Origin: Aquificales bacterium
GTDB lineage: Bacteria; Aquificota; Aquificia; Aquificales; Aquificaceae
DNA length: 41,920 nucleotides
Assembly: GCA_027037055.1 (NCBI GenBank)
Contig: JALWBR010000004.1
Span: forward strand, 1 to 41,920
Reading direction: 5' to 3'
A program made the position numbers and the translations under genes. The notes beneath the pieces were generated by a model. The model was not told the origin of the DNA and searched no databases. It worked only from the letters and a program-made list of their open reading frames with translations. Shown in pieces: positions 1 through 41,920 of this stretch. Every line of letters starts with the position of its first letter. The stretch's first letter is position 1.

Positions 1-313
1 ACAGATCGGGGAAAGCCCTCTCCTCATCAAACTTGGAAGGTTTATCGGGATGGTCGGGATGGGAATGATAAACACCAACAATTTCAAGATTAAATTCCCT
101 CGCTTTATCCTCCGCCCTCATGTAATCCTTGGGGTCTATCTCATATCTGTCATGCTTTCTGTCGGGATTTTTATTAGGTGTTTCATAAACTCCGAAGACG
201 GTCCTAACATTGCGGTCAATCTTACCCAGCAAAAGTCCACAGGTTTCATAAGGATAATCCCTTTCCGCCTGCTCAATGATCTTCTGCAGAGCCTTTCCCC
301 TTATTCTCAGCAT
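1..313 (-). CDS. JAMM/MPN+ (Mov34/Mec-like) metallopeptidase, 3'-truncated by window edge
   Basis: Translating the minus strand from the ATG at 313 gives 104 residues before the window ends. The complete JAMM zinc motif is visible: Glu23 in PYETCGLLLGK, then His83-Ser-His85, seven residues, Ser93, two residues, Asp96 (H-x-H-x7-S-x2-D). Bacterial proteins of this type are zinc-dependent peptidases or isopeptidases, some of which process sulfur-carrier proteins for cysteine or cofactor synthesis. No partner gene for that pathway is visible here, so the substrate is unknown. The gene starts 18 bp after the MidA-type gene and is probably in the same minus-strand run, but a minus-strand TATAAT at 326-321 would put a transcript start 1 nt before the ATG. 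No Shine-Dalgarno is visible. Only the C-terminus is missing. Confidence 0.85.
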   Translation of the reverse strand, partial: MLRIRGKALQKIIEQAERDYPYETCGLLLGKIDRNVRTVFGVYETPNKNPDRKHDRYEIDPKDYMRAEDKAREFNLEIVGVYHSHPDHPDKPSKFDEERAFPDL

Positions 314-331
314 AGAAAAGATTATAAGGAA

Positions 332-1315
332 TCAAGGTCTTTTGCGCTGAAGCAAGACTTTAAATCTGTCCCCCATACTGACAAGCATCGTCTTAAGCCT
401 CGTAAATCTTTCAATCTCTTCCGGCGATTGGGATGCGTTAAGGGTTAAAAGGTTTTTAATAAAGAGTGAAGAATCCATAAGGAAATCACGGAGGCTCTTT
501 AAAAAACAAGGCTCTAAGGAAAAATCCTTACCGTACTCAATGATGGCGGAGAAGTTTACATGGGCGGTTATGTCTATCTCCCCTGCCATACTGTAAAGTT
601 TCTCCTGGATAACCCTGTGCCTGCTGTATCCCACAACCGTACCCTCGGGAAAGTTCTTTATCTCATCGGATGTATAACCGTAGTCTATGATAAGATTGTA
701 TCCGCTCTTTAAGGCGTCTCCTATCTTTTGCAGGAATTCTATTGCGTCAAGGGGAATCTCTATTCTGTAGCCCTTTAAATTATCGTAGCCCATCCTTTCA
801 AGGAAACCCTTTATCCTTTCATCCTTTATATCCATCCACACCTCTTTGCCATCCTCGGAAACATACAACTCCTTGTTACCTTTTACAACATGAATGGGAA
901 GGGCATCAAAAAATTCGTTGGAAATAACAATTCCTTCCACCTCGGGGAAATAGGTAACCCAGGAGACATTTTTAAAGGGTGCGAGGGTTCTCATCTGTAT
1001 ATCAGTCATGTAATTGCTTTTTTCATAAATAATGTATTTAACTCTCTCCGCAAAGGCGGGATCGTTTGTATAAAAATAATTCAGTATGTCATAAGCCATC
1101 TTGCCTGTACCCGCACCGAGTTCAAGTATGACTGGTTCCCTGTATCTTGATATTAGAGGCTTTATGAAATCCGCCAAAGTATATCCGAAAACCCTATCAA
1201 GTTCTGGAGCTGTGAAAAAATCACCCGCGGAACCTATCTTCTCAAAGGGAGAACAGTAATATTGCTCAACCGCAAATTTCATGAAGTCACGAAAGGTTAC
1301 CAGCCTTCCTTCCAT
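332..1315 (-). CDS. MidA/NDUFAF7-family SAM-dependent methyltransferase
   Basis: A 327-residue protein of the COG1565 (DUF185) family. The SAM-binding glycine motif ILELGAGTGKMAYDIL lies near residue 63, and the N-terminal TFRDFMKFAVEQYY segment is typical of the family's start. That segment is why the ATG at 1315 is preferred although it overlaps accC by 29 bp. The mitochondrial homologue NDUFAF7 methylates an arginine in a complex I subunit; the bacterial substrate is not established. nuoL/M/N lie 37 kb away in the window, so a complex I link here is only a speculation. The gene is translationally coupled to accC upstream and followed by the JAMM peptidase. Confidence 0.85.
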   Translation of the reverse strand: MEGRLVTFRDFMKFAVEQYYCSPFEKIGSAGDFFTAPELDRVFGYTLADFIKPLISRYREPVILELGAGTGKMAYDILNYFYTNDPAFAERVKYIIYEKSNYMTDIQMRTLAPFKNVSWVTYFPEVEGIVISNEFFDALPIHVVKGNKELYVSEDGKEVWMDIKDERIKGFLERMGYDNLKGYRIEIPLDAIEFLQKIGDALKSGYNLIIDYGYTSDEIKNFPEGTVVGYSRHRVIQEKLYSMAGEIDITAHVNFSAIIEYGKDFSLEPCFLKSLRDFLMDSSLFIKNLLTLNASQSPEEIERFTRLKTMLVSMGDRFKVLLQRKRP

Positions 1316-2642
1316 ACATTTCCTCTACAAGACCTATATGGTGTCTACCCTCAACAAACTCTTCCCTTTTAAGAACAGCAAGATGAAAATCTTTATTTGT
1401 CGCAAGACCCTCTCCCTCAATGACAAGCTCCTCAAGAGCCCTTCTGCCCCTACTTATTGCCTCTTCCCTCGTTTCACCCCACACAATGAGTTTCCCTATG
1501 AGTGAATCATAGTAGGGCGGTATGGAGTATCCCTGATATATATGGGTATCAAACCTTACACCGAATCCTCCAGGAAATATAAGTCTTTCAACCGTACCCG
1601 GACTCGGCATGAATTTAATGGGATCCTCCGCATTTATCCTGAATTCTATGGCATACCCTTTCCTCACAATCTTTTTTATATCAAGCCTTTCACCCATGGC
1701 AACCCTTACCTGGTTCTTTACTATATCAACACCCGTTACCATCTCCGTTACGGGGTGTTCAACCTGAATCCTTCCGTTCATCTCCATAAAATAAAAATTT
1801 CCGTCCTCATCCATCAAAAACTCAACCGTACCCGCCCCCACATACCCTATCTCCCTGCAGAATTCCTTAACCATCTCCTCAAGCTCCCTCCTTTTCCTTT
1901 CCGTTACTGCACTGCTCGGAGCCTCTTCAATAAGTTTTTGGTGCCTCCTCTGAACAGAACATTCCCTCTCCCCCAATGTAATCACATTACCGTACTCATC
2001 CGCAATAACCTGCACCTCTATATGTTTCGGATTAACCAAAAACTTCTCTATGTAGATACTTCCGTCACCGAAGGCTATCTCCGCCTCCTTTATTGCAACG
2101 GGCAGTTTCTCAATAAGCTCCGCTTCCGAATTAACAACCCTTATGCCCCTTCCCCCGCCTCCTGCCGATGCTTTAAGCACGACGGGATACCCTATCCTTT
2201 CAGCTACGGAAAGGGCTTGCTCCTCATTGACTGGACCGTCACTACCAGGAACTAAGGGCAGACCTACCTTCTTTGCTATCCTTTTGGCTTCCATTTTGTT
2301 CCCTATCAGCTCAAGGGTCTCTGGGTTGGGACCTATGAACTTAACACCGCTTGTCTCTACAATGTCAGCAAACTTGGGATTTTCCGATAGAAAGCCGTAT
2401 CCGGGATATACCGCCTGAGCACCCGATACCTCTATAGCAGCCATTATTGAAGGTATATCAAGATAGCTCTTTGAGGGATCCGCAGGTCCTATACATATAC
2501 TCTCGTCCGCCAACATAACATGGAGGGATTCCCTGTCCGCCTCGGAGAAAACAGCAACAGTTTTTATTCCCAGCTCCTTACAAGCCCTTATTGCCCTTAC
2601 AGCGATCTCTCCCCTGTTGGCTATTAGAACCTTTTCAAACAT
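1287..2642 (-). CDS. accC: Biotin carboxylase (acetyl-CoA carboxylase AccC, or biotin carboxylase subunit of a two-subunit carboxylase)
   Basis: A 451-residue ATP-grasp biotin carboxylase that carboxylates the biotin of a carrier protein using ATP and bicarbonate. Visible features are the N-terminal KVLIANRGEIAVRAIRAC segment, the glycine-rich ATP loop KASAGGGGRGIRVV near residue 160, and the catalytic segment EMNGRIQVEHPVTEM near residue 285. Many homologues have Thr where this protein has Gly in EMN(T/G)R. Length matches AccC. Aquificales also carry close paralogues that serve as small subunits of pyruvate or 2-oxoglutarate carboxylase (PycA/CfiB-like), and sequence alone does not separate these. 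No carrier or carboxyltransferase gene is adjacent. A minus-strand TATAAT at 2656-2651 predicts a leader of only about 2 nt. Confidence 0.9.
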   Translation of the reverse strand: MFEKVLIANRGEIAVRAIRACKELGIKTVAVFSEADRESLHVMLADESICIGPADPSKSYLDIPSIMAAIEVSGAQAVYPGYGFLSENPKFADIVETSGVKFIGPNPETLELIGNKMEAKRIAKKVGLPLVPGSDGPVNEEQALSVAERIGYPVVLKASAGGGGRGIRVVNSEAELIEKLPVAIKEAEIAFGDGSIYIEKFLVNPKHIEVQVIADEYGNVITLGERECSVQRRHQKLIEEAPSSAVTERKRRELEEMVKEFCREIGYVGAGTVEFLMDEDGNFYFMEMNGRIQVEHPVTEMVTGVDIVKNQVRVAMGERLDIKKIVRKGYAIEFRINAEDPIKFMPSPGTVERLIFPGGFGVRFDTHIYQGYSIPPYYDSLIGKLIVWGETREEAISRGRRALEELVIEGEGLATNKDFHLAVLKREEFVEGRHHIGLVEEMYGRKAGNLS

Positions 2643-2696
2643 CTAATTCAATTATAGGTTTTTTTCCTAAAATAGTGTTATTATTTTTATGTTACT

Positions 2697-3158
2697 ATGA
2701 TGTCAAAGGAAGAATTGAAGCATATAAAAAATAGCTTCAAAAAATTCCTTAAAGATAAAAACCTTAAGCCTACCAAGACGAGACTTGAAGTTATAGATCT
2801 GATAGCCTCTTACGGTAGTCACTTTGAGATTGAAGAGCTTGTGAACTGGATACTCTCAAAAAACAATACATCTGTGTCAAGGTCAACCATATACAGAACG
2901 GTAAAGCTCCTGCAGGAATTCGGAGCTGTAAGGGAAATAATAAAGATAAATAACAGAACCATATATGAGTTTATGGCTGGTAGATCCCACCATGATCATC
3001 TTATCTGTGTTGAATGCAAAAAGATAATAGAATTCGTTGATCAAGAGATAGAGGAACTTCAGGATCAGGTTTGTGAGGAGTATGATTTTACCCCTATAAA
3101 CCACAGGCTTGAAATATTCGGTGTATGCAGTGAGTGTAAAAATAAAGGAAATAAATGA
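2697..3158 (+). CDS. fur: Fur-family metal-dependent transcriptional regulator
   Basis: A 153-residue regulator with the Fur layout. A winged helix occupies about residues 10-90 (recognition helix around VSRSTIYRTVKLLQEFG), followed by the metal-binding dimerisation domain with HHDHLICVECKKIIEF. Two Cys pairs, Cys104/Cys107 and Cys144/Cys147, are the expected structural zinc site. Which metal or signal it senses (Fe in Fur, peroxide in PerR, Zn in Zur) cannot be read from the sequence. Two adjacent ATG codons (2697, 2700) are possible starts, with no clear Shine-Dalgarno. The gene is divergent from accC across 54 bp and overlaps the next gene by 4 bp (ATGA), so it heads a plus-strand operon. 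Confidence 0.93.
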   Translation: MMSKEELKHIKNSFKKFLKDKNLKPTKTRLEVIDLIASYGSHFEIEELVNWILSKNNTSVSRSTIYRTVKLLQEFGAVREIIKINNRTIYEFMAGRSHHDHLICVECKKIIEFVDQEIEELQDQVCEEYDFTPINHRLEIFGVCSECKNKGNK

Positions 3159-3538
3159 TTTATCGCAGAAGGGTCCACTTTTATGAAACCGATGCCCAAG
3201 GAGTTGTTCATCACTCAAACTACTTCAGATATCTTGAAGAGGCAAGGGACATATTCCTAAGAGAAAGGGGATACCCTTACAGCAAACTGAGGGACAAGGG
3301 ATTTGAGGTTGTTCTCCTTGAAACCCGATGTGTTTTTAAAAAACCCCTTCATTTTGATGATCTCTTTGAAATTCATCTAATCCCAAAGGAGATTACGAGA
3401 TTCACCTTTTCCTTTGACTACAAAATATTTGCAAATAATGAGCTTAAGGCTACAGCATATACAAAGCACTGTGTCATAAGGGAGGGTAAAATTGTATCAA
3501 TACCGGGGGAGCTATTGCGTGAGCTTCAAGGATCTTGA
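3155..3538 (+). CDS. YbgC/FadM-type acyl-CoA thioesterase (hot-dog fold)
   Basis: A 127-residue single hot-dog domain of the 4-hydroxybenzoyl-CoA thioesterase/YbgC group. The signature FYETDAQGVVHHSNYFRYLEEAR places the catalytic Asp at residue 13 and the conserved Tyr at residue 23 of the central helix region. Members hydrolyse acyl-CoA thioesters; the substrate here is not predictable. YbgC often sits with tol-pal genes, but none are present. The start codon overlaps the fur stop (ATGA, 4 bp), implying translational coupling. The C-terminus overlaps the following small gene by about 20 bp. Confidence 0.88.
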   Translation: MIYRRRVHFYETDAQGVVHHSNYFRYLEEARDIFLRERGYPYSKLRDKGFEVVLLETRCVFKKPLHFDDLFEIHLIPKEITRFTFSFDYKIFANNELKATAYTKHCVIREGKIVSIPGELLRELQGS

Positions 3539-3836
3539 TCCAGAGCTTTTGGAAAATGCAGCGTCGGTAGGCGGTGAATACGGCAGGAAGATAGAAAAAT
3601 GTATGGAGGAAATAAAAAGATTAAGGAATATAGAAAGATATTTGAAAAATAGGTTGCTAAGAAAAGGAAAACCCCAACCTTTCACACTTAAACTGATGGT
3701 AAAGACAAGAAGACTTATAGAATTTAATAAAAAAGAAGCACTTAAATACAGATACTATCTTATAATTTACAGGGAATCCCTCGGGCTTATAAACCACCGC
3801 AGTGTTTTTGAAATCTATAATATAGAAAAGTTATGA
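3519..3836 (+). CDS. Small basic helical protein of unknown function
   Basis: I do not recognise this gene. From a GTG at 3519 it encodes about 105 residues, rich in Lys, Arg, Glu and Leu and predicted mostly helical ([27 protein letters not shown]), without membrane segments or an obvious catalytic motif. The GTG is chosen because GGGGGAG lies at 3505-3511, about 7 nt upstream; an in-frame TTG at 3492 is a weaker alternative. It overlaps the thioesterase end by 20 bp and the Nudix gene start by 4 bp (ATGA), so it is very likely translated as part of this operon. No function is inferred. Confidence 0.65.
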
Positions 3837-4237
3837 TAAAGACACCCTATCTCGCTACGGATGTAATAGTAAGACTGTGGGAAGGTGATACCTTTAAAGG
3901 TATAGTTCTAATAGAGAGGAAAAATCCGCCCATCGGCATGGCAATACCGGGCGGTTTCGTGGAAGTAGGAGAGAGGGTAGAAGACGCAGCGGTAAGGGAA
4001 ATAAAGGAAGAAACAGGCCTTGATGTTACCCTTAAGGAACTGCTCGGTGTTTATTCGGATCCCGACAGAGATCCGAGGTTTCATGTAGTATCCGTAGTGT
4101 TCATAGGAGATGCGGAAGGTGAGCCTAAGGCAAGCAGTGATGCAAAAAGGGTGCATGTATTCAAGCTTGAGGAAATACCCTTTGATAAGCTTGTATTTGA
4201 TCATCAAAGGATTATAAAGGACTTTCTTTACCGCTAA
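3833..4237 (+). CDS. Nudix hydrolase
   Basis: A 134-residue protein with a perfect Nudix box, G-x5-E-x7-REU-x-EE-x-GU. Gly41, Glu47, Arg55-Glu56, Glu59-Glu60 and Gly62 are all present. The metal-binding glutamates are intact, so it should cleave a nucleoside diphosphate linked to another group. The short form with [15 protein letters not shown] resembles ADP-ribose pyrophosphatase or (deoxy)nucleotide-cleansing members, but the substrate is not fixed by the motif. It is coupled to the preceding unknown gene by a 4-bp overlap and separated from the next gene by 95 bp. Confidence 0.93.
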
Positions 4238-4332
4238 ATATATCAAGGTTTACCATATACTTAAGAATATCAAAAAAACATATAAGGTAACGCTTTAACC
4301 TATATAAAACACCTTTATTGGAGAAAAAACCC

Positions 4333-6711
4333 ATGAAAAAATCGGAAAGGGAAGGGCTGAGACCCGTATCATCCCTACGGGTTTTCCTCATATATATATT
4401 GCTTGTCTTTATATCCATTATATCAACACTTATCGGCATAAAAGGTTTACCCTACTCACCTCTAAGTCTGGGTATGGGAAGCGTGGTGGTTCTTACACCG
4501 TCTCTTCTCGTCATATACATGCTTCTCTCAAGATACAAAAGGGACTTTTCTTTGTTAGATGAAAAGAAGCGTCAGATTGAAAAGCTTTATATGGTGCTGA
4601 ATCATGTCAATCACCTTATAATTGAAGCCTCAACAAAGGATGAACTCTTTGAAGGTGTGTGCAAAATACTCACAAGCAAGGGCAATTTTAATTTGGCATG
4701 GATAGGCTCCTTTGATGAAGAGGGTATCCTTTTTAAACCCGTAGCCTTCAGCTCATCCGCGGAAAAAATAGATCCCCAGAAGGTTATAAACAAATTTACA
4801 AGGGAGAGGGTTGAAATAATAAAAAAATCAAGGACCCTCGTAAGTGAGGATGTGAACATAGGTTCCGATCTGCATTCCCTGGCGAGTTTACCTATAAAAA
4901 TGAAGGAAAGGGTTGTGGCTATGCTCAATATATATTCATCAAGACCCTTCCTTGAACAGGAAGAGATAAGATTGCTACAAGAGCTTGCGGAGAATATATC
5001 CTTTGGGCTTGAAAATCTCCAAAAAGACAGGGAGATAACAAAGCTTGCAAGGGCAATAGAACAAACAGATGACAGCATCATAATAACGAACAAAGAAGGT
5101 ATCATTGAGTATGTTAACAAAGCTTTTGAAAAGATAACGGGATACAAGAGTGAAGAGGTCGTAGGTAAAAAGGCAAATGTATTAAAGTCGGGTCTCCACG
5201 ATGAGTCTTTTTACAGGGATTTATGGACAACTATAACCTCGGGTAAATCTTTCAGGGCGGTTTTTATAAACAGAAAGAAGAACGGAGAGATATTTTATAT
5301 GGAGCAAACTATAACCCCCATAAAGGATAAGGAAGGCAACATAGTTTACTTCGTATCAACAGGTAAGGATATAACCCAACAAAGGATTATGGAGACACAG
5401 ATAAACTTCCTTGCCTATTACGATGCGGTAACAAATCTACCCAACAGAAACCTTTTTATGGACAGAATAAATCAAGCCATAGCAAGGGCGAAACATACGG
5501 GAAGATACATTGCGGTTGCTGTGCTTGACCTTGACAACTTTAAAGGCTTTAATGACATAATGGGTCACAGGGGAGGAGATCTATTATTAAGAGAGATAGC
5601 GGATAGACTTGAAAACGCAGTGAGGGATGGGGACACGGTTGCAAGACTCGGAAGTGATGAGTTTGGTATTCTACTTGTTGATATTTCAAGCGAGGAAATA
5701 ATACCCGAAGTTATAAGAAAAATAACCAATGTCTTCTCAGAACCTTTTAAGGTATTGGACAAGGAATTCATTGTTACCGTAAGCATGGGTGTTTCAGTGT
5801 TTCCCGAAGACGGAAGTAATGCGGAAACCCTCATCAGGAATGCGGATGTAGCCCTAAGCGAAGCAAAAGAACTTAAAGGAAACTCTTATCTCTTCTTTAC
5901 AGAAGATATGAACAGGATAATGTTTGAAATAATAAAGCTCAGAACTCACCTGAATGAGGCAATAAGGGAAGGCTCGCTCCAGCTTCACTACCAACCCATA
6001 GTTAATCTGAAAACAAACAGGATAGAAAAAGTGGAAGCACTCCTAAGATGGTATGATAAAAGGCTCGGAAATGTATCTCCCGCGGAGTTCATACCGATAC
6101 TGGAAGAGACGGGGATGATAATAAATGTGGGGGAGTGGGTCATAAAAAGGGCTTGCGAACAGCTCAGAATATGGAGATCAAAGGGAATAGATATAAGCAT
6201 ATCCGTTAATCTGTCCGCCATCCAGCTTCACAGAAATGATTTTGTTCCCAGTATGGAAAGGATACTCGGTGAGCTACTGTGTGATCCCTCAAAGTTGATA
6301 TTTGAAATAACAGAAAGTGCCCTTATGAAATACAGGGAAGATAATATTAAAAAGCTTGAGATATTAAAGCAGATGGGCTTCGGCATATATTTGGACGATT
6401 TCGGTACCGGTTACGCATCTCTCAGTTATCTCAAGCAGATGCCTGTTGACACCTTAAAGGTAGCGGGATCATTCATGATGGGTGTACCTAAGGAAAAGGA
6501 CGATGTGGCTATAGTTAAGTCAATAGCAAATCTTGCCCATAGCCTCGGCATGGGTGTTATAGCGGAACATGTTGAAAGGAAGGAACAGGTTGAGTTCCTC
6601 TGGGAGCATGATTTTCACGGGGCTCAAGGATTTTACTTCAGCCCTCCCAGACCCGTGGAGGAGATTGAAAGGATTATAATAAATGGGGAACTATGTTCAG
6701 GGACAGGGTAA
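4333..6711 (+). CDS. Membrane GAF-PAS-GGDEF-EAL cyclic-di-GMP turnover protein
   Basis: About 792 residues. Domains in order: two N-terminal membrane segments (about 17-35 and 50-68), a GAF-like domain (about 75-230), a PAS domain with its C-terminal extension (about 240-355), GGDEF (about 360-530) and EAL (about 540-785). The cyclase signature is GSDEF rather than GG(D/E)EF, but the inhibitory RxxD site sits five residues before it (RDGD). The EAL domain keeps EALLRW, NLSAIQL, EITES, DDFGTG, the Lys of LKVAGS and the late AEHVE Glu, so phosphodiesterase activity is likely. Cyclase activity is uncertain. ATG 4333 is preferred over TTG 4318 because GGAG lies 9 nt upstream. The 3' end overlaps murC by 19 bp. 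Confidence 0.92.
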   Translation: MKKSEREGLRPVSSLRVFLIYILLVFISIISTLIGIKGLPYSPLSLGMGSVVVLTPSLLVIYMLLSRYKRDFSLLDEKKRQIEKLYMVLNHVNHLIIEASTKDELFEGVCKILTSKGNFNLAWIGSFDEEGILFKPVAFSSSAEKIDPQKVINKFTRERVEIIKKSRTLVSEDVNIGSDLHSLASLPIKMKERVVAMLNIYSSRPFLEQEEIRLLQELAENISFGLENLQKDREITKLARAIEQTDDSIIITNKEGIIEYVNKAFEKITGYKSEEVVGKKANVLKSGLHDESFYRDLWTTITSGKSFRAVFINRKKNGEIFYMEQTITPIKDKEGNIVYFVSTGKDITQQRIMETQINFLAYYDAVTNLPNRNLFMDRINQAIARAKHTGRYIAVAVLDLDNFKGFNDIMGHRGGDLLLREIADRLENAVRDGDTVARLGSDEFGILLVDISSEEIIPEVIRKITNVFSEPFKVLDKEFIVTVSMGVSVFPEDGSNAETLIRNADVALSEAKELKGNSYLFFTEDMNRIMFEIIKLRTHLNEAIREGSLQLHYQPIVNLKTNRIEKVEALLRWYDKRLGNVSPAEFIPILEETGMIINVGEWVIKRACEQLRIWRSKGIDISISVNLSAIQLHRNDFVPSMERILGELLCDPSKLIFEITESALMKYREDNIKKLEILKQMGFGIYLDDFGTGYASLSYLKQMPVDTLKVAGSFMMGVPKEKDDVAIVKSIANLAHSLGMGVIAEHVERKEQVEFLWEHDFHGAQGFYFSPPRPVEEIERIIINGELCSGTG

Positions 6712-8045
6712 AGAGTATTCACTTTATAGGAATAGGCGGAATAGGAATGAGCGGAATAGCCCTGATAATGATGGAAATGGGCTACAGGGTTACGGGATCG
6801 GATATAAAGGAAAACAGAAATACAGAACTTTTGAAAAAAAGGGGGGCAAAGATATACATGGGTCACCATCCAGCAAATGTTCTCGGAAGCGATGTGGTGG
6901 TTTACTCGTCCGCAATAAGGGAAGACAATGAAGAAATCGTTGAGGCAAAAAAGCTTAGAATACCCACCGTATCAAGGGGGGAGATGCTTGCGGAATTATT
7001 CAGACTAAGGGAAGGGATAGCCATAAGCGGGAGTCACGGTAAAACCACTACCACATCAATGCTTGCGAGTATCTTTGAAGATGCGGGTACGGATCCGACC
7101 GTTATAATAGGGGGCATTTTAAAAAGATTGGGAAGCAATGCAAAACTCGGTAAAGGAAACATAATAATATCGGAAGCGGATGAGAGTGACGGTTCCTTTC
7201 TAAAACTTATGCCTGCGGTGGCGGTTATAAACAACATAGACAGGGAACACCTTGATTTCTACGGAAGCTTTGAGGATATAAAACTATCCTTCCTTAAATT
7301 TGCAAATTCCGTTCCCTTTTACGGTATAACCGTACTAAATGCGGATGATGAGGTTTGCAGGGAGCTTATTAAAAACATAAACAGGAGACTTATAACCTTC
7401 GGAATAAATCACGGCGATGTCAGGGCATCGGAGATTAGAATTGAGGAGGGAAAATATTCCTTTGATCTAATATACAAAGGAAAAAAACTCGGAAGAATAA
7501 ACTTAGGGATACCCGGAATACACAACATATATAATGCCCTCGCATCTATATGTGTATCCCTTGAAGCGGGTATAGACTTTGAAGTAATAAAGAAAGCCTT
7601 GGAGGAGTTCAGAAATGCGGACAGACGCTTAGAATTTAAGGGTAATGTAAATAACAATCCCGTTTATGATGATTACGGGCATCATCCCACGGAGATAAGG
7701 GCGGTTATTAACACGCTGAGGGAGATACACGCGGGAAAGAAGATTGTTCTTGTATTCCAACCACACAGATATTCACGCGTAAAACTGCTGTATGATGAAT
7801 TCAGAAAGGTTTTATCCCTACCCGATGTATGTTTTGTTACCGATATATATCCCGCGGGCGAGGAGAAGATAGAGCCTTTGTCGGGCAAAAAGCTTGCGGA
7901 AGACTCGGGCGTATTGTACGGAGATAAGGAAGGGATATTTTCCGAGATCAGCAAGATGACCGACAGCGTTATAGTCTTTATGGGAGCAGGTAATATCACA
8001 AAGTGGTGTGAAGAATTTATAGACAGATATGCCCTAAGGCATTAA
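6693..8045 (+). CDS. murC: UDP-N-acetylmuramate--L-alanine ligase MurC
   Basis: A 450-residue Mur ligase that adds L-Ala to UDP-MurNAc in cytoplasmic peptidoglycan synthesis. The N-terminal Rossmann-like UDP site HFIGIGGIGMSGIAL is at residues 10-24. The ATP P-loop GSHGKTTTT is near residue 113, followed by the central-domain EADESDGSF and the C-terminal YDDYGHHPTEIRAV and FQPHRYSR segments. Length is normal. It overlaps the GGDEF-EAL gene by 19 bp and is followed 21 bp later by purF, so it is probably part of one plus-strand transcript. No other mur gene is present, consistent with the scattered operons of Aquificales. Confidence 0.96.
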   Translation: MFRDRVKSIHFIGIGGIGMSGIALIMMEMGYRVTGSDIKENRNTELLKKRGAKIYMGHHPANVLGSDVVVYSSAIREDNEEIVEAKKLRIPTVSRGEMLAELFRLREGIAISGSHGKTTTTSMLASIFEDAGTDPTVIIGGILKRLGSNAKLGKGNIIISEADESDGSFLKLMPAVAVINNIDREHLDFYGSFEDIKLSFLKFANSVPFYGITVLNADDEVCRELIKNINRRLITFGINHGDVRASEIRIEEGKYSFDLIYKGKKLGRINLGIPGIHNIYNALASICVSLEAGIDFEVIKKALEEFRNADRRLEFKGNVNNNPVYDDYGHHPTEIRAVINTLREIHAGKKIVLVFQPHRYSRVKLLYDEFRKVLSLPDVCFVTDIYPAGEEKIEPLSGKKLAEDSGVLYGDKEGIFSEISKMTDSVIVFMGAGNITKWCEEFIDRYALRH

Positions 8046-8066
8046 AGTAAAATAAAAGGTTATTCC

Positions 8067-9458
8067 ATGTGCGGAATATTTGGAGTATATAACTCACCTT
8101 ACGCTTCCCAGTACGCATACCTCGGAATCTACGCCCTTCAACACAGGGGTCAGGAGAGTGTAGGTATTGCATCAGCGGACGGAGAGGAGATATACGCCAT
8201 AAGGAAACCGGGTCTCGTACTTGAAAGCATAAAGAGGGAAGACATGTTCTATCTTAAAGGCACAAATGCCATAGCCCATGTAAGATATTCAACAGCGGGA
8301 GATCCTGGAGGGCTTAACGCCCAGCCCATAGTAAGGGATCTGTCCTTCGGTAAGGTTGCAATAGTTCACAACGGAAACCTTGTTAATTATGTACAGTTGC
8401 GGGAAAGATTTGAAGCAAAGGGTATAAAGCCGAGGTACAGCTCGGATACGGAAATGTTTCTGCTACTCATGGATGAAGGTCAGTATGTTCCCGAAGGTGT
8501 TGACATACACATTCATGACCGTCATATACTACCTCGCATATTTTACATGATGAAGGAAGCAAAGGGTGCCTACAGTTTACTGATTCTCCATGAAGACAAA
8601 TTTATAGCGGTAAGGGATCCCTATGGGTTTAGGCCCCTTACCATAGGCAAAAAGGAAGGTGCATTGTTGTTCTCATCCGAAAGTTGTGCCTTTGATATCC
8701 TTGAAGGCGAATTCCTCGGTGAGATAAAACCGGGTGAGATACTTATAGCGGATAGATTCGGAATAAGAAGATACAGGTTTCCCCACAGGGAAAGGATCGC
8801 CATGTGCATATTTGAACACATATACTTTGCAAGACCGGACAGCTTCATATTCGGGGAGGAAGTCTATGGTATAAGAAAGGAGCTGGGCAAACAGCTTGCG
8901 AGGGAAGACGATGTAGAGGGGGAAGTGGTTGTTCCGGTACCCGACTCGGGCGTTGTTCCTGCCCTCGGCTACTCGGAGGAAAGGGGCATACCCTTTGAAA
9001 TGGGACTTATAAGAAACCATTATGTAGGAAGAAGCTTTATAGAACCAACCGACGACCTGCGTAATATAAAGGTGCTTATGAAACTCAGCCCGAACAGAAG
9101 CGTGCTTAAAGGAAAGAAGATAATAGTGATAGATGATTCCTTGGTAAGAGGAACTACATCGCGCAGGATAGTAAATATGCTGAAAAGGGCGGGAGTAAAA
9201 GAGGTTCACCTGAGGATAGCCTCACCGCCCGTTATAGGTCCTTGCTATTACGGAATAGATACACCCACAAGGGAAGAACTCATAGCAAACAGAATGTCCG
9301 TAGAGGATATAGGTACCTTCTTGGGTGTTGATTCCATAAAATACCTCTCCTTAGAAGGATTAAGAAAGGTTATAAAAGATCCGGAAGATTACTGTGATGC
9401 CTGCTTTTCTCTTAACTACCCTGTCCTTGAAAAGGAAACATGCATGCAGAGGGTATAA
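8067..9458 (+). CDS. purF: Amidophosphoribosyltransferase PurF (iron-sulfur type)
   Basis: A 463-residue first enzyme of de novo purine synthesis, making phosphoribosylamine from PRPP and glutamine. It starts MCGIFGVY, so Cys2 becomes the N-terminal nucleophile directly; the propeptide of the Bacillus enzyme is absent. The PRPP-binding loop is VIDDSLVRGTTSRRI. Cysteines in CIFEHIYFARPDS, GPCYYGID and YCDACFSL match the four [4Fe-4S] ligands of the Bacillus-type enzyme, so an oxygen-labile cluster is likely. It ends 5 bp from the convergent minus-strand gene at 9463. Confidence 0.96.
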   Translation: MCGIFGVYNSPYASQYAYLGIYALQHRGQESVGIASADGEEIYAIRKPGLVLESIKREDMFYLKGTNAIAHVRYSTAGDPGGLNAQPIVRDLSFGKVAIVHNGNLVNYVQLRERFEAKGIKPRYSSDTEMFLLLMDEGQYVPEGVDIHIHDRHILPRIFYMMKEAKGAYSLLILHEDKFIAVRDPYGFRPLTIGKKEGALLFSSESCAFDILEGEFLGEIKPGEILIADRFGIRRYRFPHRERIAMCIFEHIYFARPDSFIFGEEVYGIRKELGKQLAREDDVEGEVVVPVPDSGVVPALGYSEERGIPFEMGLIRNHYVGRSFIEPTDDLRNIKVLMKLSPNRSVLKGKKIIVIDDSLVRGTTSRRIVNMLKRAGVKEVHLRIASPPVIGPCYYGIDTPTREELIANRMSVEDIGTFLGVDSIKYLSLEGLRKVIKDPEDYCDACFSLNYPVLEKETCMQRV

Positions 9459-9462
9459 TTAA

Positions 9463-9717
9463 TCACCCATTTGCATTTTCCCAATAAACAGCAGGATACC
9501 TTCCCGAGCTTTCAAACTCCTTCCAACTAATTTCGTTAAGAATTTCCGATATCATCCTGCCTACCGGATACTTATCAGCGCCCTTTGTTAGCTTTACCCT
9601 TATCCCGAGATCTGCTTCAACATCTTCTGGAAGTTCGGTCAGTATCTCCACATCTTCTACAAACGGAAGTTTCTTAACTTTCTCAAGAACCTCAAAAGTC
9701 CACTCTACCTTTAACAA
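9463..9717 (-). CDS. Unknown 84-residue protein translationally coupled to a HEPN gene
   Basis: I do not recognise this protein. It is acidic and soluble (VEDVEILTELPEDVEADLGIRVKL), with conserved-looking aromatic residues at the end (RYPAVYWENANG). No ATG is available near the start. TTG at 9717 has GGAGG 9 nt upstream and is preferred to TTG at 9723. The reading frame overlaps the end of the HEPN gene by 26 bp, so the two are almost certainly co-translated. HEPN genes are often paired with minimal nucleotidyltransferases, but the GSxARG motif of those partners is absent. Any antitoxin-like role is only suggested by position. Confidence 0.55.
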   Translation of the reverse strand: MLKVEWTFEVLEKVKKLPFVEDVEILTELPEDVEADLGIRVKLTKGADKYPVGRMISEILNEISWKEFESSGRYPAVYWENANG

Positions 9718-10075
9718 TCTCAAACACCTCCTTCACAAGAAAAAGATAATCCCCCAACATCTCTATGTCAAAGCTGTCCAATCCTTCACCATAATCAACT
9801 TTGCGTCGCATGTGATATAACTCCTGATTGAGCCGTCCAACATCCTTGAGAAGCTTCTTAGGAAAGTTTCCGTCTTCAGCACACTTTCTTGAGAACGCTG
9901 TAAATATACCTATGTGCTTCCACCTCCTTCCACATCTATCCGTAAGAACTGCTCTCATTAGAGTGAAAAGGGCAAAGTAAAGCTCGGAAGCGCAGGTATT
10001 ATAGAGTTTCCGATAAAAAGTATCTTCCGCAACAAACAGCCTTTCTTCTGCAAGCTGGAGAATTTTCCCACGCAT
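9692..10075 (-). CDS. HEPN-domain protein (COG1895-like)
   Basis: A 127-residue helical protein with the features of COG1895/COG2250-type HEPN domains: an early helix (QLAEERLFVAEDTF), a second long helix with YNTCASELYFALFTLMRAVLT, and a late YHMRRKVDYG signature. HEPN proteins include RNases of toxin-antitoxin pairs with an R-x4-6-H active site. Here the corresponding position reads RRKVDY with no His, so RNase activity is doubtful. The start is ATG 10075. The gene is in an operon with the small unknown gene that follows it. Convergent to purF and divergent from the outer-membrane-like gene. Confidence 0.75.
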   Translation of the reverse strand: MRGKILQLAEERLFVAEDTFYRKLYNTCASELYFALFTLMRAVLTDRCGRRWKHIGIFTAFSRKCAEDGNFPKKLLKDVGRLNQELYHMRRKVDYGEGLDSFDIEMLGDYLFLVKEVFEIVKGRVDF

Positions 10076-10088
10076 TGTCTATTCAATA

Positions 10089-10097
10089 TGGTATAAT
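10089..10097 (+). promoter_or_regulatory. Extended -10 promoter element for the 10148 gene
   Basis: TGG followed by TATAAT (TATAAT at 10092-10097) is an extended -10 motif. It would start transcription near 10104 and leave a leader of about 44 nt containing a strong Shine-Dalgarno (GGAGG) before ATG 10148. No good -35 hexamer is visible. Confidence 0.5.
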
Positions 10098-10147
10098 TAA
10101 AACATCTGTTCCTTCACATTACAATAATTCACACGGAGGGTTAAGGG

Positions 10148-10753
10148 ATGAAAAAAATAAAGTTGGTTTTATTAGCAATCTCCCTTAACTCCTTATGTTG
10201 GGCGGGAGGATTTGACGGAGGATTCGGATTCGGAATATTCCAATTAAGTAACTTGGACCCCGCGGGCTTAAATTCTATATTAAGGGATCAAGGGTATCCA
10301 GAGATTGAAAGAAAGACTAATTTAGACTTCGGAGGTGGTGGTTATTTTGTTAAAGATAGATTGTTGATAGGTTTTGAGGGGGGATCCTTATCAACGGGTG
10401 TTACAAAAAGGGACGGTAAAGAGGTACAGCTTGAAGGAGGGTTTCTGAGCGTAAATATAGGCTACAGCCTTTGGAAGAAAGATAAAAACATGATCTTAGC
10501 AAATGCGGGTCTCGGCTATGCGGGTCTTACCCTCTCCGTAAAGGTACAAGAGGGCGTACTTGATACCTATAGACAAAAGTCCACCACAGGTTTCATAGGC
10601 AAGGTTGGATTGGCATATCTCAGAAGGATGGGGGGATTCATAGCGGGAGTTGAAGCGGGAGCCATACAGCCCTTATCCGGTCTTGAGATAGGCGGTAAAA
10701 GGGCTGGTACCACACTACTTATAAGATTGCTCTTAGGCGGGGGAATATTTTAA
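10148..10753 (+). CDS. Secreted, probable small outer-membrane beta-barrel protein
   Basis: A 201-residue protein with a signal peptide (MKKIKLVLLAISLNSLCWA, cleavage likely before GGFDGG). The mature part is rich in Gly and alternates hydrophobic and polar residues, as in short beta-barrel strands (FGGGGYFVKDRLLIGFEGG, LANAGLGYAGLTLSV), and it ends in Phe, as many outer-membrane proteins do. No enzyme motif was found and the function is unknown. GGAGG precedes the ATG. The cupin gene follows 1 bp later, so the two share a transcript. Confidence 0.7.
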   Translation: MKKIKLVLLAISLNSLCWAGGFDGGFGFGIFQLSNLDPAGLNSILRDQGYPEIERKTNLDFGGGGYFVKDRLLIGFEGGSLSTGVTKRDGKEVQLEGGFLSVNIGYSLWKKDKNMILANAGLGYAGLTLSVKVQEGVLDTYRQKSTTGFIGKVGLAYLRRMGGFIAGVEAGAIQPLSGLEIGGKRAGTTLLIRLLLGGGIF

Positions 10754-10754
10754 A

Positions 10755-11054
10755 ATGCAGGCGGAAGGTGTAAAGGTAACGCGGACGGGTATAAAGGAAG
10801 AAGAGAGAATAAGGGAAATTCTTGAGAAGGAAGGTTTCAGGGTTTACAAATGGTACGATCCTCCCGGCACAAGATACGATGTACATACCCATCCCGACAG
10901 GGAAGTAAGGTGGGTGATAAGGGGAAAGGTAACCATAGGTGTAGGAGATACAAAAATTGTCCTTGAGGAGGGAGACAGATTAGATCTTGAACCCCGTGTA
11001 CCCCATTGGGCGGAAACATCAACAGGCGTTGAATATGTGGCGGGATCTAAGTGA
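10755..11054 (+). CDS. Small cupin-domain protein
   Basis: A 99-residue single cupin domain. The metal-site pattern is present: His44-x-His46 and Glu50 in DVHTHPDREVRWVIRGKV, then the second cupin motif GDRLDLEPRVPHWAE with its His. Small cupins bind a metal and act as dioxygenases, isomerases or sensors; the reaction here is not predictable. It directly follows the outer-membrane-like gene, and its 3' end overlaps the convergent DUF2335 gene by 8 bp. Confidence 0.85.
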   Translation: MQAEGVKVTRTGIKEEERIREILEKEGFRVYKWYDPPGTRYDVHTHPDREVRWVIRGKVTIGVGDTKIVLEEGDRLDLEPRVPHWAETSTGVEYVAGSK

Positions 11055-11430
11055 TCTTTTCCCCTTTCTTTCTGAACTTATGGCTATAAAAATAAGCTCC
11101 TACTATACTTGCTAAAGCTCCAAGACCTATTGTGCCTCCGAGCCACTCCTTACCATTCACACCAAGATAAACTGCAGAAGCGAGTCCCGCAATCACTATA
11201 ATTATTGCAGAGAATTGTCCTATATAATAGCTCCTATGTCTAAACATTTGCTCCCTTTCAGCCATACGAACTATCCGCTCCGGAAATGATGGATCTATTT
11301 TTCCGTAATCCTCCAAAGTTTTTGGATCTGGTATCGGACCTATATGAACTTGGGTCTGGGCTATGTGAATAGGCGGGTGTTGTTTATTCTTATCCTTCTT
11401 CCCCTGCCTTTCCGGTAGGTCCTTCTGCAC
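11047..11430 (-). CDS. DUF2335-family membrane protein
   Basis: About 127 residues. An N-terminal soluble part contains the family signature HIGPIPDPKTLEDYGKIDP followed by PERIVRMAEREQMFRHR. Two C-terminal membrane helices follow (about FSAIIIVIAGLASAVYLG and IGLGALASIVGAYFYS), and the tail is basic (SHKFRKKGE). The function of DUF2335 is not known to me. GTG at 11430 is chosen because GGAGG lies 9 nt upstream; TTG at 11451 is an alternative. The start region overlaps the preceding unknown gene by about 40 bp, implying coupled translation. Confidence 0.75.
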   Translation of the reverse strand: MQKDLPERQGKKDKNKQHPPIHIAQTQVHIGPIPDPKTLEDYGKIDPSFPERIVRMAEREQMFRHRSYYIGQFSAIIIVIAGLASAVYLGVNGKEWLGGTIGLGALASIVGAYFYSHKFRKKGEKIT

Positions 11431-11599
11431 CCTCCCCAACCTCCATTTCAATTGCCCTTATTGAATCCCTCAGGTAGCTACCTACCTGAATCCAATCCCC
11501 AATTATATTCTCAAAATCATCTTGCTCGGTTTGTTCTGGCAATAGGAGTTGCACAACGCTTCCGTATCCCTCAATAAAACTTTCTAATAATCTGCTCAT
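11390..11599 (-). CDS. Unknown 69-residue protein upstream of DUF2335
   Basis: An acidic small protein (MSRLLESFIEGYGSVVQLLL followed by a segment rich in Gln, Glu and Asp) with a Gly/Glu-rich tail. ATG 11599 is preferred to the in-frame TTG at 11620, although its GGAG is 13 nt away. It overlaps the DUF2335 start by about 40 bp in another frame and lies 37 bp after pstA on the same strand. I recognise no family. It may be a partner of the DUF2335 protein, judged from overlap only. Confidence 0.5.
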   Translation of the reverse strand: MSRLLESFIEGYGSVVQLLLPEQTEQDDFENIIGDWIQVGSYLRDSIRAIEMEVGEGAEGPTGKAGEEG

Positions 11600-11636
11600 G
11601 ATAACTAATTTACTCCTCAAAATAGCATGGTCAACA

Positions 11637-12500
11637 TTACCTCCTCCTGAACCCGTGGATAATTATCTTGGCGGAGATGAAAAATAGTAAGGCACCCATG
11701 GTTAGAATCAGGGAGGCAGCCCATGCTTGACCGTGCCACTCTTCGTAGGGACCCATAGCATACTGGAATATGGTAACCGTTAGGGAAGCCATAGGCTGGG
11801 TGGGATCAAGGGTAAGGAAGTTGTTGTTAAAGGCGGTAAAGAGGAGGGGAGCGGTTTCGCCAGATACCCTTGCTATACCCAGTATTACTCCAGTCAAGAT
11901 ACCTCTTTTAGCAGCGGACAGAGATATATCCTTTATAACCTGCCATCTGCGTGCTCCTAAGGCGTAACCCGCCTCCCTCAAGGAATTGGGAACGAGTTTA
12001 AGTATCTCATCGGTGGTTATGGCTATTACCGGTATCATAAGAAGGGCAAGGGCGACGGAACCAGAAATACCAGAAAAATGCCCGACGGGTTTTACCATAA
12101 ATGCATAGACAAAGGTACCTATAACTATTGAAGGGAAGCTCACAAGTATATCCGTTATACTCCTTAAACCCCTTATAAATCTTGAATGCCTTCCGTATTC
12201 CGCAAAAAATATACCCGTACCTATACCTACGGGAACACCCATCAGCGTTGCCATGAAGGTTATTATGAAATGGCCCACAAAGGCATGTCTTAAACCGCCC
12301 CCCTCTATACCAGGAGGCGTAGGATCATTGGTGAACAGGTTAACACTGAGAAAGCTGAACCCTTCAATTACAACATCCGCAAGTATCCAGAAGAGCCAGA
12401 CCATACCGTAAAGGGCTGTAAGGGAAGAGAGTCCCAACATTAAGATGTTAACTATCTTTCTCCTTAAGATAACCCTACTTATATACTCTTCGCTCCCCAT
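11637..12500 (-). CDS. pstA: Phosphate ABC transporter permease PstA
   Basis: A 287-residue inner-membrane permease with about six membrane helices. The ABC-permease EAA-type cytoplasmic loop reads EAGYALGARRWQVIKDISL near residue 178. With PstC it forms the channel of the high-affinity phosphate importer. It overlaps the end of pstC by 22 bp, so the two subunits are made together. The ATPase gene pstB and the regulator phoU do not follow in this window, so the transporter's energy subunit must be encoded elsewhere. Confidence 0.95.
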   Translation of the reverse strand: MGSEEYISRVILRRKIVNILMLGLSSLTALYGMVWLFWILADVVIEGFSFLSVNLFTNDPTPPGIEGGGLRHAFVGHFIITFMATLMGVPVGIGTGIFFAEYGRHSRFIRGLRSITDILVSFPSIVIGTFVYAFMVKPVGHFSGISGSVALALLMIPVIAITTDEILKLVPNSLREAGYALGARRWQVIKDISLSAAKRGILTGVILGIARVSGETAPLLFTAFNNNFLTLDPTQPMASLTVTIFQYAMGPYEEWHGQAWAASLILTMGALLFFISAKIIIHGFRRR

Positions 12501-13429
12501 CTTTTACCCAACCTTCCCAGAATAAAGAACCTTGCAAACATAAGCAAGCCGAAGGAGAGGATAAAAAGTATCAAGGCAAGGTAGTAAAGGGAAGAGAGAT
12601 AAATGTCCGAATCCGCTTCCGTAAATTCATTAGCTATGGTAACCGTTATGGTTGTCAGAGGATCAAACAAGCTTAAGGGTATCTGATGAACATTTCCTGT
12701 AAGGAAGGCAACCGCCATTGTCTCGCCGAGCGCCCTACCTACTGAAAGGACAGTACCACCCACAATACCCGGGAGTGCGTAAGGTATAACTATATTGGTA
12801 ACAACCTCCCATTTGGTAGCTCCGAGACCATAACCCGCCTCCTTTAATAAGGCGGGTGTCATTTCAAAACTGTCTTTCACTATGGCACTCATGAAGGGAA
12901 TAATCATGATGGACAGAACAAAGCTTGCGGTGAGGGCATCAACACCAGTGGGCGCACCTTCAAATAATCTCCCCAATAAGGGTATCTTTCCCAGTGTTTC
13001 CTGAAGAAAGGGCTCAACATAATCCGCCATTAAGGGAGCTATTACAAACAGTCCCCACATCCCGTAAATGATGCTCGGTATGGCGCCGAGAAGTTCTATG
13101 GCTGTAGAAAAAACGGGCTTAAGCTTTTGGGGTGACAGTTCCGCAATAAATATGGCTATTCCTATACTTACAGGAATTGCTATGAGGGACGCAATAAAGG
13201 TAATAAGGAGTGTACCGAAAAGGGCTGGAAGGGCGCCGAAGATCTCCGCAACAGGATCCCATGTTGTCCCAGTTAAAAAATCTATAAGCCCGAATCTATT
13301 TATGGCGGGGAGGGATTCATAAAACAATACAATAAGGGTAAGCAGAGGGAAAAGGAATCCGACGGAGAAGGCGAAAAAACCGAGGACGGATGCTGTAACC
13401 GCTTCTATAAGCTTATCCTTTTTTCCCAT
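12479..13429 (-). CDS. pstC: Phosphate ABC transporter permease PstC
   Basis: A 316-residue inner-membrane permease with six or more membrane helices. The EAA loop is LLKEAGYGLGATKWEVVTNIVIP. Its N-terminus (GKKDKLIEAVTASVLGFFAF) and the FDPLTTITVTIANEF segment are typical of PstC. It lies 24 bp after pstS and overlaps pstA, in the usual pstS-C-A order, and should be controlled from the pstS promoter. Confidence 0.95.
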   Translation of the reverse strand: MGKKDKLIEAVTASVLGFFAFSVGFLFPLLTLIVLFYESLPAINRFGLIDFLTGTTWDPVAEIFGALPALFGTLLITFIASLIAIPVSIGIAIFIAELSPQKLKPVFSTAIELLGAIPSIIYGMWGLFVIAPLMADYVEPFLQETLGKIPLLGRLFEGAPTGVDALTASFVLSIMIIPFMSAIVKDSFEMTPALLKEAGYGLGATKWEVVTNIVIPYALPGIVGGTVLSVGRALGETMAVAFLTGNVHQIPLSLFDPLTTITVTIANEFTEADSDIYLSSLYYLALILFILSFGLLMFARFFILGRLGKRWGAKSI

Positions 13430-13453
13430 ACGCCCGTCAATAGAATTATAACC

Positions 13454-14443
13454 TTAATACCAACCGTTGGCTTTCCAGTAAGCGCGAACCCTTTCTTTAA
13501 CTTCTTCGGGCAGAGGCACATAATGAAGCTTAATCGCTATATCATCTCCCTTTTTATAAGCCCAGTCAAAGAATTTCACCACCTTACTGTTCCTCTCCTT
13601 CGGATAATCCTTTGCAAGGAGAATAAAGGTAGCCCCAGCTATAGGGTAAGCATCCTTTCCCCTTTTCCATGTAAGCACCTCATAAAAATCCTTCTTAGGA
13701 TCCCATTTTGCACCCTTAGCTGCGGACTGGAAGGTTTTTATTGAAGGCTTAACAAAGTTTCCGTCCCTGTTTTGTATTTCCGTCACCTTCAATTTATTTT
13801 CCAACGCGTAGGCAAACTCAACATAACCTATGCTCCCCCTTACCCTTCTTATATAATTTGCCACACCCTCGTTACCCTTAGCACCTATACCCGTGGGCCA
13901 ATTTACCGCCTTTCCGTAACCTACCCTTTCCTTCCACTCGGGGCAAGCCTTTGAAAGATAGTTTGTAAATATCCATGTTGTCCCTGAACCGTCAGACCTT
14001 CTTATAACCGTAATTTTCCTACGGGGCAACTTCTTATCCGGATTGTACTTTTTAATTTCCGGATCGTCCCAATATTTTATCTTCCCGAGAAAGATACCGC
14101 AGATAGCCTTTGTGCTTAGCTTAAGATCCTTAAAAGGAAGGTTGTAAGATATAACAACACCGCCTATAACCGTAGGAAACTGAGCAAGATTGTACTTTTT
14201 CGCCTCTGAAGGCTTAAGGGGTGCATCCGAAGCACCGAAGTCAACCGTCCTGTTCCTTATCTGTCTTACACCGCCCCCCGAACCTATGGACTGATAATTT
14301 AGTTTAACCCCCGTTTCCTTCATATAAAAGTAAGCCCACTTAGAATACAGTGGATAAGGGAAGGTGGCGCCCGCTCCGTTTATCACATCAGCAACCGCTG
14401 TAGAAGTAAGGGCAAAAACCAGGCTTCCGATCAATTTCTTCAT
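13454..14443 (-). CDS. pstS: Periplasmic phosphate-binding protein PstS
   Basis: A 329-residue binding protein. A signal peptide (MKKLIGSLVFALTSTAVA) is cleaved before DVINGAGATFPYPLYSKW, the classic PstS start. Phosphate-contact segments are visible: GAGATFP, SIGSGGG, DFGASDAPL and RRSDGSGTTWIF. It captures phosphate in the periplasm for PstCA. GGAGG precedes the ATG. The promoter region to the right carries a candidate Pho box, and the divergent gene is a PhoR-like kinase, which fits regulation by phosphate starvation. Confidence 0.96.
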   Translation of the reverse strand: MKKLIGSLVFALTSTAVADVINGAGATFPYPLYSKWAYFYMKETGVKLNYQSIGSGGGVRQIRNRTVDFGASDAPLKPSEAKKYNLAQFPTVIGGVVISYNLPFKDLKLSTKAICGIFLGKIKYWDDPEIKKYNPDKKLPRRKITVIRRSDGSGTTWIFTNYLSKACPEWKERVGYGKAVNWPTGIGAKGNEGVANYIRRVRGSIGYVEFAYALENKLKVTEIQNRDGNFVKPSIKTFQSAAKGAKWDPKKDFYEVLTWKRGKDAYPIAGATFILLAKDYPKERNSKVVKFFDWAYKKGDDIAIKLHYVPLPEEVKERVRAYWKANGWY

Positions 14444-14473
14444 CCTCTTACCTCCGCATGGTAACTTGAAAAA

Positions 14474-14508
14474 AATATAGCTTTACTATTGTTAAGAATT
14501 AATTAAGA
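14474..14508 (-). promoter_or_regulatory. Candidate pstS promoter with Pho box
   Basis: On the minus strand, CTTAAT (14507-14502) and CTTAAC (14496-14491) form direct repeats with an 11-bp period. After an 11-bp gap comes TATATT (14479-14474). Tandem 11-bp-spaced repeats ending about 11 bp before the -10 are the geometry of PhoB/PhoP boxes, replacing a -35. The downstream gene is pstS. Confidence 0.55.
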
Positions 14509-14522
14509 TTTTTTATTATCCC

Positions 14523-15467
14523 ATGGAAAAGATCCTTAACAGCATAGACTTAGGCATAGTTATCTTTAATGAAAAAGAGGAGATAGTTTATGCAAACGAT
14601 ACATGTTTAAAGTGGGGCATACTTTCCTCCGAGGTTAAGGGTAAAAAGTATTACGAAGCGTTCAAAAGCCTTGAACTTATAGACATGACGGGAAAGATAT
14701 TAAAGGGCGAAAAGACGGGTGGTAAATTTGAATACAGCGGTAGGATTTACAGAATAAATCCCATTGAAGAAGTACCCGCAATAAAGATTGAAGACATTAC
14801 GGAATTTGTAAAGTTTGAAAGGCTTCAGAGGGAATTTTCTGCATCCGTAAGTCACGAACTGAGTACACCCATATCCGCCATAAAAGGCTTGCTGGAAACA
14901 GCCCTCATGGAAGAAAATCCCGATAGAAAGCTTATAGAAAAGGCTTTAAAGCGAACCCAGGAAATGGAAAGAATGATAAACGCACTGAAGCTCCTTGTAC
15001 TCATTGAAACGGGGGGTAAATCAAAAAAGGAAAGGGTCTCGTTAAGAAACATTATAGGGGATGTTATACAAGATCTTACAGAAAGGATAAAAGAAATGAA
15101 AGTGAAAGTTAAAATTGACGGAGAAGACCTGCAGGTTATTACAGACAGGGAAAAGGTTTACATACTTCTTAAAAACATCATTGAAAATGCGGTTAAATAC
15201 AACAGAAAAGAGGGAGATGTATTTATAAGAATATTAAAAGAAGGGGAAAATCCGGTGGTAGAGGTAGAGGATACGGGAGAAGGAATATCAAAGGAAGAGA
15301 TCCCTTTGTTGTTTCAACCCTTCTTCGGGGGGAAAAACAAAAAAGGTATGGGACTTGGTCTTACAATAAGTAAGAAGATAGCGGATAACCTCGGCATACA
15401 AATTGAGATAAGGAGCGGAGAGGGAAAGGGAACAACAGTGAAAGCTGTCTTTCCAGAGGAAATGTAA
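14523..15467 (+). CDS. PhoR-like soluble PAS-histidine kinase
   Basis: A 314-residue sensor kinase without membrane segments. A PAS-like domain (about 1-95) is followed by HisKA with the phospho-acceptor His111 in SVSHELSTPISAIKG (usual form SHELRTP) and a HATPase domain with NIIENAVKY, VEDTGEGIS and KGMGLGLTISKK boxes. The layout matches the cytoplasmic part of PhoR, and the gene is divergent from pstS, so a role in phosphate sensing is inferred. No response regulator is adjacent. No Shine-Dalgarno is evident before ATG 14523. It converges with hypD across 48 bp. Confidence 0.88.
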   Translation: MEKILNSIDLGIVIFNEKEEIVYANDTCLKWGILSSEVKGKKYYEAFKSLELIDMTGKILKGEKTGGKFEYSGRIYRINPIEEVPAIKIEDITEFVKFERLQREFSASVSHELSTPISAIKGLLETALMEENPDRKLIEKALKRTQEMERMINALKLLVLIETGGKSKKERVSLRNIIGDVIQDLTERIKEMKVKVKIDGEDLQVITDREKVYILLKNIIENAVKYNRKEGDVFIRILKEGENPVVEVEDTGEGISKEEIPLLFQPFFGGKNKKGMGLGLTISKKIADNLGIQIEIRSGEGKGTTVKAVFPEEM

Positions 15468-15515
15468 AAGGATAAATATAGATTGGCTTTCAAAGAGGAC
15501 GGGGATTTATAAACT

Positions 15516-16631
15516 TTATGCTGTATTATAGAGTGTATCCCCCTCAAATCTGTACCTGTAGTAGGCTGAGCATACACCCTCCGACGATACCATACATGAA
15601 CCGACGGGATTCTTGGGGTTGCAAACGGAACCGAAAAGTTTACAGTCCGAAGGTTTTGCCTTGCCCCTTATTATATCTCCGCAAAGGCAGTAGGGATGAT
15701 CCGAAGACCGTTTCTCCTTTAAACAAAACCTCTTCTCCCCGTCAAAATCGCGGTAGTTATCCTTTATCCCGAAGGCACTTAAAGGTAAAACACCCAATCC
15801 CCTCCATTCAAATTCCTCCCTGACAGTAAAAACTTCACTAATAAAAGAAAGTGCCTTTTTGTTTCCCTCCTCCTTTACCGATCTCCTGTACTGGATATCA
15901 ACCGTATGCCTACCTTCCTCAAACCTCCTAAGTAGAATAAGCAACGATTCCAATATATCAACAGGTTCAAACCCCGATATAACGAATGGTTTTTTATATC
16001 TCTCCGCAAAGGGCTTATATATACCGCATCCCGTTATGACACTTACATGACCCGGAGCAATAAGACCGTCTATATTTACATCCGCGGAAAATATACCCTT
16101 AAGGGCTGAAGGTGTCCTTACATGATTGCAAATAATACTCAGGTTTCTTATACCCTCCCTCCTCGCCTTTAAAATAAGTACCGCTGTCTGAGGTGTCGTT
16201 GTCTCAAAACCTATGGCAAAAAATACAACCTCCTTTTTGCTGTTCTCCTTTGCTATTCTAAGAACCTCAAGGGGAGAATAAACCATCCTTACATCAAATC
16301 CGGAAGCCCTCGTACTAAGAAGAGTCTTTCCGCCCGAACCGGGAACCCTCAGAAGATCACCGTAGGTGCACAAAATAACACCGCTTTCCGCAAGCTCAAT
16401 GGCAAGATCAATCCTGCCTTTGGGAACCACACATACGGGACATCCAGGTCCGTGGATAAATTCTACCGCGGAATTCAGAAGCTGATCTATTCCGTATCTT
16501 ATTATTACATGGGTGTGTCCTCCGCAAAATTCCATTATCCTCAAGGGCTTACCAAGACCCCCCGCCTTATCCTTAATAACCCTTGCCAATTTCTCTATAA
16601 GAAAGGGATCCCTGAGATTAGAAATATCCAT
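15516..16631 (-). CDS. hypD: Hydrogenase maturation factor HypD
   Basis: A 371-residue scaffold on which HypC delivers the Fe(CN)2CO unit of NiFe hydrogenases. Visible are the CGGHTH motif (MEFCGGHTHV), the GPGCPVCVVP segment, GFETTTPQTA, and a C-terminal set of cysteines (HPYCLCGDIIRG, SDCKLFGSVC, SCMVSSEGVCSAYY) for the [4Fe-4S] cluster. ATG 16631 is preferred to the TTG one codon upstream because GGAG lies 7 nt before it. It overlaps hypC by 14 bp. Confidence 0.96.
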   Translation of the reverse strand: MDISNLRDPFLIEKLARVIKDKAGGLGKPLRIMEFCGGHTHVIIRYGIDQLLNSAVEFIHGPGCPVCVVPKGRIDLAIELAESGVILCTYGDLLRVPGSGGKTLLSTRASGFDVRMVYSPLEVLRIAKENSKKEVVFFAIGFETTTPQTAVLILKARREGIRNLSIICNHVRTPSALKGIFSADVNIDGLIAPGHVSVITGCGIYKPFAERYKKPFVISGFEPVDILESLLILLRRFEEGRHTVDIQYRRSVKEEGNKKALSFISEVFTVREEFEWRGLGVLPLSAFGIKDNYRDFDGEKRFCLKEKRSSDHPYCLCGDIIRGKAKPSDCKLFGSVCNPKNPVGSCMVSSEGVCSAYYRYRFEGDTLYNTA

Positions 16632-16824
16632 CAAAATACTCCTTAAGCATCTCCGTATCTATCTTTCTTATAGCAAAACCCACATGTACAAGCACATAAT
16701 CACCTTCCTTTACATCCTCTTCCACAAGCTCAAGGGATATCTCCCTCTTTACACCTTTTATATCAACCACAGCGGTATTGTCATCCCTTATCTCAATGAT
16801 CCTTGAAGGAACCGCAAGGCACAT
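16618..16824 (-). CDS. hypC: Hydrogenase assembly chaperone HypC
   Basis: A 68-residue chaperone that starts MCLAVPSRI, with the essential Cys2 that binds the Fe(CN)2CO fragment and the large subunit precursor. The GDYVLVHVGFAIRKID segment is characteristic. Together with overlapping hypD it forms the core of the Fe-ligand scaffold. No Shine-Dalgarno precedes the ATG. Instead a minus-strand TATACT at 16836-16831 ends 6 nt before it, so the transcript probably begins at the ATG itself. Confidence 0.95.
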   Translation of the reverse strand: MCLAVPSRIIEIRDDNTAVVDIKGVKREISLELVEEDVKEGDYVLVHVGFAIRKIDTEMLKEYFDGYF

Positions 16825-16830
16825 ACCTTA

Positions 16831-16836
16831 AGTATA
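16831..16836 (-). promoter_or_regulatory. -10 box predicting a leaderless hypCD transcript
   Basis: TATACT on the minus strand ends exactly 6 nt before the hypC ATG, placing the predicted +1 at the A of the start codon. No consensus -35 is visible. The divergent gene at 16906 has its own Shine-Dalgarno. Confidence 0.45.
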
Positions 16837-16905
16837 AATTCGTTTTTGATGTGAAAATATGTTAAAATCTTTACAAATTTAACGCAATTTATCAGGAGGT
16901 GCCTT

Positions 16906-18879
16906 ATGAGAAACGGTCTCATCTTGGCAATACTCACATTTATTCCCTCCCTTGCCCAAGAGCTATATCTTGAAGGAGTGGAGATTAAAGAAAAAAGGGA
17001 AACTATGGGTAAGGAAGAGATAGCGGAAAGTACGGGAAAGGATACCGCGGAAATACTTGAGGGGAAAGCGGGTGTATGGAAGCTGAGAAAGGGTGCTACT
17101 GCCAACGATGTTGTTATAAGGGGTTTTCAGAAAGGCAATTTGAATTTCACGGTTGATGAGGGAAGGATATACAACGCATGTCCGAACAGGATGGATCCAC
17201 CCCTGTTTCATATTGACCCCTCCGAGATTGAATCGGTTGAAATAATAAAGGGACCCTTTGATGTTGAAAGTTACGGAACCCTTGGAGGTTCTGTAAAGAT
17301 CAAAACCCATAAACCCACTTTCGGCTTTAAAGGAAAGCTTTCCCTAAAAGGTGGTTCCTTCGGATATATAAATCCCTCCGTAAGGCTCTCCTACGGGAAA
17401 GATCCCTTTTTTGGTATCCTCGGTTACTCCTATCAGTACTCCAAGCCTTATGTAACGGGTAAAGGGAGGCTGCTTACCGATTATGCAAATTACAAAGAAG
17501 AGTTCAAGGATTCAACAGCATTCAACATAAATACCCTGTGGTTAAAGGGAGGTTACAAAAGGGGAAAAAGGAAAATTGAATTTTCCTACACCGCCCAGAG
17601 GAGCAGGGATATTCTTTACCCCTACCTTATGATGGATGCGTTAAACAATTCAATGGACAGGATAAGCATAAACCTTAACCTTAGAGGTATTGATATAAAC
17701 GCCTATTACTCCAAGGTGGGTCACCTTATGAACAATTCAAAGAGGGAAACTGGTATGTTTATGGAAACGGATGCCAGTTCGGAAACCTACGGCGCAAAGA
17801 TAAGGCTTAAAGGGAAAAGATTAAAGGCTGGGCTTGAAGTTCTCGGATGGCTGTGGGATACACAAACCGTTATGGGTTCATCAATCCAAAATACAATACC
17901 CGGTGTGGTGTTTTCAGACATCGGTATCTTCGGTGAATACTCAAAAAGATTATCAAAGAATATAGGTATAAAGGCTGGACTGAGAATTGATAAAACAAGT
18001 ATGAAAGCGGATTCCCAAAAAGCTAATACTGACATGTACTTTACCTATCACAACACGAGAAGACTTTACGCGGAAGAGATATACCCTTCGGGTAATATAC
18101 AGATATTCTATGAGCCCGAGAAAAATCTGAGAATCTTCGGAAAACTCGGGCATGCCTTCAGAAGCCCCGATCCTCAAGAGAGGTTCTTTGCCTTAAACAG
18201 GACTGGTATGATGGAAAACAGGTACGGCGACTGGGTCGGTAATCCGAAGTTGAAAGGAACAAAAAACACGGAAATTGATACGGGTATTGAATATAAGAGC
18301 AAAAACTTTAACATTAAGGCATCCCTTTTCTACAGCATACTTACAGACTTTATTACTGTTCACAGGGTATCTGCTGTAAACAGTACTGGGATAGGAAACA
18401 AGGCAAAAACATATACGAATGTAAACGCAAATATATACGGAGGGGAAATATCGGGCATCTTCCTTATAAGTCAAAATCTGTTTATAGATACAAACCTTTC
18501 TTATACAAGGGGGACAAAAGAGAGGGACCCCTCAAGGAATATTTACGATACGGATATAGCGGAGATACCTCCTCTTAAAGGGAGGGTTGCTTTGAGATAC
18601 GACAGATGGAAGTATTTTGCTGAGGCGGAAACCCTGTTTCAAGCAACCCAAGGTAATGTAGATTCTGATCTCGGAGAGGAAAAAACGCCCGGATGGGCAA
18701 TTGTAAATATTAAGGCGGGAATAAGATACAAAAGGATAACCCTCTTCGCGGGTGTAAACAATCTTTTAAACAAGGAATACTATCAGCACCTTTCCTATCT
18801 TAGGAATCCCTTCTCAACGGGAAATAAGATACCCGAGCCCGGAAGAAATTACTACCTCAATCTTGAATATGCCTTCTGA
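16906..18879 (+). CDS. TonB-dependent outer-membrane receptor of the OprC/NosA copper type
   Basis: A 657-residue receptor: signal peptide (to about residue 17, SLA before QELYL), plug domain (about 40-140) and a 22-strand-type barrel ending in EYAF. In the plug, ACPNRMDPP gives Cys92-x3-Met96, and in the barrel GHLMNN gives His273-x-Met275. These match the CxxxM/HxM copper ligands known for OprC, and the surrounding sequence matches the OprC/NosA family, so copper is the most likely substrate. Nickel for the neighbouring hydrogenase is possible but less supported. GGAGGT precedes the ATG. Its end overlaps the convergent protease gene by 23 bp. Confidence 0.88.
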   Translation: MRNGLILAILTFIPSLAQELYLEGVEIKEKRETMGKEEIAESTGKDTAEILEGKAGVWKLRKGATANDVVIRGFQKGNLNFTVDEGRIYNACPNRMDPPLFHIDPSEIESVEIIKGPFDVESYGTLGGSVKIKTHKPTFGFKGKLSLKGGSFGYINPSVRLSYGKDPFFGILGYSYQYSKPYVTGKGRLLTDYANYKEEFKDSTAFNINTLWLKGGYKRGKRKIEFSYTAQRSRDILYPYLMMDALNNSMDRISINLNLRGIDINAYYSKVGHLMNNSKRETGMFMETDASSETYGAKIRLKGKRLKAGLEVLGWLWDTQTVMGSSIQNTIPGVVFSDIGIFGEYSKRLSKNIGIKAGLRIDKTSMKADSQKANTDMYFTYHNTRRLYAEEIYPSGNIQIFYEPEKNLRIFGKLGHAFRSPDPQERFFALNRTGMMENRYGDWVGNPKLKGTKNTEIDTGIEYKSKNFNIKASLFYSILTDFITVHRVSAVNSTGIGNKAKTYTNVNANIYGGEISGIFLISQNLFIDTNLSYTRGTKERDPSRNIYDTDIAEIPPLKGRVALRYDRWKYFAEAETLFQATQGNVDSDLGEEKTPGWAIVNIKAGIRYKRITLFAGVNNLLNKEYYQHLSYLRNPFSTGNKIPEPGRNYYLNLEYAF

Positions 18880-19318
18880 TAATATCCTTTACCTTATTCA
18901 CAAGGAGGGGAATCTTCCCCTCCACCTTTTCCGAAACATAATCTACTCCATCAAAGCTTGAAGGTTCAATACCTACGATGTAAATAAACGGTAAACTTCC
19001 ACTTACCTCTTTATAAATATCAACCACTTCCCTAAGATTAAGGGTGTGGGTTGATAAACTCGTTACATCGTATATAAGCCTTTCCACACCCTCAAAGGTA
19101 TAAATAGTACCCTCTTCCTCTCCCCCCTTTACCGCATCCACTATTATCACAACATCCGATATTTCAAAAATTTCAATAAGATTTAGAAAGTCATTAAATA
19201 ATCTGTAAAACTTGACACGGGGATGATTAAAGAGGGAACTTAAGCTATCTATAACCCTGATACCTACCGAATCATCACCCATAAAGGGATTTCCGAGCCC
19301 TACAACGGATATATGCAC
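18857..19318 (-). CDS. NiFe hydrogenase maturation protease
   Basis: About 153 residues of the HyaD/HycI-type endopeptidase family, which removes the C-terminal tail of the hydrogenase large subunit after Ni insertion. The start motif is HISVVGLGNPFMGDDSVGIRV (metal-binding Asp in GDD), followed by VVIIVDAVKGG and a central STHTLNLREVV His. GTG 19318 is chosen because it begins right at the conserved domain and avoids overlap with the divergent hydrogenase gene; an ATG at 19363 would add 15 residues. Its target is very likely the large subunit at 20084-21343. Confidence 0.88.
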   Translation of the reverse strand: MHISVVGLGNPFMGDDSVGIRVIDSLSSLFNHPRVKFYRLFNDFLNLIEIFEISDVVIIVDAVKGGEEEGTIYTFEGVERLIYDVTSLSTHTLNLREVVDIYKEVSGSLPFIYIVGIEPSSFDGVDYVSEKVEGKIPLLVNKVKDIIRRHIQD

Positions 19319-19325
19319 ACCAATA

Positions 19326-19331
19326 TATAAT
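19326..19331 (+). promoter_or_regulatory. -10 box predicting a leaderless hydrogenase transcript
   Basis: TATAAT ends 6 nt before ATG 19338 of the hydrogenase small subunit gene, so the expected +1 is the start codon. No Shine-Dalgarno and no consensus -35 are visible. Confidence 0.45.
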
Positions 19332-19337
19332 GTAAAT

Positions 19338-20087
19338 ATGAAACCAAGGGTAGGTATATTCAAGCTCTCCTCCTGTGATGGATGTCAAGCCCAATTCTTT
19401 GATATACCCCATGTGTGGGATCATATTGAAATAGTCTTTTGGCTTCTCGGTAAAAGCGATAATAGGATGGAAGAGGTGGATATAGCCTTTGTGGAAGGTT
19501 CCGTATCAACTAAGGAAGAAGAAGATCTTGCAAGAGAAATAAGGGAAAAGGCAAAAATGGTCGTAACCATAGGTGCATGTGCCACCTCGGGAGGCATTCA
19601 AGCCCTCAGGAATTTTATGAAACAAAAAGAATTCTTGAGCGTTTATCCTAATCCCCGATTTATAGAAAGCCTTGAAAGAAGCGTGCCGGTGGGTGAAATA
19701 ATAAAGGTTGACTATGAGATATGGGGATGCCCAGTAAATCCTTCAATCCTTGAAAACTTTATAAATTCTTACCTCCACAACAAAAGACCCTCCATACCAG
19801 ACTTTCCCTTATGTATGGAATGTAAGATCAAGGGTAACATCTGCGTTATGGATGCCTACGGGATACCGTGCCTTGGACCGGTAGTAAGGGCGGGTTGCGG
19901 TGCCATCTGTCCCTCCTTTAAAAGGGGATGCTACGGATGTTTCGGACCTTGTAAGAATCCGAACATAGATGCACTTATATTGTGGTTCAAAAATATGGGT
20001 TTGGGTGAAGAGGAAATAAAAAGGATGTTTGAAAATGAAAATGCCTACTCACCAGAGTTTAAAAGGATTGTGGAGGGTTTGAAGTGA
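19338..20087 (+). CDS. NiFe hydrogenase small subunit (cytoplasmic, group 3b/HydD-like)
   Basis: A 249-residue electron-transfer subunit with no Tat or membrane signal, so cytoplasmic. Cys13-x2-Cys16 in LSSCDGCQAQ, the Cys of TIGACATSGG and the Cys of YEIWGCPVNP ligate the proximal [4Fe-4S] cluster. The C-terminal part is Cys-rich (CMECKIKGNIC, PCLGPVVRAGCGAICP, CYGCFGPC), as in sulfhydrogenase delta (HydD) subunits. It is coupled to the large subunit by a 4-bp GTGA overlap. The HydB and HydG partners usual for group 3b are not adjacent, although a HydG-like gene lies at 37022-37828. Group assignment is tentative; Aquificales also have other cytoplasmic hydrogenases. Confidence 0.88.
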   Translation: MKPRVGIFKLSSCDGCQAQFFDIPHVWDHIEIVFWLLGKSDNRMEEVDIAFVEGSVSTKEEEDLAREIREKAKMVVTIGACATSGGIQALRNFMKQKEFLSVYPNPRFIESLERSVPVGEIIKVDYEIWGCPVNPSILENFINSYLHNKRPSIPDFPLCMECKIKGNICVMDAYGIPCLGPVVRAGCGAICPSFKRGCYGCFGPCKNPNIDALILWFKNMGLGEEEIKRMFENENAYSPEFKRIVEGLK

Positions 20088-21343
20088 AAGAAAAGGTTAT
20101 AAGGACGCTGACACGGGTTGAAGGTTTGGGGAGAATGAGAATAAAGATGGAGGGTGAGGAGATAAAGGGAGTTAGGCTTGAGATATTTGAGCCTCCGAGA
20201 TTCTTTGAATCCATAGTGAAGGGTAAAAAGCCCGATCAGGTCCTTGATATGGTGGCGAGGATATGCGGCTTATGTCCCGTAGCTTACCAAATGAGCGGTG
20301 TTGAAGCCTTTGAAAAGATCTTCCATATAAATGTACCCGTCCACATAAAAGATCTAAGGAGAGTTCTCTACTGCGGTGAGTGGATATCAAGCCACTCCGC
20401 CCATATATTCTTTTTGCATCTTCCCGACTTTTTCGGTAAACAAAGCAGTATAGAGCTTGCAAAGGAAAGAAAGGATTTAATAGAGAAGGGATTAAAAATA
20501 AGAAAGGCCGGAAACAGAATTATAGAAGTGCTGGGCGGAAGACATGTACACCCCGTCAATATAAGGGTAGGGGGATTTTACAGGATGCCGAGGGATAAGG
20601 AAGTAGAAGAGGTAATAAGGCTTATAGAAGAAGCCTTACAAGTGGCGGAAGAATGCCTTGATGAATTTACAGATTTTGAGTTTCCCGATCTTGAAAGGGA
20701 TTACGAGTTTATATCCCTTGGAAACGGAGAAAGATATCCGTTTATGGAAGGTAAGGTTGTATCTTCGGAAGGATGGAGTATAGAAAAGGAAAAATTTGAG
20801 GATGTATTTGAGGAGTTTCAGCTTCCCCACTCAACCGCCCTATACTCAAAAATAAAGAACAAAGGATTTTATCTTGTAGGAGCAATTGCAAGATTTAATA
20901 ACAATCTTGAAAAGCTTGATGATGATATAAAGGAGAAGGTAAAGGGATTTTATCCCATAAAGAATACCTTCAAAAGTATAATAGCCAGATCAACGGAGAT
21001 AGTCTATGCCCTCAGGGAAGCAAAAAGACTGCTTGAAAATATAGATTTGAAAGAAAGCCCTTATGTTGAGTATGAAATCGCGGAAGGGGAAGGGGTGGGT
21101 ATAACCGAGGCTCCGAGGGGTATCTTGTATCACCGATACAGGGTAAACAAAAAAGGGCTGGTGGAATATGCCAACATAATACCGCCCACTTCCCAGAATC
21201 AGGGGGTGATGGAAGAGGAAGTTTTGGAAGGGCTGAGGAAGATAAAGGGTAACATTGAAACTGTAGCGGAAAAAATTATAAGGAACTTTGATCCTTGTAT
21301 ATCTTGTGCGTCCCACTTTTTGGAAGTTATAAGGGAAGGGTAA
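20084..21343 (+). CDS. NiFe hydrogenase large (catalytic) subunit
   Basis: A 419-residue catalytic subunit. The NiFe site cysteines are Cys61 and Cys64 (ARICGLCPVAYQ) and Cys405 and Cys408 (FDPCISCASH). After His411 a short tail FLEVIREG remains, the expected substrate of the maturation protease at 18857-19318. Other conserved elements are TRVEGLGRM at the N-terminus and LYCGEWISSHSAHIFFLHLPD. It starts at GTG 20084, overlapping the small subunit stop. The 3' end abuts rpoD, with an inverted repeat over both stops. Confidence 0.93.
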   Translation: MKEKVIRTLTRVEGLGRMRIKMEGEEIKGVRLEIFEPPRFFESIVKGKKPDQVLDMVARICGLCPVAYQMSGVEAFEKIFHINVPVHIKDLRRVLYCGEWISSHSAHIFFLHLPDFFGKQSSIELAKERKDLIEKGLKIRKAGNRIIEVLGGRHVHPVNIRVGGFYRMPRDKEVEEVIRLIEEALQVAEECLDEFTDFEFPDLERDYEFISLGNGERYPFMEGKVVSSEGWSIEKEKFEDVFEEFQLPHSTALYSKIKNKGFYLVGAIARFNNNLEKLDDDIKEKVKGFYPIKNTFKSIIARSTEIVYALREAKRLLENIDLKESPYVEYEIAEGEGVGITEAPRGILYHRYRVNKKGLVEYANIIPPTSQNQGVMEEEVLEGLRKIKGNIETVAEKIIRNFDPCISCASHFLEVIREG

Positions 21344-21366
21344 GGGACTTCCTATCAGAAGTCCCT
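21343..21366. terminator. Inverted repeat overlapping the converging stops of the hydrogenase and rpoD genes
   Basis: AGGGACTTC (21343-21351) and GAAGTCCCT (21358-21366) form a perfect 9-bp stem with a 6-nt loop. It starts at the last base of the hydrogenase stop and covers the final codons and stop of rpoD. Neither strand has a clear T-run after it, so it may stall or protect transcript ends rather than be a classical terminator. Confidence 0.5.
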
Positions 21367-23058
21367 GAGATACTTAGCCCTTGAGGGATGCCTGAGTTTT
21401 CTTATGGCTTTTGATTCTATCTGGCGTATTCTCTCCCTTGTAACATTGAACATCCTTCCCACCTGCTCAAGGGTGTACTCCGTTCCGTCAACCAAGCCGT
21501 ACCTGTATCTTAAAATCTCCCTCTCCTTCTCAGAAAGGGTATTCAAAACCTTCTCAAGCTGTTCCTTAAGAAGCTTTTGGGCGACACGCTCCTCGGGTGG
21601 TTCTATTGACTTATCTTCAATAAAGTCCTTCATCACGGTGTCCTCATCATCTCCTATGGGCGTCTCCAAAGAGATGGGTTCTTGGGCGGATCTTAGCACC
21701 TTCCTGACCTTCTCAACAGGCATACCCATGTGTTTTGCTATCTCCTCTATGGTGGGTTCCCTTCCAAGTTCTTGGAAAAGCTTCTTAGAAACCTTTATTA
21801 TCCTGTTTATTGTTTCTATCATGTGAACAGGTATCCTTATCGTCCTTGCCTGATCCGCTATAGCCCTTGTAATAGCCTGTCTTATCCACCATGTAGCATA
21901 GGTTGAAAACTTATAACCCTTTCTGTAATCGTATTTATCAACAGCCTTCATAAGACCTATATTTCCTTCCTGAATGAGATCAAGGAAATGCAATCCCCTG
22001 TTTACATACTTCTTTGCTATTGATACAACGAGTCTGAGGTTGGATTTGACCATAATCTGCTTAGCCTGTACTACCTTCTTCCTTCCCTGTTCAATGATGG
22101 ACATTACCCTCTTCATCTCTTCTGGGAGTATTCCCATCTCTTCCATAAGCTTATCCACTTCCCTTCTGAGATAGATATATTCACCTCTCAAGGTTTCAAA
22201 CTTATAGAAGGAGTAACCCGCTTCCTGAATCTTCTTTTGAAGATCCTGTCTGCTCATGTACTCGGAGATAAGCTCGTCTATATTTTCATGGATTGCTTGA
22301 AGCTTTTTCCTCCTGTTCTCAAGATCCCTCTTCTTCCTTATATACTTCTGATAAAGGCTTATAAGTTCATCTGCTATCCTTTCAAAGCGGGAATACTTTA
22401 TCTTCATTTCCTTAACTATCCTGTTCATCAATGCATGCTTAATAAGATACTCCCTCTTGGCTTCTGGAGTTTTCTCCTTTAAATATCTTGAACGGGCGCT
22501 CAAAAGCTCCTTATAAGCCTTTGCGAGTTCAAGACCCTTATCCATTATGAATCTTTCATACTTCTCAACAAGTTCGTCATTCTCTTCCTCATTCTCACCC
22601 ACCATATCCATAATGTCCTGCACCCTTATTTTTCCATCACAAAGTTTACCCCAATCCCTTAGAATCCTGTCAACAAGGAAGGAAGTTCTCAAAAGTCCCC
22701 TTCTCATAACCTTTCTTCCTGTTTCTATCTGCTTTGCATAAAATATCTCCTCTTCCCTCTTGAGAAGGGGTATCTTGCCCATCTCTCTGAGGTACAGCTT
22801 TACGGGATCTCCGTCCCTTCCCGAAAGGGTAAAGTGTTCCGTAGAAACAATAAGATCCTCACCTTCTATGTCTTCCTTCTCAAGATACTCTTCACTTTCC
22901 ACTATCTGAATACCCTGCTCGGAAAGGACATCCATTATCTCTTCCAAGCTGTCAGAGTCAATAAATTCCTTATCAAGCAAATCGTTAAGCTCATCATAAG
23001 TAACATAGCCTTTTTCCTTTCCTGCCTCAATAATCCTTCTCATGCAGTCCTTATCCAT
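21355..23058 (-). CDS. rpoD: RNA polymerase primary sigma factor RpoD
   Basis: A 567-residue sigma-70. Region 1.2 is [19 protein letters not shown]. Region 2 is [34 protein letters not shown] through [17 protein letters not shown] (core binding and -10 recognition). Region 3 contains [15 protein letters not shown], and region 4 is [21 protein letters not shown] (-35 recognition). It directs housekeeping transcription, which fits the TTGACA/TATAAT promoters seen here. Two ATGs (23061, 23058) follow GGAGG; 23058 has the better spacing. It lies 15 bp after dnaG, as in the classic macromolecular-synthesis operon but without rpsU. Confidence 0.97.
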
Positions 23059-23073
23059 CATGCCTCCTGCACC

Positions 23074-24654
23074 TCATAATTTTTTTTGATCTATAAAAAA
23101 GCTTCTAAATCTATTTGATTCCGCATAAGCCATCTCTCTTAGTTTTCTCTTTCTATTTTCAAAATCATCCGGAAGATCCTCGGGTACCGGATATGACCTG
23201 AGAAACCTTTCAACCACATGGTTGAATGCTTCATGCAGATTATATACTTTCATATTTATTATATCCCGAGGAACATTGTAATACTCCTCTTTGAGTATGC
23301 TCTCCGCTATAATCATCGCGTCAGGCGACAGATTTAAAGAATTTAAATCAATTTTTTCGGGTTTCAACTCCATTAATCCCTTTAAAAATATACGCTCCGC
23401 GTGGGAAAGGTAAACCCTGTCCCTTTCCTCCTCCTTCGGCTTAATATAAACTTGCTCGGATAGGCTTGTAACGGGAATACCCGTTATCTTTGAAACGGTA
23501 AGAAGCATATCGTATGCCTTTACTGAATCGTTAACAAAGGCGACATAATAAAGGAAATCCCTGAGGGCATCCTTGTCACCTTCGGATATAAGATTTATAA
23601 GATGCTCAAAAATTTCGGGCGCATTCATAAGCTTTTCCTTCAAATCCTTTCCTTCTACCTTCTTGGAAAAGCTGTCCGCGTCCTCCCCTTCGGGCAAACG
23701 AAACACCCTAACCTCCATACCCTCTTTTAAAAGAACGGGAATAGCCATCCTTTCCGCCTTTCTTCCCGCCTGATCACCGTCAAACATAAGCACAGCCCTT
23801 TTTGCATACCTTGAAAGAAGTTTGGCATGATCCTCTGTAAGGGCTGTACCCATGGGTGCAACCGCAAATCTTACACCCTTCTGGAGAAGGGAAAGAACAT
23901 CAAAGTATCCTTCGGTTATAACAACAGTTTCCGTCTCCCTTATATACTCTTTACCTTCATAAAAACCGAAAAGGATCCTGCTTTTCTTAAAAATTTCACT
24001 CTCTGGAGAATTTATATATTTGGGACTTTCACCCTTTATACTTCTTCCGCCGAAGGCAACAATGTTACCCCTCTCATCCCTTATGGGTATTACTATCCTG
24101 TTTCTGAACATATCCCTATAAAATTCGTCTGACTTTATTAGATTACCCGTCCGCTCGTAATATTCAAGCAAACCCATTTCTTTTAGTTTTTCCACTATTT
24201 CATTACTGTTTTCCGCAAATCCTATTTTGAACTTCTTAATTACATAGGGATCCGTCCCCCGTCCGCGTAAATATTCCACCGCATCCCTATTCTTACTAAG
24301 ATTTCTTTCATAAATTTCCGATACCACAGCCATAGCTTCCAATACCTTTGAATTATCAGAAGAACTCCCGCTTATCTTCAACCTTATACCGTACTTCTTG
24401 GCTATTTCCAAGGCAGCCTGGGTGTAAGAAAGATTTTCATAAAGGGCAACAAATTTTATAAAATCACCGCCTACCCCGCATCCGAAACACTTCCATATAC
24501 CCTTTTGAGGAGATACAAAAAGGGAAGGAGTATCATCAGGATGAAAAGGACAGTTCGCCTTGTAATTACTACCCGACCTCTTCAGATCAATATAGGAAGA
24601 TATTACCTCAACTATATCAAGTTCCTTGAGGAGATCTCCAATGCCCGCCGACAT
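23074..24654 (-). CDS. dnaG: DNA primase DnaG
   Basis: A 526-residue primase. The N-terminal CHC2 zinc finger is NCPFHPDDTPSLFVSPQKG followed by WKCFGCGVGGD. The catalytic core has FAGRSI-type RNA polymerase motifs (VAFGGRSIKG) and the TOPRIM metal residues in VVITEGYFDVLSL and LMFDGDQAGRKA. The C-terminal helicase-binding part is divergent. ATG 24654 (MSAGIGDLLKELDIV) is taken as the start because it matches the family; the frame stays open to 24732, but that extension would run through the promoter. It is co-transcribed with rpoD. Confidence 0.96.
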   Translation of the reverse strand: MSAGIGDLLKELDIVEVISSYIDLKRSGSNYKANCPFHPDDTPSLFVSPQKGIWKCFGCGVGGDFIKFVALYENLSYTQAALEIAKKYGIRLKISGSSSDNSKVLEAMAVVSEIYERNLSKNRDAVEYLRGRGTDPYVIKKFKIGFAENSNEIVEKLKEMGLLEYYERTGNLIKSDEFYRDMFRNRIVIPIRDERGNIVAFGGRSIKGESPKYINSPESEIFKKSRILFGFYEGKEYIRETETVVITEGYFDVLSLLQKGVRFAVAPMGTALTEDHAKLLSRYAKRAVLMFDGDQAGRKAERMAIPVLLKEGMEVRVFRLPEGEDADSFSKKVEGKDLKEKLMNAPEIFEHLINLISEGDKDALRDFLYYVAFVNDSVKAYDMLLTVSKITGIPVTSLSEQVYIKPKEEERDRVYLSHAERIFLKGLMELKPEKIDLNSLNLSPDAMIIAESILKEEYYNVPRDIINMKVYNLHEAFNHVVERFLRSYPVPEDLPDDFENRKRKLREMAYAESNRFRSFFIDQKKL

Positions 24655-24667
24655 TATGGATATGTTA

Positions 24668-24695
24668 AATATAGTAAAGCATATCGGGGTGTCAA
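24668..24695 (-). promoter_or_regulatory. dnaG-rpoD promoter
   Basis: On the minus strand TTGACA (24695-24690), a 16-bp spacer and TATATT (24673-24668) form a near-consensus sigma-70 promoter. The -10 ends 13 nt before the dnaG ATG. It is back to back with the coiled-coil gene promoter at 24722-24749. Confidence 0.7.
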
Positions 24696-24721
24696 GATTT
24701 TTGAAGCTACTTGATAGAAGT

Positions 24722-24749
24722 TTGACAACCACCTACGAAGGAATATAAT
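24722..24749 (+). promoter_or_regulatory. Consensus leaderless promoter, copy 1
   Basis: TTGACA (24722-24727), 16 bp, TATAAT (24744-24749): a full consensus promoter whose -10 ends 6 nt before ATG 24756, so the predicted +1 is the start codon. The same box with nearly identical spacer recurs at 26611-26638 and 27895-27922. Confidence 0.8.
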
Positions 24750-24755
24750 TAAAGC

Positions 24756-25154
24756 ATGCTTGAAAGGGCTAAAGGACTTGTAAAAAAGGTAACCCTTGAA
24801 GTAGTCTATGAGGTTGTTGATGAAAGAACAAAAGAAATATTGGAAGTTATTAAAAAAATAGAGGAAAGGCAAGAAGAAGATTTCAGATACCTTAACCAAA
24901 AAATAGACACACAGATAGGTCAGGTAAGAAACGAAATGGGACAGTTAAGGCAGGAAATAGGACAGCTGAGACAGGAAATGACTCAAATGAGAGAAGAGTT
25001 TAAGTCAGAAATACATAGACTGGATGAGAAAATTGATAGAATGAATCAGGAATTCAAATCGGAAATCCAAAGGTTGGATGAGAAGATTGACAGAATGAAC
25101 CAAAGAATTGACACAGTTATACAGATGCTCTCGGAAATTTTGAGATCAAAATAA
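24756..25154 (+). CDS. Coiled-coil protein of a three-member repeat family, copy 1
   Basis: A 132-residue cytoplasmic protein, predicted as one long helix, of unknown function. The N-terminal 45 residues (MLERAKGLVKKVTLEVVYEV, then an acidic helix) are amphipathic and almost invariant in the three copies. Next come heptads of the form GQLRQE(I/M), two here, then an 18-residue block EFKSEIHRLDEKIDRMNQ that is duplicated only in this copy, and a conserved end RIDTVIQMLSEILRSK. No signal peptide or membrane span. It has no Shine-Dalgarno and is driven by a perfect promoter ending 6 nt before the ATG. It lies beside dnaG and converges on a secreted-protein gene. Confidence 0.85.
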   Translation: MLERAKGLVKKVTLEVVYEVVDERTKEILEVIKKIEERQEEDFRYLNQKIDTQIGQVRNEMGQLRQEIGQLRQEMTQMREEFKSEIHRLDEKIDRMNQEFKSEIQRLDEKIDRMNQRIDTVIQMLSEILRSK

Positions 25155-25173
25155 GCCCGCCGGGGGCGGGCTT
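25153..25173. terminator. GC-rich terminator hairpin between copy 1 and the secreted gene
   Basis: A 9-bp stem (AAGCCCGCC, 25153-25161, with GGCGGGCTT, 25165-25173) and a 3-nt loop overlaps the coiled-coil stop codon. On the minus strand it is followed by ATTTTG, so it is best suited to end the leftward secreted-protein transcript. A closely similar hairpin follows copy 2. Confidence 0.7.
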
Positions 25174-25181
25174 GGAAAAGG

Positions 25182-26288
25182 TTAGGGGCAATCGCCCAGG
25201 CTTCCTATGGTAGATTTAGCACCCCACTTTACGTTGAATGCACTGTCATCAGGTATATTACATCCACGTCCACCGCTGATTGTGGACCAGGAATCTCCAG
25301 CTGTGTTATTATAGCCACCGCCGACAAAGGAGATATAGCCAGAAGCTGTGTTGCTGTAGCCACCGCTGACAGAAGAGTAATCGCCAGAAGCCGTGTTGCC
25401 TGCGCCACCGCTGACTGATGAGTAACTGCCAGAAGCCGTGTTGCCTGAGCCACCGCTGACTGATGAGTCGATGCCAGAAGCTGTGTTGTTCCTTCCACCG
25501 CTGACGGAAGAATATTGCCCAGAACTTATATTGTCCCAACCACCCATCACTACAGCAAACTCCCTTGATATGACATTCCCGAATCCCGCCACTATACCGC
25601 CATAGGATGAATACGCATTCTGGTCTCCCACTATAAGATTGTGTGAACCAGTCTTAAAGTTTCTACCCCATGTACCACCGTTATTTATACAGTCTGCATC
25701 ATTATTCCAATACTGACCGAGAGAACAGGTAAGTCTTAGGGCGGTATCTTGCCTCGGTGCATTGTACCCTATAATAAGATTCCCGAGACCGTTTACCTGA
25801 TTTGTCTGTCCTGTGCCGTTAACAATTTGAAGGTTCACACCCTCAAAGGTTATCAGTGCACCGCTGTTTGCATTGGGATCGGGTGTTGTTACTTGAATAT
25901 ATGCATCCATTGCCATAACATTACTGCTTTCAATTGCACCGACTCTTGAATCAATGTTACCTACATCAGTTTGGAGCTGCGCAATTGTATTTTGAAGTTG
26001 GGTAATAGTATTTTGAAATTGTGTAACCTGCTGTTGTAATTGCTGGACTTGTTGCTGGAGTTGTTGATTTTGCTGTTGCAACTGCTGGACTAAATTTTCC
26101 AGATTCTGAATCCTGCTATTGTTGTCATTTACCGCATCCCTAACAGCATTAAAATTGGCATTAACCTCACTCGCCTTCGCCTTAGTATTGGGCTGGAAGG
26201 TATGGGGAAGATTAACTTCACCCGCAAATACAGATATTGTAAGCATAAAACTTCCGAAAAGTCCACAGATTAAGTTATGATTCCTCAT
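25182..26288 (-). CDS. Secreted protein with coiled-coil stalk and YadA-like head repeats
   Basis: A 368-residue exported protein. Signal peptide to about residue 22 (ISVFA), then a cap domain beginning GEVNLPHTFQPNTKAKAS (about 23-62) shared with the protein at 27000-27773. A Gln-rich coiled coil follows (about 60-120), then a beta region (about 128-245) and six 15-residue repeats at 249-338 of the form GGxxNTASGxYSSVS, which resemble left-handed beta-roll heads of trimeric adhesins. The C-terminal YadA membrane anchor is missing, so it is either released or held by another protein. Four Cys lie in the beta region and tail. GGGAGG/GAGGAG precede the ATG. It follows a small lipoprotein gene by 24 bp and is probably co-transcribed with it. 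Confidence 0.82.
   Translation of the reverse strand: MRNHNLICGLFGSFMLTISVFAGEVNLPHTFQPNTKAKASEVNANFNAVRDAVNDNNSRIQNLENLVQQLQQQNQQLQQQVQQLQQQVTQFQNTITQLQNTIAQLQTDVGNIDSRVGAIESSNVMAMDAYIQVTTPDPNANSGALITFEGVNLQIVNGTGQTNQVNGLGNLIIGYNAPRQDTALRLTCSLGQYWNNDADCINNGGTWGRNFKTGSHNLIVGDQNAYSSYGGIVAGFGNVISREFAVVMGGWDNISSGQYSSVSGGRNNTASGIDSSVSGGSGNTASGSYSSVSGGAGNTASGDYSSVSGGYSNTASGYISFVGGGYNNTAGDSWSTISGGRGCNIPDDSAFNVKWGAKSTIGSLGDCP
25275..25544 (-). repeat. Six tandem 45-bp coding repeats (15-residue beta-roll units)
   Basis: Codons for residues 249-338 of the secreted protein. Each 45-bp unit encodes GG-x2-NTASG-x2-SSVS or a close variant; the middle units are most alike and the outer ones more diverged. 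This is a substrate for slippage or recombination that would change head length without changing frame. Confidence 0.85.
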
Positions 26289-26312
26289 CTCCTCATACCT
26301 CCCTTAAGGTTT

Positions 26313-26489
26313 TTACTCAGCCCACTTGCCCTTGTCCCACTCCATTTGATCCCACATATTGGAATAGGCAGGATCTTTACCGCCTCCCCCTTGCTTATCA
26401 CCCCCTCCTTTACCACCTCCCCCGCAACTTACACCTAATAATGTAACAGCAAATAAAAATGTAAGGGTAAATAGACCGAAATGCCTCAT
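26313..26489 (-). CDS. Small probable lipoprotein
   Basis: A 58-residue exported peptide. A hydrophobic signal (MRHFGLFTLTFLFAVTLLGV) leads to SCGGGG, a lipobox-like Cys although the -3 residue is atypical. The mature part is a Gly/Lys linker followed by an aromatic, charged end (MWDQMEWDKGKWAE). Its leader (signal region, ribosome binding site and 155 bp upstream) is nearly identical to that of the gene at 27000-27773. ATG 26489 has GGGAGG 9 nt upstream; a TTG three codons earlier sits directly against GGAGG and is unlikely. It precedes the YadA-like gene and might anchor or chaperone it, which is inference. Confidence 0.65.
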   Translation of the reverse strand: MRHFGLFTLTFLFAVTLLGVSCGGGGKGGGDKQGGGGKDPAYSNMWDQMEWDKGKWAE

Positions 26490-26514
26490 GGTACCCAACC
26501 TCCCGAGTTTTTTA

Positions 26515-26575
26515 GGGATAGGTGCTGTTCAGGAAAGTCGGTATATCTCCGTCTTTCCATCCCAGAACCTGTCCC
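26515..26575 (-). ncRNA. Candidate structured 5' UTR element, copy A
   Basis: Read as leftward RNA, the element forms one long imperfect hairpin. A 9-nt arm GGGACAGGT pairs with ACCTATCCC (one C-A mismatch), then 3 bp CTG/CAG, a 4x4 purine-rich internal loop, 6 bp GGAAAG/CTTTCC, an A-A mismatch, 3 bp CGG/CCG and a 7-nt loop. It ends 10 nt before the GGGAGG ribosome binding site. The distal ACCTATCCC strand could instead pair with GGGAGG, so the two folds may switch translation. No known riboswitch class matched by eye. Confidence 0.5.
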
Positions 26576-26610
26576 GATTTACTATTTTAACCTAAAACCT
26601 TTTACCAGGT

Positions 26611-26638
26611 TTGACAACCACTTACGAAGAAATATAAT
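26611..26638 (+). promoter_or_regulatory. Consensus leaderless promoter, copy 2
   Basis: TTGACA (26611-26616), 16 bp, TATAAT (26633-26638), ending 6 nt before ATG 26645. Spacer nearly identical to the other two copies. Confidence 0.8.
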
Positions 26639-26644
26639 TAAAAC

Positions 26645-26968
26645 ATGCTTGAAAGGGCTAAAGGGCTCGTAAAAAAGGTAACCCTTGAAGTAGTATATGA
26701 AGTCGTTGATGAAAGAACAAAGGAAATACTGGAAGTTGTCAAAGAAATAGAAAAAAGACAAAATGAAGACTTCAGATATCTAAACCAAAAAATAGACACT
26801 CAGATAGGTCAGGTAAGAAACGAAATGGGACAGTTAAGGCAGGAAATAACTCAAATGAGAGAGGAGTTTAAAGCAGAAATACATAGATTGGATGAGAAGA
26901 TTGACAGAATGAACCAAAGAATTGACACGGTTATACAAATGCTCTCGGAAATTTTGAGATCAAAATAA
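26645..26968 (+). CDS. Coiled-coil protein of a three-member repeat family, copy 2
   Basis: A 107-residue paralogue of the protein at 24756-25154 and the shortest of the three. It has a single LRQEI-type heptad between the conserved N-terminal 60 residues and the TQMREEFKAEIHRLDEKIDR block, and no 18-residue duplication. Most substitutions in the N-terminal part are conservative (KEIEKRQNED here, KKIEERQEED elsewhere). It is divergent from the lipoprotein/adhesin-like pair across the 155-bp duplicated region and convergent with the secreted gene at 27000. Its stop overlaps a GC-rich hairpin. Function unknown. Confidence 0.85.
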   Translation: MLERAKGLVKKVTLEVVYEVVDERTKEILEVVKEIEKRQNEDFRYLNQKIDTQIGQVRNEMGQLRQEITQMREEFKAEIHRLDEKIDRMNQRIDTVIQMLSEILRSK

Positions 26969-26985
26969 GCCCGCCGGGGGCGGGC
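26969..26985. terminator. GC-rich terminator hairpin after copy 2
   Basis: GCCCGCC (26969-26975) and GGCGGGC (26979-26985) with a 3-nt loop. On the minus strand it is followed by TTATTTTG, so it fits termination of the leftward gene ending at 27000. It is the homologue of the hairpin at 25153-25173. Confidence 0.65.
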
Positions 26986-26999
26986 AGTGGAACCCAAGA

Positions 27000-27773
27000 T
27001 CAAGGACTTGAATAGGTAGGATCATATTCATATATTACGATGACACGGTATACTCTCAAATTAGTACCCTCATTATCAGAGTTGAAACCAGCCCTTATAA
27101 AATAAGAACTCCCTTCTACGATAGGTAAGCCATTAGGGGTAAAATCACCTTGAAGAGTTTGATCACCACCGTCATTAGTAGTGCCAATGTTATGAAGTTC
27201 CCTGTTAGCAGGAAAAGGCGGTTCTCTGACAAGGGTTATGGAAATATTTCCAGTATTAGTATTATCATGAGCGTGGACAATTACCTTAAGTATACTTGAA
27301 CCCTCCGGAAGTACAATGGGACAAAAAACCGAGTTGTAGTTGGAAGCACCATCCTTATCTTCAAGATACATTGCATATACATTAACCGAAGGACTTAGCT
27401 GAAGAACATTTATAACAGGCAATGACCGTGCAGGTTGATAAACAGCGGCAAAACAACTTGCCGGATATGTAACAGATAGTATCTTAATATCCTTATTCAT
27501 ATCCTCACACTGCGGAGTCCCATTATTTGTAAAGCCAATCACCGCCTCTCCCCATTGACACGAACTCCCAGCTATGTTTCCCCTGAAGTTTTCCAGACTC
27601 TGTATCCTGCTGTTGTTGTCATTCACCGCATCCCTAACAGCATTAAAATTAGCATTAACCTCGCTCGCCTTTGCTTTGGTGTTCGGCTGAAAAGTATGGG
27701 GAAGGTTAACTTCACCCGCTATCAGAGGCACAGAAAAAACCAGCAAGAGGATGAATACAAAAAAATACCTCAT
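27000..27773 (-). CDS. Secreted protein sharing an N-terminal cap with the YadA-like protein but with a different C-terminal domain
   Basis: A 257-residue exported protein. Signal peptide (MRYFFVFILLLVFSVPLIA), then the same 43-residue cap as the protein at 25182-26288 (GEVNLPHTFQPNTKAKAS onward, one visible substitution), then a sharp change to an unrelated part with no coiled coil. That part starts with a Cys-containing linker (SSCQWGEAVIGFTNNG) and continues as a mainly beta domain ending VYRVIVIYEYDPTYSSP. I do not recognise the C-terminal domain. ATG 27773 is chosen because GGGAGG lies 9 nt upstream. It is preceded by the second copy of the structured leader. Confidence 0.78.
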   Translation of the reverse strand: MRYFFVFILLLVFSVPLIAGEVNLPHTFQPNTKAKASEVNANFNAVRDAVNDNNSRIQSLENFRGNIAGSSCQWGEAVIGFTNNGTPQCEDMNKDIKILSVTYPASCFAAVYQPARSLPVINVLQLSPSVNVYAMYLEDKDGASNYNSVFCPIVLPEGSSILKVIVHAHDNTNTGNISITLVREPPFPANRELHNIGTTNDGGDQTLQGDFTPNGLPIVEGSSYFIRAGFNSDNEGTNLRVYRVIVIYEYDPTYSSP

Positions 27774-27798
27774 GGTACCCAACCTCCCGAGTTTTTTA

Positions 27799-27859
27799 GG
27801 GATAGGTGCTGTTCAGGAAAGTCGGTGTCCTTCCGTCTTCCCCTCCCAGAACCTGTCCC
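27799..27859 (-). ncRNA. Candidate structured 5' UTR element, copy B
   Basis: The same 61-nt fold as at 26515-26575. Compared with copy A, the 6-bp stem changes from GGAAAG/CTTTCC to GGGAAG/CTTTCC on the minus strand (A-U to G-U, pairing kept), the 7-nt loop changes fully and the 9-nt outer stem is unchanged. On the plus strand the stem change would break a pair, which favours the RNA being the leader of the leftward secreted gene, although the outer stem pairs slightly better on the plus strand. Confidence 0.5.
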
Positions 27860-27894
27860 GAACTGCTATTTTAACCCAAAACCTCCTCGCATGT

Positions 27895-27922
27895 TTGACA
27901 ACCACTTACGAAGGAATATAAT
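27895..27922 (+). promoter_or_regulatory. Consensus leaderless promoter, copy 3
   Basis: TTGACA (27895-27900), 16 bp, TATAAT (27917-27922), ending 6 nt before ATG 27929. Same arrangement as copies 1 and 2. Confidence 0.8.
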
Positions 27923-27928
27923 TAAAGC

Positions 27929-28294
27929 ATGCTTGAAAGGGCTAAAGGACTTGTAAAGAAGGTAACCCTTGAAGTAGTTTATGAAGTCGTTGATGAAAGA
28001 ACAAAAGAAATATTGGAAGTTATTAAAAAAATAGAGGAAAGGCAAGAAGAAGACTTCAGATATCTAAACCAGAAAATAGATACCCAGATAGGTCAGGTAA
28101 GAAACGAGATGGGACAATTGAGACAAGAGATAGGACAGCTAAGACAGGAAATAGGACAGCTGAGACAGGAAATGACTCAGATGAGAGAGGAGTTTAAAAC
28201 TGAAATACATAGGTTAGATGAAAAAATTGACAGAATGAACCAAAGAATTGACACGGTTATACAAATGCTCTCGGAAATTTTGAGATCAAAATGA
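27929..28294 (+). CDS. Coiled-coil protein of a three-member repeat family, copy 3
   Basis: A 121-residue paralogue of the proteins at 24756 and 26645. It has three GQLRQE(I/M) heptads and a single EFKTEIHRLDEKIDRMNQ block. Its length exceeds copy 2 by exactly 14 residues, two heptads. The N-terminal codons are nearly identical at DNA level to copy 1, pointing to recent duplication or gene conversion. The gene ends with TGA instead of TAA, and the GC-rich hairpin that follows the other two copies is degenerate here (GCCCGTTGAG). Function unknown. Confidence 0.85.
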   Translation: MLERAKGLVKKVTLEVVYEVVDERTKEILEVIKKIEERQEEDFRYLNQKIDTQIGQVRNEMGQLRQEIGQLRQEIGQLRQEMTQMREEFKTEIHRLDEKIDRMNQRIDTVIQMLSEILRSK

Positions 28295-28438
28295 GCCCGT
28301 TGAGATTGCTTAGTAAACAGAAATAGCATAAGCTGGATGATATAAATAAACAAATAATAATTAAGTAAAAGTTATAACCCTTAGGGTTCATCCATCGGTT
28401 TTGAACCTGTCTCGCTTTCTCCCATTTACCATAAAGGT
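28295..28438. other. Gap between the repeat array and amrB
   Basis: 144 bp without a credible gene. It is AT-rich on the left. On the right AACCC-TTA-GGGTT (28376-28388) overlaps GGTTCA/TGAACC (28385-28390 with 28402-28407), so two hairpins compete for the same bases. This could be a weak end for the leftward amrB transcript. I see nothing else. Confidence 0.4.
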
Positions 28439-29248
28439 TTATATAAAAACCATTCCGCAATAGCCTACAACAGATTCATAATCCCCAGTTGTGTCACCTG
28501 ATGTTCCGTAATCTATAAGCACACCCCTTTCTGCACCAAGTCTTTTTGAGGCTTCAATACCTATAACTGCGGGCAGTAATCCGCACATGCTTATACCGTA
28601 GGTCATAGCCTTAACATAAAGCTCCTCTGTATTAAGACTCTCCATTGCTTTTATGAGTATTTCGTCATCCTTTCTCGCAGTTTCCTCTGGAACATAATGA
28701 GACATATCTGAGCTTATAACAATAAGATAATTTTTATCTCTTATAACATCAGCCAAAAAGTGTCCAGCCTCCACCGCTTCGGAGTAACCTATATCCCCGA
28801 CACATATGGGAACTATTGATATATTCCTTCCCAACAGATACTGAAGAAAAGGAATTTGGACCTCTATTGAATGTTCATAGGAGTGGGCGGTATTATCATA
28901 AGAAAAGAGGGGGTGAGATATTATCTCCTCGGATATTTCCCTATCCACACTAACCGTACCGAGGGGTGTTTCCCACTCGTCGCCGTTGTAAAGGGCTAAG
29001 GGATGACCTACCGACCTGTGATTGGGTCCGAGGATAATAAACTTTTCAAAATCGGAAACAGCACAGCTGTAAACCTTACATGCTATTTTGCCAGAGTAAA
29101 CATATCCTGCATGGGGTGACAGGATTGCGTAAGGTTTATAGGTGGATGTATTTATTTCTCTACATACACCCGCAAGGGTTTCCCTCAGCTCCTCCCTATC
29201 CTTAGGATAAAAAAGACCGGCCACCGCCGGTCTTCTAATATTATTCAT
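28439..29248 (-). CDS. amrB: AmmeMemoRadiSam system protein B (Memo family)
   Basis: A 269-residue Memo-like protein. The family start NNIRRPAVAGLFYPKD is present, with metal-site-like His residues in SPHAGYVYSG, LGPNHRSVG, AHSYEHSIEVQIPFLQY and SSDMSHYVP, and the late DYGTSGDTTGDYESVVGYCG. Memo folds like extradiol dioxygenases; in bacteria it accompanies AmmeCR1 and a radical-SAM gene in a system whose role is poorly known. Neither partner is in this window. The ATG overlaps the peroxiredoxin stop by 8 bp, and a perfect terminator-like hairpin lies within its codons 5-12. Confidence 0.9.
   Translation of the reverse strand: MNNIRRPAVAGLFYPKDREELRETLAGVCREINTSTYKPYAILSPHAGYVYSGKIACKVYSCAVSDFEKFIILGPNHRSVGHPLALYNGDEWETPLGTVSVDREISEEIISHPLFSYDNTAHSYEHSIEVQIPFLQYLLGRNISIVPICVGDIGYSEAVEAGHFLADVIRDKNYLIVISSDMSHYVPEETARKDDEILIKAMESLNTEELYVKAMTYGISMCGLLPAVIGIEASKRLGAERGVLIDYGTSGDTTGDYESVVGYCGMVFI
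29209..29234 (-). terminator. Intrinsic terminator for the peroxiredoxin gene, embedded in amrB coding sequence
   Basis: On the minus strand AAGACCGGC (29234-29226), a 4-nt loop and GCCGGTCTT (29221-29213), then TTTT and A. It is a 9-bp perfect stem with T-run, 6 bp past the peroxiredoxin stop codon. It also encodes the RRPAVAGLF region of AmrB. Confidence 0.7.
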
Positions 29249-29843
29249 TTAAGGCTTCATACACATGACCCACAAGTTTCTCTGATGGCTTGAGTGTTTT
29301 CTTGCCGGGTTCCCATTTGGCTGGGCATGCCTCATCGGGATGATCCTTAAGGTAAACATTAGCCTTCATCTTTCTTACAAGCTCGTCCGCATTCCTTCCC
29401 ACATTGTAGAAGTTAACCTCGGAACCGACAAGCATACCGTCGGGATTTATTATGAATGTTCCCCTCAAGGCAAGACCCGTGTTCTCGTCGTAAACACCGA
29501 ACATCCTTGAAATCTTACCCGTAGGATCCGCACCCATAGGATACTTCACATTCTCAAGGAGTTTCTCATCCTTCTTCCAAGCAAGATGTACAAACTTTGT
29601 ATCAGTAGAAACGGATATAACTTCACATCCGAGATTTACAAGCTCATCATACTTTTCCGCAAGATCAGCAAGTTCTGTAGGACATACAAAGGTATAGTCC
29701 GCAGGATAAAAGAAGAGAATTATCCACTTGCCCGCCTTTTTAAGCTCCGCGGACGATATCTTCCCGAAAGAATCTGTTTTAGGGTCATATATTTCCATTT
29801 CAAAATCGGGTACCTGCATTCCCACCCTGACAACTTCTGACAT
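29241..29843 (-). CDS. 2-Cys peroxiredoxin (AhpC/Prx1 type)
   Basis: A 200-residue thiol peroxidase that reduces H2O2 and alkyl hydroperoxides. The peroxidatic Cys is in FFYPADYTFVCPTELADL (about residue 51) and the resolving Cys is in HPDEACPAKWEPG near residue 171, so it is a typical 2-Cys enzyme. No AhpF is adjacent; the reductant is probably a thioredoxin-like protein encoded elsewhere. A strong AAAGGAGGTG precedes the ATG, and TATAAT/TATAAA-like boxes lie upstream. A terminator immediately after the stop suggests it is mainly expressed as a single-gene message, with limited read-through into amrB. Confidence 0.93.
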   Translation of the reverse strand: MSEVVRVGMQVPDFEMEIYDPKTDSFGKISSAELKKAGKWIILFFYPADYTFVCPTELADLAEKYDELVNLGCEVISVSTDTKFVHLAWKKDEKLLENVKYPMGADPTGKISRMFGVYDENTGLALRGTFIINPDGMLVGSEVNFYNVGRNADELVRKMKANVYLKDHPDEACPAKWEPGKKTLKPSEKLVGHVYEALNE

Positions 29844-29888
29844 GCTACACCTCCTTTATTAGGATTATTAATTTATAATTATTATAAC

Positions 29889-30485
29889 TTGAGTTTGACT
29901 TTCAGTAAGCCCGAATTAATAATAAAAAATCCTTTCAAACTGAGTGAAGGCTGGCGCGGAGTAATCTACACCGGCGAGTATAGAGGCAAGAAAGTTTCGC
30001 TTAAAATAGCCAAGAGTTTGGAGAATATTGAGGCAATAAACAAAGAAGCAAGAATATTGGAAGCACTCAAAGGGAAAAAGGAATTTCCGCAAATTTTAGA
30101 AAGGGGCAACGGGTACTTTGTTTATGAATTTATAGAAGGTGTACCCTTCAGGAATGTAAAGGATAAAAAGGTTATTAAAGAGGTACTAAAAAGGCTCGTA
30201 GATATAGCCCGCTTTCTTGATATATCAGGTATAAATCACGGTGAACTTAACAATATAGAAAAGAATGTCCTGGTGAATATAAAAGACACCAACATAAGTG
30301 TTTATTTGCTTGATTTTGACAGAGGGAGTTTTTCAAAGAAAACACACAATGTAAGCCAACTTATTCAAGTATTAAGAAGATACGGAATTTTATCTCTTGA
30401 GGAAGCGATTAAATTTGGCAAGGAATACTTTAAAGAACCGGAAAAGGTGGTTAAAGAATTAAAATATTTAATTGAAAAATGGTAA
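29889..30485 (+). CDS. Small protein-kinase-fold protein (COG2112/RIO-like)
   Basis: A 198-residue minimal kinase fold. A Gly-rich start (SEGWRGVIYTGEYRGKKVSL), the ATP lysine in LKIAK, the helix-C Glu in INKEARIL, a hinge region YFVYEFIEGVPF, a catalytic-loop equivalent NHGELNN-x4-NVLV and a metal-binding LLDFDRG in place of DFG. The catalytic Asp of HRD/HGD is Glu here, so activity is uncertain. Archaeal and Aquificales proteins of this type are annotated as predicted Ser/Thr kinases. The start is TTG 29889, or TTG 29895. It overlaps yjbQ by 7 bp, implying co-translation. Confidence 0.75.
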   Translation: MSLTFSKPELIIKNPFKLSEGWRGVIYTGEYRGKKVSLKIAKSLENIEAINKEARILEALKGKKEFPQILERGNGYFVYEFIEGVPFRNVKDKKVIKEVLKRLVDIARFLDISGINHGELNNIEKNVLVNIKDTNISVYLLDFDRGSFSKKTHNVSQLIQVLRRYGILSLEEAIKFGKEYFKEPEKVVKELKYLIEKW

Positions 30486-30880
30486 AGGTTGAAACTATAT
30501 ATGTTGAAACCGGTGGAAGGACAGATTTCATTGACATCACAGGAAAGGTAAGGGACATAGTAAGGTCATCCGGAAAAAGGGAAGGTTTGTGCGTAGTTTA
30601 TGTACCCCATACCACTGCAGCACTCTTTATTAACGAGGGTGCGGATCCCGATGTAGCAAGAGACATAGCAACCTTAATTGACAAGCTCATCCCTTGGCAC
30701 CATGCGGACTACAGACATGCAGAAGGCAACTCCGCAGCACACATAAAAAGCGCCATCATAGGCAACTCAAGGGTAATACCCATCGTTGAAGGCAAATTAA
30801 CCCTCGGAACCTGGGAATCCATCTTCTTCGCAGAATTTGACGGCCCCAGAAGAAGGAAGGTTATAGTTACGGTGATATGA
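30479..30880 (+). CDS. yjbQ: YjbQ family protein (UPF0047)
   Basis: A 133-residue YjbQ-type protein with the family signature VVYVPHTTAALFINEGADPDV, the WHHADYRHAEGNSAAHIKS block containing conserved His residues, and the end GTWESIFFAEFDGPRRRKV. E. coli YjbQ has weak thiamine-phosphate synthase activity, but its physiological role is unsettled. The gene begins inside the kinase-like gene's last codons and ends 2 bp from convergent ychF. Confidence 0.92.
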   Translation: MVKVETIYVETGGRTDFIDITGKVRDIVRSSGKREGLCVVYVPHTTAALFINEGADPDVARDIATLIDKLIPWHHADYRHAEGNSAAHIKSAIIGNSRVIPIVEGKLTLGTWESIFFAEFDGPRRRKVIVTVI

Positions 30881-30882
30881 TT

Positions 30883-31995
30883 TTAAACATTAAACCTAAA
30901 ATACACCACATCCCCGTCCTGTATTTCGTAATCTTTGCCTTCCAGCCTTATCATGCCTTTTTCCTTTGCTTTTGTCCAACCTCCCGCCTCTAAAAGATCT
31001 TTCCAATTGATTACTTCCGCTGCGATAAAACCCCTTTCCATGTCAGAGTGTATTTTACCTGCAGCTTGAGGAGCCTTTGTTCCTCTCTTTACTGTCCAAG
31101 CCCTTGTCTCTTTCGGTCCGGTGGTAAAGAATGTTATTAAACCCAAAGTTTTATAGGCTGTGCGTGTTAGTTTGTTAAGACCAGATTCTTCAAGACCGTA
31201 AGCCTTAAGCATGGCTTCCCTCTCTTCCGGTTCAAGATCTACGAGTTGGGCTTCCAATTCCGCACATAAAACTACGACGGACGACCCTTCCTTCCTTGCC
31301 ATCTCTTTAACCCTGTGTACATGTATGTTTTCCTTTCCTTCGGGCAAATCATCCTCCGATATATTGGCGACATATATTACCGGTTTTATGGATAAAAGGA
31401 ATAAGGTTTTGTTTATATATTCAACAATCTCCTCACCGAGATCATCAACCCTTTTTCTGAGTAGCTCCATATCTTCAAGGAAGTCTTTTATTCTTCTTAA
31501 AAACTCAAGCTCCTTAACAGCCTGCTTATCACCCCCCTTTGCGGATTTTTCAACCTTTGAAAGTCTTCCCTCTACCGTTTCAAGGTCCTTTGCTATAAGC
31601 TCAATATCTATTATCTGTGCATCCCTTACTGGATCAACACTGCCTTCAACATGAACAACATCTTCCTTCTCAAAACATCTTAATACATGAACTATAGCAT
31701 CCACCTCCCTTATGTTGGCAAGGAACTGATTTCCAAGACCTTCACCTTTACTTGCACCTTTTACAAGCCCTGCTATGTCAACAAATTCTACAAAGGTAGG
31801 CGTTATCTTCTCCGAATTCTCAAGCTCAGTCAACAGTTTTAACCTTCCGTCAGGCACTTCAACAACACCCACATTTGGCTCTATGGTACAAAAGGGGTAA
31901 TTTTCTGCCACAGCCTTTGCGGTCCCAGTTATTGCATTAAACAATGTTGATTTTCCTACATTGGGCAGTCCTACTATACCAAATTTACAACTCAT
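30883..31995 (-). CDS. ychF: Obg-family GTPase/ATPase YchF
   Basis: A 370-residue P-loop NTPase. G1 is GLPNVGKSTLFNAIT, G3 is DIAGLVKGASKGEGLGNQFL, and the G4-like position is YVANISEDD rather than NKxD, which gives YchF its ATP preference. A coiled-coil insertion lies at about 125-190, and a C-terminal TGS domain ends the protein (GDVVYFRFNV). It binds ribosomes and affects stress responses. A minus-strand TATATT at 32009-32004 predicts a leader of about 2 nt; no Shine-Dalgarno is seen. Confidence 0.96.
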   Translation of the reverse strand: MSCKFGIVGLPNVGKSTLFNAITGTAKAVAENYPFCTIEPNVGVVEVPDGRLKLLTELENSEKITPTFVEFVDIAGLVKGASKGEGLGNQFLANIREVDAIVHVLRCFEKEDVVHVEGSVDPVRDAQIIDIELIAKDLETVEGRLSKVEKSAKGGDKQAVKELEFLRRIKDFLEDMELLRKRVDDLGEEIVEYINKTLFLLSIKPVIYVANISEDDLPEGKENIHVHRVKEMARKEGSSVVVLCAELEAQLVDLEPEEREAMLKAYGLEESGLNKLTRTAYKTLGLITFFTTGPKETRAWTVKRGTKAPQAAGKIHSDMERGFIAAEVINWKDLLEAGGWTKAKEKGMIRLEGKDYEIQDGDVVYFRFNV

Positions 31996-32028
31996 AAGGA
32001 TTTAATATATTACCATCAAATAAGGAAA

Positions 32029-32048
32029 AAGCCCCCGTGAGGGGGCTT
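32029..32048 (-). terminator. Intrinsic terminator of the cytochrome c peroxidase gene
   Basis: On the minus strand AAGCCCCC, a 4-nt loop, GGGGGCTT and a T-run (TTTTTCC) follow the peroxidase stop at 32054. It separates that gene from ychF. Confidence 0.85.
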
Positions 32049-32053
32049 ATTGG

Positions 32054-33133
32054 TTACATGCCGGGTAGTTCTGGTTCTTCTACTACAATAGGTTCGCCCG
32101 TAAGGGCTTCAAGGAATGCCTTTAAGGCTTTTTTCTCTTCTTCGGTTAGATTCAAAGGCTTAAGTAGAGGATCCTTATTAGGAACATCTCCGCCTCCCGC
32201 ATTATAGAATTCTATAACCTCATCAAGGGTTTTAAATACACCGTTATGCATGTAAGGTGCGGTTCTTGCAATGTCCCTAAGGGTGGGTGTCCTGAAGGCG
32301 CCTTTATCCTTAGGATCTTTTGTTTGGAAGTAGGCGCCCAGATCCCTGTCAATCTCCCTGTGGTTTTTAAAGCCAAGGGTTTTTAATACAAAGGATCTTG
32401 TAGCCTTAACCATTGGATCGTCTTCCACGGGGTTCTTTGGAACACCCAATACATGCAGTTTGTTGTCTGTAAAGTTGGGTCCGTTATGACAGTTAACGCA
32501 TCCCGCCTTTCCCACAAAAAGCTCCATACCCTTGATCTGTTCTGGAGTCATGGCATCCTTATCACCGAGCATGTATCTATCAAAGGGTGAATTCTTTGAA
32601 ATTATTGTTCTTTCAAAGGAAGCAATTGCCTTGGCTATATTATCTATGGTTATGGGATCCTCTTCACCCGGAAATGCCTTTTTGAACATTTCAACATACT
32701 CGGGTATGGCATTTAACCTTTCTATCAGAAGATCGTAATTCATATTCATTTCAAAAGGTGAGGCAATTGGTCCCTTTGCCTGTTCTTCAAGGGTTTTTGC
32801 CCTTCCGTCCCAGAAAAGGGCGGTGTTGTATGCGGAGTTTATAACGGTTGGAGAATGTCTGAAATGCTTCGTACCCGGATAGGCGGGGGACATCTCCCTT
32901 GCCTTCTGGAAACCTTGTCTTGGATCGTGACACTTTGCACATGATACGCTACCGTCTCCAGAGAGTCTCGGGTCAAAATAGAGCATCTTACCGAGTTCTA
33001 TCTTTTCTGGTGTCATCGGGTTGTCGGGAGGCACTGGCGGTGGATCAACAAGAGGCGCGATGGTAGGCTTATCTCCGCCCACAGCGGATGAAATGGTTAT
33101 TGCTGAAATAAGTACCGCAAAGGATTTTCTCAT
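32054..33133 (-). CDS. Di-heme cytochrome c peroxidase (CcpA/MauG family)
   Basis: A 359-residue periplasmic protein with a signal peptide (to about residue 19). Two CxxCH heme c sites: Cys65-x2-Cys68-His69 (VSCAKCHDP) and Cys212-x2-Cys215-His216 (GCVNCHNGPNF). Conserved elements include LGKMLYFDPRLSGDGS, PTVINSAYNTALFWDGR, RTPTLRDIARTAPYMHNG and the C-terminal LNLTEEEKKAL. It reduces H2O2 with electrons from cytochrome c or a copper protein. GGAGGT precedes the ATG. The cupredoxin-like gene lies 15 bp upstream in the same operon and may be a functional partner. Confidence 0.93.
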   Translation of the reverse strand: MRKSFAVLISAITISSAVGGDKPTIAPLVDPPPVPPDNPMTPEKIELGKMLYFDPRLSGDGSVSCAKCHDPRQGFQKAREMSPAYPGTKHFRHSPTVINSAYNTALFWDGRAKTLEEQAKGPIASPFEMNMNYDLLIERLNAIPEYVEMFKKAFPGEEDPITIDNIAKAIASFERTIISKNSPFDRYMLGDKDAMTPEQIKGMELFVGKAGCVNCHNGPNFTDNKLHVLGVPKNPVEDDPMVKATRSFVLKTLGFKNHREIDRDLGAYFQTKDPKDKGAFRTPTLRDIARTAPYMHNGVFKTLDEVIEFYNAGGGDVPNKDPLLKPLNLTEEEKKALKAFLEALTGEPIVVEEPELPGM

Positions 33134-33148
33134 ATTTACACCTCCTTA

Positions 33149-33925
33149 CTATCCCTTTATTTCAAAGTTAAGCTTTGTTACTTTACCCGGCTTTACCTCC
33201 ACTTCCTTAACCATTTCACCGAAGCCTTCATGCCACATCTTTATCCTATATTTACCCGGGGGTATATCGGTAATCTTGAAATGTCCCTTTGAATCGGTAA
33301 CACTAAAGTAAGGATTATCAAGAACTACAACCCATGCCCTCATCCAAGAGTGAATATTACAGGTTATCTCCACAATACCCGTTCCCTTAAAGGTTACCTT
33401 ATCCGTATCTCCCTTCTTATGCTGTTTAAAAAGAAAAACGAGGATGAAGTTAAGAACACCATTAGCTTCATGGGTGATATTGTCATTGTTAACAACAGCC
33501 ATGGTTGTACCCACACCCGTTGCAATAATCCTCGGCTTAAACTCGCATTTCTCTTGAAGTAGGGTTACCTCCTTCTTAGGAAGAGGCTTTCCACTTTTTA
33601 CATTTTCTATATAAACAACTGCGTTTTTAACACCGCCCTTTTTGGAGATAATATAAACAGGATCTACCTTAAAACCTTCTCCACAAACCTCCTGATCCTT
33701 GATTATGGGCATCTTTTTGTTTTTTGGCTTCTTACTTCCCTTGAAAAGCACGAATCCCTCAATTGTACCTCCGTTTTTTACGGGAGCGGTCTGATAAGCG
33801 TAAGCTTGTTCAAAAATCTTCACATACCTCAAATCAAAGCTTTTCTCTTCACCGCCTAAGAATAGCAGACTTAAGGCAAAAGATACTAATACAGACAAAA
33901 TGATGGCGAGTTTTAATTTCGGCAT
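33149..33925 (-). CDS. Secreted cupredoxin-like protein with a carboxypeptidase-regulatory-like domain
   Basis: A 258-residue exported or membrane-anchored protein (hydrophobic N-terminus, residues 5-24). A cupredoxin-like region carries possible type-1 copper ligands His152 (NITHEANG), Cys189, His192 and Met195 (TCNIHSWM). A C-terminal beta-sandwich of the carboxypeptidase-regulatory kind follows (FSVTDSKGHFKITDIPPGKYRI). Cys81 and Cys127 could pair. Similar proteins are found with periplasmic peroxidases and respiratory genes, and electron transfer is plausible but not shown. GGAGG precedes the ATG. In operon with the peroxidase; 67 bp after the nitrite reductase fusion. Confidence 0.8.
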   Translation of the reverse strand: MPKLKLAIILSVLVSFALSLLFLGGEEKSFDLRYVKIFEQAYAYQTAPVKNGGTIEGFVLFKGSKKPKNKKMPIIKDQEVCGEGFKVDPVYIISKKGGVKNAVVYIENVKSGKPLPKKEVTLLQEKCEFKPRIIATGVGTTMAVVNNDNITHEANGVLNFILVFLFKQHKKGDTDKVTFKGTGIVEITCNIHSWMRAWVVVLDNPYFSVTDSKGHFKITDIPPGKYRIKMWHEGFGEMVKEVEVKPGKVTKLNFEIKG

Positions 33926-33992
33926 GTTGAACCTCCTTTGAGGGTGATTTTGGATAACACAAATCTATTTATCGTTAGAAAGGGATCTTTGT

Positions 33993-36974
33993 TTAAAGTT
34001 TAACTTCCTGTAAAAGGTTCAAAAGGATGGCTCTCAGATTGTCAGCACCTACCCTGCGGGCGAAATCAGAAAAGCTTTCTCCTTCATTTCTGTTTTCAAG
34101 ATAATGGGAAAGTAAGGCATATAATGCCTCCTCCACCCTGTCAAGGGGAAATCCTTGAATGACTTTGAAACCCTCCCTATCAACGGACCCTCCCGTAAAT
34201 ATATCAACTGCTAACACAACCTCGTCTCCCAACCTTGCCTTTGTACCCACAAGACCTATGTCACCACTTCCGTGCTGACCGCAACCTTTGGCACAGGCGG
34301 ACCAGTGTATTCTTACGGGTATATCAAGCTTTAATTTTTCCGACAAAAACTCTGCGGTTCTGAGTGCGTCCGTCTTGTTGGGAATAACACCGAAAGCACA
34401 GATATCACTTCCAGCACATGCTATAAGATGGGTCTTGAAGGGGGAATCCACAACCTTGTACTTTTGGAATATTTCTTCCTTTAAAAGATCCTTAAGATTT
34501 TCCTCTGGCACATTTGGTATATAAAGATTTTGATATATGGAGAGTCTCAATTCCCTGCTTCCGTACTTTCTTGATAGCTCAGCTATTTCTCTGAAATCCT
34601 CAGCCCCTATCTTACCCGCGGGTACAACAACGGACACCGCATAAGTTCCGTTTCTTAAATTTATTATCCCTTCCCTCTCACCCCATCTGTTTACCAGATC
34701 TTCACCTTTTTCGGGAAGCGCCCTATACATTCTCTGTTCTATCTCTTCCCTGAATCTATCAACACCCCACTCCTGGAGTAAAAAGTAGAGCCTGTTTTTA
34801 CTTCTGTTTTCACGATTACCGTAGGTTGTGTAGATATCAAGTATAGCCCTGCATACATCCGGAGCTTCGTAAGGTTCAATAAATAGGTTCATATCCACAG
34901 CCTTTACGGGACCTCCCGATCCTATCTTCCCGCCCAAGTAAAGGTTAAAACCCAATTTTCCTTCCCTTTCCGCAAGATAAAGGCATATATCGTTATAAAG
35001 GGCATTTATAGAATCTGTCCTTGAACCGAGTACGGATATATTGAATTTTCTGGGAAGATTCGCATATCTCTTTTTACCCAAGAAAACCCTTGTGATCTCA
35101 TGAGACAGCTTAACCGTATCTATAAGGGAATCCTCAGCAAGGCCAGTTAGAGGATCTCCGGTAACATTCCTTACATTATCCATACCCGTCTGCAGAGTTG
35201 ATAAGCCTACACTTTCAAGGGCTTCAAGTATCTCGGGAATATTCTCAAGCTTAATCCACCTTATCTGTAGCTGTTGCCGTGAGGTTATCTCCACTCCTCC
35301 CCTGCCGAATTTATCCGCAAGGTGAGAAACTACCTTCGCCTGCTCATAGGTCAGCCTACCATTCGGTACCCTTATCCTTATCATAAAGTATCCAGGAGTT
35401 GCCTTCCTGTAAAAGATTCCGTACCACTTTAATCTTACATCCCTGTCGTCTTCCGGTATTGCTTCCCAATCTCCCTTTTCAAAGTACTCAAACATCCTTT
35501 TCTTAAATTCTTCATCAAAAGGATGGAGTTCCTCCTTTATGGCTTCAATCTTGTTTATCTTCTCTACTTTACCCTTTGCATATTCCTTAAGAAGCTGTTC
35601 AACGAGTTCCGCACAGCTCCCGCAAGATGTGGAAGCTTTCGTAAGCCTTTGTATATCCTCAAGGCTTACAGCACCTTTTTCAGTGATTGCCTTTACTATT
35701 TCACCCTTTGTTACCGCATTGCAGTTACATACAATGTCTGTATCCTTTAGCTCCTCCGTATGAACCTCCTCCGCAGGCATTATATGTTTCAAGAGGAAAT
35801 AGGGTCTCTCTTCCGATATGTCTTGACCTGTCTTTATTAGATCAAGTATGTAATTGTTGCCCCTTATATCACCGTACAAAATTGTTCCTACAATTTTGTT
35901 TTCCCTTATAACAGCCTTTCTGTATATGGATTTACCGTTATCCACAAAAGATATAACCTCATCCCCTTCCTTCTCCATAAAATCACCTGCTGAGAAAAGC
36001 TTAATACCCGCTACTTTAAGCATTGCATAGGGAAGGGTTCCTTCATATTTCTTCTCATTACCCTTAAGTAAATTGTGGGAAAGTACCTTTACCTGCTCCA
36101 TTATTGGCGCAACAAGACCGTAGGTCCTTCCCCTGTGTTCAATACATTCGCCAACCGCGTAAACATCTGGTGCTGATGTTTCAAGAAAATCATTTACGAG
36201 TATTCCCCTGTTTACCTTAAGTCCAGAATTTTTAGCTACATCAACATTAGGTCTTATACCTGTTGCGATAACCACAAAGTCAGCCCTTATTTCCGTACCG
36301 TCAGAGAACCTCACACCCTCTGCCCTTTTGTCGCCCAGTATCTCCTCCGTATTCTTTTCCAAATGAATGTTTAAACCCATTTTCTCAAGATCTCTTTTAA
36401 GTAACTCGGACGCTGTTTTATCAAGCTGTTGCTCCATTAACCTATCAAGAATATGTACAAGGTGAACCTCAAGACCTATATCTAAAAGTGCCTTTGCCAC
36501 TTCAAGGCCCAAAAGTCCCCCGCCTATAACAACAGCCCTTTCCGAAACGCGCGCATAATCAAGAATATCAAACACATCCTTGGCTGTCCTGTAAGTAAAC
36601 ACACCCTTTTTATTTGTACCCTTTATGGAAGACGGAATAAAGGGTTTGCTCCCTGTTGCAATAATTATCTTGTCGTAACTGTAAAGTTCTCCATCTTCCG
36701 TTACGAGAACCTTTTTCTTAGGGAATATTCTGTCAACCCTCTTTCCTATTTCAAGCCTTACTCCCTTTTCCTCATACCACTGCCAACGCTTTATGTATAT
36801 ATCACTCAAAAGCTTCTTTCCCGCCAAAACCTCCGTTATAAGTATCCTGTTGTATCCTATAAACTTTTCATCCCCGAAAACCTGTATTCTTAAATCCTTA
36901 TCTTCAGACTCGTCCAATATATGTTCAACAAGTGAAGTTCCCGCAATACCGTTACCTACAATAACTATTTTCAT
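33993..36974 (-). CDS. Fused NirB-type NAD(P)H reductase and full-length NirA-type siroheme nitrite/sulfite reductase
   Basis: A 993-residue cytoplasmic fusion. N-terminal FAD/NAD(P) reductase (about 1-390; IVIVGNGIAGTSLVEH, then VVIGGGLLGLEVAKALLDIG, then TSAPDVYAVGEC). BFD-like [2Fe-2S] domain (about 410-470; DIVCNCNAVTKGE and TSCGSCAEL). Then a complete NirA-like enzyme with two ferredoxin-like halves (GIFYRKATPGYFMIRIRVPNG, SRQQLQIRWIKLENIPEI, TGMDNVRNVTGDP, NLPRKFNISVLG). Siroheme/[4Fe-4S] ligands are C-x5-C (ACAGSDICAFG) and C-x3-C (SACAKGCGQH). NirB itself is about 850 residues; here its sirohem half is replaced by plant/cyanobacterial-type NirA. It should reduce nitrite to ammonia with NAD(P)H; sulfite is an alternative. 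The HydG/AsrB-like gene is just upstream. Confidence 0.87.
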   Translation of the reverse strand: MKIVIVGNGIAGTSLVEHILDESEDKDLRIQVFGDEKFIGYNRILITEVLAGKKLLSDIYIKRWQWYEEKGVRLEIGKRVDRIFPKKKVLVTEDGELYSYDKIIIATGSKPFIPSSIKGTNKKGVFTYRTAKDVFDILDYARVSERAVVIGGGLLGLEVAKALLDIGLEVHLVHILDRLMEQQLDKTASELLKRDLEKMGLNIHLEKNTEEILGDKRAEGVRFSDGTEIRADFVVIATGIRPNVDVAKNSGLKVNRGILVNDFLETSAPDVYAVGECIEHRGRTYGLVAPIMEQVKVLSHNLLKGNEKKYEGTLPYAMLKVAGIKLFSAGDFMEKEGDEVISFVDNGKSIYRKAVIRENKIVGTILYGDIRGNNYILDLIKTGQDISEERPYFLLKHIMPAEEVHTEELKDTDIVCNCNAVTKGEIVKAITEKGAVSLEDIQRLTKASTSCGSCAELVEQLLKEYAKGKVEKINKIEAIKEELHPFDEEFKKRMFEYFEKGDWEAIPEDDRDVRLKWYGIFYRKATPGYFMIRIRVPNGRLTYEQAKVVSHLADKFGRGGVEITSRQQLQIRWIKLENIPEILEALESVGLSTLQTGMDNVRNVTGDPLTGLAEDSLIDTVKLSHEITRVFLGKKRYANLPRKFNISVLGSRTDSINALYNDICLYLAEREGKLGFNLYLGGKIGSGGPVKAVDMNLFIEPYEAPDVCRAILDIYTTYGNRENRSKNRLYFLLQEWGVDRFREEIEQRMYRALPEKGEDLVNRWGEREGIINLRNGTYAVSVVVPAGKIGAEDFREIAELSRKYGSRELRLSIYQNLYIPNVPEENLKDLLKEEIFQKYKVVDSPFKTHLIACAGSDICAFGVIPNKTDALRTAEFLSEKLKLDIPVRIHWSACAKGCGQHGSGDIGLVGTKARLGDEVVLAVDIFTGGSVDREGFKVIQGFPLDRVEEALYALLSHYLENRNEGESFSDFARRVGADNLRAILLNLLQEVKL

Positions 36975-37021
36975 CCGTTTCCTCCTCCCCTTTGTATTGC
37001 AACTTATGTGCCAATTTTTTC

Positions 37022-37828
37022 TTACAACTCCTTCACCTTCAATAAGTATCTAACTTCGGAATAGGGAAATACGGGACCGTCTTTACATACAAAGTAAGGA
37101 CCGAACTGACAGTGTCCGCATGTACCCACCGCACATTTCATGTGTCTTTCCATAGATATGAAGATTTTTTCGGGAGAAAAACCTCTCTCAATAAGAAGTT
37201 CGGAAGCGGAAATCATCATTATCTCAGGACCACACATCATAGCCACACTCTTTTTGGGATCAGTCTCAACCAAATCAAACAATCGGGTAACGAGACCCGT
37301 ATGACCCTTCCAGTTTTCATCGGGTTTGTCAACAGTTATCAAAAGTTCAATTTTCTCTTTCCATTTTTCAAATTCGCCTTTATAAATGAGGGAAGAAGGG
37401 TTTTTTGAACCTATAAGAAGATAAACCCTACCGTAATCATCCCTGTTACTTAAAATGTATTCCGCAACAGGTTTTATATCCGCAAGTCCCAACCCTCCCG
37501 CTACAAGGATTATGTCAAAACCCTTAAATTTTTCCACGGGAAAGTGAGAACCGAAGGGTCCCCTCAATCCGAGTATATCCCCTTCTTTTAGATTAAAAAG
37601 ATCCTCTGTAACATCACCCACGAGCCTTACCGTATGTTCTATAAGATCCTTTCTTATTGAACTTATGGATATGGGAACCTCCCCCTGACCGTAAACATAG
37701 AGCATATTAAATTGACCAGGTTTGAACTTTCCCAAATCACCCGCATCTATAAGGAACCTCTTTATATCCTTTGTTTCCGAAAATACCTTTACTACTCTCC
37801 CCCTTTTAAGGGAAAAGGGATTTTCCAT
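37022..37828 (-). CDS. HydG/AsrB-like FAD/NAD(P)-binding oxidoreductase subunit
   Basis: A 268-residue ferredoxin-reductase-like protein. FAD domain (about 1-105; FKPGQFNMLYVYGQGEVPISI, GPFGSHFPV), NAD(P) domain (DIILVAGGLGLADIKPV, MMCGPEIMM) and a C-terminal [2Fe-2S] motif C-x4-C-x2-C-x7-C (CAVGTCGHCQFGPYFVC). It is the gamma subunit type of group 3b hydrogenases (HydG) and of anaerobic sulfite reductase (AsrB). Its neighbour is the siroheme reductase fusion, while the hydrogenase catalytic genes are 16 kb away, so it may serve either. It follows rpoZ by 2 bp. HydB is not in the window. Confidence 0.85.
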   Translation of the reverse strand: MENPFSLKRGRVVKVFSETKDIKRFLIDAGDLGKFKPGQFNMLYVYGQGEVPISISSIRKDLIEHTVRLVGDVTEDLFNLKEGDILGLRGPFGSHFPVEKFKGFDIILVAGGLGLADIKPVAEYILSNRDDYGRVYLLIGSKNPSSLIYKGEFEKWKEKIELLITVDKPDENWKGHTGLVTRLFDLVETDPKKSVAMMCGPEIMMISASELLIERGFSPEKIFISMERHMKCAVGTCGHCQFGPYFVCKDGPVFPYSEVRYLLKVKEL

Positions 37829-37830
37829 CT

Positions 37831-38082
37831 CTATTTCTGGCTTTCCTGAAGCTCACCCTCCTCCTCAACTTCCTTGGGTTCAAGGGTGATAACCTTAACC
37901 TTTCCCTCCGCTATGTCCTCTATAGCCTGAAATGTCTTTTTACTGAGCTCCGTTTTGCCCCTTACAAAGAAATCTTCACCCTCTCCCAACAATTGAAGGG
38001 TTCTTTTAACCGCGGCATGAACGAGCTTATATTTTGAATCAACCTGTTTCATTGCTTCCTCTATCTTCGGTCTGGCGGACAT
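37831..38082 (-). CDS. rpoZ: RNA polymerase omega subunit RpoZ
   Basis: An 83-residue omega-like protein with ARPKIEEAMKQVDSKYKLVHAAVKRTLQL and the TFQAIEDIAEGKVKVI segment, followed by an acidic tail. ATG 38082 has GGAGGTGATTGCT just before it. It overlaps the gmk end by 44 bp, and the gmk-rpoZ pairing is widespread in bacteria. Omega aids polymerase assembly. Confidence 0.85.
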   Translation of the reverse strand: MSARPKIEEAMKQVDSKYKLVHAAVKRTLQLLGEGEDFFVRGKTELSKKTFQAIEDIAEGKVKVITLEPKEVEEEGELQESQK

Positions 38083-38713
38083 AGCAATCACCTCCTTTGA
38101 TAAGATCAATTATTTTACCGTCAAGATAATATTTGTCAATATCCCTTATAAAGGATTCCCGTTTTAATCTCTCCGCGTATATTATACTCCGTACCCTCTC
38201 CACCGCGGAGTTCAGAAAATCGTTAATAACCACATAATCAAAGAATCTCAGACATGGAATTTCTTTTAAGGCTGTGGACAATCTCAGATCCATATTTTTA
38301 TCCTTATATCCTCTGTTTATCATTCTCCTTTTAAGCTCCTCAATGGATGGGGGTATGAGAAATATTGTCACCGCTGAAGGCATCTCCTTTTTTACCCTGT
38401 AAGCCCCCTGGACATCTATGATTAACAATGAGTCAACACCCTCTTTCATGTTCATCTCAATCTGATCCTTCGGAGTACCGTAGTAGTTACCATAAACCTC
38501 CGCATATTCCAAAAACTCCCCCCTCTCAATCTTCTTCTTAAACTCCTCAACGCTTATGAATATGTAGTCCACATTTTCCCTTTCAAAGGGTCTTCTCTCC
38601 CTTGTGGTTACAGTTACCACCCTTCTAACATTTTCCACGGAAGAAAGCAAGGTTTTGGCAACTGTCGTTTTCCCCGTACCGGAAGGAGCGGAAAGAATAA
38701 AGAGTTTACCCAT
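38039..38713 (-). CDS. gmk: Guanylate kinase Gmk
   Basis: A 224-residue nucleotide kinase that phosphorylates GMP to GDP. P-loop LSAPSGTGKTTVAK at residues 7-20, GMP-binding region VTVTTRERRPFERENVDYIF and the GNYYGTPKDQIE segment, LID-like RMINRGYKDKNMDLRLSTA. The C-terminal 25 residues overlap rpoZ in another frame. Its ATG overlaps the nuoN stop by 1 bp (TAATG), so it is translationally linked to the complex I genes, an odd but evidently real pairing. Confidence 0.95.
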   Translation of the reverse strand: MGKLFILSAPSGTGKTTVAKTLLSSVENVRRVVTVTTRERRPFERENVDYIFISVEEFKKKIERGEFLEYAEVYGNYYGTPKDQIEMNMKEGVDSLLIIDVQGAYRVKKEMPSAVTIFLIPPSIEELKRRMINRGYKDKNMDLRLSTALKEIPCLRFFDYVVINDFLNSAVERVRSIIYAERLKRESFIRDIDKYYLDGKIIDLIKGGDCYVRQTEDRGSNETG

Positions 38714-40107
38714 TAAATGCTTCTGAGTATTATATCAAATAGGGGCTTCGGGTATATACCGAATACCAAGGTAAGAAGGGAACAGGTATTGAGGGTTAAC
38801 ATCTCACCAACCGATACGGGCGCCTTCACCTCTCTTTCTCCTTTTTCAAGGAACATGTAAACTATGAGCTTAAGATAATATCCCGCGGATATAAGGCTTG
38901 CAACCGCAAATAAAAATCCGAGTATCCACATCTCCTTACTGACGAGACCTATGAATATACCCAGTTTACCTACAAACATAGCCATGGGGGGTATGCCTAT
39001 GAGGGCAAAAAGGAAAAGGGCAAGATTTACCGCAAGGAAAGGTCTTTTATAAAATAGTCCTTTAAACTCTTCAAAATGATTATTCCAATCTTCCTCTTTC
39101 TCAAGGATGGACAGTATGGTAAAGACACCGAGGGTTGCCAAGGAATAGACAAAAACATAGAAGAGGGCAGAGGTCATCAGGAATTTATCCGTTGAAGTGA
39201 AAGCTGTGAGGAAATAACCCGCATGGGCTATTGAAGAGTAAGCAAAAAGTCTTTTTACCGATTTTTGTGCGTAAGCTGTTATATTTCCGTAAAACATGGT
39301 AATTACCGCAAGGACACCTACGAGTATGTACCATTCCTTGAAAGAGGGGAATAACAAAAGGGTCAATTTTGCAAGGAGAAAATAATAACCTATCTTGGGT
39401 ACCGTTGCCACATAGGCTGTTACGGGTGTGGGTGCCCCTGCGTATGCATCGGGTGTCCAGAAATGAAAGGGTACGGAAGAAATTTTAAGGGCAAGGGCAA
39501 ATATGAGAAAGGAAATACCCAAAGATATTATGGGATTAAAGCCCTGGGGAGAAGTTATGTTCATAGTTCCTATGGCAAGATAAACGAAGGCGGTACCTAT
39601 GGCAAACATGGATGTGCTTACGGCTCCCATCACCAGGTATTTATAAGCGCCTTCCTTAGAAAAGTAATTTTTTCTGTAAAGGGCTATTGCTATATACAGG
39701 CTTATGGATGAAAGCTCAAGACCTACGAATATAATAGCGAGGTTGGTTGAAGAAAGCATGAAGGACAAGCCCAAGGCGGAAGTAAGGATTATATAAACGG
39801 TTTCACCGTACTCGGAACCTTTCCTTTTATAAAAATCATAAAGTGCAAGAAATACAAGAGAGGTAACAAGGTATATAAGCATCTTAGCCACCAATTCCGC
39901 AGAACCTACTTTAAAACCGTTAAAGAAGGCGGATGCGGGATATCTAACATGGAAGGTGGAAATAGCGGAAAGTATGCAGACTATAAATCCTACAAGGGAA
40001 AGTATGGAAAGATTGATTCTCTCCTTTATAAGATCCAGAAAGAATATAAGGAGAATACCTGCGGAGAGGATAAGTTCCGGGAGTACAGCGTTAATATTAA
40101 AAACCAT
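38713..40107 (-). CDS. nuoN: NADH-quinone oxidoreductase subunit N (NuoN)
   Basis: A 464-residue antiporter-like membrane subunit of complex I with about 14 helices. Conserved features include LELSSISLYIAIALYRKN with its membrane Glu, the broken-helix Lys region LALKISSVPFHFWTPDAYAGAPTPVTAYVATVPKIGYY, and KRLFAYSSIAHAGYF. It translocates protons as part of the membrane arm. It lies 5 bp after nuoM and overlaps gmk by 1 bp. Confidence 0.96.
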   Translation of the reverse strand: MVFNINAVLPELILSAGILLIFFLDLIKERINLSILSLVGFIVCILSAISTFHVRYPASAFFNGFKVGSAELVAKMLIYLVTSLVFLALYDFYKRKGSEYGETVYIILTSALGLSFMLSSTNLAIIFVGLELSSISLYIAIALYRKNYFSKEGAYKYLVMGAVSTSMFAIGTAFVYLAIGTMNITSPQGFNPIISLGISFLIFALALKISSVPFHFWTPDAYAGAPTPVTAYVATVPKIGYYFLLAKLTLLLFPSFKEWYILVGVLAVITMFYGNITAYAQKSVKRLFAYSSIAHAGYFLTAFTSTDKFLMTSALFYVFVYSLATLGVFTILSILEKEEDWNNHFEEFKGLFYKRPFLAVNLALFLFALIGIPPMAMFVGKLGIFIGLVSKEMWILGFLFAVASLISAGYYLKLIVYMFLEKGEREVKAPVSVGEMLTLNTCSLLTLVFGIYPKPLFDIILRSI

Positions 40108-40112
40108 CTACC

Positions 40113-41591
40113 CTAACCTCCGAGGATTAACTGGGATGTGTGTCCTATTATTTTTACGAAGGGATAGGGATAAAGACCGAGTAAGAAGGCGGATGCTATT
40201 ATCATAACAAAAGGTATAAGGTGGTGTATTTCAACATCCCTGAGTTTCATCCACTTTTCCCTGACCGCCTCGCTTATCCTCTCCTCCTCAAGCATTACCT
40301 TCTTGTACATGTAGAGGAAGTAAGCGGCGCCAAGAATCATGCCCGTACCTGCTATAATTGCCCAAACGGGATGGTTTTTGTAGGTTCCCAGAAGGACGAG
40401 AAATTCCGCCACAAATCCTGCAAGACCTGGCAAACCTATTGAGGCAAGACCGCTTATCATAAACAAAACCGCAAAAACGGGTACATATCTCGCAAGACCT
40501 CCCAGATTCTTTATCTCATAAGAGTGAATCCTATCGTAAATGAAACCAGCCCCCATAAACAGGGCTGCGGAGGAAAGACCGTGGGCTATCATCATGTATA
40601 TGGCACCGTTTATACCCTCCTCCGTCAGAGCAAAGGTACCGAGTGTTACTATACCCATGTGACTTATGGATGAATATGCTATAAGCCTCTTTATATGAGT
40701 CTGTGCTATAGCCATCATAGCCGCGTATATTACCGCTATGACACTTAGCAAGAAAATAAGAGGTATATAGAATTCCGAAGCTTCCGGGAACAGACCCAAA
40801 GAATATCTCACAAAACCGAAGGTTCCCATTTTAAGCAGGACTCCCGCAAGTATCATTGAACCTGCGGTGGGAGCCTCAACGTGGGCATCGGGAAGCCAAG
40901 TGTGGAAGGGCCACATGGGAACCTTTACAGCAAAACCTATACCGAAGAGTAAGAAGGCGAGAAGTTCAACCCATCTCGGATAATCTATGTATTTAAGATG
41001 GGTTATATAATCAAAGGTAAACACACCCTTTGATACAACACCGTAAACTATTATCGTGGCAAGACCCAAAAGCAAAAACAGACTTCCGAAGAAGGTATAT
41101 ATAAAGAATTTATTTGCAGCGTAAACCTTCCTTTCGTGACCCCAAAAGCCTATAATGAAGTACATAGGAATGAGCATCCCTTCCCAGAATATGTAGAATA
41201 AGAAGAAATCAAGGGCGGAAAAGACACCTACGCATGCGGTTTCAAGCATAAGAAATAGGGCATGATAGAGGGCAACCCTGTCCTCTATCCTCCATGACCA
41301 GACGAAGGCGCAGAAAAAGAGGAAGGTGGTCATAACAATGAGTAAAAGAGCCATACCGTCAATGCCTACGTGGTAGGAAATGCCGAGGGAATTTATCCAG
41401 TTAATTTTTTTCACAAACTGGAAACCTTCCTTATTGAAATCAAAGTTTGCAAGCAGAACTAAGGAAAGTAAGAATGTAACGAAGGAGAAAACAAGGGAGA
41501 TAATCTTTGAAGCTTGAGGATTCCTTATTATCCCTATCAATAAAGCACCGACAAGCGGTAAAAAGATCATCAGCGTCAATATATTCTCCAT
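40113..41591 (-). CDS. nuoM: NADH-quinone oxidoreductase subunit M (NuoM)
   Basis: A 492-residue complex I antiporter-like subunit. IFWEGMLIPMYFIIGFWGHERK carries the key Glu, VKVPMWPFHTWLPDAHVEAPTAGSMILAGVLLKMGTFG is the broken-helix/Lys signature, and HIKRLIAYSSISHMG follows. Length is usual for NuoM. It sits between nuoL and nuoN in normal order, 10 bp after nuoL. The remaining nuo genes must lie to the right of the window. Confidence 0.97.
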   Translation of the reverse strand: MENILTLMIFLPLVGALLIGIIRNPQASKIISLVFSFVTFLLSLVLLANFDFNKEGFQFVKKINWINSLGISYHVGIDGMALLLIVMTTFLFFCAFVWSWRIEDRVALYHALFLMLETACVGVFSALDFFLFYIFWEGMLIPMYFIIGFWGHERKVYAANKFFIYTFFGSLFLLLGLATIIVYGVVSKGVFTFDYITHLKYIDYPRWVELLAFLLFGIGFAVKVPMWPFHTWLPDAHVEAPTAGSMILAGVLLKMGTFGFVRYSLGLFPEASEFYIPLIFLLSVIAVIYAAMMAIAQTHIKRLIAYSSISHMGIVTLGTFALTEEGINGAIYMMIAHGLSSAALFMGAGFIYDRIHSYEIKNLGGLARYVPVFAVLFMISGLASIGLPGLAGFVAEFLVLLGTYKNHPVWAIIAGTGMILGAAYFLYMYKKVMLEEERISEAVREKWMKLRDVEIHHLIPFVMIIASAFLLGLYPYPFVKIIGHTSQLILGG

Positions 41592-41601
41592 TTCAAGCCT
41601 C

Positions 41602-41920
41602 CTACGCCAAGCTCCAGACGAGTATTATAAGGGCGGTTAGCCCTACACTCAAGGCAAGCAAGTAAACATTCAACTTACCTCCCTGTAAAAGGGAAGTTAT
41701 CCTCCCGAGGTTTGAGACAATCTCCGCGGACATGTTCACAGAGCCGTCTATTGAAGCCCTTTCTACCACAAAATAAATTGCCTTTGAAAACAGGAAGTAC
41801 CCCCTTGCCAGAATTTTATGGTAGAAGAACTCAGTGAAGAACTGAGATTGGAATAGAGCATGAACAGGCTTCAAAGACTCATACAAAGACTCAGGAGACA
41901 AAACCCTCTTCACAAAAACA
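41602..41920 (-). CDS. nuoL: NADH-quinone oxidoreductase subunit L (NuoL), C-terminal fragment at window edge
   Basis: The reading frame is open through the right edge, and about 106 C-terminal residues are visible. Features such as FTEFFYHKILARGYFLFSKAIYFVVERASIDGSVN followed by a final membrane helix (VYLLALSVGLTALIILVW) fit the end of NuoL with its lateral helix region. Position directly before nuoM supports this. A GTG at 41913 is internal, not a start. Confidence 0.88.
   Translation of the reverse strand, partial: VFVKRVLSPESLYESLKPVHALFQSQFFTEFFYHKILARGYFLFSKAIYFVVERASIDGSVNMSAEIVSNLGRITSLLQGGKLNVYLLALSVGLTALIILVWSLA

What the first reader, a model, noticed from the sequence alone, without database searches (positions are those of the whole stretch)
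24719..28294. Cassette array: a duplicated divergent module pairing secreted proteins of variable C-terminus with a conserved coiled-coil protein
Three coiled-coil genes (24756, 26645, 27929; all rightward) alternate with leftward secreted-protein genes. Each coiled-coil gene has the same consensus promoter; two intergenic regions have identical 155-bp length and high identity; two of three coiled-coil genes end in the same GC hairpin. The secreted genes keep signal, leader and a 43-residue cap but exchange everything after it (coiled coil plus beta-roll, or an unrelated beta domain). Conserved control plus variable surface domain is the layout of antigenic or adhesin diversification systems, but the obligatory cytosolic coiled-coil partner is unlike those I know. 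The functional link is inference.
Basis: partly seen in the sequence, partly recalled or inferred. Interest (0 to 1): 0.87.

Follow-up and report, generated by a model that had tools for sequence, protein, structure and literature searches.

The report
Surface-fibre genes beside roaming coiled-coil gene
In a heat-loving vent bacterium, genes for secreted fibre proteins with one shared base and swappable tips alternate with copies of a small rod-shaped protein gene; the rod gene proves to be an independent, widely scattered gene rather than a fixed partner, while a tiny lipoprotein is the fibre's most consistent neighbour.

Summary
A second array lies elsewhere in the genome, and the 155-bp divergent spacer recurs at exactly that length in 5 of 5 modules. 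(1) The coiled-coil (CC) gene is not an obligatory partner: 49 of 59 CC genes examined have no secreted gene within 3 kb; they are scattered solitary genes in Aquificota (30 of 136 genomes), Kryptonia, Brocadia, Nitrospirota and Elusimicrobia. Pairing is confined to one genus plus one MAG of another. (3) S looks like a modular fibre: phage-tail-fibre-like cap, coiled coil, exchangeable tip (UspA1-type beta-roll, beta-sandwich, PASTA, another). (4) Five dissimilar leaders before L/S all fold into one stable 5' hairpin. (5) One whole CC-L-S unit differs between close relatives and CC genes are mosaics, so the CC repeat is the likely recombination substrate. The function of CC stays unknown.

The parts
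24722..24749 (+). CC1 promoter: -35 TTGACA 24722-24727, -10 TATAAT 24744-24749, 6 nt before the ATG (predicts a leaderless mRNA)
   Evidence: sequence; compared with all CC copies
24756..25154 (+). CC1, cytosolic coiled-coil rod protein, 132 aa
25153..25173 (.). GC-rich hairpin shared by the convergent CC1 and S1 (AAGCCCGCC..GGGCGGGCTT), likely two-way terminator
25182..26288 (-). S1, secreted fibre: signal, cap (26094-26222), coiled coil, beta-roll of 15-residue repeats (about 25299-25524)
26313..26489 (-).
26490..26644 (.). 155-bp divergent spacer 1: L1/S1 promoter (-10 TAAAAT 26584-26589), 5' hairpin leader (hairpin 26515-26575) and the CC2 promoter
26645..26968 (+). CC2, 107 aa, followed by the GC-rich hairpin
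27000..27773 (-). S2, secreted protein with the same cap (27588-27716) and an unrelated beta-sandwich tip; no L before it
27774..27928 (.). 155-bp divergent spacer 2 with the same promoters and hairpin leader (hairpin about 27799-27859)
27929..28294 (+). CC3, 121 aa, without the GC-rich hairpin

Best explanation
The locus is a composite tandem array of two independent gene families. Unit A is a surface-fibre unit: a promoter, a stable 5' hairpin leader, a small lipoprotein L (sometimes absent) and a secreted fibre S with a constant N-terminal cap and an exchangeable C-terminal tip. Unit B is the CC gene, a self-contained gene, in the arrays probably leaderless, for a cytosolic helical rod; it is spread widely as solitary copies. 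In one lineage A and B became interleaved. Because CC genes and their terminators are long direct repeats, homologous recombination between them can duplicate, insert and exchange whole units. S is probably exported, forms a fibre through its coiled coil and is held at the cell surface by its cap, possibly docked on L, while its tip binds a ligand or a surface. Shown: gene structure, L-S pairing, tip exchange, dispersal of CC, a whole-unit difference between relatives, mosaic CC genes. Inferred: export, trimer, anchoring by L, leaderless translation, adhesion, and that recombination at CC made the unit difference.
For: CC mostly solitary and widely dispersed. L found only directly upstream of S, 7 of 7, also where CC is absent. 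Cap constant, tips unrelated: UspA1-type beta-roll E 3e-15, beta-sandwich, PASTA, another in G018. Cap motif at the start of tail-fibre-like phage proteins. A 1984-bp block equal to one terminator-CC-spacer-L-S unit is present in G000 and absent in G061. A 134-nt exact match between CC5 and a CC gene of another genus inside otherwise about 80% identical DNA. Five dissimilar leaders, each one stable hairpin, z -2.9 to -5.2.
Against: No experiment. Six of 13 S genes lack their own L, and G059 has an S but no L found in its fragmented assembly. CC-L-S or CC-S is kept together across genus g1 and in G008, so a local functional link is not excluded. The S2 model is of low confidence (pLDDT 60). Relatives are MAGs, so neighbours may be cut off at contig ends, and the G008 contig could be mis-binned.
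Confidence: 0.65

Rival explanations
1. One reading: CC is a dedicated cytosolic partner (chaperone or regulator) of the S proteins, and divergent CC-S is one functional module.
For: Spacer length fixed at 155 bp in 5 of 5 modules; S and CC side by side in every genus-g1 array and in G008; all six Aquificaceae genomes with S also have CC somewhere.
Against: 49 of 59 CC genes have no S within 3 kb; CC in many genomes without any S; G076 has L-S and no CC; G018 S has no CC beside it.
Confidence: 0.15
2. Ordinary local duplication: the array is a by-product of tandem duplication and drift of a surface-protein gene that happened to lie beside a CC gene, with no role for recombination at CC and no selection for tip exchange.
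For: Tandem duplication is seen directly (S gene pair on C12); few genomes carry the arrays.
Against: Caps and leaders are conserved while tips are replaced wholesale; the same L-S plan with further tips recurs in other genera; a 134-nt identical tract between genera.
Confidence: 0.15
3. CC is itself a mobile element (a non-autonomous insertion that carries its own promoter), and its presence next to S is an insertion event.
For: Multi-copy dispersal at unrelated sites in many genera and several phyla; a short remnant in G009 and copies with internal stops.
Against: Strong purifying selection on the protein; many sites are shared between genomes, for example beside the same porin-like gene in G010, G011, G012, G016, G021 and G023, so these copies are inherited; none found in viral contigs; no element boundary or transposase was identified.
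Confidence: 0.05

Closest known systems
Trimeric autotransporter adhesins (UspA1, BpaC, YadA; PMC2942831, PMC9543794)
   Same: S1 has a left-handed beta-roll that matches the UspA1 head (E 3e-15) and a coiled coil; modular, repeat number varies.
   Different: No C-terminal membrane anchor; the order is cap, coiled coil, beta-roll at the C-terminus, the reverse of an autotransporter.
Phage tail fibres with the N-terminal F-x-N-T-x-A-x-x-x-E-V-N-x-N-F motif
   Same: Same N-terminal motif and same order of conserved base and variable tip; coiled coil resembles tail needle gp26.
   Different: S has a signal sequence, lies in no phage region and stands behind a lipoprotein gene.
Cassette-type surface diversification (antigenic variation)
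   Same: Constant N-terminus, exchangeable remainder, repeats that can recombine.
   Different: No silent donor store or single expression site seen; the copies are complete genes.
5' stem-loop leaders that stabilise mRNAs of abundant outer-membrane proteins (ompA type; from general knowledge)
   Same: A stable hairpin near the predicted 5' end, then a short single strand and a Shine-Dalgarno sequence.
   Different: The hairpin keeps its place but not its sequence between genera; no Rfam match; stability was not measured.

Membership tests
Trimeric autotransporter adhesin | Left-handed parallel beta-roll head | tested here: met
   S1 residues 256-341 against UspA1, E 3e-15
Trimeric autotransporter adhesin | C-terminal YadA-type membrane anchor | tested here: not met
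   Among the 25 Pfam matches shown for S1 there is no anchor domain, and the protein ends shortly after the beta-roll
Trimeric autotransporter adhesin | Homotrimer | not testable with these tools
   needs biochemistry
Phage tail fibre | N-terminal motif shared with tail-fibre-like phage proteins | tested here: met
   51 relatives of the cap in viral contigs, several in tail-gene neighbourhoods
Phage tail fibre | Lies in a tail gene cluster | tested here: not met
   neighbours are dnaG, CC, L and Memo
Obligatory CC-S two-gene module | CC genes regularly adjacent to S genes in relatives | tested here: not met
   10 of 59 CC genes have an S gene within 3 kb, all in genus g1 and G008
Obligatory CC-S two-gene module | S genes always with CC in the genome | tested here: not met
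   G076 has L-S but no CC match
L-S unit | L found only directly upstream of S | tested here: met
   7 of 7 strong L matches in 136 genomes
Antigenic variation by silent cassettes | Promoterless or partial donor copies of S | tested here: not met
   all cap matches in the genome lie in long open frames
Known coiled-coil family (Pfam, NCBIfam, PHROGs, PADLOC) | Match above the curated cut-off | tested here: not met
   only weak, generic coiled-coil matches

The most novel reading that the evidence does not exclude
L-S is an uncharacterised way of displaying fibres: a secreted fibre with a phage-tail-fibre-type cap docks on the tryptophan-rich tail of a tiny lipoprotein, so that tips can be swapped freely; and CC is an undescribed, horizontally spread family of cytosolic rods whose repeated genes drive the reassortment of the fibre units.
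Probability: 0.25. Interest if true: 0.75.

Novelty: new variant of a known kind. Interest (0 to 1): 0.5.

Why it matters
If right, it defines a compact surface-fibre unit (hairpin leader, lipoprotein, capped fibre with exchangeable tip) without an autotransporter anchor, linking phage tail-fibre architecture to surface proteins of deeply branching thermophiles. It also exposes a family of rod proteins, absent from the family libraries searched, that crosses phyla and whose function is open and testable. And it shows how repeats of an otherwise independent gene could carry fibre units between loci.

Tried and rejected
Rfam: only chance snoRNA scores. Pfam, NCBIfam, PHROGs and PADLOC for CC: only generic coiled-coil matches. 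CC in viral contigs: none. Signal plus cap in phage records and L plus cap in plasmids: none; the cap alone was found in IMG/VR. The 107-nt leader DNA finds only the arrays; other matches are of chance length. Empty site for the C4 array: the flanking genes were not found in G059 or G060, so not testable. L matches from about E 1e-5 upwards are signal-peptide matches, mostly to long proteins, and were discarded. Leaderless start as a family-wide rule: 11 of 11 array copies but 10 of 33 dispersed copies, against 40 of 297 control genes, so it is claimed for the arrays only. Fold search for S2: best matches are assorted jelly rolls, carbohydrate-binding modules and tail fibres with TM below 0.56, too weak to name. 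A covariance model of the leader was not built because the leader classes differ too much in sequence to align. Literature searches gave general background only.

Full report
What is there. The window is a whole contig (C4) of a 1.67-Mb genome in 54 contigs. Repeats of 172-300 nt at 85-91% identity tie the copies together. The two divergent spacers are 155 bp; the same spacer is exactly 155 bp in the second array of this genome and twice in G061. Its leader part is more conserved (96%) than its CC-promoter part (83%).

A second array. On contig C12 (L020) the same genome holds two beta-sandwich S genes, CC4, L, a beta-roll S and CC5. G061, of the same genus, has the C4-type array on its contig C100 and, at the C12 site, a single CC and a single S. 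Aligning the two C12 sites shows in G000 a 1984-bp block, L020 6906-8889, that is one terminator-CC-spacer-L-S unit, and a tandem duplication of the beta-sandwich S gene. A whole unit has therefore been gained or lost between CC/terminator repeats; the direction is not proven.

The coiled-coil gene is not an obligatory partner. Of 64 Aquificaceae genomes 22 have CC genes, up to nine matches per genome, scattered between housekeeping genes. With a profile, 30 of 136 Aquificota genomes have one. Named records add Hydrogenothermaceae, Kryptonium thompsonii, Brocadia, Nitrospirota and an Elusimicrobia bin, all solitary. Of 59 CC genes examined, 10 lie within 3 kb of an S gene, all in genus g1 or in G008; the CC gene of G059, split between two contigs, would make one more. 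CC has a conserved N-terminal stretch (KKVTLExIYEVVDERT), a variable number of heptad-type repeats and a conserved end. The model is one helix of 119 residues, pLDDT 94. It is a real protein: dN/dS is about 0.02-0.11 among copies. In all array copies the -10 box lies a few nucleotides before the start codon, which predicts a leaderless mRNA; outside the arrays this signature is only moderately enriched.

The regular neighbour of S is L. A profile of L gives seven strong matches in the phylum (E 5.5e-13 or better), two in G000 and one each in G061, G008, G018, G019 and G076, every one directly upstream of an S gene. G076, in another family, has L-S and no CC. Six of 13 S genes lack their own L (C4 S2, both beta-sandwich S genes on C12, G061 S2, G061 C164, G059); in G000 and G061 an L exists elsewhere in the genome. 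L has a lipobox-like cysteine, a glycine-rich linker and a W-x-Q/E-M-x-W-D-x-G-x-W tail.

S is a modular protein of fibre type. The cap is constant (24 of 43 positions invariant over eight sequences) and DNA similarity stops right behind it. Tips: a beta-roll that matches UspA1 at E 3e-15 with a coiled coil before it; a beta-sandwich in S2 and relatives; helices plus PASTA domains in G076; another, unassigned, in G018. The cap motif also starts proteins in phage tail-gene neighbourhoods in IMG/VR. The order cap, stalk, tip is that of a tail fibre and the reverse of a trimeric autotransporter; no anchor domain was found. Export, trimer and surface display are inferences.

The leader. Upstream of L or S, five leader classes (array type, C12_Sa type, G008, G019, G018) are only 48-62% identical in pairwise alignment, yet each folds into one hairpin of about 60 nt followed by a short linker and a Shine-Dalgarno sequence; z-scores are -2.9 to -5.2. 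This suggests a selected 5' structure, perhaps for mRNA stability (inference). The second S of the C12 pair lies behind the first and has no such leader.

Recombination. In G008, a MAG of another genus, a CC-L-S-CC module of lower GC (mostly 0.42-0.54, against about 0.6 around it) sits at a different locus. One of its CC genes shares a 134-nt exact stretch with CC5 of G000, while the first 50 nt are 39/50 and the upstream 40 nt 32/40 identical. Synonymous divergence between other array copies and G008 copies exceeds 1. Recent transfer and recombination inside CC genes explain this best.

Mechanism and limits. The best-supported reading is a composite array in which an independent CC gene supplies the homology for shuffling fibre units. 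What CC does is not known, and a role for S inside genus g1 is not excluded. Most relatives are fragmented MAGs, so missing neighbours are less certain at contig ends, and the G008 module could come from a mis-binned contig. Membership: S1 carries a trimeric-autotransporter head but fails the anchor test, and S shares its cap with tail fibres but not their gene context; it is therefore filed under neither.

Noticed in passing
L181:184-672: A distant CC homologue lies inside a ribosomal-protein operon, just before what looks like the rplK-rplA genes of an Aquificaceae MAG.
   Followed up: no
L174:4001-4192, L175:2911-3102, L176:4001-4192: Nitrospirota carry a minimal 63-aa CC homologue, divergent from an ABC-type exporter gene cluster in three MAGs; it shows the shortest form of the family.
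   Followed up: partly
L087:8899-9583 and L075:6881-7553: Tandem pairs of CC genes between the same two genes (a small secreted protein and a porin-like protein) in two genomes, one copy following the other within a few bases.
   Followed up: no
L020:4861-5337: A c-type-haem-like secreted protein gene stands directly beside the second array and is conserved there in G059.
   Followed up: no
window:29889-30485: A small kinase-like protein gene stands next to a gene of the YjbQ type (30479-30880); not examined.
   Followed up: no
L245 / G076:C4: An L-S pair in another family in which S carries two PASTA domains, a tip type not seen in the arrays.
   Followed up: partly
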